Shown here in pieces: positions 1 through 64,000 of a stretch of DNA of 64,000 nucleotides (position 1 is its first letter; each line of letters starts with the position of its first letter). The notes beneath the pieces are model-generated. The model did not search any database, was not told the DNA's origin, and was given only the letters and a program-made list of their open reading frames with translations. Location of the stretch: NCBI RefSeq assembly GCF_002159645.1, contig NZ_NFJB01000009.1, forward strand, positions 1-64,000, written 5' to 3'. Source of the DNA: Parabacteroides sp. An277. Lineage in GTDB: Bacteria > Bacteroidota > Bacteroidia > Bacteroidales > Tannerellaceae. The position numbers and the translations under genes were made by a program.

Positions 1-45
1 TGGGAGTACAATACCGGCAAGTATGTTCAAATAATCGTTTTCCAT
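1..45 (-). CDS. Probable transposase N-terminus (ISAon1-like), cut by window edge
   Basis: An ATG at 45 on the minus strand opens a frame that runs off the left edge and reads MENDYLNILAGIVLP. This resembles the start of the short N-terminal ORF of ISAon1-type elements of Bacteroidales, but fifteen residues cannot prove it. The context fits: the next recognisable sequence to the right (171-299) is the amputated 3' end of an HU/DUF4469 gene, as expected if an insertion sequence landed in it. The alternative is an unrelated gene start. Confidence 0.3.
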   Translation of the reverse strand, partial: MENDYLNILAGIVLP

Positions 46-170
46 ACTGCAAAATAAAGGTTTGTTCTTCATACTAACAAATTTATCCCCATTAAATTTC
101 TACTGAGCCGTTAAAATATGTAATGCATTAAATATCAACAATATGATGATATGGGGCAGTTTATGGGAAA

Positions 171-299
171 ATGGCGGAAGGGTTGTATCGGACGGAAGGC
201 AATTATACGCTGCGTATCGAGACCTACATAGGGACAGACGGCAAGTTGCAAACCGAGCCCCGCGCCGTCGAGTGCTCGATACCCATCGTATTAGAATAA
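171..299 (+). pseudogene. 3' remnant of an HU/DUF4469-type DNA-binding protein gene
   Basis: The frame ends at the TAA at 297-299 and contains EGNYTLRIETY followed by a TEPRAVE...IPIVLE ending. This matches the C-terminus of the intact DUF4469 protein at 62630-63343, which has EGNYTLRITTQF and then KEPRSLEIPVKLV. An in-frame TGA at 147-149 and the lack of any upstream domain show that only the last 40 or so codons survive. It was probably cut by the putative insertion sequence at the left edge. It is most likely non-functional. A terminator follows at 374-407. Confidence 0.6.
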
Positions 300-373
300 A
301 AAAGAACAGATAAACACTTAATAGCCACGGCCGCAGCGATGCGCCCAAGGCACTTTATTTAGATTTTTTTCAA

Positions 374-407
374 GAGGCTGTGTCGAAATAGGCACAGCCT
401 CGTTTTT
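374..407 (+). terminator. Intrinsic terminator after the DUF4469 remnant
   Basis: A 9-bp stem, GAGGCTGTG with CACAGCCTC, is followed by GTTTTT. The T-run is only on the plus-strand side, so it terminates rightward transcription, that is, the former gene ending at 299. Confidence 0.75.
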
Positions 408-427
408 AGTCTCTTGATTCCCTCGTC

Positions 428-1138
428 TTACCGATGCAAGAGGGCGTAACGGAGGACAAAGAACCAATGCTTCAACCGAAGCTCGAGCCGACGTCCCCAT
501 TTCCGTTCGCGCCAACTACCGTAAATGCGATGTACGCCAAACGCATCGGGATGATGTTCATACCGGTTGGCCGGCGAGAGATGGTAGGTCGGGTAGACCG
601 TCAGTCCGCAGAGATGCTGTTCGGAATCCCGGCTCTCGTAACCGAACTCACGTGCCACGTCGCGCATCACATACGGCGAGATGGTCATGTCGAAAGAACC
701 GTCTTCTTGGACAAACGGTCGGGCAGCGTAGTACGCATAGACCCGTCGGCAGAATTCATTACCCGCTTCGCCCATGAAGAAGGCCGCTTGCAACCCCCAG
801 TTACGTTGTTCGCGGTTCAGCCGTTCGTGGAATGTGGCGCAGCCCTGTTCCGGGATGAACTCGTCGAACCGTTTCCGCAAGAAAATATCGCTATCCATAT
901 ACAATCCCCCCTCTTGGTAGACCGCATAGAAGCGGACAGCGTCGGCGGCAAAAGCCCATTTCTTGGCAGCCAATGCCTCGTGAATATAACGGCATCCAAT
1001 AGCCTCGGCCGCCTCCCGGTCCCATACGCGAATGCGCCAATCGGGCAATACCCGTTTCCAACTATCCAAGCAGACCTGAATTTCTACCGGATAGGATTCG
1101 CCACTAAACCAACATAAATGAATTACTTTCGGAATCAT
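428..1138 (-). CDS. Glycosyltransferase family 32 (DXD sugar transferase)
   Basis: This 236-residue protein transfers a sugar from a nucleotide-sugar donor, probably to a cell-surface glycan on the cytoplasmic face. It begins with the family pattern MIPKVIHLCWFSG, and the metal/nucleotide-binding DXD motif is D82-S83-D84 within GGLYMDSDIF. There is no signal peptide or membrane segment. It lies 84 bp downstream of serS on the same strand, with a long ATTGTC-type inverted repeat between, so co-transcription is uncertain. Acceptor and donor cannot be read from sequence. It is a solitary GT32 gene, not part of a capsule cluster here. Confidence 0.85.
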   Translation of the reverse strand: MIPKVIHLCWFSGESYPVEIQVCLDSWKRVLPDWRIRVWDREAAEAIGCRYIHEALAAKKWAFAADAVRFYAVYQEGGLYMDSDIFLRKRFDEFIPEQGCATFHERLNREQRNWGLQAAFFMGEAGNEFCRRVYAYYAARPFVQEDGSFDMTISPYVMRDVAREFGYESRDSEQHLCGLTVYPTYHLSPANRYEHHPDAFGVHRIYGSWRERKWGRRLELRLKHWFFVLRYALLHR

Positions 1139-1149
1139 AAAACTGTTTC

Positions 1150-1222
1150 AATGGACAATTGACAATGGACAATTGACAATGTGGGGCATTTAATTGTCAA
1201 TTGTCCATTGTCAATTGTCAAT
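1150..1222. repeat. ATTGTC-type inverted repeat between serS and the GT32 gene
   Basis: Copies of CAATGGACAATTGACAAT on the left face ATTGTCAATTGTCCATTG copies on the right. Together they form arms of about 26 bp around a 12-base loop (GTGGGGCATTTA). The same motif family recurs at 29108-29226. Both sit between genes and could form long hairpins in RNA. This looks like a dispersed palindromic element, not a simple terminator, as it has no T-run. Confidence 0.8.
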
Positions 1223-2497
1223 TTAATTAATGAGTTCAAATCCCGTATAGGGAACCAATGCCTTCGGGATGCGGATGCCTTCCGGCGTCTGGTTGTTCTC
1301 CAAGAGAGCCGCTACGATGCGGGGCAACGCCAACGCACTTCCGTTCAACGTATGGCAAAGTTGAATCTTCTTGTTGGCATCGCGGTACCGGCATTTCAAG
1401 CGGTTGGCCTGGTAGGTATCGAAATTGGATACCGAGCTGACCTCCAACCACCGCTTCTGCGCTTCCGAGTAGACTTCGAAATCATAGCAGATGGCCGACG
1501 TGAAGCTCATATCGCCGCCACAAAGGCGAAGGATACGGTAAGGAAGTTCCAGCTTCACCAGCAATCCTTCCACATGGTCCAGCATCTCTTGGTGCGACGC
1601 GCGGGAATGTTCCGGCGTGTCAATCCGTACCAATTCCACTTTCGAGAACTCGTGCAAGCGGTTCAATCCGCGGACATCCTTGCCATACGAACCTGCCTCG
1701 CGACGGAAACATTCCGTATAAGCGCAGTTCTTAATCGGGAGTTGTTTCTCGTCCAGGATGACATCGCGATAGATATTCGTGACCGGTACTTCCGCCGTCG
1801 GAATCAGGTATAAATCATCTAGATTACAATGATACATCTGCCCCTCTTTATCGGGAAGCTGCCCTGTGCCATAGCCCGAAGCGGCATTCACGACAGTCGG
1901 CGGCATCACTTCCAAATAACCCGAAGCCCGAGCCTCGTCGAGGAAGAAATTAATCAACGCCCGTTGCAGACGAGCCCCTTGACCGATATAAACCGGGAAG
2001 CCAGCCCCCGTAATCTTCACGCCCAGGTCGAAGTCTATCAGGTTATATTTCTTGGCCAATTCCCAATGGGGGAGCGCATCCTTGGGAAGCTCCGTTTCCA
2101 TGCCACCCATCTTCACTACGACGTTATCTTCAGCGCCTACGCCTTCCGGCACTTCGTCGTAAGGGACATTGGGAATAGTATACAAGAGGTTTTGTAAATC
2201 TGCAGCCGCTTGGTCCATTTCGGCTTGCAACGCCTTGTTTGTCTCTTTGATTTCAGAGACTTGTCGCTTGGCTGCTTCCGCCTCGTCTTTTTTCCCCTCT
2301 TTCATCAGTCCACCGATAGACTTGGAAATACGGTTCACTTCCGCGAGGTTCTTATCCAACACGTTTTGCGTGCTGCGTCTTTTCTTATCCAGTTCAAGCA
2401 CTTGCCCGATAGTCTCTTTCGCATTTTGGAAGTGCTTCTTTTCCAGACCGGCAATAACCCATTCGGTCTGTTCCGTTATCATTTTAAGCGTCAACAT
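1223..2497 (-). CDS. serS: Seryl-tRNA synthetase
   Basis: Charges tRNA-Ser with serine in the cytosol. The 424-residue length is normal for bacterial SerRS. The N-terminal 110 residues form the charged antiparallel coiled-coil arm that grips the long variable arm of tRNA-Ser (LDKKRRSTQNVLDKNLAEVNR). Class II motif 2 is seen as FRREAGSYGKDVRGLNRLHEF and motif 3 as NGSALALPRIVAALLEN near the C-terminus. The promoter TACCTTTG (minus strand, 2541-2534) lies 37 bp before the ATG, supporting this start. Single-copy housekeeping gene. Confidence 0.97.
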   Translation of the reverse strand: MLTLKMITEQTEWVIAGLEKKHFQNAKETIGQVLELDKKRRSTQNVLDKNLAEVNRISKSIGGLMKEGKKDEAEAAKRQVSEIKETNKALQAEMDQAAADLQNLLYTIPNVPYDEVPEGVGAEDNVVVKMGGMETELPKDALPHWELAKKYNLIDFDLGVKITGAGFPVYIGQGARLQRALINFFLDEARASGYLEVMPPTVVNAASGYGTGQLPDKEGQMYHCNLDDLYLIPTAEVPVTNIYRDVILDEKQLPIKNCAYTECFRREAGSYGKDVRGLNRLHEFSKVELVRIDTPEHSRASHQEMLDHVEGLLVKLELPYRILRLCGGDMSFTSAICYDFEVYSEAQKRWLEVSSVSNFDTYQANRLKCRYRDANKKIQLCHTLNGSALALPRIVAALLENNQTPEGIRIPKALVPYTGFELIN

Positions 2498-2533
2498 ATA
2501 GCTTGTTGTTTTACTTTAATTCTATTATGGGTG

Positions 2534-2541
2534 CAAAGGTA
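2534..2541 (-). promoter_or_regulatory. Promoter -7 element of serS
   Basis: Minus-strand TACCTTTG matches the Bacteroidota TAnnTTTG element. Transcription would begin about 7 bases further on, giving a leader of about 30 bases. Confidence 0.7.
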
Positions 2542-2580
2542 AGAGAAAATGGATAAATACGTTCACTTTTCCTTCGCATT

Positions 2581-3123
2581 TTATTTCACTCTTCCGCCAC
2601 ACATCCACGTCCGAAGGTAATAAGGTTCGCTTAGACTGCTGACCATCACACCCTTCGATGTGCTTGTGTGAATAAATTTGCCATTCTTTAAATAAATCCC
2701 TACATGGTTCGGACGTTTTTTTCTTCCGCGTCCGGTATAGAAGAAGACCAAATCCCCTTCGCGTAGTTGCCCGCGCCGGATTCGTTTGCAATCCCTCTTC
2801 AGCATATCGGCCGCCGAGCGGGCTAACTTCTTCCCATAGATACGTTGATAGACGATTGTTACGAAACCAGAACAATCCACGCCCCGCTTCGACAGGCCAC
2901 CCAGGCGATGCGGGACGCCCAGCCAGCGCGCCCCTTCGTTGTACAGGAAGATATTGTCTTCCGGCGTAATCTTCACCCCGTAAAGGCGTCCCAGTTCACG
3001 CGGGCCTTTGAAGTCGTCGGGCAGGGTAATCCGTTCCGTCTTCCGGCTTCCGCAAGCCGTGAGGAGGAAAGCCAGAAGCCATACGCAACACGAGCCCAGG
3101 AATTGTCGGCGAGTCGTATTCAT
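2581..3123 (-). CDS. NlpC/P60 family lipoprotein, cell-wall peptidase
   Basis: Likely gamma-D-glutamyl endopeptidase acting on peptidoglycan stem peptides from the periplasmic side of a membrane. The 180 residues begin with a lipoprotein signal ending in LTAC, so Cys24 is the predicted lipidation site. The NlpC/P60 domain covers the rest, with catalytic Cys84 in GVDCSGF, His140 in NHVGIYL and His152 in FIHTST. The gene starts 14 bp after the hydrogenase stop on the same strand and is probably read from that promoter, although no functional link is obvious. Confidence 0.9.
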   Translation of the reverse strand: MNTTRRQFLGSCCVWLLAFLLTACGSRKTERITLPDDFKGPRELGRLYGVKITPEDNIFLYNEGARWLGVPHRLGGLSKRGVDCSGFVTIVYQRIYGKKLARSAADMLKRDCKRIRRGQLREGDLVFFYTGRGRKKRPNHVGIYLKNGKFIHTSTSKGVMVSSLSEPYYLRTWMCGGRVK

Positions 3124-3137
3124 CCTTCGTACCTTTT

Positions 3138-4604
3138 CTATTTAGCGTCTCCTGCCAAGGTAGAAGTGATCTTAGCCAATTCCTTCATCAACTGTTTCTG
3201 TCCGGCCGACTTGTCTCCATAGATGCAAGGACCTGTAACGCATCCGCCTTCGCAAGCCATGACTTCCACGAATTGTGCCGGGACCTTTCCCGTCTTGGCA
3301 TATGCCCGGAGCAGGGAGACATTTTTCTTGTTCAGGTTCGCGATTTGGATAGCATTCACCTCCTGCGTATTACCCAGGCAAACCTTGACTGCATTCACCA
3401 CGCCGCCCGTCTGGGCAAAGCCATGTGCTTCGCGAGAAGAAGTAAACGACATTTCGTAGGGTGCGACGGTGTCGAGGTTGATTTCCATGCCTGTAAAGAT
3501 GGAAGCCACCTCTTCGAAGGTCAGGGTGTAATCCACTGCCGGGTCGTTTTTCACCTCTTTCCGCTTAGCCACGCAAGGACCGACAAAAACAATCTTTGCT
3601 TCCGGATACTTCTCCTTGGCAATCCGCGCAGCGTAATACATGGGCGAACCGGTCGAAGAGACATATTTCTGCATATCCGGAATATGCTTTCGTACCAGTT
3701 GGATGTAGGAGGGACAACAACTTGTCGTCATGAAGGGCTGGCCTTCGTGCAACTTCTCTACCAATTCGGCAGCTTCCCGCCGCGTCGTCTCCATGGCACC
3801 TTGGGCTACTTCCAGGATATCCGTAAAGCCGATTTGCTTCAATGCGCCATATACTTGCTCTTTAGGAGCTCCGAATTGCGCCAGGATAGAGGGTGCCACA
3901 ATGGCCACCACCTGCTCTCCGCGCCGGATGCTTTGCAAGATATCAAATACTTGAGAGATTTCGAAGATGGCACCGAAGGGACAAGCATTGATGCACTTCC
4001 CGCAATAAATGCACTTCGATTCGTCGATATGCTCCACGCCATATTCGTCTTTACTGATAGCCTTGACGGGGCACACCTCTTCGCAAGGAATCGGGATATA
4101 AACAATCGCGTGATAAGGACAGCTCTGGTGACATTTCCCGCAGCTGATGCAAGTATCGTGGTCAATCTCCGCCTGGCCGTTTTTTTTGAAGTGGATAGCG
4201 TCTTTCGGGCAATTCATGTAACAGCTCCGCGCTACGCATCCACGGCACAGGTTCGTAATTTCATAGTTCACTTGTACGCACGAAGAACAGGCCTCGTCTA
4301 TCACGCACATCAGGTTTTCTTTCCGATTCTCCCGGCGCTCCAAGGCTTGCTTGGCATAGGCCGAAAGCGGCGTAAGTTCGTCCTCTTCGTCGTACATGTC
4401 AAATCCTAAAAGAGGCAACATCTTATATTTCAGCACGGCCCGCTCTTTATGAATGCAACAACGCCCTTTCGGTTTCGAGCGCCGCGGACTCATTTTGATA
4501 GGGACTCGGTCGATTTCATTTTCCAAACGTCCCTCGTGCCATAATTTCACTAAATTCGCCAACAATCCGTGGCGTACAATCATTACATTGTTCGTAAAAG
4601 CCAT
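3138..4604 (-). CDS. Monomeric [FeFe] hydrogenase (probable group B)
   Basis: Interconverts protons and H2 at an H-cluster, probably taking electrons from reduced ferredoxin during fermentation. The 488 residues have ferredoxin-type 4Fe-4S motifs at 120-132, 152-162 and 198-208 (CISCGKCHQSCP, CIYCGKCINACP), and extra cysteines at 174 and 178. The three H-cluster motifs are present: L1 TSCCPSY (294-300), L2 GPCVAKRKE (342-350) and L3 ACEGGCVTGPC (450-460). No NADH-binding partner subunits and no PAS or phosphatase sensor domain are present. That, with L1 ending in SY and L3 ending in GPC, suggests the single-subunit group B enzymes of gut Bacteroidales. The group is inference. Maturation genes hydEFG are not in the window. 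The promoter is at 4643-4636. Confidence 0.88.
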   Translation of the reverse strand: MAFTNNVMIVRHGLLANLVKLWHEGRLENEIDRVPIKMSPRRSKPKGRCCIHKERAVLKYKMLPLLGFDMYDEEDELTPLSAYAKQALERRENRKENLMCVIDEACSSCVQVNYEITNLCRGCVARSCYMNCPKDAIHFKKNGQAEIDHDTCISCGKCHQSCPYHAIVYIPIPCEEVCPVKAISKDEYGVEHIDESKCIYCGKCINACPFGAIFEISQVFDILQSIRRGEQVVAIVAPSILAQFGAPKEQVYGALKQIGFTDILEVAQGAMETTRREAAELVEKLHEGQPFMTTSCCPSYIQLVRKHIPDMQKYVSSTGSPMYYAARIAKEKYPEAKIVFVGPCVAKRKEVKNDPAVDYTLTFEEVASIFTGMEINLDTVAPYEMSFTSSREAHGFAQTGGVVNAVKVCLGNTQEVNAIQIANLNKKNVSLLRAYAKTGKVPAQFVEVMACEGGCVTGPCIYGDKSAGQKQLMKELAKITSTLAGDAK

Positions 4605-4635
4605 CTATCCTCTTTTTAATGGGTTATTAAGGGTA

Positions 4636-4643
4636 CAAAGATA
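4636..4643 (-). promoter_or_regulatory. Promoter -7 element of the hydrogenase gene
   Basis: Minus-strand TATCTTTG fits TAnnTTTG and lies 32 bp before the ATG at 4604. Confidence 0.7.
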
Positions 4644-4710
4644 CGAATCTTTTCGCACGGAGCCCCTCCATTTACCTTGGAAAATGAGCTCCGCGCTCTG
4701 TATTCATTTC

Positions 4711-5892
4711 TTACAAGTCTACCTGCAGGTTTTCCAGCATCACGGCCGTCTTTTTGCGGGCTTCGTCCGTCGATTCTGCACGCGCCAGCAACACGCCCAT
4801 ACGTCGATGGCCATGTACTTCCGGTTTTCCGAAGAGACGGAGCTGCGTATCGGGTTGCTCCAGTACTTTGTCCAAATTGCCGAAGCTCGTCTGAGTGCTA
4901 TCGCCTTCCACTACGATGGCACGCGAAGCTCCCGGTCCCAAGAGGCGTATTTCCGGAATGGGCAATCCCAACACGGCGCGGGCGTGGAGCGCGAACTGCG
5001 AGAGGTCTTGCGTAATCATGGTCACCATGCCCGTATCGTGTGGACGGGGTGATACTTCATTGAATATTACCTCGTCGCCCTTGACGAATAGTTCGACGCC
5101 GAAGATACCGCGTCCCCCCAGTGCGTCGGTGATTTTCCGGGCAATCTCGCGTGCCTTCTCTTTAGCGGCCGGACTCATCGCCTGCGGTTGCCACGACTCG
5201 CGGTAATCGCCGTTCTTCTGTACGTGTCCGACGGGTTCGAGGAACGAAGTACCTCCCGCATGGCGCACGGTGAGTTGTGTAATCTCATAGTCGAACGCGA
5301 TGAAACCTTCTACAATCACCTTGCCTGCCCCCGCGCGACCCTCTTCTTGCGCGCAATGCCAGGCCGCGTCGATGTCGGCCTCTTGGCGGACGATACTCTG
5401 CCCATGTCCGCTTGAACTCATGATAGGCTTTACGACGCACGGAAGACCTATTTCGCGTATGGCAGCACGGAATTCCTCTTCGGTCGAGACGAAGCGGTAA
5501 GGAGAGGTAGGTAATCCCAATTCCTCGGCGGCCAAGCGACGGATACCTTCGCGGTTCATCGTCAACCACGTGGCTTTTGCTGTTGGGATAACGTGGTAAC
5601 CTTCTTGCTCCAGCTCGACAAGCGTCTGCGTAGCGATGGCCTCCACTTCCGGCACGATGTAGTCCGGCTTTTCTTTCTCAATCACTTCGCGCAAAGCCGC
5701 GCCGTCGAGCATTGAGAGGACATACGCGCGGTCGGCCACCTGCATCGCGGGAGCGTTCGCGTATTTATCCAGTGCGACGACCTCCACACCATAGCGTTGC
5801 AATTCGATGACAAACTCTTTTCCTAATTCGCCGCTACCGCAAAGGACTACTTTTGTAGCGGTAGGCGACATGGGTGTTCCGATTCTTACCAT
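4711..5892 (-). CDS. purT: Formate-dependent phosphoribosylglycinamide formyltransferase
   Basis: Makes formyl-GAR from GAR, formate and ATP in purine synthesis, the folate-independent alternative to PurN. The 393 residues match PurT length. The N-terminal [20 protein letters not shown] segment is the PurT/PurK nucleotide-binding start, followed by an ATP-grasp domain with [14 protein letters not shown]. The C-terminus keeps the GASRAIV and GHRRMGV stretches. Free formate from mixed-acid fermentation would feed it. It lies 114 bp downstream of nhaC on the same strand; I saw no clear promoter in that gap. Confidence 0.95.
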
Positions 5893-6006
5893 ATTCTATA
5901 TCTTTTTTGTTGTTGATATTTTCTGATTGCCTGATTCTTGTATTTCCTTCGAAAACGAATCTTCGCAACGTACGAAACCACTTCTTTCCGCCAAGCGAGC
6001 TAATCT

Positions 6007-7320
6007 TCATGCCACTAAACTGTATTTCTTAGGATAGCGGAACAGAATGGCGAGTACGGCAGCCAACCCCAGTAAGTAGGGATAATAGAGGTACTGCATG
6101 ATGGCGATAGGAGAGGTAGCCCCCAGTCCGGCAGCCATCAGGATTTGTGCACCATACGGGATGATACCCTGCACGAAGCACGAAAAGATATCCAACAGGC
6201 TGGCACTGCGGCGTGGATCGATGTGGAAACGCGTGGCGATGTCTTTCGCGATAGGACCAGACATGATAAGGGCAATGGTATTGTTTGCCGTGCAGAGGTT
6301 GGCAAAGCAAACCAACCCGGCGATGCTGGCTTCGGCCCGACGGGGAGAATTGACGCGCGCGGTCAACCGGTTGATAATCCATTCGATACCCCCGTTAAAG
6401 CGTATCATTTCCAACATGCCGCCGGCCAGGAGCGTGACGATGATGAGCTCACCCATACCGGTGATGCCGTTCCCCATGGCGGCAGTCCATGCCCAGATGT
6501 CGAAAGCACCCGTCCCAAGGCCCGTCGCGCCGGAAAGCACAATGCCTACGACCAGGACCAACATGACGTTCATTCCTGCGATGGCGGTGACGAGCACCAC
6601 CAGGTAGGGTATCACTTTCATCCATTCAATCGATTCGGATGCATAGCTTTCTTGCACGCCTAATCCCGTCATGACATAGAGAAGAATGGTACACAAAGCT
6701 GCCGGAAGGGCAATGCGAAAGTTGACCTTGAACTTATCGGAGAGTTCGCATCCTTGCGTCCGAGTCGCGACAATGGTTGTATCGGAAATGAACGATAAAT
6801 TATCTCCGAACATAGCTCCTCCGACCACGACGCCCAGCATCAGCGCATCCTCTATACCTGCTTTGTCTGCGATACCAACAGCGACAGGTGCGAGTGCAAC
6901 AATTGTTCCTACTGAAGTTCCCACGGCAAGGGAAATGAAACACGCAGCGACAAAAATACCCGCTGCCAAAAGATTGCCTGGCAGACATGCCATCGTAAGG
7001 TTCACAGTCGCATCAACTGCCCCCATCTCCTTGGCGGTTTGGGCGAAAGCACCTGCTAAGATGAAGATGACCACCATGAGCATGATGTTGCTATTAGCCG
7101 CACCCCGGCAGAACTGTTCGATACGGTGATTCAAAGGACCGCCTTTCGAGATAGCTACTGCTACGATAGACGCTATCACGAACGCCACCGTGATGGGCAT
7201 TTTGTAGAAATCACCCGCGAGGCAGGAAACAACCAAATAAGAGAGCAAGAAAACACCCAGCGGGAGCAATGCCCATGCATTGGGTGTGTGTTCGATTTTC
7301 TTTTGTTTGTGGTTCTCCAT
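6007..7320 (-). CDS. nhaC: Na+/H+ antiporter, NhaC family
   Basis: Inner-membrane antiporter exchanging Na+ for H+. The 437 residues contain 10-12 hydrophobic segments, with conserved loops GGAMFGDNLSFISDTTIVATRTQGC and CTANNTIALIMSGPIA typical of the NhaC family. The ATG is 12 bp after the stop of the DUF5686 gene, so the two probably share a transcript. If the Rnf complex at 15.7-20.8 kb pumps Na+, as it does in some anaerobes, this antiporter would be one route for Na+ return. Substrate assignment rests on family resemblance. Confidence 0.88.
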   Translation of the reverse strand: MENHKQKKIEHTPNAWALLPLGVFLLSYLVVSCLAGDFYKMPITVAFVIASIVAVAISKGGPLNHRIEQFCRGAANSNIMLMVVIFILAGAFAQTAKEMGAVDATVNLTMACLPGNLLAAGIFVAACFISLAVGTSVGTIVALAPVAVGIADKAGIEDALMLGVVVGGAMFGDNLSFISDTTIVATRTQGCELSDKFKVNFRIALPAALCTILLYVMTGLGVQESYASESIEWMKVIPYLVVLVTAIAGMNVMLVLVVGIVLSGATGLGTGAFDIWAWTAAMGNGITGMGELIIVTLLAGGMLEMIRFNGGIEWIINRLTARVNSPRRAEASIAGLVCFANLCTANNTIALIMSGPIAKDIATRFHIDPRRSASLLDIFSCFVQGIIPYGAQILMAAGLGATSPIAIMQYLYYPYLLGLAAVLAILFRYPKKYSLVA

Positions 7321-7331
7321 GTCCTTCTTTT

Positions 7332-9914
7332 TTAGAACGAGAAACGAAGCGCAATGCGGAAGCCGCCCTTCTTGATATTGGGATTATCCAAATAGGTAAG
7401 GCGGCGATAGTAATCCACCCGTAGGATTTTGAAGATATTCTCCAAACCAACGCTCGCTTCGAGGTATGGTGTATTGCCCATGGGCATAGTGCCATCCGGC
7501 AATTGAAACAAACCCGGCGTGAGGGTCGGGTTATTCTTGTCGGTCAGTCCACCATAAATACCACTAAAGGAGACCACCTCGCGGAGCTTGAGCCACTTGA
7601 CTCCCGGAATGCGGTTCAATATCCATCCCTTCAAATAGTAGGTAAGGTAGAACGAGACGTACTGATCGGTAACGAACTCCATCGCGTTCATCATATTGAA
7701 AGCTTCCGGCTGGATGGTGAGCGATTGGTTGGTGTTCGGGAGAATTAACAACGGAAACGGAACCTTGTCCCATACTTTCCCGGCCTTTACCAATGCGTCA
7801 ATATGTCCGAATGAAGAGAGCCAGATACGTTTCTCGGCGCTCACTTCCGTATGGTTGTATTTATAATCGCCTCCTAATCCGTTTAATCCGATTTGATGGG
7901 AGACTTTAAAGATTGGTGCGTCTTTCGAGAGGTTGAAGGGAGATTCCCGTCCGGCCCGTCCGTTGTATGCCCGTTCGCCCGGTGCGTATCGGAGTTGCAC
8001 GCCCAGTTCTGTTTTGTTGAAATCAGGGATGTTTGTCAATGTCCCGTCTGCGTTCATCAAATCATACCGTAAAGAACCGGCGGCTTCGTTATTTTCATGT
8101 CGGATCCATCCCATGACAGAGAGGTTATTCAACCAATCCTTTTCGTATTGCAGCATGGTTTTACGGATATATTGCATGTGTGTCACGGGTGTTCCTGCTT
8201 TCAATGCGACAAACATATTGTCCTTGCTGGTATATAAGAAATCTTGTCCCGGAGTATAGACATCATATTCATGAATAAGCGACAAGTTATTGCGTGGGAA
8301 CTCGCCGGAATGATATTCTTTTTTAGTGAAGCTATGCGTTATCCGAGCGTTATACTTGAACTTACGATCCGATACGCCATACGCGACATAACCGTCGGCA
8401 AACCAATAGGGGTTGAGATTGGCCGTTGTCATACCGCCCACGCGCATCCGGAAACCTTCCAATTCGTTCGAGCTAAAGGTGGTGTTCATCGGTCCGAAGT
8501 CAAACTTGCTCGTTGAACGATCCTTGCCGGTCGGGATGTATCCGGAGATTAATATCTCAGCTGTTTTGATAACTACGTTAAACACGGGAACTTTTCGCAT
8601 TTGAGCTAATAAATCATCCAATGCGCTTTCTTTTTCTTTCAAAGGGACGTGCCGATGTTGTATCCAGAAAGAATCGGGCTGCAACGAAGCTTGCTCGACG
8701 ATATGGTTCTTTCCTAAGAGGTCGAACACCGAATCACGGTTGGCTACCTCAAACTGGTAATTCTCGTAACTCCGGAAGTTATGGGCATAAAATTCCTGCG
8801 TACCATCGATGATGTAGAAATTGATGTACGTGTTTTCCGTATCCAATACCCATGTGCTATCGGGCATTTGTTTAAATTCCTGGTCGATGCGGAGCCTGTC
8901 CACGAAGTTCAAGTTGATATGTGCTGGCACGTTGAGCGTAAATTTCTTCAATGCATAATCGCCATCTAACGTGATGTAAAGCCGGCCGGTGAACCCATAA
9001 CTTTCGCTATTGACCGGTACGAACGCCAAATCCACGCACTTTGTTCCTTTTATATCTACGGTATCCATAATATAATACTTATAATAGGCTACCGCCAACG
9101 TGGAAGAGAGCGGACTTACGAAACGATTCAATAAGATGTTGATATTGTTGTCGAAGATATTGATACCTTGGAATATTTCATCCAGGTTCGCACTAATACC
9201 TCCTTCGTCTAAGGTCTTATCTACGCCTTGCATCCGTTTGGCTTTGACAATAATCTTTTCCGATTTGGGCTTTTTACGATAATATCGGTCGGCCAACGTT
9301 TCTCGAACGGAAAGCGTCAGGATGGGTTTGCCATTAAACTCCGAGGTGTCCAAATAATTCTTAATGAAATTGAACTTACGAGTGAACTTGTTCTTATCCA
9401 GGTTCGGACTAAAGTTGTCTAAGGCCAGGCTCAGTTTTTCATAACTCTCTACCTGGTATTCTTCTTTTGCCTCGATACGGTTGGCATCTTTATGGTCGAT
9501 GACCTTTTTAATCAGTTCAACTGCAGGGTTGTCTTTGCGCGAATATTTTTCTCTTTTCGGTTTGACTACGACCTCCGTCAGTTCATAAGAGGTAGGGCGT
9601 AAAGCGACTACCAACCCGTTGTTTGCTCTTCCTGTTTTTAGCTTAATGGTCTTGTCTACATAACCCAGCGAGGAGACGACGATTTCGTTATATCCTTTGC
9701 TGTTTTGCAATGAAAAGGCACCATTATCGTCTGTCATAGCACCAATAGTTGAATTCTTAAAAAGGACAGATACGTAAGGTAATACCTCTCCGCTGATGGA
9801 ATCTTTGACGATACCTGAGACCGAGGTAATGGATTGTCCGTAAGAGGTAGTATACAAACTGGTTATCGTTAAAAATAAAACCAGCCAACAGTTAAATCGA
9901 AATGTTCTGATCAT
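7332..9914 (-). CDS. DUF5686 / carboxypeptidase-regulatory-like outer-membrane protein
   Basis: An outer-membrane beta-barrel protein of unknown function, widespread in Bacteroidota. After a signal peptide (MIRTFRFNCWLVLFLTITSL...), residues of about 25-110 form a carboxypeptidase D-like regulatory domain (SGIVKDSISGEVLPYVSVLFKN), also seen at the N-terminus of SusC proteins. The remaining 700 residues have alternating aromatic strands and end in F, as barrels do. A longer frame starts at 9950, but that ATG overlaps the promoter TACTTTTG (9955-9948), so the ATG at 9914 is chosen (860 residues). It is followed closely by nhaC. Confidence 0.85.
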   Translation of the reverse strand: MIRTFRFNCWLVLFLTITSLYTTSYGQSITSVSGIVKDSISGEVLPYVSVLFKNSTIGAMTDDNGAFSLQNSKGYNEIVVSSLGYVDKTIKLKTGRANNGLVVALRPTSYELTEVVVKPKREKYSRKDNPAVELIKKVIDHKDANRIEAKEEYQVESYEKLSLALDNFSPNLDKNKFTRKFNFIKNYLDTSEFNGKPILTLSVRETLADRYYRKKPKSEKIIVKAKRMQGVDKTLDEGGISANLDEIFQGINIFDNNINILLNRFVSPLSSTLAVAYYKYYIMDTVDIKGTKCVDLAFVPVNSESYGFTGRLYITLDGDYALKKFTLNVPAHINLNFVDRLRIDQEFKQMPDSTWVLDTENTYINFYIIDGTQEFYAHNFRSYENYQFEVANRDSVFDLLGKNHIVEQASLQPDSFWIQHRHVPLKEKESALDDLLAQMRKVPVFNVVIKTAEILISGYIPTGKDRSTSKFDFGPMNTTFSSNELEGFRMRVGGMTTANLNPYWFADGYVAYGVSDRKFKYNARITHSFTKKEYHSGEFPRNNLSLIHEYDVYTPGQDFLYTSKDNMFVALKAGTPVTHMQYIRKTMLQYEKDWLNNLSVMGWIRHENNEAAGSLRYDLMNADGTLTNIPDFNKTELGVQLRYAPGERAYNGRAGRESPFNLSKDAPIFKVSHQIGLNGLGGDYKYNHTEVSAEKRIWLSSFGHIDALVKAGKVWDKVPFPLLILPNTNQSLTIQPEAFNMMNAMEFVTDQYVSFYLTYYLKGWILNRIPGVKWLKLREVVSFSGIYGGLTDKNNPTLTPGLFQLPDGTMPMGNTPYLEASVGLENIFKILRVDYYRRLTYLDNPNIKKGGFRIALRFSF

Positions 9915-9947
9915 TGACTGTACAATTTGCACATTAAAAATTGATTG

Positions 9948-9955
9948 CAAAAGTA
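9948..9955 (-). promoter_or_regulatory. Promoter -7 element of the DUF5686-nhaC unit
   Basis: Minus-strand TACTTTTG fits TAnnTTTG. Its overlap with an upstream in-frame ATG rules out that ATG as the start. Confidence 0.65.
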
Positions 9956-10044
9956 GCTCTTTTCCTGGTTGGGAAGCGTAAATGGGCTATTAATAATCTT
10001 TAATCGTCGGCCTCCTCTCCCTTTTGAATCAGAAAAGGAGACAA

Positions 10045-10518
10045 TTAGGACAGCAAGCGGACGATTTCTTCGAGGTATGTGGCGTCGATGGCATCGAACG
10101 TGCATAAAGTATCGCTATCAATGTCCAGTACTCCGACGATTTGTCCTTTACGTCTGATGGGTACTACGATTTCTGATTTCGATTCTGCACTGCAAGCAAT
10201 ATGTCCTGGGAATTGTTCGACATCGGCTACAACAAGGGTTCGTCCTTCCGCCCAAGCCGTCCCGCAAACGCCTTTTCCTTGGCGAATGCGCGTGCAGGCT
10301 ACCGGCCCTTGAAAGGGTCCTAATATTAATTCCTCCTCCACGACTCGGTAAAAACCGACCCAAAAGAAACCAAACGTTTGCCGGAGGGCGGCGGCTAAGT
10401 TGGCCATGTTTGCCACTTCGTCTTTCTCTGTCTCCACGAGCGCCCGTAGTTGTGGAATTAACTCTTTGTATTTCTCTTCTTTGTCCGCTTCGGGGCGGAT
10501 ATAAATCGTTTCAGCCAT
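10045..10518 (-). CDS. msrC: GAF-domain free methionine-(R)-sulfoxide reductase
   Basis: Reduces free methionine-R-sulfoxide, an antioxidant repair step in the cytosol. A single GAF domain fills the 157 residues. The redox cysteines sit in the expected places: one in VACTRIRQGKGVCGTAW, one in the KGVCG loop, and one in the PGHIACSAESKSEIVVPI block that characterises fRMsr proteins. An in-frame ATG three codons earlier (10527) is possible; the MAETIYI start was preferred because its leader is longer. The promoter is at 10552-10545. It is transcribed alone, divergently from the ncRNA to its right. Confidence 0.85.
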   Translation of the reverse strand: MAETIYIRPEADKEEKYKELIPQLRALVETEKDEVANMANLAAALRQTFGFFWVGFYRVVEEELILGPFQGPVACTRIRQGKGVCGTAWAEGRTLVVADVEQFPGHIACSAESKSEIVVPIRRKGQIVGVLDIDSDTLCTFDAIDATYLEEIVRLLS

Positions 10519-10544
10519 TGTATACATTATTTTATAGAGGGAGG

Positions 10545-10552
10545 CAAAGGTA
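10545..10552 (-). promoter_or_regulatory. Promoter -7 element of msrC
   Basis: Minus-strand TACCTTTG, 18-27 bp before the candidate start codons. Confidence 0.65.
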
Positions 10553-10654
10553 CGAATTTTATAGGATTCATGAAAAGAGAGCCGTGAATATAAGGTATAG
10601 AGATTTCTTTTGAATTTTCTTTCGCTTTTTTATGGCATTTCCAATTATCCTTTC

Positions 10655-10662
10655 TAACTTTG
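10655..10662 (+). promoter_or_regulatory. Promoter -7 element of the rod-shaped ncRNA
   Basis: TAACTTTG fits TAnnTTTG. Transcription would begin at about 10668-10670 and run through the structured region to the T-run at 10925-10931. No ORF begins in between. Confidence 0.65.
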
Positions 10663-10667
10663 CGCCA

Positions 10668-10931
10668 TTCCGAGTGGGATTCAGCGGAATCTTTAGCGGA
10701 TGACATATTGAGTTAAAGCATTTACGATATTATTCTTAACAGAGAAAATCGCCAATTTTTTAAGTCCGAGAATAATAGACAATAAATGCTTGCACTCATG
10801 CTATAAACTTTTTTCAGAAGGAGAAGGTATATCCAATAGCATAGAGTGCGGGCTGTTGTTTCATTATTGGACTTTAGGCGTTTGGCGATGCCTCTCTGTT
10901 AATAATAGACAGCAAAACCCGCACTTTTTTT
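10668..10931 (+). ncRNA. ssrS: Long rod-folding small RNA, 6S RNA-like
   Basis: The region between msrC and the surface protein has no ORF but folds into one long interrupted hairpin. The outer arms pair 10729-10776 with 10863-10906, including ATCGCCAA with TTGGCGAT, AAGTCC with GGACTT and TAACAGAGA with TCTCTGTTA. A middle stem pairs GCACT and ATGCTAT (792-804) with ATAGCAT and AGTGC (836-849). A 9-bp apical hairpin is at 807-828. It starts at a clear promoter and ends in CCCGCAC plus seven T. An alternative fold pairs AGTGCGGG (845-852) with CCCGCACT (918-925). Rod shape, large bulges, solitary promoter and size of about 260 nt fit 6S RNA, which binds RNA polymerase. The 6S identity is inference; the structure is seen. 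Confidence 0.6.
10918..10931 (+). terminator. 3' end of the rod-shaped ncRNA
   Basis: CCCGCAC is followed by seven T and can pair with GTGCGGG at 846-852, enclosing the 3' arm of the rod. The long distance between stem halves makes this an unusual terminator. Confidence 0.5.
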
Positions 10932-11016
10932 GTGTCGTCTCATAAACGGTTTAGTTGTGAGTAAATGCGTTTGAATTTGAACTATTTATTTTATTAACAA
11001 CTAAAATTTCAGATTT

Positions 11017-13008
11017 ATGAACACACGAATTTTTACTTTATTGGTGGCGTTTCTGGCAACGCTTAGTGGTGCCGTTTGGGGGCAGGAGACCACGACGGCT
11101 TTCTCCGGCGGCAGTGGAACAGATGCTGACCCGTATCAAATTAGCACTGAGGAAGATTTGAAAACATTGGCTACTTCGGTGAATGATGAAAAGAATGATT
11201 ATAAAGGTAAGTACTTTATCTTGACGCAGAGTATTACATTGAATGAAAATGAAGAATGGACACCAATAGGTGGTAATCCTCTTTATGGAGGTACTGCTTT
11301 TAAGGGAATCTTTGATGGCAAAGGATATACGATATCTGGACTATGTATAAAAGAGGCAACATTTACAGGTGATGGATTATTTGGATGGATAGGCAACTCT
11401 ACTACTGAATCTTTTTCTGAAACGGCAGGAATTGTAAAGAATCTTACTGTGGAAGGAGAAGTTGAAATGACTATAAGCACTCTCGCTATAACAGGAGGAA
11501 TATGCGGATATAACTATGGAACCATTCAGAATTGTGTAAGCGATATTTCTTTTGATATAACATACACCCAAACTGTAACTGTTGGAGGAATCTGTGGTAC
11601 AAATGGAGGAATCATTCAAAATTGTGTCAATAAAGGTGATATATCCCTTGCATGTCAAGCTGACGCCGGCTATCCTGCTTGTATGGTTGGAGGCATTTGT
11701 GGAGTTTCTGTGGGTACTATTGAAAAATGTTATAACGAAGGAGATATTTCCGGAAATAATCAAAATACCGATATAGGTGGAATATGTGGAAGTTTGCAAG
11801 AAACACTGGATGAACCTCCTCATATAAATAATTGCTATAATGTCGGAACGCTTACATTGAATTCGGAAACTGGTGGTGATATTGCAGGCATTTGCGTGGT
11901 ACAGGGACCTGAGAATGATTCATCGAAAGAATGTTTTATAACTAATTGCCATAATTATGGGGCGATAAACAGTAACGCATCTTCTATTGGTGGAATCTTT
12001 TGTGGAAGCGAAGATGTGTTCTATATAAAAGTAAACGTAGAAAACTGCTATTATATAAATACAATAACGCCCGATGGTACAGGCGAAGATGTAGAGGGTG
12101 TCGAACCCAAATCAGCAGAAGATTTTGCCAATGGAGGAGTTTTAGCCTTACTGCAAAAGGACAATCCTGGTGTATGGAAACAAGGAGATGAATATCCTAT
12201 ATTCTTAGGAAAAGAAGAGGAAGAAACTACCATCTACCAAGTCACCTTCAACTACAATTACGAAGGAAGTCCCGAAGCAATTACGAAAAATGTAGCAGAA
12301 GGCAAATCGGTAACAGTTCCGGAACTGACCCGCGAAGGCTATACCTTTACGAATTGGTCGACCGACGAGGCTGGAGAAAACATGGCTGATATATCCGGCA
12401 CAATCACTCCAATTGCGAGCATCACCTATTACGCCCAATGGCAAGCCGAACAAACCGAAGACCCGGATGATGACAACGATAACACCGGCGACGACATTCA
12501 CCACCCGCAGCGCTCCATCAAATACTATAATATCTATGTAGATACCATCTGCCCCGGTCTCGAAGTGGAAACCAGCAAGGATGTGGTGCAGGAGGGGCAT
12601 CAGGTGAGTGCCTATCTCACGATTCAGGCCGAGTGCGACACGACGGGGATGCGTTTCGAGTATAAGCGTGGCTTGTTCGGATACTGGCAAGACCTGAAGG
12701 AATTGGAGGGCGTACAACCGGGTGAGTACATCATTAAGAATATTTACACGGACATTTATATCCGTGCCCTCGACGCGACGTTGCCCGAAGAGGAACCGAC
12801 CGGCCTCGACGACCTCGAAGGCATCCGAGCCTATGCAAAGGAGGGCAGCATCTACGTCTACACGCCGAATCGCGAGGAGGTAATGATTATCAGCATGTCC
12901 AGCGCCATCCTCAAGCGTGAGGAGCAAATCGGTTGGCAATCTTATGATGTAAACCGCGGCATCTACATTGTCCGCGTAGGCGAAAAAGTATTCAAACTGA
13001 AGAATTAA
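11017..13008 (+). CDS. Secreted GLUG-repeat and Listeria-Bacteroides-repeat protein
   Basis: A 663-residue exported protein, probably surface-attached. A signal peptide (MNTRIFTLLVAFLATLSGAVWG) is followed by the GGSGTDADPYQISTEEDL domain start. At least five GLUG-type repeats follow (GGICGYNYGTIQNC, GGICGTNGGIIQNC, GGICGVSVGTIEKC), about residues 150-330. An InlB-like Listeria-Bacteroides repeat is at about 405-470 (VTVPELTREGYTFTNWSTDEAG), and a linker rich in D and E follows. The last 70 residues end in RGIYIVRVGEKVFKLKN, like C-terminal sorting or DUF6383-type tails. Such proteins are often IgA-protease-like or adhesive; no catalytic motif is visible. The 3' third looks more GC-rich than the repeat region. 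Confidence 0.8.
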   Translation: MNTRIFTLLVAFLATLSGAVWGQETTTAFSGGSGTDADPYQISTEEDLKTLATSVNDEKNDYKGKYFILTQSITLNENEEWTPIGGNPLYGGTAFKGIFDGKGYTISGLCIKEATFTGDGLFGWIGNSTTESFSETAGIVKNLTVEGEVEMTISTLAITGGICGYNYGTIQNCVSDISFDITYTQTVTVGGICGTNGGIIQNCVNKGDISLACQADAGYPACMVGGICGVSVGTIEKCYNEGDISGNNQNTDIGGICGSLQETLDEPPHINNCYNVGTLTLNSETGGDIAGICVVQGPENDSSKECFITNCHNYGAINSNASSIGGIFCGSEDVFYIKVNVENCYYINTITPDGTGEDVEGVEPKSAEDFANGGVLALLQKDNPGVWKQGDEYPIFLGKEEEETTIYQVTFNYNYEGSPEAITKNVAEGKSVTVPELTREGYTFTNWSTDEAGENMADISGTITPIASITYYAQWQAEQTEDPDDDNDNTGDDIHHPQRSIKYYNIYVDTICPGLEVETSKDVVQEGHQVSAYLTIQAECDTTGMRFEYKRGLFGYWQDLKELEGVQPGEYIIKNIYTDIYIRALDATLPEEEPTGLDDLEGIRAYAKEGSIYVYTPNREEVMIISMSSAILKREEQIGWQSYDVNRGIYIVRVGEKVFKLKN

Positions 13009-13011
13009 CCA

Positions 13012-13240
13012 GACGGTGAAACCGTCGAATCATGCTTAACCGCGGGTGACGCGTCAGCGTTACCTGCGGTAGCTGATGTCCCCCGCTATCCCGACCCCAG
13101 CGGGGGCGAACAAGAGGCATAGAGGGAGAGATTCGACCCCTTCGAGGTCGAGACCGTGGGGCGGACTTTGACCGCAGGTGTCGCTTCGCGCCACACAGCC
13201 GGTTAAGCATGGTTAGACCCCTTCGAGGTCTGGCGAGGCA
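13012..13240. repeat. GC-rich palindromic intergenic element
   Basis: CATGCTTAACC (13031-13041) and its exact inverse GGTTAAGCATG (13201-13211) bound a 180-bp block. Inside are further hairpins: CCCCGCT with AGCGGGG around 13081-13105 and GACCCCTTCGAGGTC at about 13135-13149, the latter repeated outside at 13216-13230. No ORF is credible here. It resembles a non-autonomous or REP-type intergenic repeat. Confidence 0.6.
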
Positions 13241-13301
13241 ACTTATTTGAAGAAAAAAGGCCGATGCGAATCGCCCGAACTATGTTTTATTAGTGAATAT
13301 G

Positions 13302-13334
13302 GCCCTGGGTTCTCCGGAATCTGGGGCTTTTTTT
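13302..13334 (+). terminator. Intrinsic terminator with a UNCG-type loop
   Basis: GCCCTGGGTTC pairs with GAATCTGGGGC over 11 positions (with G-T pairs) around the tetraloop TCCG, followed by seven T. It ends rightward transcription from the GLUG-repeat gene. Confidence 0.85.
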
Positions 13335-13405
13335 ACCCGCTTCACCCGGAGATGGTAGCTGTTGTCAGCCGGGATATTATCCTTTGGTTGCCTATCTATT
13401 AGATT

Positions 13406-13566
13406 TGCGACAATTTGCGCAACTATCTGCGCGATATGGTGCAGTACTATGCGACGCATGGCGCAAATAGGTGCGTGATATGGCGCATGATTAATAGGTA
13501 GGCTGATAGGAGGTAAGGTCTCGGCAGATGAAGACTAAGAGATGGGCAGATGGGAGGGAAGATTTC
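13406..13566. repeat. 22-bp periodic palindromic array upstream of the DUF3078 gene
   Basis: Units begin TGCG at exactly 13406, 13428, 13450 and 13472, with the imperfectly palindromic core TGCGcgATatGGcGCA. The 22-bp phase continues to the right with a changed core: GGCTGAT at 13501 and GGCAGAT at 13523 and 13545. About 80 bp resembles the array at 57260-57431. It lies before the promoter at 13676 and contains no ORF. Confidence 0.7.
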
Positions 13567-13675
13567 GAGGGGTCGAGGAATCTCAAGAATGGGCAAGGGA
13601 TATCCGTATGCTCTCTTTTTTGCTCGTTCGGTTCGAATTGGCCACGAACATGTAAGGGGCAATTCATATTTTCTG

Positions 13676-13683
13676 TAACTTTG
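13676..13683 (+). promoter_or_regulatory. Promoter -7 element of the DUF3078 gene
   Basis: TAACTTTG fits TAnnTTTG, 35 bp before the ATG at 13718. Confidence 0.7.
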
Positions 13684-13717
13684 CAACCGGACAGACTTAA
13701 TAGGAAAAACAAAAGCG

Positions 13718-15232
13718 ATGAGAAATTTTTTGTGTATTTTAGGGTTAATGGGGTATCTGAGCCTTGCCCAAGCGCAAGATTCGGTTTCGGTGTTGAACCC
13801 CATCATGGTACAGCAGGTGACGACGGAGGAGGTCGAGGATACGTTGGTGTCGGTTCGCGCCGATGAATTGCCCGATTTGCGTCTTCGTTTGCAGGAATTA
13901 CGCCGTGAATATACCGTCCCTCGCCCGTTGAACAAACGGTTGCTGAAATGGATGATGCGCGACGAACTGCAAATGGCACCCGAAGCATTGACCTTGATCC
14001 AACAATTCCGTCAGCCGGCCAGACCGTTTGGCGACGACGTGACGTTTCGCGATACCATTATTGTGAACCGGCTTTTCATGCCCGCCCTTTTCACGGGAGA
14101 ATACCTGCCCGATGACCTGACGTTTTACGACCCGCACCCCGAACGGCCCGCCTATACGCCGGCCCCGCTCTATAAACCCGATTCGATATTTACCGATTAT
14201 GTGCGCGAAAAACGGATAACCGAGGGCGCTTACCGCTATATAGAACGCAATCACCCGTCCTATTTCCGTTATTCGACCCGGGATTTCCCCAAAAATGCCT
14301 TCGAGCAGACGACCGTCCATAAGGCTATTACGGAAGATTTCCCGCTTATCGTCACGCGAGACGTCAACTTCAAAGATGTGGAAGCCCCCAAGAAGTTCAT
14401 TCCCGAACGGCGTTACTGGACCTCCAGCTTCGAAAGTTCCATCCAATTCGCCCAGAATTATATCTCGCCCAACTGGCACAGCGGCGGAACCAGTTCGCTG
14501 AACCTGAACAACCGCGAGTATGTGGTCTACAATTATCAGAAAGACCGGGTAAAGATAACCAACGAATTGGAAATAAAGAACAACGTCTATACGGCGCCCA
14601 ACGACACATTGCGCAATTATAAAGTGAGCGACGACGTCTTCCGCCTGCATAGCAACTTCGGTTACGAAGCCTTCTCGAAATGGTACTATACGTTCGACTT
14701 TGAATTCAAAACGCAGCTCTTGAGCAGTTTCGAAGAAAATTCGGACGTCAAGCAGTCCGGTTTCCTTTCGCCTTACAGCCTCACGATGGGTTTGGGTATG
14801 AAATACGACCTGAACAAGACGTTCGCAAACAAGAAGCATAAGTCGGTTACGTTTAATGTGAACATTGCCCCCTTCTCTTATACGTTCCGCCAGACGATGG
14901 ACAAGGATATCAAGCTCGATAAGCATTTCCAAGCCAAGGAAGATGGCACGTACCCGACGAAAGAAAACTTGCTCGGTTCGACCGTCAACGCGACGTTGAA
15001 CTTCCAATTCAACCGGAACGTGAGCTGGTATTCGCGTTTTTATTACAACACGAGCTACCACCGTATCGTAGGCGAATGGGAAAACCGTTTCACCTTTACA
15101 TGGAGCCGCTTCTTCTCGACCAATATCACGCTCAACGTACGGTACGACGACGGTGTGGCGAAAAACGAAGACTTCGACAGTTATTTCCAAATAAACGAGC
15201 TGTTGAGTTTCGGCTTTAATTATAAATGGTAA
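13718..15232 (+). CDS. DUF3078 outer-membrane beta-barrel protein
   Basis: A 504-residue exported protein of unknown function. The signal peptide is MRNFLCILGLMGYLSLAQAQ. The C-terminal half (about 240-504) has the DUF3078 signature NYISPNWHSGGTSSLNLNN, then alternating aromatic beta strands ending in FGFNYKW, so an outer-membrane barrel is likely. The first 230 residues are a charged periplasmic region with no recognised domain. It is transcribed from its own promoter and is followed 80 bp later by the Rnf operon promoter. Confidence 0.82.
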   Translation: MRNFLCILGLMGYLSLAQAQDSVSVLNPIMVQQVTTEEVEDTLVSVRADELPDLRLRLQELRREYTVPRPLNKRLLKWMMRDELQMAPEALTLIQQFRQPARPFGDDVTFRDTIIVNRLFMPALFTGEYLPDDLTFYDPHPERPAYTPAPLYKPDSIFTDYVREKRITEGAYRYIERNHPSYFRYSTRDFPKNAFEQTTVHKAITEDFPLIVTRDVNFKDVEAPKKFIPERRYWTSSFESSIQFAQNYISPNWHSGGTSSLNLNNREYVVYNYQKDRVKITNELEIKNNVYTAPNDTLRNYKVSDDVFRLHSNFGYEAFSKWYYTFDFEFKTQLLSSFEENSDVKQSGFLSPYSLTMGLGMKYDLNKTFANKKHKSVTFNVNIAPFSYTFRQTMDKDIKLDKHFQAKEDGTYPTKENLLGSTVNATLNFQFNRNVSWYSRFYYNTSYHRIVGEWENRFTFTWSRFFSTNITLNVRYDDGVAKNEDFDSYFQINELLSFGFNYKW

Positions 15233-15274
15233 AAAAAGGCAATTTAAATACTTTGTTCGTTCGCAAATAATATA

Positions 15275-15282
15275 TACATTTG
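15275..15282 (+). promoter_or_regulatory. Promoter of the rseC-rnfBCDGEA-galE unit
   Basis: TACATTTG fits the -7 element, and TTTG at 15252-15255 sits 19 bp upstream as the -33 element. It precedes rseC by about 30 bp. Downstream genes through galE have gaps of 24 bp or less or overlap. Confidence 0.75.
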
Positions 15283-15314
15283 CCCTCGAATTTTGCAAAG
15301 TCGAGTTTACAAAT

Positions 15315-15737
15315 ATGAGCGAAAGTATCGAACATCCGGGAATAGTCGAGCAAGTCGATGGAAACAAGGTCCGCGTGCGTATCACACAATACTCAGCCTG
15401 TGCAGGTTGCCATGCCAAATCGGCTTGTACCATATCCGACCGAAAGGATAAATGGATAGACGTGGAAGACACAACGGGCGATTACCAGGCAGGGGAGGCC
15501 GTAGTCATCGTAGGAGAGCATTCATTAGGTCGGGAAGCTGTCTTGTTGGCGTTCGTCTTGCCGGTAGTGATGGTGCTGGGAGCTATCATAGGAGGTTCGG
15601 CAGCAGGATGGGCAGAAACGGCGAGCGGAGCGTTTGGCTTACTCGTGTTGGTGCCTTATTACATTATACTATATGTGTTGCGAGACAAGCTCAAGAAGCA
15701 CTTTGTGTTTAAATTGAAGAAACTAAAAGACCAATAA
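15315..15737 (+). CDS. rseC: RseC/MucC-like membrane protein of the Rnf operon
   Basis: A 140-residue inner-membrane protein of the SoxR-reducing/RseC family. The N-terminal 60 residues form a soluble domain with the cysteine cluster SACAGCHAKSAC (about residues 30-41). Two membrane segments follow (about 75-95 and 100-125), then a lysine-rich tail. In Bacteroidales this gene regularly heads the rnf operon, and a role in electron transfer or complex assembly is inferred from that. It ends two bases before rnfB begins. Confidence 0.85.
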   Translation: MSESIEHPGIVEQVDGNKVRVRITQYSACAGCHAKSACTISDRKDKWIDVEDTTGDYQAGEAVVIVGEHSLGREAVLLAFVLPVVMVLGAIIGGSAAGWAETASGAFGLLVLVPYYIILYVLRDKLKKHFVFKLKKLKDQ

Positions 15738-15738
15738 A

Positions 15739-16689
15739 ATGATTTTAATTGCCGTTATTTCATTAGGGGCGATCGGTATCGTCGGCGCCCTTTTGTTGTA
15801 TGTGGCTTCCAAAAAGTTTGAGGTGCATGAAGACCCGCGTATCGGGCAAGTGCAGGCCGCTTTGCCGGGAGCCAATTGTGGTGGCTGCGGATATGCCGGA
15901 TGTGCTGGTTTTGCCGGAGCCTGTGTGAAAGCTGAGTCGCTGGATGGGATGCTTTGTCCGGTAGGTGGAGCGCCGGTTATGGCAAAGATTGCTTCTATCT
16001 TGGGAAAAGAAGCTACCGCCGCGGAACCGAAAGTGGCCGTCGTACGTTGTAATGGGACCTGCCAAGCCCGTCCGCGTACGAATATGTATGATGGAGTAAA
16101 GAGTTGTACGATCGCTTCTTCGCTTTATGGTGGGGAGACAGGTTGTACGTTCGGATGCCTGGGGTATGGAGATTGTGTGAAGGCTTGTAATTTCGATGCC
16201 ATCCACATCAATCCGGAGACGGGCATTGCCGAGGTGGACGAAGAGAAATGTACCGCCTGTGGCGCGTGCGTGAAGGCTTGTCCGAAAGGTATCATCGAAC
16301 TCCGCAAGAAAGGACCTAAATCACGCCGGATCTATGTATGTTGCGTGAACAAAGATAAAGGGGCGGTAGCCCGCAAGGCTTGCTCGAATGCCTGCATCGG
16401 ATGCGGCAAGTGCGCCAAAGAATGTCCGTTTGGAGCTATTACCGTGGAAAACAACGTGGCTTATATCGACTACACGAAATGCCGCATGTGCCGTAAGTGC
16501 GTAGCCGTTTGTCCGACCGGAGCTATCCACGAATTGAACTTCCCGCCTCGGAAAGAGCAACCCGCCGAAAGCAAGGCACCTTTGGCGGAAAGCAAGGCAC
16601 AAACGGAAACAAAGCTGCCTACCCATCAACCGGAAGCTGCCCAGGAAACAACTTCCTCCATTGAAGTAAAAGAAGAAATTAAAAAATAA
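15739..16689 (+). CDS. rnfB: Rnf electron transport complex subunit B
   Basis: The ferredoxin-interacting iron-sulfur subunit of the Rnf complex, which couples ferredoxin-to-NAD electron transfer to Na+ or H+ export. One N-terminal transmembrane helix is followed by the RnfB cluster motif NCGGCGYAGC near residue 50. Further 4Fe-4S motifs are CTACGACVKACP (about 174), CIGCGKCAKECP (about 216) and CRMCRKCVAVCP (about 247). The 316 residues exceed the short enterobacterial RnfB because of a poorly conserved Ala/Glu/Lys-rich tail, as in other Bacteroidota. Confidence 0.95.
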   Translation: MILIAVISLGAIGIVGALLLYVASKKFEVHEDPRIGQVQAALPGANCGGCGYAGCAGFAGACVKAESLDGMLCPVGGAPVMAKIASILGKEATAAEPKVAVVRCNGTCQARPRTNMYDGVKSCTIASSLYGGETGCTFGCLGYGDCVKACNFDAIHINPETGIAEVDEEKCTACGACVKACPKGIIELRKKGPKSRRIYVCCVNKDKGAVARKACSNACIGCGKCAKECPFGAITVENNVAYIDYTKCRMCRKCVAVCPTGAIHELNFPPRKEQPAESKAPLAESKAQTETKLPTHQPEAAQETTSSIEVKEEIKK

Positions 16690-16701
16690 AAATCTAATCG
16701 T

Positions 16702-18036
16702 ATGCTAAGGACATTTCGAATCGGAGGCATTCACCCACCTGAGAATAAATTGTCTGCCGGTAAAAAAATTACCGCGATAGCTGCACCCAAACAGGTCATT
16801 ATCCCTTTGAGCCAGCATATCGGTGCGCCGGCACAAGCGTTGGTCAAGAAGGGTGATGTAGTGAAAGTTGGTACGTTATTGGCAAAAGCCGGCGGATTTG
16901 TTTCGGCAAATATCCATTCGTCCGTTTCGGGCAAAGTAAATAAGATAGACAATGCGCTTGATACAAGCGGTTATCGTCGTCCGGCCATCTATATTGACGT
17001 AGAGGGCGATGAATGGGAAGAGGGTATCGACCGTTCAGAAACGTTGGTAAAAGAATGCAATCTCTCTGCAAAGGAGATTATCGACAAAATAGCTGAAGCA
17101 GGCATTGTAGGTATGGGCGGTGCTACATTCCCCACCCATGTAAAGCTGATGCCTCCTCCAGGAAACAAAGCTGAAATAGTAATTGTTAACGCTGTAGAAT
17201 GTGAACCCTATCTGACTGCTGACCATGAGTTGATGTTGGAGAAGGGAGAACAAATCCTTGTAGGCGTTACGTTGTTGATGAAAGCCGCTAACGTAAATAA
17301 AGCAGTTATTGGTATTGAGAACAACAAGCCCGATGCCATTGCGCATATGACGAAATTAGCAGCTGCTTATCAAGGCATCGAAGTAATGCCATTAAAGGTT
17401 AAATATCCGCAAGGAGGTGAAAAACAATTGATAGATGCCGTAACGGCTCGCCAGGTCAAAAGCGGCGCATTGCCTATTTCGGTAGGTGCCATTGTGCAAA
17501 ATGTGGGAACTGTATATGCTGTATATGAAGCTGTACAGAAGAACAAACCGCTATTTGAACGTGTGGTAACTGTAACGGGTAAAGCCGTAAAAGCACCTTC
17601 CAATTTCTTGGTTCGCATCGGAACGCCTATCAGTACTTTAATTGAAGCAGCAGGAGGCATACCGGAGAATACGGGCAAGATTATCGGTGGTGGACCGATG
17701 ATGGGTAAAGCATTAATAAGCGCAGAAGTTCCTGTTGGAAAAGGAAGTTCGGGCGTATTGTTGATGACGAAAGAAGAATCCGTACGCAAACCTATGCATG
17801 ATTGCATTCGTTGTGCGAAGTGCGTGAGTGTATGTCCGATGGGGTTGAACCCGGCTTTTTTGATGCGTTCAACTGTTTATCAGAATTGGGAAATGGCCGA
17901 GGCAGATCATATCCAGGATTGCATTGAGTGCGGTTCTTGTAGTTTCACTTGTCCGGCTAACCGTCCGTTGTTGGATCAAATCCGCGTAGGAAAGGCAAAA
18001 GTAATGGGAATAATCCGATCAAGAAAGTCTAAATAA
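16702..18036 (+). CDS. rnfC: Rnf electron transport complex subunit C
   Basis: The peripheral subunit that exchanges electrons with NAD and binds FMN and two 4Fe-4S clusters. The 444 residues show a biotinyl-like N-terminal domain, a Rossmann-like GMGGATFPTHVKL segment (about 135-148) and the ferredoxin pair CIRCAKCVSVCPMGLNP (about 368) and CIECGSCSFTCPANRP (about 408). It lies in the tight rnf operon, 12 bp after rnfB and 7 bp before rnfD. Confidence 0.96.
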   Translation: MLRTFRIGGIHPPENKLSAGKKITAIAAPKQVIIPLSQHIGAPAQALVKKGDVVKVGTLLAKAGGFVSANIHSSVSGKVNKIDNALDTSGYRRPAIYIDVEGDEWEEGIDRSETLVKECNLSAKEIIDKIAEAGIVGMGGATFPTHVKLMPPPGNKAEIVIVNAVECEPYLTADHELMLEKGEQILVGVTLLMKAANVNKAVIGIENNKPDAIAHMTKLAAAYQGIEVMPLKVKYPQGGEKQLIDAVTARQVKSGALPISVGAIVQNVGTVYAVYEAVQKNKPLFERVVTVTGKAVKAPSNFLVRIGTPISTLIEAAGGIPENTGKIIGGGPMMGKALISAEVPVGKGSSGVLLMTKEESVRKPMHDCIRCAKCVSVCPMGLNPAFLMRSTVYQNWEMAEADHIQDCIECGSCSFTCPANRPLLDQIRVGKAKVMGIIRSRKSK

Positions 18037-18043
18037 TAGAGCC

Positions 18044-19015
18044 ATGATGGAAAATAGTTTATATGTATCGCCTTCTCCCCACATACATGGAGGAGATAGC
18101 ATCAGCAAAAATATGTATGGAGTACTGATTGCCCTCATTCCGGCTTTCTTGGTATCTCTTTATTACTTCGGATTAGGTGCATTGATAGTCACATTGGTAT
18201 CCGTTGTATCGTGTGTCTTGTTTGAATACTTAATTCAAAAGTTCATTATGAAGAAAGAGCCGACCATTACAGACGGATCAGCCATGTTGACCGGCGTATT
18301 GTTGGCTTTCAATTTACCATCCAACTTACCTGTTTGGATTATTATTTTGGGTGCTTTGTTTGCTATTGGTGTAGCAAAGATGTCGTTTGGCGGATTAGGT
18401 AACAACATTGTGAATCCAGCTTTGGCGGGACGTGTCTTTTTGTTGATTTCTTTTCCTGCACAAATGACGACATGGCCTTTGGTTGACGCTACGGCTGCTT
18501 TCCCGCTTACCTATACAGATGCTGAAACAGGAGCTACAGTACTTTCTCTTTTAAATGAAGGGGTGAAGGAGCTTCCTTCCTATACCAGCCTGTTAATTGG
18601 TTGTCACGGAGGTAGTTTGGGCGAAGTAAGTGCTGTTGCGTTACTGCTGGGTTTTGCGTATATGTTGTGGAAGAAAATCATCACATGGCATATTCCGGTA
18701 ACGATGATTGTGACGGTGTTTGTATTCACGGGAATCATGCACTTGGTAAATCCGGAAGTGTATGCCAGCCCATTCTTGCACATTCTTTCAGGAGGTCTGA
18801 TGTTAGGAGCTATCTTTATGGCGACAGACTATGTGACTTCGCCTATGACCAAGAAGGGAATGGTGATTTACGCTATTGGTATCGGGTTGCTGACTTCTAT
18901 CATTCGTCTGTTCGGTTCGTATCCGGAAGGTGTTTCGTTCGCTATCTTGATTATGAACTTGCTGACTCCGCTTATTAATATGTATGTTAAACCTAAACAT
19001 TTTGGGGAGAAGTAA
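18044..19015 (+). CDS. rnfD: Rnf electron transport complex subunit D
   Basis: Polytopic membrane subunit carrying covalently bound FMN and part of the ion path. It has 323 residues and about nine hydrophobic segments. The conserved DGSAMLTGVLLAFNLP stretch near residue 85 and GNNIVNPALAGRVF near 122 are family signatures. The start is either the ATG at 18044 or the adjacent one at 18047. The stop is two bases before rnfG. Confidence 0.95.
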   Translation: MMENSLYVSPSPHIHGGDSISKNMYGVLIALIPAFLVSLYYFGLGALIVTLVSVVSCVLFEYLIQKFIMKKEPTITDGSAMLTGVLLAFNLPSNLPVWIIILGALFAIGVAKMSFGGLGNNIVNPALAGRVFLLISFPAQMTTWPLVDATAAFPLTYTDAETGATVLSLLNEGVKELPSYTSLLIGCHGGSLGEVSAVALLLGFAYMLWKKIITWHIPVTMIVTVFVFTGIMHLVNPEVYASPFLHILSGGLMLGAIFMATDYVTSPMTKKGMVIYAIGIGLLTSIIRLFGSYPEGVSFAILIMNLLTPLINMYVKPKHFGEK

Positions 19016-19017
19016 AG

Positions 19018-19650
19018 ATGGAAAAATTGAAATCAACATTGCCTAACATGCTCCTTTCTTTGACTATCACATGCGTGGTTGCAGGAGCAATCTTGGCAAG
19101 TGTCAATGATATGACAGCAGGAGCAATAGCCGCATCCAAGGCTGCCGCTTTGGAAACAGCTATTAAAGAAGTGGTTCCGGAATTCAATAATAAACCTGTG
19201 GAAGAGGCCTACATGTCGGCTGCCAGCACAGGTGATTCGTTGCGTATTTATCCGGCTAAGATGGACGGGGAGCTGGTGGGAGCTGCCGTAGAAAGTTTCT
19301 CAAACAGTGGCTTCAGCGGAGAAATTCGTGTTATTGTCGGCTTCAATACAGAGGGGAAAATTACAAATTACTCAGTCTTGCAACATTCCGAGACTCCAGG
19401 ATTGGGTTCCAAGATGCAAGAATGGTTTAGAACAGATAGAAATAAACAAAGTATTATCGGACGTAGCGTAGGTGATGGTTTGAAGGTTTCGAAGGATGGT
19501 GGAGATGTGGATGCTATTACAGCTGCCACAATTTCCAGCCGTGCTTTCCTGGATGCCGTCAATCGTGCGTATAGCGCTTTTGCCCAAGTAGACGCAGCAG
19601 GTGGCGCTACATCGTCTCATCAAACAGAAGGAGGAAATAGCGATGAGTAA
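19018..19650 (+). CDS. rnfG: Rnf electron transport complex subunit G
   Basis: Membrane-anchored periplasmic flavoprotein subunit with covalent FMN. The 210 residues comprise one N-terminal helix and a periplasmic FMN-binding domain. The flavinylation motif is DAITAATISSRAF near residues 162-174, with the threonine before ISS as the likely FMN site. The last 20 residues are a short polar tail. Its stop overlaps the rnfE start (ATGAGTAA), so the two are translationally coupled. Confidence 0.94.
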   Translation: MEKLKSTLPNMLLSLTITCVVAGAILASVNDMTAGAIAASKAAALETAIKEVVPEFNNKPVEEAYMSAASTGDSLRIYPAKMDGELVGAAVESFSNSGFSGEIRVIVGFNTEGKITNYSVLQHSETPGLGSKMQEWFRTDRNKQSIIGRSVGDGLKVSKDGGDVDAITAATISSRAFLDAVNRAYSAFAQVDAAGGATSSHQTEGGNSDE

Positions 19651-20227
19651 TTGGAAAGTTCTTTTGAATGGCATCATTACCGAAAACCCAACGTTCGTGT
19701 TGTTGTTGGGTATGTGTCCTACCTTGGGTACGACCTCTTCCGCACTGAACGGTATGAGTATGGGATTGGCTACCATGTTTGTGTTGATTTGCTCGAACAT
19801 GGCGATTTCGGCTGTCAAGAAATTAGTGCCTGATTTGGTACGTATCCCGGCGTATATTGTCATTATCGCTACGTTCGTGACGGTAGTCCAGTTCTGTATG
19901 GAAGCCTACACGCCGGCTTTGTATGCCAGCTTGGGATTATATATACCATTGATTGTGGTGAACTGCATCGTCTTAGGACGCGCAGAATCGTTTGCGGCTA
20001 AAAACGGTGTCGTGGCTTCCGGATTCGACGGGTTGGGCATCGGATTGGGTTTTACGTTAGCCTTAACCCTTTTAGGGGCTTGTCGCGAATTGTTGGGTAC
20101 AGGTAAACTCTTCGGTCTGACATTAGCACCCGAGGAATATGGTTCGCTAATTTTCATCCTTGCGCCAGGCGGATTTTTGGTGTTAGGATATTTGATTGCA
20201 ATTGTAAACAAACTGCGTAAAGCATAA
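19643..20227 (+). CDS. rnfE: Rnf electron transport complex subunit E
   Basis: A membrane subunit of the Rnf pump, paired with RnfA and carrying conserved membrane cysteines. The 194 residues form about six helices, with CPTLGTTSSALNGMSMG near the start and CREL in the fifth helix. The frame is open from 19601, but the ATG at 19643 gives the family start MSNWKVLLNG and is preceded by a strong GAAGGAGGAAAT Shine-Dalgarno site. That is unusual in this phylum and decides the start. It overlaps rnfG by 8 bp. Confidence 0.95.
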   Translation: MSNWKVLLNGIITENPTFVLLLGMCPTLGTTSSALNGMSMGLATMFVLICSNMAISAVKKLVPDLVRIPAYIVIIATFVTVVQFCMEAYTPALYASLGLYIPLIVVNCIVLGRAESFAAKNGVVASGFDGLGIGLGFTLALTLLGACRELLGTGKLFGLTLAPEEYGSLIFILAPGGFLVLGYLIAIVNKLRKA

Positions 20228-20239
20228 GGAGATTCGTAT

Positions 20240-20815
20240 ATGGAATATATCATGATATTTATTGTTGCCGTATTCGTCAACAATGTCGTATTATCTCAGT
20301 TTTTGGGAATTTGCCCTTTTTTAGGCGTTTCTAAGAAAGTAGAAACATCCATCGGCATGGGAGCTGCGGTGACCTTTGTTTTGGCACTTTCAACGATTGT
20401 CACCTTCCTTATCCAAAAATATGTGCTCGATCCGTTTGGCTTGGGTTATATGCAGACCATTAGCTTCATCCTGGTAATTGCTGCGTTGGTACAGATGGTT
20501 GAAATTATTCTCAAGAAAGTATCGCCGGCTTTATATCAAGCGTTGGGTATTTTCCTTCCTTTGATTACCACGAACTGTTGCGTATTGGGTGTGGCAATCT
20601 TGGTAATTCAAAAAGATTATAATTTGTTAGAATCCGTCGTGTATGCTATTTCGACTGCACTTGGGTTTGCGTTAGCATTGGTTATTTTTGCGGGTATTCG
20701 CGAGCAATTGGCCATGACAAACGTTCCTAAAGGTTTGCAGGGCACGCCGATTGCATTGATAACGGCTGGTCTTTTGGCGATGGCATTTATGGGATTCTCT
20801 GGTATAGGTTCCTAA
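20240..20815 (+). CDS. rnfA: Rnf electron transport complex subunit A
   Basis: A 191-residue membrane subunit homologous to RnfE with inverted topology. Six hydrophobic helices are present, with the family motifs NNVVLSQFLGICPFLG (residues 14-29) and TTNCCVLGVAIL (about 112). It completes the set B-C-D-G-E-A, so the complex should be functional. A GGAG site lies upstream. Confidence 0.96.
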   Translation: MEYIMIFIVAVFVNNVVLSQFLGICPFLGVSKKVETSIGMGAAVTFVLALSTIVTFLIQKYVLDPFGLGYMQTISFILVIAALVQMVEIILKKVSPALYQALGIFLPLITTNCCVLGVAILVIQKDYNLLESVVYAISTALGFALALVIFAGIREQLAMTNVPKGLQGTPIALITAGLLAMAFMGFSGIGS

Positions 20816-20833
20816 TCTTAAAGATTAAATAGT

Positions 20834-21874
20834 ATGAAGAAAAAGATTTTGGTAGCTGGGGGAACGGGCTATATAGGTTCCCACACAACAGTAGAGTTGC
20901 AACAAGCAGGATATGATGTATTAATCATCGACGACCTGTCTAATTCCAATATCGAAGTATTGGATGGTATTGAACGTATCACGGGTATCCGTCCAGAGTT
21001 CGTCCAACTGGACTTGAAGGATAAAGAGGGTACACGTAAAGCGTTGCAAGAGCATCCGGGTGTAGAAGGTGTCATCCTTTTTGCCGCCAGCAAGGCTGTG
21101 GGCGAATCAGTTCAACAGCCGTTGAAGTATTATCGCAATAATATCACTACGTTGCTTAATATTCTCGAACTCATGCCGGAATTCAACATGAAGGGTATCG
21201 TGTTCTCTTCTTCTTGTACCGTGTATGGACAGCCAGATCCGGAGAATCTGCCGGTTACGGAGAACGCACCTATCAAACCGGCTACTTCGCCTTATGGCAA
21301 TACGAAGCAAATCAATGAGGAAATCATTCGCGATACGATTCATGCCGGTGCACCTTTCAAGAGCATCATCCTACGTTATTTCAACCCGATTGGCGCGCAT
21401 CCGTCGGCTGAAATCGGCGAATTGCCTAACGGCGTTCCCCAAAATTTGATTCCTTATTTGGTGCAGACGGCTATCGGTATCCGCAAGGAGTTGAGCGTCT
21501 TTGGTGATGATTATAATACGCCTGACGGCTCTTGTATCCGTGATTACATCAATGTGGTTGATTTGGCCAAGGCGCACGTTGTAGCCATGCACCGCATGTT
21601 GGAAAACAAATCGGACGATAAGATGGAAATCTTCAATTTGGGTACGGGCCGAGGTGTTTCGGTTCTCGAACTGATTCATACGTTTGAGCAGGCGACAGGC
21701 GTCAAGGTGCCGCACAAGATTGTAGGCCGTCGTGAGGGCGATATTGAGCAGGTATGGGCAAATCCGGAAAAGGCCAACAATGTCTTGGGTTGGAAGGCAG
21801 AAGAATCACTGGAAGACACGCTTCGTTCTGCTTGGAACTGGCAATTGAAGTTGCGCGAACGAGGGATTCAATAA
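20834..21874 (+). CDS. galE: UDP-glucose 4-epimerase
   Basis: Interconverts UDP-glucose and UDP-galactose (possibly also the N-acetyl forms) in the cytosol. The 346 residues have the Rossmann NAD motif GGTGYIGSHT (8-17), the catalytic SSSCTVYG serine segment (about 125-132) and the YxxxK pair in SPYGNTKQINEEI (about 151). It lies 18 bp after rnfA and is probably the last gene of the transcript. A terminator follows at 21900-21930. It could serve galactose use by the glycan loci downstream. Confidence 0.96.
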   Translation: MKKKILVAGGTGYIGSHTTVELQQAGYDVLIIDDLSNSNIEVLDGIERITGIRPEFVQLDLKDKEGTRKALQEHPGVEGVILFAASKAVGESVQQPLKYYRNNITTLLNILELMPEFNMKGIVFSSSCTVYGQPDPENLPVTENAPIKPATSPYGNTKQINEEIIRDTIHAGAPFKSIILRYFNPIGAHPSAEIGELPNGVPQNLIPYLVQTAIGIRKELSVFGDDYNTPDGSCIRDYINVVDLAKAHVVAMHRMLENKSDDKMEIFNLGTGRGVSVLELIHTFEQATGVKVPHKIVGRREGDIEQVWANPEKANNVLGWKAEESLEDTLRSAWNWQLKLRERGIQ

Positions 21875-21899
21875 TAACTAAAAAGTGAAGCTTAAGGGG

Positions 21900-21930
21900 A
21901 GGCTGTGTCTATTTGGACATAGCCTTTCTT
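21900..21930 (+). terminator. Terminator after galE
   Basis: AGGCTGTGTC pairs with GACATAGCCT around a six-base loop, followed by TTCTT. It is the same stem family as the terminator at 374-407. Confidence 0.75.
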
Positions 21931-22031
21931 GTATTATCTTTTCGACTCTGTTGCTCAAGAGAAAAGTCTCTATATACTCATCCCTCCTCTTTCCAATCCG
22001 CGGGAAATTCCATAGCTGGAAAATAAATCAC

Positions 22032-22169
22032 CCTCTACCTCAAGTAGGGTTCTGCTATCTGCTCAAGATATCCTCTCCTATCTCGGGCAGACCACCTTTG
22101 CTATCTCGAGCAGATAACAAACCTTATCTCGAGCAGATTACCTTAGACATTTCGGACAGATAGGAGCAC
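22032..22169. repeat. 23-bp periodic array with core TATCTCGAGCAGAT
   Basis: Six units start at 22032, 22055, 22078, 22101, 22124 and 22147, exactly 23 bp apart. The best two share TATCTCGAGCAGAT, an imperfect palindrome; the others diverge at 2-7 positions. The remaining 8 or 9 bases of each unit are not conserved. No ORF is present. It lies in the 919-bp gap between galE and yidC. Confidence 0.75.
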
Positions 22170-22374
22170 TCTCCTCCCTTGAGCCCTTTTCCGCCCTCCT
22201 GAAGGCAGGAACGAGGGTGTACCGAAAATGAATAAAGAGGACATAAAAAGGCCATTTAAACACTTTTGCAGTCTTACTACTGCCTATCTAAAATTGGGGG
22301 AAAAATAATCAGAAAAGTCTTCAAGATATTGTGGCATGAAAAGTTAACAGTTCTTGGATAGTTGATAAAGACAG

Positions 22375-22415
22375 AGGGTGAATCGTGTATTACGACACAC
22401 CCTCTTTCTTTTTCA
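22375..22415 (+). terminator. Hairpin with plus-strand T-run
   Basis: GAGGGTG and CACCCTC close a stem of about 13 bp with an internal loop, followed by TTTCTTTTT on the plus strand. No plus-strand gene is recognised before it. Confidence 0.5.
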
Positions 22416-22429
22416 GCAAAGCTTTTTCG

Positions 22430-22735
22430 CATCCCAAGTGCGGAACTCCGGACTGGCAGGCTGGACGAACGGGCACGCTCAGACCTCAAGTTTTGACACC
22501 GTTCTGTCGTGGCGTATCAATCATGACCTCCGAGCCGTAAAAACGTTCCGGTTTTGAATCCGAAATAAGTATTTTGAGGTTCAGCTGTCATCCGCCGTGG
22601 GCACATCGGTCGAAAAGACCCTTCACCAAGACGGGCTTGGTATAGCCCAGGTTTCTGAATGATTTTGGTTAAACATTTTAGTTTCAATCCTGTGTTATAA
22701 GGTTTAAGCCCGCTGAAAAATATTTCTTTATACCT
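22430..22735. other. Unassigned block between two hairpins
   Basis: About 300 bases, less A/T-rich than the flanking spacers, lie between the hairpin at 22375-22415 and the yidC terminator. The minus strand has an 86-codon frame (22777-22517), but its start lies in the yidC terminator hairpin and it has no promoter. I recognise no protein or RNA family. Local pairings such as GGGCT with AGCCC near 22636 suggest some structure. It may be a decayed element or an unrecognised RNA. Confidence 0.3.
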
Positions 22736-22738
22736 AAT

Positions 22739-22784
22739 GGCTTGTGCCGCTTTCCCCCAGAGAGGAGGAAGCGGCATAAGCCCT
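22739..22784 (-). terminator. Hairpin after yidC
   Basis: GGCTTATGCCGCTT pairs with AAGCGGCACAAGCC on the minus strand directly after the yidC stop at 22794. It has no long T-run but is the strongest stem in the gap. Confidence 0.6.
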
Positions 22785-22793
22785 GCGTCTACG

Positions 22794-24737
22794 TCAAGAC
22801 GACTGTTGTTTTTTGCGTTGTTCGCGTTTGGCCAGCTGTTGCATCTGCTGTGTCCGGCGTTGTTCTTGTTGCCGTTTGAGCTGTTCTTCCTGCATGCGCT
22901 GCGCCTCTTCCAAACGTTTCATGAATCCAGATTTCTTCAACGGCTTGCGTTTGTTTGCTTCTAGCTTAGCCAACAGTTTTTCTTCGTTGATGGTAAAGCG
23001 GAAAACGAGAGTCTGCGCGATGGTAATCAACGTTGAGATGAAGTAATAGTAGGTCAAACCGGAAGCATAGCTGTTGAATATGAAGAGGAACATGAGAGGC
23101 ATGAGGTACATCATCATCTTCATGCCCGGCATTTGTTGCTGGCCGGTGTTCGTCATTTCCATATTATATTTGGTATAGACGATATTCGTGATGGTCATTA
23201 ACAAGCAGAACAAACTGATATGGTTACCAAAATAGGTAGAGATGAGCGGAATCTGCACATCCCACGAGATGATGGCGTCATACGTAGACAAGTCCTGCGC
23301 CCAAAGGAAGCTCTCATGTCGCAATTCGATTGCTGATGGGAAGAACATGAAGAGGGCAATCAAGATAGGCATCTGCAGCAGCAGCGGAATGCATCCGCTC
23401 ATCGGGCTGGCTCCGGCGCGGCTATATAGTTCCATGATTTGCCTTTGCCGTTCCATTGCCTGTTCTTTTTCAGGATATTTAGCATTGATTTCCTCAACCT
23501 GCGGACGCAATACGCGCATTTTGGCCGACGAGAGATATGATTTGTACGTGAGCGGATAAAGTATCAACTTCACGATTACCGTCAATAGGAAAATCAGCCA
23601 TCCGTAATTGTTGATGTATTTCCCCAAGAAGTCGAACAATGGGATGACGAAGAATTGGTTCACCCAACGGAAGATGCCCCATCCTAGCGGGACGAGCTTC
23701 TCCAAATGCAATTTATCATCGCCTGAAAGATTATCGTTGTAATCGCTCAACAATGCAAACTTATTTGGAATGAAATAGAATTGTAAATCCGTCGGTTGAG
23801 TACCTAAAAGATCGAAAGACACATCGGCTGTTGCGTGGAAGGTCTTCAGGTATTGTCCGTCGGCGTGAGGGCGGGAATCCAATTTCGCATTTTGGAATCC
23901 GTTTTTAGCCACAAGCACCGTCGAGAAATACATATCCTTGAAACCAATCCAGTGTAAATTCTCTTTTAACGTCTTATTGGCATGTCCGCTGGCACTCAGG
24001 TAATCCACGTCGTCGCCCATGACTTTGTAGTGCAACTCAACGTAACGGTCTTCGAATTTACGTCCTTTTTCTTGCTGGCGGATATCTTGCGTCCAATTTA
24101 AATGAAGTGTTTGAGTATTGGGTGAAAGGATACCGTTCATACCTGTTCCTTGGATAGAAAAATCCATTTTATAGTCATCAGGAGCCAACGTATAGGAGAA
24201 ATCGATAAAACTGTTCTCGTTCAGGGCTAAACGCATGACAAGAGCATTCGGGTCGTTCCCTTTTACGGGCGTGAAATATAAATCCCGTGTATTGACTACT
24301 TGATTAGCGGCCGTCACGAACGTTAAGTCGAACACGGACTCTTTATCTTCGAACAAAACCAATGGTTTGCCTTCGTAATTGTCATACTCTTTCAATGTAG
24401 CCGAAACGGCACGTCCTCCTTTGGTGCTCAAAACTACGGCTACTTTCTCGTTCTCCAATGTTACGAATTCTTCCGTGCCGTTCATGTGGGGTGCGAACGA
24501 ACCGAAGTTGGTTTGCAAACGAGCCATACGTACCGAATCGGGTAATCCCGCCAATGCCTCCATCGGATCGGCATTTTGTTGGGCCAATTCGTTTTGTTTG
24601 ATTTGTTCGATGCGCGCAATCGAATCCTGATAACGCCGTTGGGCTTCTATCTGCTCCGGCGTAGGGCGGTTCAACCAACTAAAGCCGAACAGCACCAAGC
24701 CGATAAGCACGAAGCCGATAATAGTGTTTTTGTCCAT
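22794..24737 (-). CDS. yidC: Membrane protein insertase YidC
   Basis: Inserts and folds inner-membrane proteins, alone or with SecYEG. The 647 residues show the Gram-negative layout: an N-terminal anchor helix (MDKNTIIGFVLIGLVLFGFSWL), a large periplasmic beta domain to about 355, then the conserved five-helix core, with KMRVLRPQVEEINAKYP and GCIPLLLQMPILIALFMFFPSAIELRHESF. The C-terminal tail is very basic and Gln-rich, as expected for ribosome contact. Its ATG is 7 bp after the pyrG stop, so it is co-transcribed with pyrG. Confidence 0.96.
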   Translation of the reverse strand: MDKNTIIGFVLIGLVLFGFSWLNRPTPEQIEAQRRYQDSIARIEQIKQNELAQQNADPMEALAGLPDSVRMARLQTNFGSFAPHMNGTEEFVTLENEKVAVVLSTKGGRAVSATLKEYDNYEGKPLVLFEDKESVFDLTFVTAANQVVNTRDLYFTPVKGNDPNALVMRLALNENSFIDFSYTLAPDDYKMDFSIQGTGMNGILSPNTQTLHLNWTQDIRQQEKGRKFEDRYVELHYKVMGDDVDYLSASGHANKTLKENLHWIGFKDMYFSTVLVAKNGFQNAKLDSRPHADGQYLKTFHATADVSFDLLGTQPTDLQFYFIPNKFALLSDYNDNLSGDDKLHLEKLVPLGWGIFRWVNQFFVIPLFDFLGKYINNYGWLIFLLTVIVKLILYPLTYKSYLSSAKMRVLRPQVEEINAKYPEKEQAMERQRQIMELYSRAGASPMSGCIPLLLQMPILIALFMFFPSAIELRHESFLWAQDLSTYDAIISWDVQIPLISTYFGNHISLFCLLMTITNIVYTKYNMEMTNTGQQQMPGMKMMMYLMPLMFLFIFNSYASGLTYYYFISTLITIAQTLVFRFTINEEKLLAKLEANKRKPLKKSGFMKRLEEAQRMQEEQLKRQQEQRRTQQMQQLAKREQRKKQQSS

Positions 24738-24744
24738 TTATCGA

Positions 24745-26424
<1,680 letters not shown>

Positions 26425-26618
26425 CTAAGTAGCGCATCATCTGTCTGAAAAATCTGAAATCATAGGCTTAGTTTTGGATGTTGCATGGTACTATTGTTGT
26501 CGAAACAACTTGTGTACGTGGAGACGAAAGCTATCTTTACCCGTCGAGAACCCCGAATTTTATAAGAATAAATCTACTGAGCCATAAATACATTTGAAGT
26601 ACTTTTAGGTAGGGGAAT

Positions 26619-26654
26619 AAAAAAGCCTTTTATGGGAAAATTCCCTCAAAGGCT
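26619..26654 (-). terminator. Terminator of the tRNA-Lys pair
   Basis: On the minus strand AGCCTTTG...AAAGGCT encloses a second GGAATTTTCC palindrome and is followed by TTTTTATT. It lies 23 bp after the second tRNA. Confidence 0.8.
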
Positions 26655-26676
26655 ACTAACTAAACAGCTTGTTTCT

Positions 26677-26752
26677 TGGTGACCTCGGAGGGGCTCGAAC
26701 CCTCGACCCAATGATTAAGAGTCATTTGCTCTACCAACTGAGCTACGAAGTC
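26677..26752 (-). tRNA. tRNA-Lys (CTT), downstream copy
   Basis: A 76-base cloverleaf with acceptor pairs GACTTCG and CGAGGTC, anticodon loop CTCTTAA (anticodon CTT, codon AAG), a GGTTCGA-type T-loop and an encoded 3' CCA. The sequence is identical to the copy 23 bp upstream in the same transcript. Confidence 0.95.
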
Positions 26753-26775
26753 AAATTGCTTACTCTTTTATTATG

Positions 26776-26851
26776 TGGTGACCTCGGAGGGGCTCGAACC
26801 CTCGACCCAATGATTAAGAGTCATTTGCTCTACCAACTGAGCTACGAAGTC
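26776..26851 (-). tRNA. tRNA-Lys (CTT), upstream copy
   Basis: Identical to the copy at 26677-26752 over all 76 bases, including the encoded CCA. It is first in the transcript from the promoter at 26892-26885. Identity over the full length points to a recent duplication or to gene conversion. Confidence 0.95.
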
Positions 26852-26884
26852 ATTTTTGCAACCCCTATTTCCTGATTGCGGGTG

Positions 26885-26892
26885 CAAAGATA
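26885..26892 (-). promoter_or_regulatory. Promoter -7 element of the tRNA-Lys pair
   Basis: Minus-strand TATCTTTG, 34 bp before the first tRNA. Confidence 0.7.
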
Positions 26893-26939
26893 GGTACTTT
26901 TTCTGTAAATGCAAATTTTTTTGTCCTCAATTTGCCAAT

Positions 26940-27746
26940 TTATTCGTCAAATTCGTAAATATCAGATGGTGTAGTTCGTTTCAATGCCACCAGCGATACA
27001 TCTTTTCCTACGCGAATTCCTTCGTTAAACAATCGAATATCAACGGTTTTATAAGCTAGTTCCGGATGGTTGTTGTCTTTACTGAGGTGGCACAGCCAAA
27101 TATTTTTCAATTCGGGCGTATAATGTGTGGCCAAGAATTCGGCGGCTTCGTGATTGCTCAAGTGTCCTTTCGGACCTGCCACACGTTCTTTCAGAAATTG
27201 TGGATAACTACCGAATTGAAGCATCTCTTCGTCGTAGTTTGCTTCCAGCACGAGGTGGTTGGCTTTGCAAATATATTCGCCTACTTTGTCTGTGATATGG
27301 CCTACGTCGGTCGCTATCGTGAAGTGGTGGCGGCCATATACAATATAATATCCTACGCTATCGGTACTATCGTGTGGAACTTCAAAAGCCGTGATTTCAA
27401 AGTCTCGGATGCGAAACGGCACCTCTTTCTCGATGGTGTGTTTCGAATGAATAAGTACCTCTTCTACATAACGGCTTTTGGCTATGCCTTGATGCACGCC
27501 TGCGGTCGTATAGATGGGAATATGCATCATCTCGCCCAGATAACCTACCGTTTTGATATGGTCGGCATGGTCGTGTGTGACGAGTACTGCGATGATTTGC
27601 GATAGGTCGACGCCCCGCTCTTTTAATACTTTCCGAATGGTGCGAATGCCGATACCTGCATCAATCAAGATTCCATATTCCGGCGTACCGAGGTAATAGC
27701 AATTTCCGCTACTCCCGCTTGCCAAACTAAAAAATGTCAGTTTCAT
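26940..27746 (-). CDS. MBL-fold metallo-hydrolase (YycJ/WalJ-like)
   Basis: A 268-residue cytosolic metallo-beta-lactamase-fold hydrolase, related to the YycJ/WalJ exonuclease-like group. The metal-binding motif HDHADH (THDHADHIKT) is at about residues 59-64. Further ligands are in VPHDSTDSVGY and ATDVGH, and the C-terminal motif HLSKDNNHPE is typical of the group. The frame opens at 27821, but the family start MKLTFFSLASGSSGN is at 27746. It follows the asparaginase gene after 23 bp and is probably co-transcribed with it. Confidence 0.88.
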   Translation of the reverse strand: MKLTFFSLASGSSGNCYYLGTPEYGILIDAGIGIRTIRKVLKERGVDLSQIIAVLVTHDHADHIKTVGYLGEMMHIPIYTTAGVHQGIAKSRYVEEVLIHSKHTIEKEVPFRIRDFEITAFEVPHDSTDSVGYYIVYGRHHFTIATDVGHITDKVGEYICKANHLVLEANYDEEMLQFGSYPQFLKERVAGPKGHLSNHEAAEFLATHYTPELKNIWLCHLSKDNNHPELAYKTVDIRLFNEGIRVGKDVSLVALKRTTPSDIYEFDE

Positions 27747-27769
27747 ATCTATTCCTTTCTTTTTCAGTT

Positions 27770-28831
27770 TTAAGGACGGACGAACGCATCCGGGATGGTG
27801 ATTTCTCCGATAAGTGAACAATTCATGTGTTCTTTTACCTCCTCGGGAGTTAATCCATGGCCGAACAGGAACATGAGTTTCGTTACGGCACTCTCCGTCG
27901 TGCTGTCGTATCCGCTCACGACACCCATATCCAGCAGCTTCTGTCCTGTCTCATAACGGTGCATTTCGACGCTCCCTGCGCGGCATTGCGTCACATTCAC
28001 GATGACGATACCCTGCTTTACGGCTTTTTGGATGTTTTCGAGGAACCAATCATCCAACGGCGCATTGCCACTTCCGAACGTTTCCATTACAACACCTTTC
28101 AGCCCGGGTATGTTTAAAATACTTTCAACTACTTGAGGCGAAATGCCAGGGAAGAGTTTCAAAATAGCGATATTCCGGTCCAAGAGGTAATGTGGTTTCA
28201 ACGGGCGGCGCGATACGGGATAATAAATTTGCGCTACGTCATATTTGATATGAATGCCTGCATGGGCGAGCGAAGGATAATTGTATGAACGGAATGCATT
28301 GAAATTGTCGGCGTTCGCCTTACAGGTGCGATTTCCACGCATCAATTCGTTCTCAAAGAAGATACACACCTCAGGTACAATCGGGAAACCGTTTTCGCGG
28401 GCGGCAGCTATCTCGATGGCTGTAATCAAGTTCTCTTTTCCATCGGTGCGAAGCATGCCAATAGGAAGTTGCGAACCGGTAAGGATGACTGGTTTGCTCA
28501 GGTTCTCGAGCATGAAACTCAATGCCGAAGCGGTGTATGACATCGTGTCCGTCCCGTGTAATACCACAAATCCATCGTATTTGGAGTAATTATCGGCAAT
28601 GATTCTTACGATTTTCATCCACGAATCCGGTCCCATGGCCGATGAATCGAGAGGTGGATCGAACTGGTATGTGTCCACTTTGTGTCCTAATTTTTTCAAT
28701 TCCGGGACGTTTTCCGCCAGATGTTGGAAATTGAACGCTTCCAAGACACCTGTCTCTGCGTTTTCAATCATACCGATGGTTCCACCTGTGTAAATCAATA
28801 AGATAGAAGCCTGCTCTTTATTTGTCGTCAT
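27770..28831 (-). CDS. ansA: Type I L-asparaginase
   Basis: Hydrolyses asparagine to aspartate and ammonia; the lack of a signal peptide makes it cytosolic. The 353 residues carry the first catalytic Thr in LIYTGGTIGMI (near residue 14) and the second motif in VLHGTDTMSYTASALSFML, with the Thr-Asp pair near residues 95-96. The frame extends to 28855, but that ATG overlaps the promoter TATCTTTG (28860-28853), so the ATG at 28831 is chosen. Confidence 0.94.
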   Translation of the reverse strand: MTTNKEQASILLIYTGGTIGMIENAETGVLEAFNFQHLAENVPELKKLGHKVDTYQFDPPLDSSAMGPDSWMKIVRIIADNYSKYDGFVVLHGTDTMSYTASALSFMLENLSKPVILTGSQLPIGMLRTDGKENLITAIEIAAARENGFPIVPEVCIFFENELMRGNRTCKANADNFNAFRSYNYPSLAHAGIHIKYDVAQIYYPVSRRPLKPHYLLDRNIAILKLFPGISPQVVESILNIPGLKGVVMETFGSGNAPLDDWFLENIQKAVKQGIVIVNVTQCRAGSVEMHRYETGQKLLDMGVVSGYDSTTESAVTKLMFLFGHGLTPEEVKEHMNCSLIGEITIPDAFVRP

Positions 28832-28852
28832 AATCCTCCGTTTTTGAAGACA

Positions 28853-28860
28853 CAAAGATA
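28853..28860 (-). promoter_or_regulatory. Promoter -7 element of ansA
   Basis: Minus-strand TATCTTTG. It overlaps the first in-frame ATG of the longer frame and so fixes the start at 28831. Confidence 0.7.
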
Positions 28861-28933
28861 CAATTTTCGGCTTGAATAGAAAATAGGGATACCTGCCTTT
28901 CTGGAAAAAGATACTTATGAATGGTTCTTCTTC

Positions 28934-29396
28934 GTTCTTTTTGCTTGATCAAAAAGAACCAAAAAATCAAGGCTTACACTCCAGCGGCTACAAATGGAGG
29001 CGTTTCGCTGAAATCTCGGAAAACTCGCGCTTTGCGCTCAAACACCGAGATTTCTTTACGCTCCACGCCCCCATTTGCTTTACGCCGCTTCCGTTAGGCC
29101 AATCCAATTAATAATTGACAATGGATAATGGACAATTGACAATTGTCCATTGAGGTTTTGATACACAAAAGGCGAACAAAGGTCAGCCATAAGGCGTTAT
29201 GAATTGTCCATTGTCCATTGTCAATTAAACCGGCCTCTGTCTGGTGAGCGTAAAGCGAACGAGCGGAACGAAGCGGCCGAGAGCGTTGCTGTTTGAGCGA
29301 AGCGAGTTGGCAACGCGAACAGCGGAGTGCAGGGAGAGAGTAGCGAAGCAGACGCAGCCTTGAACTTTTGGTTCTTTTCTTTCAAGAGAAAAGAAC
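28934..29396. repeat. Gene-free region between two facing hairpin elements
   Basis: The left edge has GTTCTTTTTG with CAAAAAGAAC (28934-28959), then CAAAAAATCAAGGCT. The right edge, read on the minus strand, has GTTCTTTTCT with AGAAAAGAAC (29396-29371), then CAAAAGTTCAAGGCT. The two elements face each other across ATTGTC repeats. Right-hand sequence is full of GCTTCGCT and CGCTCG motifs without an ORF. I see no gene here. Confidence 0.55.
29108..29226. repeat. ATTGTC-type inverted repeat, second copy
   Basis: AATTGACAATGG.. on the left and ..CCATTGTCAATT on the right form 25-bp nearly perfect arms around 67 bases. It is the same motif family as 1150-1222. Confidence 0.75.
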
Positions 29397-29404
29397 AGAT
29401 GATA

Positions 29405-30007
29405 TCAGGTATGATTCCGGATGATTTTGCGCTTGAGTTTACAATACCATGAGGTGCTGATACCCATATAAAGGGCAATGTATTTATCGGGTACGCGCTG
29501 GATAATCCATTTGTAGTGCGCATATAGGAATTTAATGAACTCCTCGGCGGTATAGGATTGAAGGTAAGCGAACATCATATACAACTTGGCGATGATGACG
29601 AGCATGGCTTGCTGGTAGTAGGAGGCAAAGAGCGGATAACGTGCCGAGAGGCTTTCGATATGCACGCGGGAGATACAAAGCAGTTCGCCATCCTCGATGG
29701 CTTTTATCTCGAAGTTGGAGGGCGTACCGGTGAAATAGCTGATTTCGGAAAGGAAGGGGTATTGGGAGTCGGAGGCAAAGCCGGTTACGCATTCTTTCCC
29801 TTGCTCGGTCGTGAAGATATTGATAAATAATCCTTTGTTGATAAAATAGGCGTTCTGGCAAAGTTCGCCGGGACGTAGGAGCAGTTCCCCTTTCTTCACA
29901 CTCACGGGGTAGGCGTACGTCTTGAGTTCGCGGACGAACGCTTCGTCTGCTGCCAAGGTACGCGGCATGTCGTTCAATAGCTGGTCGAAAGGGGAATGTA
30001 TTTCCAT
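29405..30007 (-). CDS. Crp/Fnr family transcriptional regulator
   Basis: A 200-residue regulator with a cyclic-nucleotide-binding-like beta-roll (about residues 20-130; VKKGELLLRPGELCQNAYFINKGLF, FLSEISYFTGTPSNFEIKAIEDGEL) and a C-terminal winged helix (about 145-195; VPDKYIALYMGISTSWYCKLKRKI). No Fnr-type cysteine cluster is visible, so oxygen sensing by Fe-S is unlikely. It lies 13 bp after the coiled-coil membrane protein gene and is probably in one unit with it. Effector and targets are unknown. Confidence 0.88.
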   Translation of the reverse strand: MEIHSPFDQLLNDMPRTLAADEAFVRELKTYAYPVSVKKGELLLRPGELCQNAYFINKGLFINIFTTEQGKECVTGFASDSQYPFLSEISYFTGTPSNFEIKAIEDGELLCISRVHIESLSARYPLFASYYQQAMLVIIAKLYMMFAYLQSYTAEEFIKFLYAHYKWIIQRVPDKYIALYMGISTSWYCKLKRKIIRNHT

Positions 30008-30020
30008 AAAGCGTGGCGTA

Positions 30021-30932
30021 TCAGTCTTTCAGTGTAAAAGATTGTTTGCCAATTAAGTTGCCGTCAGCAAAGATGTCCACGCGATAGGTGCCTGGCGAGA
30101 GGTATTCTTCGATATCCCAATACATCGTCACGGGTACCTCTTCGCCCTCGTATTCAATCATTTTTTTCATCGAATAGTTGATTTCTTTCCCTTCGAAAGT
30201 GAACAAGTCGGCGCGGCTCTTTACCAAGATGTCGTCGTCTGGCTTCATGATGCGTACATAGATAACCTTTTCGCCCACAGGAGCCGTCACGTTTTTGGCA
30301 ATGCGGAAACTCACCACGAATTGTTCCATCCGCTTGATGCGCTTCGCCAATTTACCGCGTGAATTGACGGGCGTGATGGTAATGCCCGTGGCATCCAGCT
30401 TGCTGGCCAACGTCACGCGTTCGGTCAGTTTCTCTTTCTCTTTCTTGAGGGAGGCGGCTGTGGTCGAAGCTTGCTGGTATTTCTTTACGGCTTCGTTTTT
30501 CTCGACCTTGAGTTGCTCGTTGGCGCGGTTGAGGGAGTCGATTTGCACCACATAGTTGCGCATGATTTTGCGTAGGGTAGCGATTTCCTTCTTCAGGCGG
30601 GAAATCTCTTTCGCGTTGGTCGACTTCACCGTGCGAAGTTCTTCCATGAGGCGTTGTACCTTTGCCTGTTCGGTCGTGAGCAGGGCGGCCAGCGAGTCGC
30701 TGCTCACATTGAACTTATAACCTTCATACTGAAGGGAAATCTCGTTCAAATCATCCTCCATCATCTCCTTTTCCAAATCGAACGATTGCGTCATCTCGTC
30801 GATTTGCTTCCGTTGATGCAAGATGTAATACACGCTTCCGCCGACAATCAACGCCAGCACCACCACCACTACCACCAGCAGCGATAGTTTGTTTATCTCT
30901 TTGTTCTCTTTCTTTTCTGTATCCATATTCAA
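30021..30932 (-). CDS. Membrane-anchored coiled-coil protein, unknown function
   Basis: A 303-residue protein with a short charged cytoplasmic N-terminus, one transmembrane helix (LSLLVVVVVVLALIVGGSVYYIL, about 17-39), and a long heptad-rich coiled coil (about 45-185). The C-terminal beta-rich domain of about 110 residues ends in LSPGTYRVDIFADGNLIGKQSF. The domain order resembles conserved Bacteroidota envelope proteins, but I do not recognise a named function. The promoter TACTTTTG is at 30966-30959. The Crp/Fnr gene follows. Confidence 0.75.
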   Translation of the reverse strand: MNMDTEKKENKEINKLSLLVVVVVVLALIVGGSVYYILHQRKQIDEMTQSFDLEKEMMEDDLNEISLQYEGYKFNVSSDSLAALLTTEQAKVQRLMEELRTVKSTNAKEISRLKKEIATLRKIMRNYVVQIDSLNRANEQLKVEKNEAVKKYQQASTTAASLKKEKEKLTERVTLASKLDATGITITPVNSRGKLAKRIKRMEQFVVSFRIAKNVTAPVGEKVIYVRIMKPDDDILVKSRADLFTFEGKEINYSMKKMIEYEGEEVPVTMYWDIEEYLSPGTYRVDIFADGNLIGKQSFTLKD

Positions 30933-30958
30933 TAGATGTACCTGAAAAATATCTCGCG

Positions 30959-30966
30959 CAAAAGTA
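30959..30966 (-). promoter_or_regulatory. Promoter -7 element of the coiled-coil protein gene
   Basis: Minus-strand TACTTTTG, 27 bp before the ATG at 30932. Confidence 0.6.
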
Positions 30967-31098
30967 CTACTAAATTGGTTAGGAACGAAAACAGCGTGGC
31001 TATTTATATATTTTTAAGGGTTAGGGAAAGACGGTGAATAGGGGAGTATTTGAAGTCCCCAACCGTTTGCCGATGCGGGGTATTGTGCGTAGGATACT

Positions 31099-31914
31099 TC
31101 AATATGTAGCCAATTTCTTTTTTGCTCGTTCCAAACTTCCTTTAAATATGACTTCTTTATTTTCATCCAAAATAATTACTGTAGGAAAACCTTGAATATT
31201 CAAATACTTCAGAATCGAATCGTTCCCAGACACAGATACCATTGGAAAAGTACAGTTATAATCCGCTAATATTTTCTGCCCGTCTGCGAATTGCTCATCT
31301 CCGTATTTTACAAAAACGGATGTGAGAAATACCTCATTCTTTTCTTTTTGTATTTGTTCATGCAGATCTTGTACTAAAGGAAATTCTCGCCTACAAATTC
31401 CACATGATGAAGACCAAAAATCCAATACTACATATTTTTTGTTTATTGATGCCATTTTCAATGAATCATTTTCTGTTTCTACTTTAAAGGGAGAAACATT
31501 CAGTCCTTCAGGTAAACTATCATAAGTCACATAATCTCTCCATTGTGGCTCCAATACGAACGAAAAAACAAGTACAACAATCGCTGAAACAGCCAAAGTA
31601 ATCCACTTTTTCACTTTGAAATAGATAAATCCCAATAATGTTCCCAATGAACTTCCAATCGGAACCATTAGAGATATCCGTGTGCTATTGAAATCGGTAA
31701 GGAGGACAGGCAAATCTAAAACATACCGTCCTATTATAATGCCTAATAAACATAATCCGATGTGCTGCGTGTTTTTCTTTAATAAGAAAAAGGTGAGCAG
31801 GAAATAGACGATGATTTCTGTAAGCGTTGCATAATGGAAGCTCCATCCGCGCAAAGGCGTGCAGATTAGCATAAGAGCTAATGATATAAGAAATGAAAGG
31901 CCAAATGTTTTCAT
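31099..31914 (-). CDS. Membrane protein with periplasmic TlpA-like thioredoxin domain
   Basis: A 271-residue protein. The first 125 residues form four or five membrane helices. The rest is a TlpA/ResA-type thioredoxin fold facing the periplasm, with active site SSCGICRREFP (near 168-178) and the cis-proline loop GFPTVIIL. It probably reduces or isomerises periplasmic cysteine partners. The CxxC pair is CGIC instead of the usual CxPC. The promoter is at 31956-31949. It is transcribed alone. Confidence 0.82.
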   Translation of the reverse strand: MKTFGLSFLISLALMLICTPLRGWSFHYATLTEIIVYFLLTFFLLKKNTQHIGLCLLGIIIGRYVLDLPVLLTDFNSTRISLMVPIGSSLGTLLGFIYFKVKKWITLAVSAIVVLVFSFVLEPQWRDYVTYDSLPEGLNVSPFKVETENDSLKMASINKKYVVLDFWSSSCGICRREFPLVQDLHEQIQKEKNEVFLTSVFVKYGDEQFADGQKILADYNCTFPMVSVSGNDSILKYLNIQGFPTVIILDENKEVIFKGSLERAKKKLATY

Positions 31915-31948
31915 ATAATTGGAATTTTATAGATGAAAAATAATGCTG

Positions 31949-31956
31949 CAAAAGTA
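31949..31956 (-). promoter_or_regulatory. Promoter -7 element of the TlpA-like gene
   Basis: Minus-strand TACTTTTG, 35 bp before the ATG. Confidence 0.6.
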
Positions 31957-32223
31957 GTATATGTTTCTTGCTTAAGGTATGAGAAGGTGTTAATGTTTTT
32001 CAATAAATATTTTAATAATCAGCTGCTTATATAATAAATATCGAAATCGAAAATGGATTTTCTGCTGATATAGATGGACTATCTTTTGTTTATGGCGGAT
32101 GAAGAGCTGTTTGCAAATGGGTTCACTATTCTTGTAAATATTCTATAGGGGGCATTATCTTTGCGTCTGTCACGAGGGCTATTTCCCTTTCCCTATTTGC
32201 TTTACGCTATTTTATCCGCACGA

Positions 32224-32341
32224 ATTACGTTAAGATTACCCTACCACGGAAGGGTGCACATACCCTACCGTAATAGGGTGCTGGCACCCTACCGTATTAG
32301 GGTGTATATACCCTTCCACGGTAGGGTAATCTTAACGTAAT
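32224..32341. repeat. 24-bp periodic array inside a perfect 22-bp inverted repeat
   Basis: Four units start ACCCT at 32238, 32262, 32286 and 32310, exactly 24 bp apart. The core ACCCTACCGTAATAGGGT is itself a near-palindrome of 18 bases. The outermost 22 bases (32224-32245 and 32320-32341) are exact inverse complements, so the 118-bp block is nearly one large palindrome. It starts 12 bp beyond the stop of the HU-like gene at 32354 and would lie in its 3' untranslated RNA. Confidence 0.85.
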
Positions 32342-32353
32342 ACGAATCCCTTT

Positions 32354-33127
32354 TTAGAAAATGGTAAAGCGGAGCGTACCCTTTCGGGGTTCTTTGTATG
32401 GTTGATAATTGCGGGAGTATTGCGTCGAGATGGTCAGCTCCCATTCCCCCCGTTCGATGGGCTCGCGGAGGATGACGACGAGGCGGGTAGGGTGGTTGAT
32501 GTAGAGCATGAAGTGGCTGGCGGGCAGGAGGCTATCGTCGTCCAGGCGGCGGAGCGTGAGGCCCGTGTCGGGGTGGTCTCCCATGACCTTGAGCTGCGTG
32601 CCTTCGACCTCGAACGAGGGGCATCCGTAGGGAATGGCTTTGCCCAGCTTCTTGTCTACAGGCCATTGCTCGGGGATGGCGGGATGGATGCTGGTAGGCC
32701 GAGGGGCGCGTTGCGGGCCGTTGTAGTTGTCGCCCTTCAGGTGCTCGGCAATTTGCATCAGGCGGGGCGAGGGGCGGAGGTGGAAGGCGAAGGTATGGCG
32801 GTCGGGGTCGAAGTCGTCGCCCGTATTCACGAAGGTACCGTTCACGCTGAGGTCCGTCCGCCCCAGCCCGAAGTCGACGTTGAAGCCCTCCTCGAGCGCA
32901 CTGTAGATTTCGTCGCATACCATCTGGTAGGCGTTCAACAAAGTGCTGGCACGCAGTTCGGTGCGTTTTGCGACGATGCGGTTGATAATCTTTTTGATAT
33001 CGATTGTATCGCGGTAGCGCACAGTCGCCTTATAATACGTTTCGCCTGCAGGTGATTGCTGCTGGCTGATGTGGAGAGGGACAGGCGCGAGTCCCTCCAG
33101 AAGTTTATCCGCTATTTTCTTATCCAT
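32354..33127 (-). CDS. HU-like DNA-binding protein with C-terminal immunoglobulin-like domain
   Basis: A 257-residue protein of the HU-HIG/DUF4469 type common in Bacteroidales. Residues 1-130 form an HU-like DNA-binding unit (TIDIKKIINRIVAKRTELRASTLLNAYQMV, FNVDFGLGRTDLSVNGTF). Residues of about 165-257 form a beta domain ending GEWELTISTQYSRN...LRFTIF, comparable to the DUF4469 end of the protein at 62630-63343. It probably binds DNA; target and role are unknown. Its promoter (33162-33155) is divergent from that of the small-gene pair, and a palindromic array abuts its 3' end. Confidence 0.8.
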   Translation of the reverse strand: MDKKIADKLLEGLAPVPLHISQQQSPAGETYYKATVRYRDTIDIKKIINRIVAKRTELRASTLLNAYQMVCDEIYSALEEGFNVDFGLGRTDLSVNGTFVNTGDDFDPDRHTFAFHLRPSPRLMQIAEHLKGDNYNGPQRAPRPTSIHPAIPEQWPVDKKLGKAIPYGCPSFEVEGTQLKVMGDHPDTGLTLRRLDDDSLLPASHFMLYINHPTRLVVILREPIERGEWELTISTQYSRNYQPYKEPRKGTLRFTIF

Positions 33128-33154
33128 ACGGGTCGTTTGTTTAATATCCGGTTA

Positions 33155-33162
33155 CAAAGTTA
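33155..33162 (-). promoter_or_regulatory. Promoter -7 element of the HU-like gene
   Basis: Minus-strand TAACTTTG, 28 bp before the ATG at 33127 and 35 bp from the divergent plus-strand promoter. Confidence 0.65.
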
Positions 33163-33196
33163 GAAGAAATTATTTGTTCCTAAATAATAAAAACAG

Positions 33197-33204
33197 TACC
33201 TTTG
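33197..33204 (+). promoter_or_regulatory. Promoter -7 element of the 59-residue/DUF6169 pair
   Basis: TACCTTTG, 29 bp before the ATG at 33233. Confidence 0.7.
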
Positions 33205-33232
33205 CCTCCATAAAACATAAAAACAACAGACT

Positions 33233-33412
33233 ATGAAACAGACAACCGACGAACAGGCGCACGCCGCCCCCTTGACGCGGGAAGAATTCATGCAAAGATG
33301 GAAGGCTTATAAGCAGAAGAAGCAAGCCTACATTGAATCACTGAAAGAGTATGTGAGAAATGAATACAAAGAACGCACGGGGCGCGAGCCGGAATCCATT
33401 GAAGTATGGTGA
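33233..33412 (+). CDS. Small charged helical protein, partner of the DUF6169 gene
   Basis: A 59-residue ORF starting MKQTTDEQAHAAPLTREEF and ending RTGREPESIEVW. It has a good promoter 29 bp upstream, a high share of Lys/Glu/Arg, and a predicted single long helix (about residues 15-50) with no signal or membrane segment. Its stop overlaps the next start by 7 bp (ATGGTGA), which indicates translational coupling. Size, charge and coupling resemble the small member of toxin-antitoxin pairs, but no family is recognised and the role is unknown. Confidence 0.7.
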   Translation: MKQTTDEQAHAAPLTREEFMQRWKAYKQKKQAYIESLKEYVRNEYKERTGREPESIEVW

Positions 33413-33909
33413 CGATAGATTTAGAACGCGTGAATGTGGTAGCACCTTACCACTTCACGCCTACGTCGTATTCAGTATTAACATTTTCTGTTTTAACAGA
33501 TTATGGTGTGAAATATACGATGTCGTTTTATGAGAATGATTTATTACCGGGTATTCATGCCTACGAATTTGTTATTTCAAATGTAAACCAACGCAAATCA
33601 CCTCGTGATATTAAGCTGCGTCAATCCATCATCGCTTTAATCCAAGAGTTTTTCCGCCAACGGGAGGCGGTGTTGATTTATCTTTGTGAGACAGGCGACA
33701 ACCGGCAGCGTCAGCGTTTCCGTTTGTTCGAATCCTGGTTTCGTATATCGGGTAAAGGCAATTTTGTCTCTTTATCGATGGATTTGGTGGACCTGGAAGG
33801 TGTTCCGAATTATGCCGCCATTATTACCCGCATGGATAACCCGAATCTCTCGTTTATTACTAAGCAATTCACAGAAACAGTAGAGTTGTTGCGGGAGAAA
33901 CCGGAATAA
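33406..33909 (+). CDS. DUF6169 family protein
   Basis: A 167-residue cytosolic protein of unknown function, coupled by a 7-bp overlap to the 59-residue gene before it. The N-terminal half is beta-rich (YHFTPTSYSVLTFSVLTDYGVKYTMSFYEN). The second half has the motif DIKLRQSIIALIQEFFRQREAVLIYLCETGDNRQRQRFRLFESWF, where the CETGDNRQ..R stretch looks like a conserved functional loop. The DUF6169 assignment is from pattern memory. A bidirectional terminator at 33912-33950 ends the unit. Confidence 0.72.
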   Translation: MVTIDLERVNVVAPYHFTPTSYSVLTFSVLTDYGVKYTMSFYENDLLPGIHAYEFVISNVNQRKSPRDIKLRQSIIALIQEFFRQREAVLIYLCETGDNRQRQRFRLFESWFRISGKGNFVSLSMDLVDLEGVPNYAAIITRMDNPNLSFITKQFTETVELLREKPE

Positions 33910-33911
33910 AA

Positions 33912-33950
33912 TAAATGGTCACGGACAGGAAAGATCGCCGTGACCATTTA
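33912..33950. terminator. Bidirectional terminator between the DUF6169 and GH2 genes
   Basis: AAATGGTCACGG pairs with CCGTGACCATTT, followed by ACTTTATT on the plus strand and ATTTTATT on the minus strand. It serves the convergent genes on both sides. Confidence 0.8.
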
Positions 33951-33974
33951 CTTTATTATGTTATTATTATGTAT

Positions 33975-36773
33975 TTAATCCTCCATCGCCCAGCGGACAG
34001 TCCCCTGTATCCGGTCGCCCCGGCGCAGCGGACGATAATCGAGCGCGGCATGCGGTTCGATGTAAGCGCCTTTCCCGGCATTGCTGTAATCGGCTACGAG
34101 GAGGCGGAACGCGTCTCCCTCTTTCCAGCAACGGACATGCTGCTGGCCATCGGACGTGACGGTGAAGGCTTTACCCGTGGCGGGAGATGCAAGCCGTGCC
34201 GTGTAGATGTTCGCCTTGGTCGAGCGGAAGTTGTTCGAGCCGGATGCGGTTTGGTCTTGACTCCAATCGACGGTCGGTGGCTGTTCCGGTCCTGCCAATC
34301 CGCAGACAGGAAGGGCGGGGTTCATGAAGTCGGCTGTGCCTTCCAACGCGGCGATACTATGGGACGGATAGACGCTCCAATAACCTTTGCGCTTCCACGA
34401 GAGGCGGGTGAAGTCGGCAGGTAGCGTAAACGCCAACCCGACTTGACGGGGCGAAACAGCCTCTTTCAGGATGAAGTCGTAGTCCACTTCTGTTTCGCCT
34501 GTGTTTCGGAAACGATACGTAAGCGTCCCTTCCGCTTCTTTGTAAGTGCCTTTGACCGAGACCTCAATGCGGTCGGCGTATTGTTTTGTCGTAATCGAAT
34601 GGGCAATCCAGTTGGTGCAGACCGGTGTATAGGGGTCGAAGTTCTGTCCGCCGCCCAACATTTGGATGCCGCGCCCTTCGCTGTTCAGCGGAAGGACAAC
34701 CAAGGTAGGATTCAACCCTTCCAACAGGCCGGTACACTTATCGACGGCATATTCACCCGACAGAGAGCGGACGTGGATAGCTGCATCTGATTCATCAAAC
34801 GACAAATCGCCCTGAATCCGCTCTGCCTTCAGTCCGACGTGTGGCAAAAGTTGGAAGAAATAGGTATCTATCAAATAGCCTTGCGGGCTGTATACATCGA
34901 TATGCAGGGTATCTGCCTGGCGAAGGTGGGTGGGCAAGGAGAAAGCCAGGACGCTATCTTGACGAGCCGCCAAATCCCAATTTATCTTGCCTGATTTTCC
35001 TTCGGTACTCCACGTGATGCGGCAGTCGGTAAGGTTCAGGAAGTCGTGCCGGTTCTCTACGTCGAACAGCATTTGTCCTTCCTTATCTATGTTTCCTTTC
35101 AGCGCAAGGCGCACCGGGCTATAAGCCTTCTTCATGCCCCAGTATTCCGGTTTTTCGCGACGCCAGCCATCGATGACGCCCCACGTCCCATAACCTACGG
35201 CCCGTCCGCCAGGGAGGAAGAAGGTATCGTCGATGCCCACCCAAATGGCGCCACCCAAGACGCCTTGGCTGTGATACATGTCGCTCCACATCCGGTCGAG
35301 GAGTTCGCCCCAACGGTCGCGGATGCCCGGGTCGGCCGAAAGCTCCAAGCGGTTGTAGGCGTTCAGGTGACAATACTCGTCGAACACAATCGGGCGGCGA
35401 GCGTTGCGATACATTTCCGGACCTTCCGGACCCGGATAGTGGTGGTTACCGATTTCAAGTTCGTTCCCGTCTGCGTCGGGGCTCCACTGGCTGAAGTTGC
35501 GCGGGCGGGTCGGGTCCATCTCCTTGACGATTTCTGCCGCACGGGCAAAGCATTCCTCATACTTGAGTGATTCATTGCCGATAGACCAAATCAAGACGGA
35601 AGGATGAGAGCGGTTGAGGTTCACCATTTCCATGTGTTGGTTCACAAAAATAGCAGAATCGGTAGGAGAGACGTTCGCCTGGTGCGCCCAGCAGAACGGA
35701 GCTTCCAACTCGACATACATGCCCAGTTCGTCGCACGCTTCGAGGAGTGCTTCATCGGGTGGATAATGCGAAGTACGAATATAGTTCACATTTCCCCGGC
35801 GAAAGATTTCCACATCTTCCCGCCAGACGTCGCCCGTCAGCGAACGCCCCCGCAACGGCATCACTTCATGCCGGCATACACCGCGTAACTTAACGGGGTG
35901 ATTATTGACAAACAACTGGTTTCCACGTATCTCTATTTGACGGAAACCGACGCGGCGTTCAGTCGTATAGAGTTTCTTCCCGTCCTTTTCCAAGGTACAA
36001 GTCAGCGTATAAAGAGTCGGCGTTTCGGCCGTCCATTTCGCCGGGTTTTTTACCTTGAATTCAAAATGGTGCTTCCCTGCTTTTACCGTTTTGTTTTCGG
36101 AAAAGACAGTTGTCCCTTTCGGGTCTTTCAATACAAAACGGACGGAAAGAGCTTTCTCCTTTTTCGTGGCAGATTCGTCGGCGATTTCCATCTCGGTTCG
36201 CAAGGTGGCATCCGTATAGAGCGAATCTAAAAGCGTTTGCACGTGGAAAGAAGAGAGGTTCACTTCCGGAAGGGCGAAAAGGTAAATATCGCGTGTGATA
36301 CCTCCCAGGGGATGGACCGCGTAAAAGGAGCCATTCGAAGTAGAATCAGCCACCGTCTCAGAGGTCACGCCGATGCGGATGCGGTTTTCTCCGGTTCGTA
36401 CAGCGTCTGTCACATCCAGTTCAAAGGCTGTGAATCCACCTAAGTGCGAACCTACCTCTATTCCATTAACTTGAATACGAGCTTGGCTGTAAATCCCATT
36501 GCAACGGAGTTTTACCCGCTTGTCTTTCCAACGGCTGGGAACTTGAAACACACGTTCATAAATAGCTTCCTGGCCGGGTTCTATTTCAAAGCCTTGCATG
36601 ACCCATTCGCCAGGGACTTCAATCTTGCTTTTTTCATTGAACGTCCACGTTCCCGCCAAGGGCACGCATTCTTCGGCTACCTTTTGCGGCAAAGGAGAAA
36701 GGCGGGGTACAATGACCTCCGCTTTCAGACACACCGTTAAGGTTGCCATCATACATATCCAGAAATGTTTCAT
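33975..36773 (-). CDS. Glycoside hydrolase family 2 enzyme
   Basis: A secreted retaining exo-glycosidase of 932 residues, probably beta-galactosidase, beta-mannosidase or related; substrate cannot be told from sequence. After a signal peptide come the GH2 sugar-binding jelly-roll (about 40-170), an immunoglobulin-like domain (about 175-280) and the TIM barrel. The acid/base is E401 in SIGNESLKYEE and the nucleophile is E466 in PIVFDEYCHL. The C-terminal 350 residues match the beta-domain tail of large GH2 enzymes. It is the last gene of the glycan locus, 20 bp after the beta-propeller gene. Confidence 0.9.
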   Translation of the reverse strand: MKHFWICMMATLTVCLKAEVIVPRLSPLPQKVAEECVPLAGTWTFNEKSKIEVPGEWVMQGFEIEPGQEAIYERVFQVPSRWKDKRVKLRCNGIYSQARIQVNGIEVGSHLGGFTAFELDVTDAVRTGENRIRIGVTSETVADSTSNGSFYAVHPLGGITRDIYLFALPEVNLSSFHVQTLLDSLYTDATLRTEMEIADESATKKEKALSVRFVLKDPKGTTVFSENKTVKAGKHHFEFKVKNPAKWTAETPTLYTLTCTLEKDGKKLYTTERRVGFRQIEIRGNQLFVNNHPVKLRGVCRHEVMPLRGRSLTGDVWREDVEIFRRGNVNYIRTSHYPPDEALLEACDELGMYVELEAPFCWAHQANVSPTDSAIFVNQHMEMVNLNRSHPSVLIWSIGNESLKYEECFARAAEIVKEMDPTRPRNFSQWSPDADGNELEIGNHHYPGPEGPEMYRNARRPIVFDEYCHLNAYNRLELSADPGIRDRWGELLDRMWSDMYHSQGVLGGAIWVGIDDTFFLPGGRAVGYGTWGVIDGWRREKPEYWGMKKAYSPVRLALKGNIDKEGQMLFDVENRHDFLNLTDCRITWSTEGKSGKINWDLAARQDSVLAFSLPTHLRQADTLHIDVYSPQGYLIDTYFFQLLPHVGLKAERIQGDLSFDESDAAIHVRSLSGEYAVDKCTGLLEGLNPTLVVLPLNSEGRGIQMLGGGQNFDPYTPVCTNWIAHSITTKQYADRIEVSVKGTYKEAEGTLTYRFRNTGETEVDYDFILKEAVSPRQVGLAFTLPADFTRLSWKRKGYWSVYPSHSIAALEGTADFMNPALPVCGLAGPEQPPTVDWSQDQTASGSNNFRSTKANIYTARLASPATGKAFTVTSDGQQHVRCWKEGDAFRLLVADYSNAGKGAYIEPHAALDYRPLRRGDRIQGTVRWAMED

Positions 36774-36793
36774 TTTTTATTTGTTTTTATAGG

Positions 36794-38440
36794 TTATTGT
36801 TCCTTCTTTTTCTCCTCAAAGAGGTTTGTTCGACATGCTTTCCCGTCTTGAAGAAAAGATACTTGGCAGGCTTCCGTGTCCGACCACGCCTTCCCTTCGA
36901 GCTTCAGCGAAAGCGTTGTTTTCCCGTAAGGCTGCAAGGCTGGGACTTTCCCTTTCGCCTGGATTTTCCCGCTTTGCTCGACGACGATTTCCGTCTGGGG
37001 CGAAGCCGATAGACCGAAGTTCTCCACTTCGACCGTCAGCATTTCCTTATCTTTTTGATAGAGGGGGCGCAGGGCCGAGAGAATAGCCGGCTTGTAGTTT
37101 ACGTAGGGCAACGAGGCGTAGCCGAAGAGTAGTTTCCCCTGTTTGTCCTGCCCGAGGAGCTTCGGGGCGAACTCATCCGGCGTGATGCCCGAGGCCGTGC
37201 CGTCGAACGTGACGATGAGGTCTTTCCCATCCGCCTGACTTTCCAATGCCTTTCCGCCCCGTCCGAAGTTCACTTCCGTATACGAACCGAAGCGGAGCGA
37301 TGCTAGGTCGATGTCCCTCTGCGGATTAAAATCCTTTTCAGCCCGGATACGTACGCGGATTTCTTTCGTCTTGGGCGTGATGGGCTTTTCATTCAATACA
37401 TCGAGCAATATACCTTTGTTCATCGGCAGGCAAATGTTTTTCGAACTATGGTTGTCGTTTCCCAAATCATTCCATTTGATGGTGTCGATGACGGCGAAAT
37501 TCATCTGCGCCACGCGCCCTTCTGCGTCTTGGAACACCTTCGCCCGTTCGTATTTAAACCAATGCTCTACTTGCCCGTCGGCGTGAAAAGAGATGCCGGG
37601 CATATAGGCCTCGCCCTGTTCCACCACCCAATGCACACCGTCCAGCGAACGTTCGTAATAGGCAATGCGCCCGAGCCAATCGTTCACAATCAGATGATAT
37701 TGAAGCGAGTCGCGCCACACAACCGGATCTTCAAATTCACCCTTCACCGCCGGGTAGATGCGCTTCTCCGTAATCTGCCGATAAGGCGAAATCCCATCGC
37801 GGCTAATCCACACGCCTCCGCCGCGGCACACCATCAGATAGGAACCATCCTGACGCCGGGCGAAGGTGAGGTTGCTCAACCCCTCGATAATCCGCCGGTC
37901 GCGCGGCTCGAACGTGAACTTCCCGTACGTCCAAGGTCCGTTTACATCGTTGGCGATATAATATCCGTCAATTACATAGACTATAATCCGCCCATCGTCC
38001 AGCCGGAATGCCTCCGGGTTATGTCCCTTTCCAATCGTGTCTTGGATGGCATACGGCCCAGATAAGCGGTCGCTCACCGTATGATAGACCGTCGAGTTCG
38101 GCCACGTCATGTGTCCTTTGGGCGCACTTTCCGGCCAACCGCACACGAAGAGATGGAACTTCCCGTCCTTCGTCTGCAAGATATTTCCGCCCCAAAACGA
38201 AATGTCCGGACGCTCAATCCCATTATCCACAAAACGGGGTCGCACACTGTCCGCGCCCCATACATTATCCGTTAATTGCCCTTCGGGCATCGCCTCGAAG
38301 CGGTCCATATAGCGTCCGCCTTTCACCAATTGGTCCCATTCCGCCGGCCGTGTCCGCTCGGTGATTTGGGCTGGGAGCGAAGTGGATAGGAGAAACGTGC
38401 TGCACGCTATTCCTATCTGTATCAGTTTCGTTTTATTCAT
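36794..38440 (-). CDS. Five-bladed beta-propeller glycoside hydrolase-like protein (GH43/GH117 type)
   Basis: A 548-residue exported protein. Residues of about 50-370 have blade repeats of a five-bladed glycosidase (ERPDISFWGGNILQTKDGKFHLFVCGWPE, GHNPEAFRLDDGRIIVYVIDGYYIA, EGLSNLTFARRQDGSYLMVC, GEFEDPVVWRDSLQYHLIVND). Acidic residues at blade starts fit a GH43- or GH117-like active site. The family within this clan is uncertain. The rest is beta-sandwich. The frame opens at 38500, but MNKTKLIQIGIACSTFLL at 38440 begins the signal peptide. It forms one unit with the GH2 gene. Confidence 0.8.
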   Translation of the reverse strand: MNKTKLIQIGIACSTFLLSTSLPAQITERTRPAEWDQLVKGGRYMDRFEAMPEGQLTDNVWGADSVRPRFVDNGIERPDISFWGGNILQTKDGKFHLFVCGWPESAPKGHMTWPNSTVYHTVSDRLSGPYAIQDTIGKGHNPEAFRLDDGRIIVYVIDGYYIANDVNGPWTYGKFTFEPRDRRIIEGLSNLTFARRQDGSYLMVCRGGGVWISRDGISPYRQITEKRIYPAVKGEFEDPVVWRDSLQYHLIVNDWLGRIAYYERSLDGVHWVVEQGEAYMPGISFHADGQVEHWFKYERAKVFQDAEGRVAQMNFAVIDTIKWNDLGNDNHSSKNICLPMNKGILLDVLNEKPITPKTKEIRVRIRAEKDFNPQRDIDLASLRFGSYTEVNFGRGGKALESQADGKDLIVTFDGTASGITPDEFAPKLLGQDKQGKLLFGYASLPYVNYKPAILSALRPLYQKDKEMLTVEVENFGLSASPQTEIVVEQSGKIQAKGKVPALQPYGKTTLSLKLEGKAWSDTEACQVSFLQDGKACRTNLFEEKKKEQ

Positions 38441-38639
38441 ATAAGTTGTGTTGTTTATGATATTACCATGCAAAACAGAAAAGCCCTTTACCAAAAACAT
38501 CCTTTGCCCTTGTGAAAACTTTCCGAGTTGCCTATGGAATCTTCCTGTATCGACGTTATTTCTGTATCTTTAGGCTAAAGATAAACAAATATCGTCGATG
38601 TTTATACAAATATCGACGATAATTTGTGAAGATCTAGGC

Positions 38640-38800
38640 ATTAACGAAAGTTTTTCTCCCATCTTTCCAAGTTTCTTCAGGAGGCAAACAACTTTTCAAC
38701 GGCGAAGTTACATAATAAATAGCATATAAAATCCCCTGGCCTGGTGAAAAACATTGCAAAAAGGGAACCAGGTCAGGGGAAATAGGGGAGGAATCGGAAC
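38640..38800. repeat. Conserved 3' intergenic block with terminator, copy 1
   Basis: About 160 bases beyond the DUF5018-like gene match 44826-45000 beyond the GH92 gene. Both contain ATTAnCGAAAGTTTTnCTCC, a variable middle and then a G/C-rich hairpin. In this copy TCCCCTG...CAGGGGA plus CCTGGT...ACCAGG form the stem at 38728-38783, followed by TTTTATA on the minus strand. Confidence 0.75.
38728..38783 (-). terminator. Terminator after the DUF5018-like gene
   Basis: CCCCTG and CAGGGG plus ACCAGG and CCTGGT form a two-part stem; the minus strand continues GATTTTATATGC. It ends the susC-susD-lipoprotein unit. Confidence 0.75.
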
Positions 38801-38809
38801 TATATGGAA

Positions 38810-39352
38810 TTAGAAACCTTGGACGGTTTGCAGCACATAGTCTTCTGAAGAGCCATCGGCTGCTGTCACACGATAATAACGGTCTTGCGTATAGTCTCCT
38901 GGTTTGCCTAATGTGGGCGCGTTGTCGATTGGTGCAATGGTTGCGGCATCTGAAATCGAAACATAAACCCAAAGACGTGAAAGGCCGCTTTCCGTAATTT
39001 GTTGTTTAAACATTTCATAGAGCATTTCTTTTGTGACAGAACCGGTTGGTCCGGCTTTTTGAATACTATTCACATCGTGGGTCAATGTAGTACGGAAACC
39101 AGGAACGCCTTCTACATTGATTGTTTCAATGCTTTTATTAAAAATAACTTCGCATACGCGATCTGTTTCGATTTCTTCATTGATTGTTCCTTTTTGGATG
39201 GTATCATTATAGAAGAATCGATAGGTATATTCCACGTTCGTCATCTCTTTATTAGATGAATTTTCCAGCTCTTCCATGCCGTGATATAAGCAGCTGGTAT
39301 TGACAAGCAGAAGCATGAGTCCTGCGATTATACTGTTTGTTACTCTTTTCAT
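38810..39352 (-). CDS. Small SusCD-associated lipoprotein (DUF5018-like)
   Basis: A 180-residue lipoprotein, signal MKRVTNSIIAGLMLLLVNTSC with Cys21 as the lipidation site. It is predicted to be an outer-membrane surface accessory to the SusC/SusD pair directly upstream (28-bp gap). The end DRYYRVTAADGSSEDYVLQTVQGF resembles the tail of DUF5018-type proteins. No catalytic motif is visible. The start at 39352 is chosen over 39364 because it gives a standard signal peptide. Confidence 0.7.
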   Translation of the reverse strand: MKRVTNSIIAGLMLLLVNTSCLYHGMEELENSSNKEMTNVEYTYRFFYNDTIQKGTINEEIETDRVCEVIFNKSIETINVEGVPGFRTTLTHDVNSIQKAGPTGSVTKEMLYEMFKQQITESGLSRLWVYVSISDAATIAPIDNAPTLGKPGDYTQDRYYRVTAADGSSEDYVLQTVQGF

Positions 39353-39380
39353 TACGTTATTCATTTAATTGTTTGACATT

Positions 39381-41255
39381 TTATTCCCAACCCGGATTCT
39401 GTTCCACGCCAGCGTTCAAGCAGAATGTACGGTTTAGAGGTACCAAATAGCGTTTAGGAGAGAAGCGAGCTTCTCCAATCGGGTTGTTTACTTCAAAGAA
39501 TTCATACGTTTGTCCGTCCCTTGAGATACGGATGCCGCGCAATGGACCGACCAATTCTGGAATAACAAAGCCACTTGTGGCATAAGCTCCATTACCTACA
39601 CCTCCGCTTTGGCGCATTCCCCAACGAAGGAGTGACCAATAACGGTCATTGCATTCGTAAACCATTTCTACATTTCGTTCGCGCATATAAGCTCTGAACA
39701 ACGGGTCGTTCCATCCGTTTCCGCTTTTTGTGCTGAGATATGCCTCCGCTTTTTCTGCAGAGAATCCACCATGTTTTACCATAGTGGGAACCATATATTT
39801 GCGGGCATTGGCAAAGTCTCCTTTCATCAAATAGGCTTCAGCCATGTTCAAGTAAGCTTCGCCATAACGGAAAACGGAGAAGCAATAGTCCAGTTTTTGC
39901 GATCCAGGGTCTGGCAAAGAGACGATATGGTCGTAATGATATTTCAACATGGCATAGCCGGTAGAGGAATTATAGTTGTCTAAATCTCCGGCACGGCGTC
40001 CGTATTCATCTTCTGCTCCTGCATTAATAGGACTGTTTGAGTTCGAACAGTTGCCATCCCTACGGAAAAAGATGCGTTCCTGTCCGTTGAAATAAAGGCA
40101 GCTATCATATAGAATGGTGGTATAGAAACGCAAATCTCGTTTCTTCGTATCGCTGAAGTACATTTTTTCGTCTACGTTTCTTCCTGTCTGAACATAAGAC
40201 GCGTCTTCCCAATATTTGATAGTGCCGTCCGTATCTGCCACTAAGTAATCGTCTACCAAATCTTGTGTAGGCCAAGCACCTCCGTCCATACCCCAGAAGT
40301 TCATGGTTGACTTAATAGGGAAATGTTCTTTGGCATATTCAGAAATATTTCCAGCATACCATAACCCCTGATATTGCATCGGCGTGTCATACAAAGAGGT
40401 ATTCAAACTCAGACGTTCTACGATTAGGATATTCTCTTGTGCCGTGACTGCAGTTTCGTAAGAACGGAACAAATCATAATAAGGGCTTAATTGGCTACCT
40501 TCTGTATCTAATCCTAATTTCGTACCTGCGTCTATTACCATATTATAATATTCACTTTGGGCAGAACCACCATCTACATAAGCTGCTGCTTGATTAGCCG
40601 CACGCATAATCAAAGCATATGCAGCAGTACTGCTGACGCGTCCTCGGGCAACTTCTGTGGCTGGTGCTAATGCTGCAGCTGCTTCTTGCAAATCCTTTAA
40701 AAGAAAATCGTATGTTTCTTTGATGGAGGAACGTGGTATTTGCAAGTTGTCATCTGTAGACAATACGTGGTCGATGATTTGCAAACCTCCATATTGACGT
40801 GCAAAGAGAAAATAGTGGGCTGCACGTAAGAATTTCAATTCACCCATCATACGCGTCTTAAACTCTTCGGAGAAAATCTCGCTGTTACCGATTTCATCCA
40901 TGGCGGTATGGATACGCCATAAGACGCCATAATTCAGCCATTCGTAATTATCGTCGGCAGTAACGCCTTCAGCTAAGTCGCGAGACCAATATGAACTATT
41001 CATAGTTCCTTGCATCGCATTTTTGGTACAAGGTTCTGCCCGGCAAGAATAAACGCATCCATAGGCTCCGAGCCATAAATTTTGTTGTAACACATCAGCA
41101 TAAATGGATGTGACGAACGATTCCGCTAAATTTTCACTTGACCATGTATCGTCGCCCACGATTTTGTCATAAGGCTTTGTGTCCAAAAAGTCGGAACAAG
41201 AAACGTTTGTCAAAGCCAAGCATAACGCTGCGGCATATATGTATATTTTCTTCAT
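39381..41255 (-). CDS. SusD/RagB-family glycan-binding lipoprotein (locus 1)
   Basis: A surface lipoprotein of 624 residues that caps the SusC transporter and binds glycan. The signal MKKIYIYAAALCLALTNVSC sets Cys20 as the lipidation site, followed by the typical SDFLDTKPYDKIVGDDTW. The N-terminal helical TPR-like part contains LKFLRAAHYFLFARQYGG. The C-terminal RagB part contains VFRYGEAYLNMAEAYLMKGDFANARKY and RERNVEMVYECNDRYW. It is 19 bp after its susC and probably depends on that transcript. Confidence 0.93.
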   Translation of the reverse strand: MKKIYIYAAALCLALTNVSCSDFLDTKPYDKIVGDDTWSSENLAESFVTSIYADVLQQNLWLGAYGCVYSCRAEPCTKNAMQGTMNSSYWSRDLAEGVTADDNYEWLNYGVLWRIHTAMDEIGNSEIFSEEFKTRMMGELKFLRAAHYFLFARQYGGLQIIDHVLSTDDNLQIPRSSIKETYDFLLKDLQEAAAALAPATEVARGRVSSTAAYALIMRAANQAAAYVDGGSAQSEYYNMVIDAGTKLGLDTEGSQLSPYYDLFRSYETAVTAQENILIVERLSLNTSLYDTPMQYQGLWYAGNISEYAKEHFPIKSTMNFWGMDGGAWPTQDLVDDYLVADTDGTIKYWEDASYVQTGRNVDEKMYFSDTKKRDLRFYTTILYDSCLYFNGQERIFFRRDGNCSNSNSPINAGAEDEYGRRAGDLDNYNSSTGYAMLKYHYDHIVSLPDPGSQKLDYCFSVFRYGEAYLNMAEAYLMKGDFANARKYMVPTMVKHGGFSAEKAEAYLSTKSGNGWNDPLFRAYMRERNVEMVYECNDRYWSLLRWGMRQSGGVGNGAYATSGFVIPELVGPLRGIRISRDGQTYEFFEVNNPIGEARFSPKRYLVPLNRTFCLNAGVEQNPGWE

Positions 41256-41274
41256 TGTATTTTGCTTTTAATTG

Positions 41275-44200
41275 TTAGAAACCGATTTGAAATCCCATTG
41301 AGTAAGTACGCATCATGGGATAATTATATCCGTCGAAAGTGGATGCTTCCGGATCCGCATATTTTACGGACGGTCCGATTGCAAAAAGATTCACGCCAGA
41401 GGCAAATAACGTCAAGTTGCTGATCCAATCTACCTTTTTCAATACGGAATATTTGAAATCGTAGGAGAGTGTCAGCGATTTTAAACGGACATAATTCGTA
41501 TTGCGTGCCCAAAAGTCCGATGTCTGGTAGTTGTTGTTTTCATTCAACGATGTATTACCAGCTCTTGGAAAATCGGCATCTGTATTATTGGGTGCCCATG
41601 TATCTAATTGGTAGACAAAATCCAGTCGGCGTTCACCCTCTTGCGCCATGGCGAATGAGTTCATGTAAGTCTGACGCCTTCCTGTTCCTTGGATGTTTGC
41701 TAATAAACTGAATCCTCTCCAACTGGCAGACAAATCAATGCCAAATACGAATCTGGGATCCGAGTTATTACCAAATTTGCGTTGGTCTTGTCCGGTGATT
41801 TGTCCGTCCCCATTGGCATCCCAATACCATAAATCACCTGGACGAAGGTCTTTCGAGTTGAGCCGTTTGGGATTATTCAAGACATCTTCCGGAGTTTGAT
41901 AAAATTGGGTATTTATATAACCTGTGTTTACATATCCATATTCATAACCTTGTTCTCGTGTATAAGGGTTTGACAAGGTCACTTTGTCTTCATTGGTTTT
42001 GAATGCAAGAGAATGATACCACGTAAAGTTAAATCCAGCTGAGAAATTGACTTCACCGAATTTATCTGTGTATTTCAAATAGCCATCCACACCTTCCGAA
42101 CGGTCTTCTGCATCCGAAACAATCATCGGCAGGTCGTAGCCAATCGGGTCTGTATATTCATAATTGGGTGCTGCTAAAAATCCTTTTGTGCTCTCATAGA
42201 AATAATCTAATGAACCTTCCAGCCGTTCGCCTAAAGTGGCAAAGTCAATGCCAATATCTGTTTTCCGGCGAGTGTACCAAGTCATATTGATACTTGGAGT
42301 GGCACCAGGTGTGATAGAATTGACCAGGCTGCCACCGATTACGTATGCATTGGAATTATAATTGTATGTAGTCATGTAGGCATAGTCGTCGTGTGTGGCG
42401 CCATTGATACCGATTTCTCCGTAAGAACCGCGTACTTTTAGATAATCGAATATACCTAAATCCTTTACTGGAGCGAAGAACTCTTCTTCCGAAATAGCCC
42501 AACCTAAGGAACCTGATGGGAAAAATCCGAAACGGTTACCTTTGGGAAAACAATCCGAACCATCATAACGGCCGGAGAATTCAACCATGTAGCGGTTGTC
42601 AAAATCATATCGGAAACGGCCTACGTAACCAATCCAAGCCTGTTCACTCTCGCTATTACTTGCCGTGATACTGGATGCATCGCCGTTTTGCAATTGATGG
42701 ATAGTGTTTAAATAGAATGTATTGGCACTTGCACTCAAAGAAGTTCCATGATACCATTGTCGGTTATGTACTAATGTGACTAATACATTATGCTTTTCAT
42801 TGAACGTATTCTTGTAGTCTATCTTTACGTTGAAATCATATCTATTGTGTTGATAAGACGAACGTGTCAGGCTAATATTGGATGGATCTTCATACGTTGC
42901 ATTGCCATCTGCATCGTAATAAGTTGCATTTTCATACCAATCTGCACGATCTTGCGTTTCAATGTTGTAATTTCCATCTACTCCTAATGTTAAACCTTTT
43001 ACCCAAGGTATAGCCCATTCTAGGTTAACAGCCAATTGGTTGTAAACCGTGCGATATTTGATTTCCCCGGGTCCGTCTAATTGTAAAGCTGGATTGTCAA
43101 ATTGATTAGATATGGTACCATCTTCGTTGTATGGGCGTTCAAAAGGAGTTCGGTCTTTCAATCGGGAATAAAGTGTCCAAGCGCTGGCGCTGGGATAGGC
43201 TTCGTCCTTCACAGTGCCGTTTACATTCAATCCCACTGTTAATCCGATTTCATCAAAGTTGCTACTTACGTTTGTTCGATAATTGTACCTGTCGTAATCC
43301 AATTTATCGGATTTGTAAATACCTCGTTGTCCTAAATAGTTTAAGCTGCCGAAATATTTCAATCTGTCTGTGCCTCCACTGATAGAAACGGTATGTTCAT
43401 TTTGTGGGGCAGAACCACGCAGCAATTCCTTTTCCCAGTTTGTATAAGAATTTACATTGGCTGCTATTTCTGCCATTTGTTCCGGACTTCGGAAGGCGTT
43501 GATGCCGTTTCCTAGCGATTGATATAGTTTGTTGATTGCCGTTGCATATTCATACGCGTCCATACGTTCAGCTGTATATGAAGGCGAATTGAATGCAAAA
43601 TTGGCTTGATAATTAACAGATAATTTTCCGGATTGTCCCTGTTTGGTTTTAATCACGACAACACCGTTACCTGCATTCATACCGTAAACGGCTGTAGAAG
43701 CGGCATCTTTTAATACGGTCATTGATTCAATATCGGCTTTATTCAAAGCCTGAAAGCGAGCTGCAGTGGATACGAATCCATCAATAACATATAATGGTTC
43801 GTCGTTGCCTCGGATTGAGATACTGGCTCCATTCTGTCCTGGTTCGGCTGATCCTTGTTGTACAATAACACCTGGCACACGACCTTGAAGTGTAGAGCCC
43901 ATATCGGAAAAAGGTACTTCTAGTACTTTTTCATTCTCTACAACAGCAAGTGAAGTTGTGTTTTTCCGCACACTGGTAGAACCATAACCAACTACAATGA
44001 CTTCGTCTAAAGTTTTCGAATCTTCGCGTAATACGATCTTGAAGGAGGTTTTGTTTCCAGTTATTTTTAATTGATGTGGTAAGTAACCGATGTAGGTAAT
44101 TTCCAAGATAGCGTTAGCCGGTGCTTCGATAGCGAATTTACCGTCTAAGTCTGTAATTACACCATTCGTAGTCCCTTTCACTACCACATTCGCTCCAATC

Positions 44201-44410
44201 ACCGGCACACCTGCATTGTCTACAACAGTACCTGTAATCTTGATGGTTTGTTGCACATAATCCGTAGATAAACCTAATGGATTATCTGTAATTGGTTGAT
44301 TCATAGGAGAATTACCCCCCCCCTATTGCGGCGTTTGCCAGCAATGGGCTTCCACATAACAAGGTAAGTACGTATGCCTTACCTATGGGCTTTGTTAAAC
44401 AACTGTTCAT
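41275..44410 (-). CDS. SusC/RagA TonB-dependent transporter (locus 1), frame broken at a G9 tract
   Basis: An outer-membrane glycan importer, about 1044 residues when in frame. The signal peptide is encoded from the ATG at 44410 (MNSCLTKPIGKAYVLTLL...LLANAAIGGG) but runs into TAA at 44314-44312 after nine G. The main frame resumes with codons leading into MNQPITDNPLGL (44304). It then has VQQTIKITGTVVDNAG (carboxypeptidase-like domain), the TonB box region DEVIVVGYG, the plug (DAASTAVYGMNAGNGVVVIKTK) and a C-terminal barrel ending FQIGF. With eight G the two parts fuse into a normal SusC like the one at 49822-52959. As read it is OFF; a sequencing error in the homopolymer is the alternative. 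Confidence 0.88.
44315..44323 (-). repeat. G9 homopolymer in the susC signal-peptide region
   Basis: Nine C on the plus strand (nine G in the coding strand) lie at codons 30-32 of susC locus 1. Eight G would restore the full frame; nine gives an immediate TAA. Confidence 0.9.
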
Positions 44411-44441
44411 GATAATTTAGATTAGAATGTTATTCTTGGTG

Positions 44442-44449
44442 CAAAATTA
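44442..44449 (-). promoter_or_regulatory. Promoter -7 element of susC locus 1
   Basis: Minus-strand TAATTTTG fits TAnnTTTG, 32 bp before the signal-peptide ATG at 44410. This supports 44410 as the true start, not 44304. Confidence 0.65.
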
Positions 44450-44592
44450 TCGAACATTAAGTTAGCAATCTATAGAAAAATAGGTGTAAAAGGTTGTAAA
44501 AAGGGAACAAGTTTCGGTGAATTAGAATTAATTTCGGAAAAAGGGTAATTGGGGAGCAAAATTATCATAATAATAACCCAAAAACGGTCTTT

Positions 44593-44656
44593 TTCATTAC
44601 GTCGTATTGACACTCTCAATATGGCGGAAAGACATCCTCAATCCGCCGTATTGAGA
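44593..44656. repeat. 22-bp periodic palindromic array, partial copy
   Basis: Units start at 44593 (TTCATTACGTCGTATTGA), 44615 (CTCAATATGGCGG) and 44637 (CTCAATCCGCCGTATTGAG), exactly 22 bp apart. The last 50 bases nearly match 53408-53460. It lies upstream of the susC locus 1 promoter. Confidence 0.75.
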
Positions 44657-44825
44657 AAAGCAGTCTATGAAGGGCTGATGCATTAAAAAGAATATAGATT
44701 ATCAAGTACTTATTATTTAATATATACTGATATGATAGGCAAAAAGTAACTTTTTATCTTGTTTTGGTATATGTTTAAAATATCAGATGCTCTGAATATC
44801 AACGATTTTAATAATGTATCAACCC

Positions 44826-45000
44826 TGCAGGCATTACCGAAAGTTTTCCTCCGGTCTTTCCCAGTTTTCCTTGGAGTCAAATAACTTTTCGGTGGTAAAA
44901 TTACACAATAAACCGCATATAAAAATCCCCCGACCTGGCGAAAAATATCGCAAAAAGGGAACAGGATCGGGGGATTTGGGGAGAAATCGGAACTCAATCA
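44826..45000. repeat. Conserved 3' intergenic block with terminator, copy 2
   Basis: Matches 38640-38800 across about 170 bases with scattered differences, beyond the GH92 stop. It includes a hairpin ATCCCCCGACCTG...CAGGATCGGGGGAT (44927-44981), followed by TTTTTATATG on the minus strand, so it also ends GH92 transcription. Confidence 0.75.
44927..44981 (-). terminator. Terminator after the GH92 gene
   Basis: CCCCCGA with TCGGGGG and CCTG with CAGG form the stem; the minus strand continues ATTTTTATATG. Confidence 0.75.
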
Positions 45001-45019
45001 GGTGTTTCCGATTAAAAAC

Positions 45020-47758
45020 TTATTGTTCGGCCGGATAATTTGCTTTGTTATCCATCCAAAGCTCCAGCAATCCTCCCTTGGCAAAGTCCTTATGATAGAA
45101 GTAGAATGTATCCAAAGACTTCCCGTTCAAGCGACTCTTCTGGATGTAACAATTCTCTTTCGAGTTGTTGTAGGTCTTGATAACAAATTCTTTCCCGGAA
45201 TAATATTGGGGCGAGAGCTTGATACGGACGACATCGAATACGGGCGAAGTAATCTCATACACCGGCTCCATCGAGCAAGTTCCTTTCAAGCTAAATAGTC
45301 CGATAGACATCAAAGCGCTTACGCCACCCATTTGTCCCTGGTCCTCATCATGGCCTCCGTATCCTTTTCCTGGGGAGGTCGCTCCGTAAGCCTTCTCGTT
45401 TACTTGGCGGACCCAATATTGGGTCAGATGAGGCGCTCCCGCATAATTGAACACATGTGCGTTCGAGCATCCGGGTTGATTCGCGTAACTCACATAACCA
45501 CTCCCATATCCAAAGACAAAAGATTCATCTTTCGCTTGTTCGAAAGCATAGTTTAGCTTCTCGCAAAGCTTAGTTTCTCCACCCATAAGTTTTATCAACT
45601 CATCGATGCCATGCGAGACGGACCAAGTGGCTTGCCAGGAGTTCGCTTCCACCCATCCGGCTCCGCTCAAGGGATCTAGGTGTAGCCATGAGCCATCGGC
45701 TTTCTTAGGGAATAGGAGTTGTTGTTCTTTATTATATAATGTCTTCCAACCTTGTGAACGCTTCTCGAAATAGCGGGCATCTTTCTTCTTGCCCATCTTG
45801 TAGGCCATTTGTCCCAAGGCCCAATCTTGGAAAGCGGCTTCCAATGTGAGGCCCGCATTATCCGCAAAATAACCATGCTTTTCATAGAAGCGAATGGACT
45901 TGGCATCTCCCAGCATCCCATCTTGATGATTCTTATACATCCAATGATACGCTTTCTCCGCAGAGGTCTTTGTCAGAATTCCTTTTTGATATGCGCTGGT
46001 GATGAGGGAGGTTCCCGGACATCCGGTCATGATGTAGGAATAGCCTCCGGCGTTCGGGCCACGAGGGATTAGGCCTCCGTTCTCCGCATATTGCACCAGA
46101 CAAGCCGCGAAATCGTCTTGCACTTCCGGCCAAGCCAATCCCCATAGGATATTCAGGTTCCATTGGGTTAGCCAGAACGCATCGGAATTATACATATGGA
46201 AGAGAGACTTTCCCTCGGCGTCTTTGGGTAAAGTCCGGGTCTTGTAACGGATGTTTATCGTTTGGCTTCCCCTTCTTTCCCCGTCCGTATAGTCGGGATA
46301 GTCTCCATTGACATCATCTATCTTGTGGCGACCCAATAAGACATGCCATAAATCCGTATAGAACTTGACCTGTTGGTCCTCCGTTCCGCCTTCCACCTCG
46401 ATGCGTCCTAAATAATCGTTCCAGATATTCCGGGCCTCGGCGCAAGTGCGATTGAAATCCCAATCCTTTATCTCGGAACGAAGATTAAGCCGGGCGTTCT
46501 CTACGCTGGTATAAGAAATAGCGCATTTCACCTTGATTTCCTCTCCCGTTTGTAGAGGGAAGCCCATCCGTACGCCCGCGGAAGGCGCGTCATAATACGT
46601 CATTCCTTTATGCCGGGCCTTGGCTTTCCCCGTCCCGGTTAGCGAGGAAATGTCCGAGTAGAGGGTGGAATCATCCCAGCCATCCAACTGCTCCATCGGT
46701 TTGTCCAGTTGCAGGGCGAAATAGATTTTCACGCTATCGGGACCTCCCCATAAACGCCCCATAGTGGTGACCTCTCCTTCTATTTCCGTCGGGCTCACCT
46801 TTCTTGCCTTCGCGTTGGTCATGGTGGTGGTGGCCACGTATCCGCCTAGGTTTAAGAGGAGTCCTAAATCGGTTTTCCCCGGTCCGGCGTATTGAAAACG
46901 GTAAAAGCTCACACGGTCCAGGGAGGTTTGTTCTACCCACAGGTTATATTTCTCCAAGAAAACCCGATGATAACCCGGCCTGGCGATTTCTCCCTCGTGG
47001 CGAAACGGAGATTTCCATCCATTCTCTCCTTCCGATACCCGCACATCCCCCGTGGTGGGCATGAGCGTTATTCCCGAGAGCATCCAATCATGCACCTGCG
47101 GGAATCCCAAGATTTCGGTGGAGTTATAGTTATATCCCCCTCCATATTGGTTCTTATTGCGGGTGAGGGGGGCCGCGCTAATCATCCCGAAGGGCAGGCT
47201 TCCCGTCACGAAGAAGAAGTAACGCCCCCGGGTGGTCTCGATGAAGGGATTGACCTTGGAGACGAAATCCCGATGAGACGCTCCGCAAGTGTTTACCTCT
47301 ATCTCAGACAATCCCACCTCGGTGCCATCCGCGTCCGTGCATTCGAAGCGCACCCAGCGCACTTTTTTCTCCGGGAATTTTATGGATTTAGGGGCTCCGT
47401 CGTTCGGTATCTCGTACACCTCTATCTCGGAACCGTCGCTAAAGTGGAGCACCCCTCCCGCCACGTGGCTATCCGGCGAGGGGCGGTCGTAGAGCAAAAC
47501 CTCGTTGATGCTTTCCTCCTGCTCCCAATTTAGTTTTATCCAAGGGTAATCGATTTGCCCGTAGAAGTTCACGCTCCCTTTCGAGCGCCATTCCCCTTGG
47601 TCGAAAAGGCGTCCTTTCCCGTCAATCGCCTTATTACCCTCATACCCCTCGATTTCCGAGGAGACTTCCACTTTCGCGCTAGGAGCGATGTTATCCCCCG
47701 TCGCGAAAGCAGGAAACGCGAGGGCCGCCGATAGAATCGTAAGAAATAAATGTCTCAT
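45020..47758 (-). CDS. GH92 alpha-mannosidase with N-terminal discoidin-like domain
   Basis: A Ca2+-dependent inverting exo-alpha-mannosidase of 912 residues, probably periplasmic or surface-exposed (signal MRHLFLTILSAALAFPAFA). Residues of about 25-150 form an F5/8 type C-like carbohydrate-binding domain (NIAPSAKVEVSSEIEGYEGNKAIDG). The GH92 beta domain starts at VNPFIETTRGRYFFFVTGSLPFGM and the alpha/alpha barrel follows (YNSDAFWLTQWNLNILWGLAWPE). The catalytic signature GGHDEDQGQMGG is at 801-812. The mannosidase suggests the locus handles alpha-mannose-containing glycans such as host N-glycans or yeast mannan. A terminator separates it from the next susC. Confidence 0.92.
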   Translation of the reverse strand: MRHLFLTILSAALAFPAFATGDNIAPSAKVEVSSEIEGYEGNKAIDGKGRLFDQGEWRSKGSVNFYGQIDYPWIKLNWEQEESINEVLLYDRPSPDSHVAGGVLHFSDGSEIEVYEIPNDGAPKSIKFPEKKVRWVRFECTDADGTEVGLSEIEVNTCGASHRDFVSKVNPFIETTRGRYFFFVTGSLPFGMISAAPLTRNKNQYGGGYNYNSTEILGFPQVHDWMLSGITLMPTTGDVRVSEGENGWKSPFRHEGEIARPGYHRVFLEKYNLWVEQTSLDRVSFYRFQYAGPGKTDLGLLLNLGGYVATTTMTNAKARKVSPTEIEGEVTTMGRLWGGPDSVKIYFALQLDKPMEQLDGWDDSTLYSDISSLTGTGKAKARHKGMTYYDAPSAGVRMGFPLQTGEEIKVKCAISYTSVENARLNLRSEIKDWDFNRTCAEARNIWNDYLGRIEVEGGTEDQQVKFYTDLWHVLLGRHKIDDVNGDYPDYTDGERRGSQTINIRYKTRTLPKDAEGKSLFHMYNSDAFWLTQWNLNILWGLAWPEVQDDFAACLVQYAENGGLIPRGPNAGGYSYIMTGCPGTSLITSAYQKGILTKTSAEKAYHWMYKNHQDGMLGDAKSIRFYEKHGYFADNAGLTLEAAFQDWALGQMAYKMGKKKDARYFEKRSQGWKTLYNKEQQLLFPKKADGSWLHLDPLSGAGWVEANSWQATWSVSHGIDELIKLMGGETKLCEKLNYAFEQAKDESFVFGYGSGYVSYANQPGCSNAHVFNYAGAPHLTQYWVRQVNEKAYGATSPGKGYGGHDEDQGQMGGVSALMSIGLFSLKGTCSMEPVYEITSPVFDVVRIKLSPQYYSGKEFVIKTYNNSKENCYIQKSRLNGKSLDTFYFYHKDFAKGGLLELWMDNKANYPAEQ

Positions 47759-47896
47759 GTTATTCTTTTTAAAATTGCATATATAGAAACTGTTTTGAAG
47801 TAATCAAAGAATAATGTTATAGGCATCTCCAAAATTTGAAATCAGCCAGTCAATCGGATAAATGTTATATCTTTAGAGGTAACAAACAATAAAGTT

Positions 47897-48010
47897 ATGA
47901 CACAATATCCAACCGACTTGATAGAAAAAAGTGGCAAGTTATAAAAAAGATTATAAATCCGCAAGAAAGAAAAGCTGAAACATTCGCTTAGATCAATAAT
48001 GAATGCTATT
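47897..48010 (+). pseudogene. IS5-type transposase N-terminal remnant with two frameshifts
   Basis: Starting at ATG 47897 the three frames give, in order, MTQYPTDLIEK, then KKWQVIKKIINPQERK, then LKHSLRSIMNAI. Joined, they look like the N-terminus of an IS5/IS4-like transposase of Bacteroidota. One frameshift lies in the A-run at 47925-47930 and one in GAAAGAAAAGC near 47975. Nothing further of the transposase is present; the palindromic array at 48016 begins just after. It sits between the GH92 start and the susD terminator of locus 2. Confidence 0.55.
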
Positions 48011-48015
48011 CATAC

Positions 48016-48090
48016 CGTGAATCTAGCGAACGGCGGCGTGAATTGGGAAAATTATAACGGTAATCGGAAAGGTTCACGGGCGTGAATCAG
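48016..48090. repeat. Short 21-23 bp periodic array with CGTGAAT core
   Basis: CGTGAAT occurs at 48016, 48037 and 48081, with CGGTAAT at 48058, giving spacings of 21, 21 and 23 bp. The last unit is palindromic (TTCACGGGCGTGAA). It borders the transposase remnant. Confidence 0.55.
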
Positions 48091-48092
48091 GC

Positions 48093-48131
48093 ACAAAAAA
48101 AGCACGAGCCCCGCGCTTGGGACCCGTGCCA
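48093..48131 (-). terminator. Terminator after susD locus 2
   Basis: GCACGGGTCC pairs with GGGGCTCGTGC on the minus strand, followed by seven T. Confidence 0.85.
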
Positions 48132-48154
48132 TAACTGTGATAAAAGAAAGTTTT

Positions 48155-49798
48155 TTAGTATCCGTCGTTCTGCGTCAACTGCGGATTCTTATCCATAGAT
48201 GTTTGCGGAATCGGGAAATAACGATTGTAGGTTGCAAACTTGCGCGTTTCGATGAATTTCTCTGTCGAGGAAGCGTTCACATCAATCGTGGCACGCATTT
48301 CAGGGTCAACGCTGGCGTCCATACTAACCGTACCGACTTTCCGTTCCAAAGTTCCATTCAAAACAGTTTCTGCCACCATCTTGCCACTTGCATCTTTCCA
48401 ACGTACGATATCGGCGCGGCGTAAACCTTCACCAGCCAATTCTACGCCACGTTCGCGGCGGATTAATTCGCGCAATGTAGCCTGCGTGCCGTATTTTGCT
48501 TGGTCTACTTCCGGCATCCCGACGCGAGCACGGATTTGGTTCAACTTGTTGTAAACCTCAGCCGACGGGCCGTTCAGCTCGTTCTCTGCCTCTGCCCAAC
48601 TCAAGAGGACTTCCGCATAACGGAAGACAATCGGGCAGGCATCTGTATCCCAAATATTCGAATACTGCGTAATCGGTGCCAAGTATTTGTTCCAAGTTAA
48701 GCCCGTGCGCGACGTGTTATCTGCCATAGTCATGTAATCCAAATTGTTAGCTCCATCGATTTGACGGTCTAATGTGTTGAAAATACCAGAAGTACCATCT
48801 GCTTTTACATAATCTTGGCCTGGGAAACATATAGACATGGCCATGCGCGGGTCTCGGTTGGCAAATGGATGAACCGGGTCGTAACCCGAACCCGCTTCGT
48901 CGATGGTCATACCGTTTTCCATTTCGTACGTATCCAGCAAGTTGTGCGTCGGGACGATAGAAGACCAACCGCCGTTACCGTTGTTATACATCTGTCCAAT
49001 TACACCTAAACCTTTCAAGTTGTTTATGTATTGCACAGCCATGATGATTTCCGGCGAATCTTTTCCTGCGTTGCTGAAGAGATTCGTATAACTTGGGTCG
49101 AGACTGTAAAGGCCCAAGTCGATGATTTGCTGTGCGCGGTCTTTTGCCGTAGCCCAATCTTCGTAATAGAGCGCTTCGCGCATACGCAAAGCAAGTGCCG
49201 CTCCTTTGGCAGCCCGTCCGCGTTCAGCCGGTGCATTGTTGAGCATCGGTGTGATGGCATCCAGTTCCTGTTCTACAAAGGTGCGTACTTCCTCTTCCGT
49301 ATTACGAGGTACTTGGGCTTCTTCAGCCGATTCGTAATTGTCGATGATGGGGACGCCGCCGTACCACCAATTCATTTTAAAATATTGGTAAGCGCGGATA
49401 AAACGCACTTGCGCGATCAAATCATTCTTGACGTTTTCATCCGAGAACGGAATCGCTTCCACATTTTCCAAGAACGTATTACAACGTCGGATGGTGGTGA
49501 AACTATACAATGACGCGCCTGTATTAGAAGCACTCAGTGTACCATCTCCCCATGGGCGATAGCCTTCCCACGAGAAGTTATTGTAGCCGAAATCGGAACC
49601 ACAATCGAAATACAAAAGTTGTCCGCCGTCTTCCCAACCGTCATAGCAACCGATGGCAAATTTTTCAGCATCGGTTTCCGTCTGCCACGTAGTCGACGGA
49701 GAAAGGGCATCTTTCGGGGTGACATCCAAAAAGTCGGAACAAGACGTGCCCAACAGGGCTGCCATCCCAAGTACGATATAATTTTTGAATCGTTTCAT
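48155..49798 (-). CDS. SusD/RagB-family glycan-binding lipoprotein (locus 2)
   Basis: A 547-residue surface lipoprotein paired with the SusC upstream (23-bp gap). The lipoprotein signal MKRFKNYIVLGMAALLGTSC ends at Cys20, followed by SDFLDVTPKDALSPSTTW. The helical part contains QVRFIRAYQYFKMNWWYGGVP. The RagB part contains FRYAEVLLSWAEAENELNG, QIRARVGMP and RRERGVELAGEGLRRADIVRW, and ends FPIPQTSMDKNPQLTQNDGY, the usual SusD end. Ligand unknown. Confidence 0.95.
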   Translation of the reverse strand: MKRFKNYIVLGMAALLGTSCSDFLDVTPKDALSPSTTWQTETDAEKFAIGCYDGWEDGGQLLYFDCGSDFGYNNFSWEGYRPWGDGTLSASNTGASLYSFTTIRRCNTFLENVEAIPFSDENVKNDLIAQVRFIRAYQYFKMNWWYGGVPIIDNYESAEEAQVPRNTEEEVRTFVEQELDAITPMLNNAPAERGRAAKGAALALRMREALYYEDWATAKDRAQQIIDLGLYSLDPSYTNLFSNAGKDSPEIIMAVQYINNLKGLGVIGQMYNNGNGGWSSIVPTHNLLDTYEMENGMTIDEAGSGYDPVHPFANRDPRMAMSICFPGQDYVKADGTSGIFNTLDRQIDGANNLDYMTMADNTSRTGLTWNKYLAPITQYSNIWDTDACPIVFRYAEVLLSWAEAENELNGPSAEVYNKLNQIRARVGMPEVDQAKYGTQATLRELIRRERGVELAGEGLRRADIVRWKDASGKMVAETVLNGTLERKVGTVSMDASVDPEMRATIDVNASSTEKFIETRKFATYNRYFPIPQTSMDKNPQLTQNDGY

Positions 49799-49821
49799 AG
49801 AATTATCGATTTAAAGAGTTA

Positions 49822-52800
49822 TTAGAATGATACATTAATACCGAATGAATGTGTACGCAACAACGGGTAAGAAGACAAACGCTGGCTTGTAGCTTCCGGG
49901 TCGATGTTGATCTTCATGCCATCGATGGTAAACAAATTCTCTACCGAATAGTAAACACGGACATTGCTCAATCCGATAGAACTTAACACGCTCTTCGGAA
50001 TCGTGTAACCAAACTGCAAGTTTTTCAAGCGCAGATAGCTGGTGTTTTGTAACCAGAATGTGGATTGCGCATTACGCGAACAACTGGGTGATTGCGTTCC
50101 GGTGAAAATACGCGGCATTTCAGCGTCTGTATTTTCCGGTGTCCACGCATCTTTCCAAATAGAAGCCGGATGACCAGCATCACCCGTGAAGGCACCGTAT
50201 ACTTCGAAGGCGTCAAACAAACGAGCTACTTTGGCCGCGCCGTTGAACATCAACGAAAGGTCAAATCCTTTCCAACCGGCGTTCAGGTTCAATCCGAAGG
50301 TGTAAACCGGTTCAGTGGAATTACAAATCACACGGTCGTCGCCATTCAATGTACCATCGCCATTTACATCGGCATAACGGATATCACCGGCTTTGAAATC
50401 GCCACCACCAAACGGGTTGCCGTATTGTGCCGTATAAGCATCTGCTTCTTCTTGTGATTGGAAGAAACCGTCGGCTTGATATACGTAATAAGAATTGAGG
50501 GCATGACCTTCATAGTTGCGTTGTTCGTAACCGGTAGTCAGATACCTGTCTTTTAGGGCAACGTCGTCAGAGAAACCCAAATCGAGGATTTCATTGTGGT
50601 TGTAGCTGAAGTTTGCGCTGGCGCCGAATGTCCAATCGCCCCATTTATCGTTGTAAGCGATGTTCAATTCCACACCGTTATTGCGCATTTCACCGACATT
50701 GTCGAAGTATGCACCCAGGGCAAATTCGTCTGGTACGGAAACTTCCATAATGATGCCCGTCGTATTACGGCTATAATAATCGAACGAACCGGAAATCTTA
50801 TTATTCAAGAAAGCGAAATCCAAACCAATGCCCCACGTCGAAGCCTTTTCCCACGTGATGCTTTCCAAGCGATACGCATCTTGGTAATAGCCGGAATTCA
50901 AGGCACCGCCGAATACATAAGAAGCACCGAGTGAATAGGTATTCAAGGCCGGATAATAGTTTGCGGAAGAATCTGCAGATGTCAAGGCATCCTGATTACC
51001 CAACAAACCCCATGAAGCACGGAGCTTTAAGTTCGTCAACCAATCTTTCGTATTCTCCATGAATGCCTCTTCGCTGATTCGCCAAGCTCCAGAGAATGAT
51101 GGGAAATAACCCCAGCGGTTCCCTTCCAAGAAACGGGAAGAAGCATCCGCACGGATATTACCTTCTAAAATATACTTACCGGCAAAGTCATAGTTCACGC
51201 GGGCAAACCATGAAACCATGGCTAATTCACGTGTATAGCCTTCGTTCGTTTGTGTAGCAGCATCACCGGCGTTGAGGTCGGTCAAATCGTTTGTTGGGAA
51301 GTTTTGGCGGAAGGCTTGTTGATAGCGGTAATTGTATTTTTCCGTGTGCCAACCGGCCAATGCCTTCAGGTTGTGTTGCCCGAAACTCTTTTCGTAGTTC
51401 AGCAATGCGTCGTAATTGGTGCGGTCCCAACGATAATAACGTTCGTCTAATTGGCTGGGTTCCGTCGATTTGTTGGCATTGTAAGCGAAATAAGGACGGA
51501 AATCGCGGTAGTTCTGCAAATCGTTTACATAAGCTCCTGTCAACGACAACGTCAATCCGTCCATGATCTTATAATCCAATCCTAAGAATCCGGTGAAGTT
51601 GTAATTATCGCGCGTTACTTTCATTTCATTATCCAACCACGCAATTGGGCTACCATCGGCAATTGAACCCCATGTACCGTCCGGATAACGAGCCACAATC
51701 CAGGGCGCAATCACATTCAACTGACGTACTAACTGATCGGAACTACCCCCGTAATACGTAGAGTTCGCATCGTCGTATTCATTCTTGATAAACGAAAGGT
51801 TCAAACGGGCGCTCAAGCGATCGGTAATCTTCATGTCCAAGTTCGTGCGGGCATTGAATTGTTCACGTCCGGCGTTGGGCAAGATACCGGTCTGGTTCAA
51901 ATAACCCACCGAAGCCATGTATTTTGCATTTTCTGAACCACCATTGATATTGATGTTATGGCGATGCTGTACACCTGTCTTGTAGGCCAAACCGTACCAA
52001 TCGGTGTTCGGGTAATTCGGGTCGGTCCCATCGCGGAACTTTTGGATTTCTTCGTCCGTGAAGCGTGGCGTACTACCTTCTGCTACCAATGCTTGGTTGT
52101 ACATCGTAGCATAATCATACGAACTCAAACGGTCTATTAATTCTGTTGCATTCTGGAAGCTGACATAGCCGCTATACGAAATACGTGGCTTGCCTGTCGT
52201 ACCGCGCTTGGTCGTAATCAAGATGACACCGTTCGAAGCCTTCGAACCGTAGATAGCGGCCGAGGCGGCATCCTTCAAGACAGAAATGCTTTCGATATCG
52301 TTCGGGTCGACTTCACTCATCGTACCGGCTTCTACACCATCAATCAAGATGTACGGGTCGGCTGTGTTCAACGTACCTGTACCACGGATACGGATATTAC
52401 CGGCATCTTGACCTGGCGCACCATTCGTGCCTGTGACGGTCACACCCGGCATCAAACCTTGTAAACCGCTGCTGATGTTTTGGATAGGACGGTCTTGCAG
52501 GGCTTTGCTATCTACCGTAGCTACCGAACCGGAAAGGTTTACTTTCTTTTGCGTACCATAACCTACGACTACGACTTCGCTCAGTTGCTCAGAATCTTCT
52601 TTCAGGGTAATAGAAAGCGGTTTGCTATCTGTCACGGTGATGGTTTGTTCTGAAAAGCCTACATAAGAAATGGAGAGGACGGAACCGGCTTCACCTTCGA
52701 GTGTGAAATTACCATCCATGTCGGTGATGGTTCCGTTGGTTGTACCTTTAATGACGACATTGGCACCGATAATCGGCATGCCGGTGTTGTCAATCACTTT

Positions 52801-52959
52801 TCCTGTAATCTTGATTGTCTGCTGAACCGCGTTCGAAACAGGCAAGTCCGAGGCAGGATTCGTTCCGGCCCAAACAGCCGGAGCCGACAAAGACAAGGCT
52901 AATAATGCCGCTGTCCCTACGCGCATCGCGGAAGTGTTCCCAGGGGTTAACTTGTTCAT
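49822..52959 (-). CDS. SusC/RagA TonB-dependent transporter (locus 2), behind an invertible promoter
   Basis: An outer-membrane importer of 1045 residues that works with the SusD downstream. A signal peptide (MNKLTPGNTSAMRVGTAALLALSLSAPAVWA) precedes the carboxypeptidase-like domain (VQQTIKITGKVIDNTGMPIIGANVV, about 45-125), the TonB-box-like EVVVVGYGTQKKVN, the plug (DAASAAIYGSKASNGVILITTK, about 235) and the barrel, which ends FGINVSF. The ORF is intact. Expression is predicted to depend on the invertible segment 53023-53251, now in the ON orientation. Confidence 0.95.
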   Translation of the reverse strand: MNKLTPGNTSAMRVGTAALLALSLSAPAVWAGTNPASDLPVSNAVQQTIKITGKVIDNTGMPIIGANVVIKGTTNGTITDMDGNFTLEGEAGSVLSISYVGFSEQTITVTDSKPLSITLKEDSEQLSEVVVVGYGTQKKVNLSGSVATVDSKALQDRPIQNISSGLQGLMPGVTVTGTNGAPGQDAGNIRIRGTGTLNTADPYILIDGVEAGTMSEVDPNDIESISVLKDAASAAIYGSKASNGVILITTKRGTTGKPRISYSGYVSFQNATELIDRLSSYDYATMYNQALVAEGSTPRFTDEEIQKFRDGTDPNYPNTDWYGLAYKTGVQHRHNININGGSENAKYMASVGYLNQTGILPNAGREQFNARTNLDMKITDRLSARLNLSFIKNEYDDANSTYYGGSSDQLVRQLNVIAPWIVARYPDGTWGSIADGSPIAWLDNEMKVTRDNYNFTGFLGLDYKIMDGLTLSLTGAYVNDLQNYRDFRPYFAYNANKSTEPSQLDERYYRWDRTNYDALLNYEKSFGQHNLKALAGWHTEKYNYRYQQAFRQNFPTNDLTDLNAGDAATQTNEGYTRELAMVSWFARVNYDFAGKYILEGNIRADASSRFLEGNRWGYFPSFSGAWRISEEAFMENTKDWLTNLKLRASWGLLGNQDALTSADSSANYYPALNTYSLGASYVFGGALNSGYYQDAYRLESITWEKASTWGIGLDFAFLNNKISGSFDYYSRNTTGIIMEVSVPDEFALGAYFDNVGEMRNNGVELNIAYNDKWGDWTFGASANFSYNHNEILDLGFSDDVALKDRYLTTGYEQRNYEGHALNSYYVYQADGFFQSQEEADAYTAQYGNPFGGGDFKAGDIRYADVNGDGTLNGDDRVICNSTEPVYTFGLNLNAGWKGFDLSLMFNGAAKVARLFDAFEVYGAFTGDAGHPASIWKDAWTPENTDAEMPRIFTGTQSPSCSRNAQSTFWLQNTSYLRLKNLQFGYTIPKSVLSSIGLSNVRVYYSVENLFTIDGMKINIDPEATSQRLSSYPLLRTHSFGINVSF

Positions 52960-53022
52960 AATCCTTAGTTCATTTAATTAATTAATTAATACATACACTG
53001 TACTTCTTGCTGGAAATTGACG

Positions 53023-53251
53023 TAGTCTTGCTTAGACTACGGTGTTTTTCAATAAAGAAGTACGCAAAGATATAAATTTCTGCAATAAAATCAATATCTA
53101 TTAGGGTAATTTTTTTCAATAAAATAGGCGTGCACTGTCCAATCTCTACAAATCGAGCTAATTATTAACGCTGTTACATTCTTTTTTTATATTTTAGAAA
53201 GGAAACTATCTTTCAAATAGGAAAGAAATGGATGTAGTCTAAGCAAGACTA
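53023..53251. promoter_or_regulatory. Invertible promoter segment upstream of susC locus 2
   Basis: The 18-base sequence TAGTCTTGCTTAGACTAC is at 53023-53040 and its exact inverse complement at 53234-53251, enclosing 193 bp. The enclosed promoter TATCTTTG (53072-53065, minus strand) points at susC, giving a leader of about 100 bases through the left repeat. Inversion would point it toward the 3' end of the TonB receptor gene. Size and layout match the recombinase-switched promoters of Bacteroidales. No recombinase gene is in the window. Confidence 0.8.
53065..53072 (-). promoter_or_regulatory. Promoter -7 element of susC locus 2, within the invertible segment
   Basis: Minus-strand TATCTTTG, 25 bp inside the left inverted repeat and pointing toward susC. 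Confidence 0.7.
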
Positions 53252-53373
53252 AATTATCATGAATTGAATTTATAGTGATGGATGAAAAGAAACATCGTTG
53301 TTTTTCTTTCTGATTACGGTTATGTTTCCCTAAAGTATAAGGCTATTTTGCGGGTCGGTATAGGTATGAAATG

Positions 53374-53458
53374 CTCAATCCGCCGTATAGGCACTCCCGA
53401 TACGGCGGATTGAGCGTGTCAATACGGCGGAAAGACATCCTCGATCCGCCGTATTGAG
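53374..53458. repeat. 22-bp periodic array with core AATCCGCCGTATTG
   Basis: Units start at 53374 (CTCAAT), 53396 (CCCGAT), 53418 (GTCAAT) and 53440 (CTCGAT), exactly 22 bp apart, with cores alternating between CCGCCGTAT and ATACGGCGG. Perfect stems form: 53374-53388 with 53400-53414 (15 bp) and 53420-53430 with 53446-53456 (11 bp). It lies 15 bp beyond the TonB receptor stop and shares its last two units with 44615-44656. Confidence 0.85.
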
Positions 53459-53472
53459 AAAAGCTATCTATA

Positions 53473-55770
53473 TTATAAGGTAAGCGACACTTCGACGCCT
53501 ACTTGCAAAGGTTTCCCTTTTTGGATGAAAGGATTGCCGAACGATTCGAAATAGAAGGCGGCATAGTCCGTGTTTGTCAGGTTGCGGCTCCAAAGGCTGA
53601 GGTTGATTTTATCCTTGCGGACACCAACACGGGCGTTAAGTGTCAGGTAGAAATCCTGGGCGATATCGTTATATTCGGTCCAGAAGATCTTGCCGGCACC
53701 GTTCAGTTGGGCCGAGGCGTAAAACTGGTCGAGCCATTTGTCCCGGAGCGGGAGGTTGTATTGGAGGCCGAGGCTGGCCGTGTGGCGCGGCGTATAGGGT
53801 ACGTAATTTCCGGAAAAGTCTTGCTGTCCGTTGTCGTAGTCGCGGAAAGTGGCGTGCGTGAAGCCATAATTAAAGTCGGCCGTCAGTCCGGTAGCAAGCA
53901 GGGCACGCAAGGAGGCTTCCACTCCGGTGCTGCGGGCTTTTCCGGCGTTGGTCAGTATGCGTCCGTTGCCGCTGTTCACGAACTTGGTTAATTGCAGGTC
54001 GTTGATATCCATGTAGAAGGCAGTTAGTTCGGCATGGAGGCGGCCATCCACCAGTTCACTGCGGATACCTAACTCGTAGTTCCAGCTCTGTTCGGGTTTG
54101 TAGGAGGCTACTTCATCGACCGGTGTCGGTTCTTGGAGCTCGCCAGGTATCATCGATTGGAAGGCGCTCATCATGTCGTATTGCATTTGCGCTTGCATCA
54201 CGTCGGCCGACATCTGCACGTTGTATCCGCCTGTCTTATATCCTTTCGCTACCGAAACATAGGTGTAAGTCGACGGATGGCATTGGTATTTCAAAGAGAC
54301 TTTGGGGAGCACTTGCCAGAAGTCTTGCGAGGCATGGGCGTCCATTACGGTCGCTTCATACATATTTCCCAAAGGTATCTCCATGTTGCCCATCACGGCA
54401 GAAAGGTTCATCTTCGCTTCCGAATTGTAGCTGAGTTTCTGCTTCTCATAGTCTAAGCGCACGCCGGCTGTAAGCGAAAGCCCTTCGATAAAGAGGTTGT
54501 TATAAGTAGATTGATGGAAAAGGGCGAGGCCGAACGAGGGCGTATCGAACGTACCGGGGATGTAAAGCTCCTCGTCGGTGATCACGAGCGACGGCATCCG
54601 TGGGTTATTTTCTTTGATTTGGTCGAACACGGGCTGGAGTATTTCCTGGATACCATCCTCTTTGAAGGTAACGGGACCTTCGGTGTGCAAGCTGTTATAG
54701 AATCCATACACTCCCACGGACCAGTGGTAGTTCTGTTCCTTCACGCTCTTGAGGGCGATTTCTTGGCTGACGGCATGTTGGCGTTGCGTTTGGTTGAGCG
54801 TGAAGATAGACTTGGGCGAGAAGTCCTGGTCCATCCGCATGTCGTCGTCCAAATACTGATATCCGGTCGTGCTGCTCAATTGGAAGAGGTCGTTTTTATA
54901 TTCCACGAGGAAACTGTTCGAGAGCATGGTGCGCTTATACGAAGAGGGGTCGTTGATGCTGACGGGTGCAATCACGCCCGTCTCGCGGTCGTACAAGCCA
55001 TACGGGAACGCGCCTTGGTCGGTATAATCGCCTGAAAAGGTATAGGCGAGGCGGAGGTTGGGGTTTAATCTTCCTTCCAGACGGATACGTCCACCGACGG
55101 ATTGCTGTTCGTCTGCCTTCTCGCCGGTATATTCATTCTCGAAGAAGCCACTGTTCCGGTCGTAATAGACGCCTGCCGTGAAACCGAACTTCTCGTTTAT
55201 CACGCCATAGTGCGACGCCTTGACCTTTACCTGCCCATAGTTCCCTGCCGAGACAGACACCTTCTTGCCTTGGAAGTCGAAGGGCGAAATGGTGTAGATA
55301 TTGACAATGCCACCCATGGCATTGCGTCCGTAGAGTGTCCCTTGCGGGCCGCGGAGCACCTCAATGCGCTGGATGTCGGTCAGTTCGAAATCGAAGGTAC
55401 TTTTATCTAAGTAGGGGACGTTATCCACGTACATTCCAATCGATTGTCCGCTGCTACGCGCCCCGATGCCGCGTATATAGACGGCCGACGTCAGTTTGGC
55501 CCCGTAGTCCGGGATATATAAATTGGGCACAAACGAGCTCAAGTCCTTGAGCTCGTCGATTTGCCTGCCCGCTATCTGCAGTGGCGAGAGTACGGAGACC
55601 GCCGCCGGGAGTGTCCGGAGGTCGTTTGTTTCTTTGGTCGACGACGTGAGCACTACCTCGTCGATATTATACGTGCGTATGGTGTCGTTCGGGTTCACCT
55701 CCTCGGCCGCTCCCGCCGCCTGCGTCCCCGCTGCCAGCAGGAGAGCCATAATCCAATCTTGTTTCATCAT
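53473..55770 (-). CDS. TonB-dependent outer-membrane receptor (not SusC type)
   Basis: A 765-residue receptor lacking the carboxypeptidase-like extension of SusC. Signal peptide MMKQDWIMALLLAAGTQAAGA is followed by a TonB box region (YNIDEVVLTSSTKE) and the plug (IQRIEVLRGPQGTLYGRNAMGGIVNIYT, about 130-158). A 22-strand-type barrel ends VGVEVSLTL. Its resemblance is to iron-siderophore or vitamin receptors of the FecA/pesticin class; the substrate is not readable. A second ATG one codon in (55767) is possible. No SusD partner is adjacent. Confidence 0.9.
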   Translation of the reverse strand: MMKQDWIMALLLAAGTQAAGAAEEVNPNDTIRTYNIDEVVLTSSTKETNDLRTLPAAVSVLSPLQIAGRQIDELKDLSSFVPNLYIPDYGAKLTSAVYIRGIGARSSGQSIGMYVDNVPYLDKSTFDFELTDIQRIEVLRGPQGTLYGRNAMGGIVNIYTISPFDFQGKKVSVSAGNYGQVKVKASHYGVINEKFGFTAGVYYDRNSGFFENEYTGEKADEQQSVGGRIRLEGRLNPNLRLAYTFSGDYTDQGAFPYGLYDRETGVIAPVSINDPSSYKRTMLSNSFLVEYKNDLFQLSSTTGYQYLDDDMRMDQDFSPKSIFTLNQTQRQHAVSQEIALKSVKEQNYHWSVGVYGFYNSLHTEGPVTFKEDGIQEILQPVFDQIKENNPRMPSLVITDEELYIPGTFDTPSFGLALFHQSTYNNLFIEGLSLTAGVRLDYEKQKLSYNSEAKMNLSAVMGNMEIPLGNMYEATVMDAHASQDFWQVLPKVSLKYQCHPSTYTYVSVAKGYKTGGYNVQMSADVMQAQMQYDMMSAFQSMIPGELQEPTPVDEVASYKPEQSWNYELGIRSELVDGRLHAELTAFYMDINDLQLTKFVNSGNGRILTNAGKARSTGVEASLRALLATGLTADFNYGFTHATFRDYDNGQQDFSGNYVPYTPRHTASLGLQYNLPLRDKWLDQFYASAQLNGAGKIFWTEYNDIAQDFYLTLNARVGVRKDKINLSLWSRNLTNTDYAAFYFESFGNPFIQKGKPLQVGVEVSLTL

Positions 55771-55871
55771 CTGTCCGTTTTAATTTAAACGGTGCAAAGA
55801 AACGACAAAAAGGGGAGATGGGCAATCACTACATGTGGTGATTTTCATTTGGAGGTTTCAGCCGTCATGAT

Positions 55872-57068
55872 TTATGGCACTACTATTTTCTTTGTCTCGT
55901 TTCCCGCGCGAACGATGTAAAGACCTTTCGGGAGGTTTTGTATCGTAACGACACCTTGCTTTTTAGCCCGATAATAGCATTTACCGGAAAGGGTGAAGAT
56001 ATAGATATCGGTGGTTTGGTCGAGCGTGAGGCGAATCGTTCCGTCGTCTGTTTGGATGCGGAGCGTTTGCGCGGCAAGTGGCTCGTTGGCTGTCGTGCCG
56101 CTCTTTGGATAGTAGGTCATGACGGTACTTCCCTCGATCCATTCCTCGCCCGTCAGCGCGTTATGTTCCATCCAGCGGAGGATTTCTGGATTGCCGTAGG
56201 TTACTTCCGCCCGGATTTCGTTGCGTGAGAAGTCGGCCTCATCGGCTCCTTTCGAACCTACGGCTTGGTAGACGTTCCGGTTCGATTTCAGGTTCTCGTC
56301 GTATCGGTTTTCAAGGAGCGAAGTGTAGCGTAGGTTTCCCGCTTCGTCGAAGTTCTGCTGGATATCGATTAGGCATTGCCCCCGCTCGTTGTAGACGGTG
56401 GAGTCGATGGAGGAGAGGTATTCGTTCGGCATCCCATAATACGCATAGCGGTCGGTGCGGACGATACGCCCGCCTTCGTAGAGTGTCTTATCCATTCGAT
56501 CGGAGATGATAAGCGTCGTGTCGCGCATCCAGGTCGTATCGCTCGTAATGGAAGTTATGTGCTGTCCGCTTTCATCATACGTGTAAAGGTCCACGCAATG
56601 CTCGTGCTCATTGTCGTAATCATAATCGTAGGTGTCTTGGCGGGTGAGCCGCGCCTGGTCGTCGTATTGCTTCAGGGTGTGTTGGAGGAGGAGGAACCAC
56701 GCCCCGTCGCGCCAGATATGGTGTTTCTCCTCGGTTTCATTCCCTTGCGCGTCGAACGTGCTGCTGCTCCAGCTGTCGGCTACCCATTGCCCGTCGGCCC
56801 AATCATATCCTTTTGTCAAGACCAGGTTTCTTGCCTCGTCATACTGGCATTCCCTCTTCGAGTTCGGCGCCCATGCCTGGGTATTCTCGTTCCATCGGTA
56901 GTCGGTCTGCTCGGCCAGGTCTCCTTGCTCGTTGGCATATAGGTAAACGGACTTTTCGGAAGGTTCGCCCCGCCAGTACGTGATGGTGCTATCCGGCAAA
57001 GCTGCGTTTTGTGCTTGGGCGGCAGAGGCCAGTGCGACTGCCATCCCTAAAAGGTTCTGTTTCTTCAT
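55872..57068 (-). CDS. Secreted protein with YD-like repeats and C-terminal sorting-type tail
   Basis: A 398-residue exported protein (signal MKKQNLLGMAVALASAAQAQ). The body has imperfect repeats of the form Y-D-x-x-G-x-x-x (CQYDEARNLVLTKGYDW, STFDAQGNETEEKHHIW, YTYDESGQHITSI, NFDEAGNLRYTSLLENRYDEN), like Rhs/YD sequences. The last 75 residues (LRIQTDDGTIRLTLDQTTDIYIFTLSGKC...GLYIVRAGNETKKIVVP) resemble type IX or DUF6383-type sorting tails, and the end of the GLUG protein at 11017-13008. Function unknown. The promoter is at 57107-57100. Confidence 0.75.
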   Translation of the reverse strand: MKKQNLLGMAVALASAAQAQNAALPDSTITYWRGEPSEKSVYLYANEQGDLAEQTDYRWNENTQAWAPNSKRECQYDEARNLVLTKGYDWADGQWVADSWSSSTFDAQGNETEEKHHIWRDGAWFLLLQHTLKQYDDQARLTRQDTYDYDYDNEHEHCVDLYTYDESGQHITSITSDTTWMRDTTLIISDRMDKTLYEGGRIVRTDRYAYYGMPNEYLSSIDSTVYNERGQCLIDIQQNFDEAGNLRYTSLLENRYDENLKSNRNVYQAVGSKGADEADFSRNEIRAEVTYGNPEILRWMEHNALTGEEWIEGSTVMTYYPKSGTTANEPLAAQTLRIQTDDGTIRLTLDQTTDIYIFTLSGKCYYRAKKQGVVTIQNLPKGLYIVRAGNETKKIVVP

Positions 57069-57099
57069 ATCACTGCTGCATTTATGTATTATATGGAAA

Positions 57100-57107
57100 C
57101 AAATGTA
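57100..57107 (-). promoter_or_regulatory. Promoter -7 element of the YD-repeat protein gene
   Basis: Minus-strand TACATTTG, 32 bp before the ATG at 57068. Confidence 0.65.
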
Positions 57108-57233
57108 TGGCTTATTATTTAAACCCGCAAGCGTACCCGTGTCTTTTGCTTTATAAAAGAATATCTTTTCCTTTCATCCCGAGATGTTTTCTATTATCAG
57201 CCGAGATAGTAGCTGTCGTTTCGTTATATTTTG

Positions 57234-57241
57234 TATCTTTG
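57234..57241 (+). promoter_or_regulatory. Promoter -7 element of the HU-like gene at 57446
   Basis: TATCTTTG. Transcription from about 57248 would carry the whole palindromic array 57260-57431 in a leader of about 200 bases. Confidence 0.7.
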
Positions 57242-57259
57242 CATCCAAGATATTAGTCC

Positions 57260-57431
57260 TACGAGAATTGGCGCAAAATACTGCGACATGTCTCGAAAAT
57301 ATATGCGGCAATTGGTGCAAATAGTTGCTGGATATGGTGCATGATTAATAGGTCGGCTTTGAGGGGATAGGGTCTCGGTTGATAGGGACTACTATCTCGG
57401 CGGAAAAGAACTACTATCTTGGATAAACTAT
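57260..57431. repeat. 22-bp periodic array in the leader of the HU-like gene
   Basis: Units start at 57260, 57282, 57304 and 57326 with core TGCGGCAATTGGTGCA. The same 22-bp phase then continues with another core: TCGG/TTGG at 57353, 57375, 57397 and 57419, the last two units reading ACTACTATCTCGG and ACTACTATCTTGG. An inverse copy of CTACTATCTCGG lies at 57200-57211. It ends 15 bp before the ATG and resembles 13406-13566. Confidence 0.8.
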
Positions 57432-57445
57432 TATAAGTTAAGGAT

Positions 57446-58039
57446 ATGGCGAAATATAAATTAGAGAAGAATTTACAACCTACGAAGGATGGAAAGTGGT
57501 TGTATCATGCGCAATTTGTGCCAGAATGGACGGTGCGCGAAGAGGAATTGTTGGACAACGTGCGGGAACGTACGGCGCTCACGTCGGCAGATTTGAAGTC
57601 GGCACTCCAGATTCTACAGGATTTGATGGTCGAGGCGCTGCGGGCCGGGCGAAATGTGGAATTGCCAGGTATCGGGACGTTTAGCGTGGTGTTGAAGCAT
57701 CGCCCGATTGAAGACAAGGCGAAGATACGGGCCGAGTCGATACGTTTCCGTGATGTGACGTTCCGTTCGTGCAGCCAGTTGCGCAACCGGTTGGCCGGGA
57801 TGACGTTCAGCCGCGTAGAGAGCGAAGAACCTTCTGTCCTGACCGACGAGGAGCGCGAGCAACGCACGTTGGCTTATCTGGAAACGCATCCGTATATAAC
57901 AGGCAAGACGTATGCCGCGCTCAACGAGTGCCGTGCCAGCAAATCCGCGGCCGACCTTCGCCGGATGCTGCGCGAAGGAAAGCTGACGCGCAAGCGGTTC
58001 GGGAACGTTTGGCTTTATTCACCCGCCCAAGAGGAGTAA
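57446..58039 (+). CDS. HU-family DNA-binding protein with C-terminal helical domain
   Basis: A 197-residue cytosolic protein. Residues 1-120 are HU/IHF-like in the long Bacteroidales form (TALTSADLKSALQILQDLMVEALRAGRNVELPGIGTFSVVL, then VTFRSCSQLRNRL). Residues of about 130-190 form a second domain (DEEREQRTLAYLETHPYITGKTYAALNECRASKSAADLRRMLREGKLTRKRFGNVWLY) that looks like a winged helix-turn-helix. Two DNA-binding units on one chain suggest bridging or site-specific binding. The palindromic array in its own leader is a candidate target. Confidence 0.85.
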   Translation: MAKYKLEKNLQPTKDGKWLYHAQFVPEWTVREEELLDNVRERTALTSADLKSALQILQDLMVEALRAGRNVELPGIGTFSVVLKHRPIEDKAKIRAESIRFRDVTFRSCSQLRNRLAGMTFSRVESEEPSVLTDEEREQRTLAYLETHPYITGKTYAALNECRASKSAADLRRMLREGKLTRKRFGNVWLYSPAQEE

Positions 58040-58072
58040 AATGCACGGCTCTTTCTTTTAAAAACGGTAACC

Positions 58073-58138
58073 CTGTTAGGGGCGGACCCATGTGTCCGCC
58101 TGATACGTTGGTTCCACATCAAGGCAGACACACAGGTC
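58073..58138. repeat. AGGGGCGGA/TCCGCC inverted element
   Basis: TTAGGGGCGGACC...GGTCCGCCTGA on the left and AAGGCAGAC...GTCTGCCCCTAC on the right form nested inverted repeats. A related sequence, TGTAGGGGCGGATTG..., is at 63951-63975. Resembles a dispersed REP-type element. Confidence 0.65.
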
Positions 58139-58219
58139 TGCCCCTACAGTTAAATGAAAGAACCAGGGGTAAAATGCGATTTTACCCCCATCCTATATCC
58201 TTTTTTCCATTTTATTAAT

Positions 58220-58227
58220 TACCTTTG
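58220..58227 (+). promoter_or_regulatory. Promoter -7 element of nahK-MFS
   Basis: TACCTTTG, 31 bp before the ATG at 58258. Confidence 0.7.
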
Positions 58228-58257
58228 CCGGAAATAAATAATTAAACAATCAATATC

Positions 58258-59355
58258 ATGGCGAAAACGAAAGATGATTATTTGGCTATATTGAGCCAGT
58301 TCGATTTGAAAGACAAGGTAGTAAGTGCAGAACCGTTTGGAAACGGGCATATCAATGATACGCTGAAGGTAACGACCGAAGGCGGTGACATCAAATATGT
58401 ATTGCAACGCATCAACCATCTCATTTTTACCAACGTGGACATGCTCCAGGAGAATATCCGCATCGTGACGACTCACATCCGCGAGAAGCTCGAAGCCGCC
58501 GGGACGGCAGACATCGACCGCCGGGTACTGACCTTTTTCCCTACCAAAGACGGGAAAAACTACTATTTCGATGGGGAGAACTATTGGCGCGTGAGCCTTT
58601 TTATTCCCCGTTCGAAGAGCTACGAAGAGGTGACGCCGGAGCTTTCCTACGAAGCCGGGCGCGCATTTGGTGATTTTCAGACTATGCTCTCCGACTTGCC
58701 GGAAGGAACACTGGGAGAGACCATTCCTAATTTCCACAACATGGAGTTCCGCCTGCAACAGTTCCGCGAGGCTGTAGCAGCCGATGCAGCCGGACGGGTA
58801 GGGGCGGTCCGGCAGCTCATCGATGAAATAGAACAACGGGCCGACGCGATGTGCATCCAAGAACGCCTGTACCGCGAAGGCAAGCTGAAGAAACGTACGA
58901 ACCATTGCGACACGAAGGTGAACAATATGCTCTTCGATGCGGATACGGACGAGGTGCTGTGCGTGATCGACCTCGACACGGTGATGCCCGGGTTCGTCCT
59001 TTCCGACATAGGCGATTTCATCCGCACGGCAGGTAATACCGGTGTCGAAGATGATGAGAACCTCGACCGCGTAGGCGTGAACATCCCCATCTTCGAAGCC
59101 TATACACGCGGCTATATGGAAAAGGCCCAGGCGTTCCTGACGCCCACGGAAATCAAGCTCTTGCCCTACGGCGGACGTCTCCTGACCTATATGCAGACGG
59201 TACGCTTCCTGACAGACTACCTCAACGGCGATACCTACTACAAGATACACTATCCGGAGCATAACCTGGTGCGCACGAAAGCCCAGTTCAAGCTCTTGCA
59301 GAGCCTCGAAGCACATGCGGCAGAGATGGATGGATTTATGAATCAATGGTTATAA
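58258..59355 (+). CDS. nahK: N-acetylhexosamine 1-kinase
   Basis: Phosphorylates N-acetylgalactosamine or N-acetylglucosamine at C1 with ATP, salvaging sugars from mucin or milk-type glycans. The 365-residue aminoglycoside-phosphotransferase fold aligns with the bifidobacterial NahK: FGNGHINDTLKVTT (27-40), THIRE, the catalytic loop NHCDTKVNNML (215-225) with D218, and the metal site VIDLDTVMPG (236-245). The C-terminal YPEHNLVRTKAQFKLLQSLE also matches. Genes of this type in Bacteroides are often mislabelled mucin-desulfating sulfatase. It forms an operon with the MFS gene 7 bp downstream. Confidence 0.82.
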   Translation: MAKTKDDYLAILSQFDLKDKVVSAEPFGNGHINDTLKVTTEGGDIKYVLQRINHLIFTNVDMLQENIRIVTTHIREKLEAAGTADIDRRVLTFFPTKDGKNYYFDGENYWRVSLFIPRSKSYEEVTPELSYEAGRAFGDFQTMLSDLPEGTLGETIPNFHNMEFRLQQFREAVAADAAGRVGAVRQLIDEIEQRADAMCIQERLYREGKLKKRTNHCDTKVNNMLFDADTDEVLCVIDLDTVMPGFVLSDIGDFIRTAGNTGVEDDENLDRVGVNIPIFEAYTRGYMEKAQAFLTPTEIKLLPYGGRLLTYMQTVRFLTDYLNGDTYYKIHYPEHNLVRTKAQFKLLQSLEAHAAEMDGFMNQWL

Positions 59356-59362
59356 TACAGTT

Positions 59363-60649
59363 ATGACAGAGACGATTAAACGCCACATTTCGCCCATTGC
59401 GTGGGTGCCGACCGTCTATTTTGCCATGGGAATGCCCTTCGTGGTACTGAACATGGTGACGGCGTTGATGTTTAAGGGACTGGGAATATCAGACGCACAA
59501 ATCGCCTTTTGGACGTCCATCATCATGTTCCCCTGGACGATAAAGCCTTTGTGGAGTCCCTTCCTGGAAATGTTCAAGACGAAGAAGTATTTCGTCGTCT
59601 TGACGCAGTTCTGTTCGGGTGTATTCTTCGGATTGGTAGCCTTGTCGCTGCAACTGCCTCACTTCTTTGCCATATCGATTGCCCTCTTGGGTGTCATTGC
59701 CTTTAGTGGGGCGACCCATGACGTGGCGACGGATGGCGTCTACATGGCCGTCCTTTCAAAAGAGGACCAGGCGAAATACATTGGATGGCAAGGTGCATTC
59801 TATAATGTAGCGAAGCTCGCTGCCACGGGAGGTTTGGTGTACTTAGCCGGCTACCTGATAGAACACATTGGTGTGGTACATGCTTGGATGACCATCATGG
59901 GGTGCTGCGGTGCCATCATGCTCCTCTTGGCACTCTATCATTGGAAGATGCTCCCTAGCGACCAGACGGAAGAGCGTCATGCAGTAACGAGTCTTCGTGC
60001 GACATGGGAAGCCCTGAAGGAGGTCATCCTCACTTTCTTCCAAAAGAAGTATATCGCGCTCTACATCTTGTTCATTATCCTCTATCGTTTCGCAGAAGGA
60101 TTGGTGATGAAGATTGTACCTCTCTTCCTGAAAGCACCGATAGGCGACGGAGGATTGGGACTGACGGAACAAGAGATAGGATTCTATTACGGGACGTTTG
60201 GCGCGGCAGCCTTCGTGTTGGGGTCGTTCTTGGCAGGTTATTTTATCTCGCACTTCGGCTTGCGCAAGACGTTGTTCTTCCTTTGCTGCGTGTTCAACTT
60301 TCCTTTTGCCGTCTATCCGCTCTTGGCACATTTCCAGCCCGATAGTGCTTGCTTGATAGGTGGAGGCATTACGTTTGAATATTTCGGGTATGGATTCGGG
60401 TTCGTAGGCCTGACGCTCTTCATGATGCAACAAGTAGCTCCTGGTAAACATCAGATGGCGCATTATGCGTTCGCTTCCGGCATTATGAACCTGGGTGTAA
60501 TGATTCCCGGTATGATAAGCGGATTCCTGAGCGATTGGTTAGGGTACGATCTCTTCTTTATCGTGGCGCTTTTTGCGGCTATCCCGGTACTTATCTTGGT
60601 TCATTTCCTTCCTTTCACCTATCCAGACCCGGAGAAACGGAAAAAGTGA
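59363..60649 (+). CDS. MFS transporter, AmpG-like, probable sugar importer
   Basis: An inner-membrane transporter of 428 residues with 12 predicted helices. The N-terminal pattern ISPIAWVPTVYFAMGMPFVVLNMVTALMFKGLG and GATHDVATDGVYMAVL in helix 4 resemble the AmpG-like branch of the major facilitator superfamily. The central loop (about 195-215) is polar, as usual. Direct linkage to nahK (7-bp gap) suggests import of N-acetylhexosamines or a disaccharide containing them. Substrate is inference from context. Confidence 0.85.
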   Translation: MTETIKRHISPIAWVPTVYFAMGMPFVVLNMVTALMFKGLGISDAQIAFWTSIIMFPWTIKPLWSPFLEMFKTKKYFVVLTQFCSGVFFGLVALSLQLPHFFAISIALLGVIAFSGATHDVATDGVYMAVLSKEDQAKYIGWQGAFYNVAKLAATGGLVYLAGYLIEHIGVVHAWMTIMGCCGAIMLLLALYHWKMLPSDQTEERHAVTSLRATWEALKEVILTFFQKKYIALYILFIILYRFAEGLVMKIVPLFLKAPIGDGGLGLTEQEIGFYYGTFGAAAFVLGSFLAGYFISHFGLRKTLFFLCCVFNFPFAVYPLLAHFQPDSACLIGGGITFEYFGYGFGFVGLTLFMMQQVAPGKHQMAHYAFASGIMNLGVMIPGMISGFLSDWLGYDLFFIVALFAAIPVLILVHFLPFTYPDPEKRKK

Positions 60650-60680
60650 AGAGACTATATTAAATAAGGTATAAAGAAAA

Positions 60681-60722
60681 AGGCTATCCGCATAGTTTAA
60701 AAACTAATTGGATAGCCTTTAT
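60681..60722. terminator. Terminator between the MFS and rpmE2 genes
   Basis: AAAAAGGCTATCC pairs with GGATAGCCTTTATT around a 20-base loop. A-runs and T-runs on both sides make it bidirectional for these convergent genes. Confidence 0.8.
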
Positions 60723-60743
60723 TAGGAGGAGAAAATGAATTTC

Positions 60744-60998
60744 TTACTTCTTCTTACGGTTACCGTAACGGCTCATGAACTTATCTACACGTCCTGCTGT
60801 GTCGACTAACTTAGCCTTACCTGTATAGAACGGGTGCGAAGTGTTAGAAATTTCCACCTTTACCAACGGATATGTTACACCGTCGATTTCGATAGTGTCT
60901 TTTGCATTAATAGTTGAACGAGTGATAAACATATCATCGTTTGACATGTCCTTGAATACAACAGGACGATAGTTCTCAGGATGAATACCTTTTTTCAT
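60744..60998 (-). CDS. rpmE2: 50S ribosomal protein L31 type B
   Basis: Ribosomal large-subunit protein of 84 residues in the zinc-free (type B) form, without the CxxC motif of type A. It starts [20 protein letters not shown] and contains [29 protein letters not shown], all typical. The promoter TACTTTTG is at 61067-61060, divergent from the aldolase gene. Confidence 0.97.
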
Positions 60999-61059
60999 TG
61001 TCTTATCTTCTTTTTAATTTATACTCTGTTTAATTTGGTAACCGGTATATTTTGGGTTG

Positions 61060-61067
61060 CAAAAGTA
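61060..61067 (-). promoter_or_regulatory. Promoter -7 element of rpmE2
   Basis: Minus-strand TACTTTTG, 62 bp before the ATG. Confidence 0.55.
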
Positions 61068-61172
61068 TGAATAACTTGCGAATAAAAAAAGGATTTCGCC
61101 TGTTTTTTTGCAGCGACGTGTTTTTTGGCTTATTTTATATCTTTAAGCTTTCCGATTTCCGAAGGAATATTA

Positions 61173-61180
61173 TATCTTTG
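61173..61180 (+). promoter_or_regulatory. Promoter -7 element of fbaA
   Basis: TATCTTTG, 37 bp before the ATG at 61218. Confidence 0.7.
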
Positions 61181-61217
61181 TGCAGATTTTTAATCATAAA
61201 CATAATACGTAATAATT

Positions 61218-62216
61218 ATGGTAAGTTACAAAGAATTAGGCCTGGTCAACACCAAGGAAATGTTCGCCAAGGCTATCAAAGGTGGTTATGCTATTCCTGC
61301 ATTCAACTTCAACAACATGGAGCAATTGCAGGCTATCGTGAAAGCAGCAGTAGAAACGAAATCTCCGGTTATCTTGCAGGTTTCGAAGGGTGCACGTAAT
61401 TATGCAAACCAGACATTGTTGCGCTATATGGCAGAAGGTGCCGTTGAATATGCAAAGGAATTAGGTTGCCCGAATCCTCAAATCGTGCTCCATTTGGACC
61501 ATGGTGACAGCTTCGAGTTGTGCAAGAGCTGCGTAGATATGGGCTTCTCTTCAGTCATGATTGATGGTTCTCATCTTCCTTACGAAGAAAACGTCGCTTT
61601 GACAAAGAAAGTAGTAGATTATGCGCATCAATATGACGTAACTGTAGAAGGTGAGTTGGGCGTATTGGCTGGTGTAGAAGACGAAGTATCAGCTGAACAT
61701 CACACTTATACGAATCCGGAAGAAGTAATCGATTTTGCTACACGTACGGGTTGTGATTCGTTGGCTATCTCTATTGGTACTTCTCATGGAGCTTATAAGT
61801 TCAAACCGGAACAGTGCCACGTAGATCCTGCTACGGGTCGTTTGGTTCCTCCTCCTTTGGCATTCGACGTATTGGATGCAGTAATGGAGAAATTGCCTGG
61901 ATTCCCTATCGTGCTTCATGGTTCTTCTTCTGTTCCTCAGGAATATGTAGATATGATCAACCAGTATGGTGGCAAGCTCGAAGCTGCTATCGGTATTCCG
62001 GAAGAAGAATTGCGTAAGGCGGCTAAGTCGGCTGTTTGCAAGATTAACATCGATTCAGATTCTCGTTTGGCTATGACCGCTGCTGTTCGCAAAGTATTTG
62101 CTGAAAAACCGGCTGAATTCGACCCGCGCAAGTACTTGGGACCGGCTCGTGATGAAATGGAAAAGCTTTACAAGCACAAAATTCTTAACGTATTGGGTTC
62201 AAACGATAAGTTGTAA
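61218..62216 (+). CDS. fbaA: Class II fructose-bisphosphate aldolase
   Basis: Zn2+-dependent glycolytic and gluconeogenic enzyme splitting fructose 1,6-bisphosphate into the two triose phosphates. The 332 residues carry FNFNNMEQLQAIV, the catalytic/metal motif VLHLDHGDSFELC (His-Asp-His about 92-95), the glutamate in VEGELGVLAGVEDEV, and the phosphate/metal loops GTSHGAYKF and VLHGSSSVP. Only the ATG at 61218 fits both promoter and family start. The codons look strongly biased, as in highly expressed genes. Confidence 0.96.
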   Translation: MVSYKELGLVNTKEMFAKAIKGGYAIPAFNFNNMEQLQAIVKAAVETKSPVILQVSKGARNYANQTLLRYMAEGAVEYAKELGCPNPQIVLHLDHGDSFELCKSCVDMGFSSVMIDGSHLPYEENVALTKKVVDYAHQYDVTVEGELGVLAGVEDEVSAEHHTYTNPEEVIDFATRTGCDSLAISIGTSHGAYKFKPEQCHVDPATGRLVPPPLAFDVLDAVMEKLPGFPIVLHGSSSVPQEYVDMINQYGGKLEAAIGIPEEELRKAAKSAVCKINIDSDSRLAMTAAVRKVFAEKPAEFDPRKYLGPARDEMEKLYKHKILNVLGSNDKL

Positions 62217-62235
62217 ATTCAAAACGTATAAAGCA

Positions 62236-62267
62236 AGGAAAGGCTGCTCCGCTGGGGCAGCCTTTTT
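62236..62267 (+). terminator. Terminator after fbaA
   Basis: AGGCTGC and GCAGCCT enclose a short loop, followed by six T. Confidence 0.85.
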
Positions 62268-62362
62268 TATATGTACTTGTGAGTGTTTATGCGGGAAGGA
62301 AATATTTCTTTGCCTAACACTAAAAAAGTTCCATTTAGTTTTGTAAAATAAGAAACAAGTCG

Positions 62363-62370
62363 TACCTTTG
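62363..62370 (+). promoter_or_regulatory. Promoter of the leader ORF-DUF4469 unit
   Basis: TACCTTTG is the -7 element and TTTG at 62340-62343 sits 19 bp upstream as the -33 element. Transcription from about 62377 would put the leader ATG (62394) near the 5' end. Confidence 0.75.
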
Positions 62371-62393
62371 GCATGAGTTAAACAAAGCATAAA

Positions 62394-62624
<231 letters not shown>

Positions 62625-62629
62625 AAATT

Positions 62630-63343
62630 ATGGCAACATTGGAAGGATGGCTGGTTCCGAACACCGTCACGACGGATGATACCAGCGACAAGATTTTGGA
62701 GGTGCACTCCAAAGAGGGGTACACGAACAAGGAGATTGTGGACCTGATGTTGAAGGAAATCACAGGTCTGAAGCGTGAGACGTTGAACCACGCGGTAGAA
62801 CTCTACAACCGTATCATCACCGAAAGCCTCCTCAGCGGGCATCCGGTCAATACGGGGCTTTTCTATGCTTCGCCGAGCTTCAAAGGCATTATCGAAGATA
62901 ACGTCTGGAACCCGGAGAAGAACTCGATTGTGGTCAATTTCCAGACGGGTAAGACGCTGCGCGAGGAAATCACCAAGACTTCGGTCGAAATTCTGGGCGA
63001 GAAGGCGGCCGCTATGCAGGTGACCGATATTTACGACATGGGTTCGGGTGCGAAAGACGGCACGTTGACGCGCGATTATACGGTGATTTGCAAAGGCAAG
63101 AACCTCAAGATTGTGGGAGACGACGAGCAGGTCGGCCTTTATTTGATCTCTTCCTTGGAAACGGAGGAAAAGATTCCGGCCAACCGGATTTCGGTCAACA
63201 ACCCGTCGGAAATCCATTTCCATGTTCCTACGGATTTGACGGAAGGGAACTATACGCTGCGCATCACGACGCAGTTCGGAGGCGGCGGTACCCGTTTGCT
63301 GAAAGAACCGCGCAGTCTGGAAATACCCGTGAAATTGGTATGA
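62630..63343 (+). CDS. HU-like DNA-binding protein with DUF4469 domain
   Basis: A 237-residue protein. Residues of about 1-125 form an HU-like domain (NTVTTDDTSDKILEVHSKEGYTNKEIVDLMLKEITGLKRETLNHAVELYNRIITESLLSGHPVNTGLFYASPSFKG, read as helix-helix-beta arm). Residues of about 140-237 are the DUF4469 immunoglobulin-like beta domain (GTLTRDYTVICKGKNLKIVG, EGNYTLRITTQFGGGGTRLL, LEIPVKLV). It is the intact relative of the remnant at 171-299. DNA binding is expected, role unknown. Expression may be set by the repeat-containing leader. A palindromic array begins 8 bp after its stop. Confidence 0.82.
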   Translation: MATLEGWLVPNTVTTDDTSDKILEVHSKEGYTNKEIVDLMLKEITGLKRETLNHAVELYNRIITESLLSGHPVNTGLFYASPSFKGIIEDNVWNPEKNSIVVNFQTGKTLREEITKTSVEILGEKAAAMQVTDIYDMGSGAKDGTLTRDYTVICKGKNLKIVGDDEQVGLYLISSLETEEKIPANRISVNNPSEIHFHVPTDLTEGNYTLRITTQFGGGGTRLLKEPRSLEIPVKLV

Positions 63344-63350
63344 TTCCATG

Positions 63351-63455
63351 CAGGGCGACGTGCGCCCTACGTGTAGGGCGAATGTCGCCCTAATCCTTGG
63401 GCGTCCCTCGCCTTACGCTAGGGCGGCATCCGCCCTAAGCGTGGGGTACGGGTCA
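63351..63455. repeat. 23-bp periodic array with core TAGGGCGnnnnnCGCCCTA
   Basis: Units start at 63351, 63374, 63397, 63419 and 63442 (spacings 23, 23, 22, 23). Units 1, 2 and 4 are near-perfect palindromes with arms AGGGCG and CGCCCT; units 3 and 5 are degenerate. It starts 8 bp after the DUF4469 stop, so it lies in that gene's 3' RNA. Confidence 0.85.
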
Positions 63456-63546
63456 CTTTAAATAACAACGAATAAATAAACCGAAACCCGGACGTGAAGG
63501 CGGTCTTTGAAAGGATGGGTGTGTTGGAAATACGGAATAATATGGT

Positions 63547-63554
63547 TACCTTTG
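63547..63554 (+). promoter_or_regulatory. Promoter -7 element of the KilA-N gene
   Basis: TACCTTTG, 30 bp before the ATG at 63584. It lies inside a longer open frame from 63494, so the downstream ATG is chosen. Confidence 0.65.
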
Positions 63555-63583
63555 TTGCAGTGAAACATTTAAAAACAATAACT

Positions 63584-63802
63584 ATGACGAAGATAACGGT
63601 ATTATCCACAGACATTAACGTCGTAACAATCCACCATGAGGATTATATCTGCCTGACGGATATGCTAAAAGCCAAAGACGGCGATTTCTTTATCTCTGAT
63701 TGGCTGAGGAATCGGAATACATTGGAGTATTTGGGAATCTGGGAAAAGCTTTATAATCCGGGTTTTAATTATGGCGAATTCGCCATAATTAGGAACCAGT
63801 AG
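63584..63802 (+). CDS. KilA-N domain protein, truncated
   Basis: A 72-residue product starting MTKITVLSTDINVVTIHHEDYICLTDML and continuing ISDWLRNRNTLEYLGIWEKLYNP, the start of the KilA-N DNA-binding fold found in phage-like and accessory genes, usually 250 or more residues. A TAG at 63800-63802 stops it in EFAIIRNQ. The same frame shortly reads EFDTIRNAAGSNNF, a second version of the same family segment, so the gene is broken and part is duplicated or recombined. A pseudogene is more likely than a working short protein. Confidence 0.6.
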   Translation: MTKITVLSTDINVVTIHHEDYICLTDMLKAKDGDFFISDWLRNRNTLEYLGIWEKLYNPGFNYGEFAIIRNQ

Positions 63803-63865
63803 AGTTCTAATTGTACCGAATTCGATACAATTAGAAATGCTGCGGGAAGTAATAATTTCAGTTCC
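63803..63865 (+). pseudogene. Duplicated KilA-N segment after the premature stop
   Basis: After the TAG the frame gives SSNCTEFDTIRNAAGSNNF, matching the expected continuation of KilA-N proteins better than the pre-stop copy. The palindromes AATTATGGCGAATTCGCC... (63769-63792) and TCTAATTGTA...TACAATTAGA (63805-63834), each centred on GAATTC, coincide with the two copies. Beyond 63870 no coding match is seen up to the window end. Confidence 0.45.
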
Positions 63866-63950
63866 TGTGGATATGCTATCCGCAGGTATTGAGTATCAGG
63901 ATTCGGAAATCCGATGGAACGGATTCTTACGTCATCCTGTCGGAAATGTT

Positions 63951-63975
63951 TGTAGGGGCGGATTGAATCCGCCTG
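63951..63975. repeat. TGTAGGGGCGGATT element near the window end
   Basis: GGCGGATTGAATCCGCC is a perfect stem preceded by TGTAGGG; related to 58073-58138. Confidence 0.6.
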
Positions 63976-64000
63976 AATATCAACCGAGAAGAGACAGGAC

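Follow-up and report, generated by a model that had tools for sequence, protein, structure and literature searches.

Haemoglobin receptors of Neisseria meningitidis, HmbR and HpuAB, are switched by poly-G tracts inside their reading frames (PMC3786947), and poly-G/C contingency loci are also described in Campylobacter and Helicobacter (PMC2823697, PMC11868660). In Bacteroides, a review credits invertases with the phase variation of SusC/SusD (PMC11868660), citing for Bacteroides fragilis the invertase-controlled SusC/SusD variation of Nakayama-Imaohji 2009. Slippage has been suggested as a possibility for a B. fragilis acetyltransferase gene that has four C in a row (PMC3090145). In the literature that we searched, mostly papers open without a subscription and hence weak evidence of absence, homopolymer phase variation is nowhere described for SusC or for Parabacteroides.

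Those who look for surface variation in gut Bacteroidales usually look for DNA inversion. Phase variation by homopolymer tracts is in itself a familiar mechanism, and an on/off switch by slippage is rarely considered in this bacterial group. Slippage tracts escape inversion-based searches, and genes that are OFF are easily mistaken for frameshifted pseudogenes. Here we describe a run of nine G inside a susC gene of the window, by which we mean the whole stretch of 64,000 nucleotides that was analysed. Very probably this run acts as a phase-variation switch by homopolymer slippage (slipped-strand mispairing), OFF as assembled, and is one of a set of such loci across Parabacteroides and perhaps in other Bacteroidales too.

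Results

A tract of nine G splits a susC frame

All features of the locus lie on the minus strand. An ATG at 44410 opens a signal-peptide frame (44312-44410) that reads MNSCLTKPIGKAYVLTLLCGSPLLANAAIGGG* and ends in a TAA at 44314-44312, directly after nine G at 44323-44315, and the final three glycine codons of this frame are those nine consecutive G. The rest of the SusC, with its CarboxypepD_reg, plug and barrel regions, is a 1009-aa ORF (41275-44304) that is open throughout and one base off the signal-peptide frame. With eight G, the two frames fuse into a 1044-aa protein without an internal stop, while nine G give a 32-residue peptide, so that the signal peptide is out of frame with the receptor as assembled and in frame at eight. 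The sequence-only reading had described both this ending, three GGG codons and a TAA, and the exact joining at eight G, and both descriptions hold. Two features of an SSR contingency locus are present at the G9, namely a long homopolymer inside an ORF and a toggle between full length and an early stop on a change of one unit.

Against the TIGR04056 profile the ORF at 41275-44304 scores 821 bits (cut-off 368), a full-length SusC/RagA match, and Pfam finds CarbopepD_reg_2 and Plug in it. The out-of-frame signal peptide is the proposed switch, and membership of the SusC family is not lost. The N-terminus of the SusC joined at G8 aligns with that of the window's second SusC (49822-52959) and with those from Parabacteroides faecis and from a Phocaeicola MAG. 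The motif VQQTIKITG stands at a similar distance in the joined protein and in this second SusC, as had been noted from the sequence at the outset. That earlier reading had also named a decayed downstream ORF as evidence against a switch; we checked for decay, and the ORF is undecayed.

The box TAATTTTG at 44449-44442 matches the Bacteroidetes -7 promoter box and lies 31 bases 5' of the ATG, in agreement with the promoter proposed at this place earlier, and no clear -33 TTTG was seen with it. We found no inverted repeats bracketing the promoter at 44442-44449; the three inverted repeats in 44150-45100 sit elsewhere. Inversion is therefore unsupported, and we rejected an invertible promoter (inverton) as the SusC switch. 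Between a GH92 gene and the SusC promoter, at 44614-44656 of the window, there is a 15-nt inverted repeat with a 13-nt loop that could be a terminator.

The gene unit and its conservation

The SusC gene run includes an intact SusD partner lipoprotein (39381-41255; Pfam SusD_RagB and SusD-like_3; 83% identity in P. faecis), a small lipoprotein related to DUF5018 by Pfam (38810-39364; 68% identity in P. faecis), a secreted 568-aa protein to which the Pfam scan assigned no family (36794-38500), and a glycoside hydrolase family 2 enzyme, also placed by Pfam (33975-36773; 57% identity in the P. faecis locus). The SusD, the small lipoprotein and the family 2 enzyme adjoin the SusC ortholog in P. faecis too. 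SusC and this ortholog are 82% identical, with a pN of 0.11 and a saturated pS of 0.80, values that point to purifying selection on SusC.

The sequence-only reading had the whole SusC/SusD/lipoprotein unit switched by tract length and OFF here. For SusC itself, this is supported by the intact ORF and by the sister tracts given below. The tract interrupts the translation of SusC, and the SusD and the lipoprotein each have an intact start of their own, so switching of the whole unit is something that we only infer. An ATG at 44304 could restart translation, and the product would be without a signal peptide.

The closest orthologs, those of P. faecis and the Phocaeicola MAG (70%), have no G run at this site; their signal peptides join directly to the rest of the protein, so the placing of a tract at precisely this codon is not shared. 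Either this lineage acquired the tract or the lineages of P. faecis and the Phocaeicola MAG lost it. Among the genomes compared, no second one with a tract at this SusC site was found.

Poly-G/C runs across the genome

The 3.68-Mb genome has only nine runs of eight or more G, and 24 of seven or more G/C. Taking as the SusC set the 30 full-length genes above the TIGR04056 cut-off, six of the 24 runs lie within the first ~400 nt of a SusC gene (binomial P about 1.5e-10), as do four of the nine longer ones (P about 1.4e-8). Three of the SusC tracts, each a G8, are in frame and thus ON (C8:57156, C25:131073 and C41:4749, given as contig and position). The other three are out of frame and OFF: a G7 at C8:27357, seven C in the sense strand at C19:35537-35543, and the G9 of the window (C91:44315). 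A change of one base would join each of these three. A 776-aa gene of outer-membrane type (C38:28054) begins with a seventh tract and is out of frame at its G8 and in frame at G7. We excluded it from the main SusC count, since only a weak TIGR04056 fragment speaks for a TonB-dependent receptor and Pfam was blank in the part scanned.

In contrast, all 12 runs of at least seven G/C inside ordinary ORFs keep the frame. Fisher's test, run when ten of these were known and before two more in-frame cases were added, compared the in-frame tracts among the seven outer-membrane ones, C38 included (3/7), with the ordinary ones (10/10) and gave P 0.015. That the ordinary runs are all in frame and the SusC runs mixed argues against assembly noise.

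Elsewhere in the genome, the sequence G8TAAAT is found at C11:63872-63879 (L128), within a surface-polysaccharide cluster, where it precedes by ~50 bases the stop of a 389-aa gene that lies just ahead of a glycosyltransferase gene; other lengths truncate or alter the C-terminus and may change translational coupling. At C1:179067-179074 (L129), a proline-rich lipoprotein has eight C in the sense strand upstream of its signal sequence. Seven would link the lipoprotein to an upstream start, and it looks OFF as assembled.

Tract length in relatives

Comparing one genome per species, we found orthologous SusC genes whose tracts differ in length. The gene at C8:27357 has G7 (OFF) in our genome and G11 in G025 (ON), the C41 gene has G8 (ON) both here and in G020 and G7 in G011 (OFF), and the C19 tract is seven long here and nine in G020, out of frame in both. 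In polysaccharide-type genes of other Parabacteroides, with 1-kb flanks that are 97-98.5% identical, tracts of 9 vs 7, 8 vs 11 and 13 vs 10 G were observed. Variation is not seen at every locus, since four sister tracts are equal in length between our genome and G020 (8/8, 8/8, 7/7 and 8/8). At several loci of the poly-G class, tract length thus outpaces flank divergence.

Orthologous susC genes had been suggested earlier as the place to look for a conserved poly-G at this codon. The direct P. faecis ortholog has none, but tracts in the same kind of position do occur in further SusC genes, both here and in related species, with lengths of 7, 8, 9 and 11 and with ON and OFF states mixed. SusC genes with short open frames in G060 and G014 were dropped as candidates, because their signal peptides are ordinary and a tract is absent.

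A wider motif in Bacteroidales

The pattern G7TRAWT occurs at 58 places in 39 Parabacteroides genomes, against 17 for the mirrored pattern (binomial about 1e-6), and G8TRAWT at 67 places in 129 Bacteroidales genomes, against 12 (about 1e-10), counts that take in the loci which suggested the motif and use the mirrored pattern as one of several possible controls. A flank like TAA(A/T)T is 3 to 6 times commoner on the G strand than its mirror image, and it is present even where the G strand is antisense (C19:35537-35543 and C1:179067). An immediate stop in the shifted frame is thus not the full explanation of the TAA flank, and we rejected selection for such a stop as its sole cause, as this would not cover the antisense-G tracts at C19 and C1.

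Tracts are set in SusC reading frames and in surface-polysaccharide-type genes, the latter judged from their sequences and not by a family search. In G032, a Parabacteroides, three SusC-like genes and a receptor-like one (L189, L214, L215 and L216) are preceded at a distance of 110-170 nt by runs of G8-G9, which could act there on the promoter. A search of 393 Bacteroidales genomes for a G8 of the reading-frame type, limited in what could match by a pattern whose anchor lay about 106 to 166 bases downstream, found only our genome and one other genus (G404 and G043), besides two chance-like matches. Matches to the SusC pattern were also obtained at G014:C1:1814940, in G098 and in G252.

The G404 and G043 loci (L139, L140 and L141), from a different family of the order (f9), have poly-G of 8, 8 and 10 near SusC-like starts, and one is out of frame at G8. 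In G013, around 1.54 Mb (L185), adjacent units have a G8 and a G18, the latter the longest run seen, each upstream of a gene starting M(R/I)RSMMGRKK. At G022:C7:1412858 (L135) a hydrolase-like gene has within its signal peptide a G9 that keeps the frame, and in L081, from a Bacteroidales MAG with many N, a C12 (around 2523-2535) lies ~85 nt upstream of a SusC start.

Discussion

Could the tract simply have been miscounted? If the real tract has eight G and the ninth arose in sequencing or assembly, the gene is never off. The genome is a single assembly of 101 contigs and homopolymers are typical error sites, but every one of the 12 ordinary-gene runs in this assembly is in frame, whereas three SusC genes and a further outer-membrane gene are not, and by its position and class the tract would be a slippage site even with a miscounted length. 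We consider an error unlikely. It is quite unlikely that a recent one-base insertion killed SusC for good and left a young pseudogene, since its 1009 codons have no further lesion, the SusD and the lipoprotein are intact, a G run eases reversal, and unrelated SusC genes repeat the same arrangement, although a fixed loss would account for a broken gene here beside intact, tract-free orthologs.

Ribosomes and polymerases can slip on long G runs, which makes some leakage at G9 plausible. If ribosomal frameshifting or slippage of RNA polymerase allowed expression despite the ninth G, tract length would tune SusC and not switch it. However, the TAA right behind the run halts the zero frame, and several sister loci have precisely the length that joins their frames, which would be needless if the ribosome corrected the frame, and we regard this explanation as very improbable.

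We favor slippage at the G9 because of the anatomy of the site, the intact and selected ORF, the mixed phases of the sister loci and the differences in tract length between orthologs. A single G gained or lost during replication would bring the signal peptide into the frame of the mature transporter or take it out; eight or 11 G would give a complete, exported SusC (ON) and nine the 32-residue peptide (OFF), with the switch acting on translation. Within a population, the tract at this locus would change length at a high rate, and OFF cells would be without this importer. By analogy with other phase-variable receptors, the benefit may be bet-hedging, whether for escape from phage or antibody or for nutrient choice.

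On a larger scale, we give about even chances to the idea that Bacteroidales have, beside DNA inversion, an undescribed second layer of phase variation. In it, poly-G tracts throughout the genome, with the recurrent flank G(7-13)TAA(A/T)T, would follow signal peptides or lie in promoter regions or surface-polysaccharide genes, and would switch both SusC importers and glycan enzymes. Should tract length switch SusC importers as well, then predictions of glycan use, phage sensitivity and surface antigens from genomes would go wrong.

Among known systems, the Campylobacter and Helicobacter loci are similar in having homopolymer tracts in surface genes genome-wide, and differ in the genes and the lineage. 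B. fragilis shares with the proposed switch the ON/OFF variation of SusC/SusD in Bacteroidales, but its mechanism is site-specific DNA inversion, whereas here no repeats bracket the promoter and the switch would be at the level of translation. HmbR and HpuAB resemble the locus in being outer-membrane nutrient receptors with poly-G inside the reading frame. They are, however, proteobacterial iron receptors, and what we describe here is a Bacteroidota SusC with its SusD, in a class where the tract mostly comes after the signal peptide or the STN domain.
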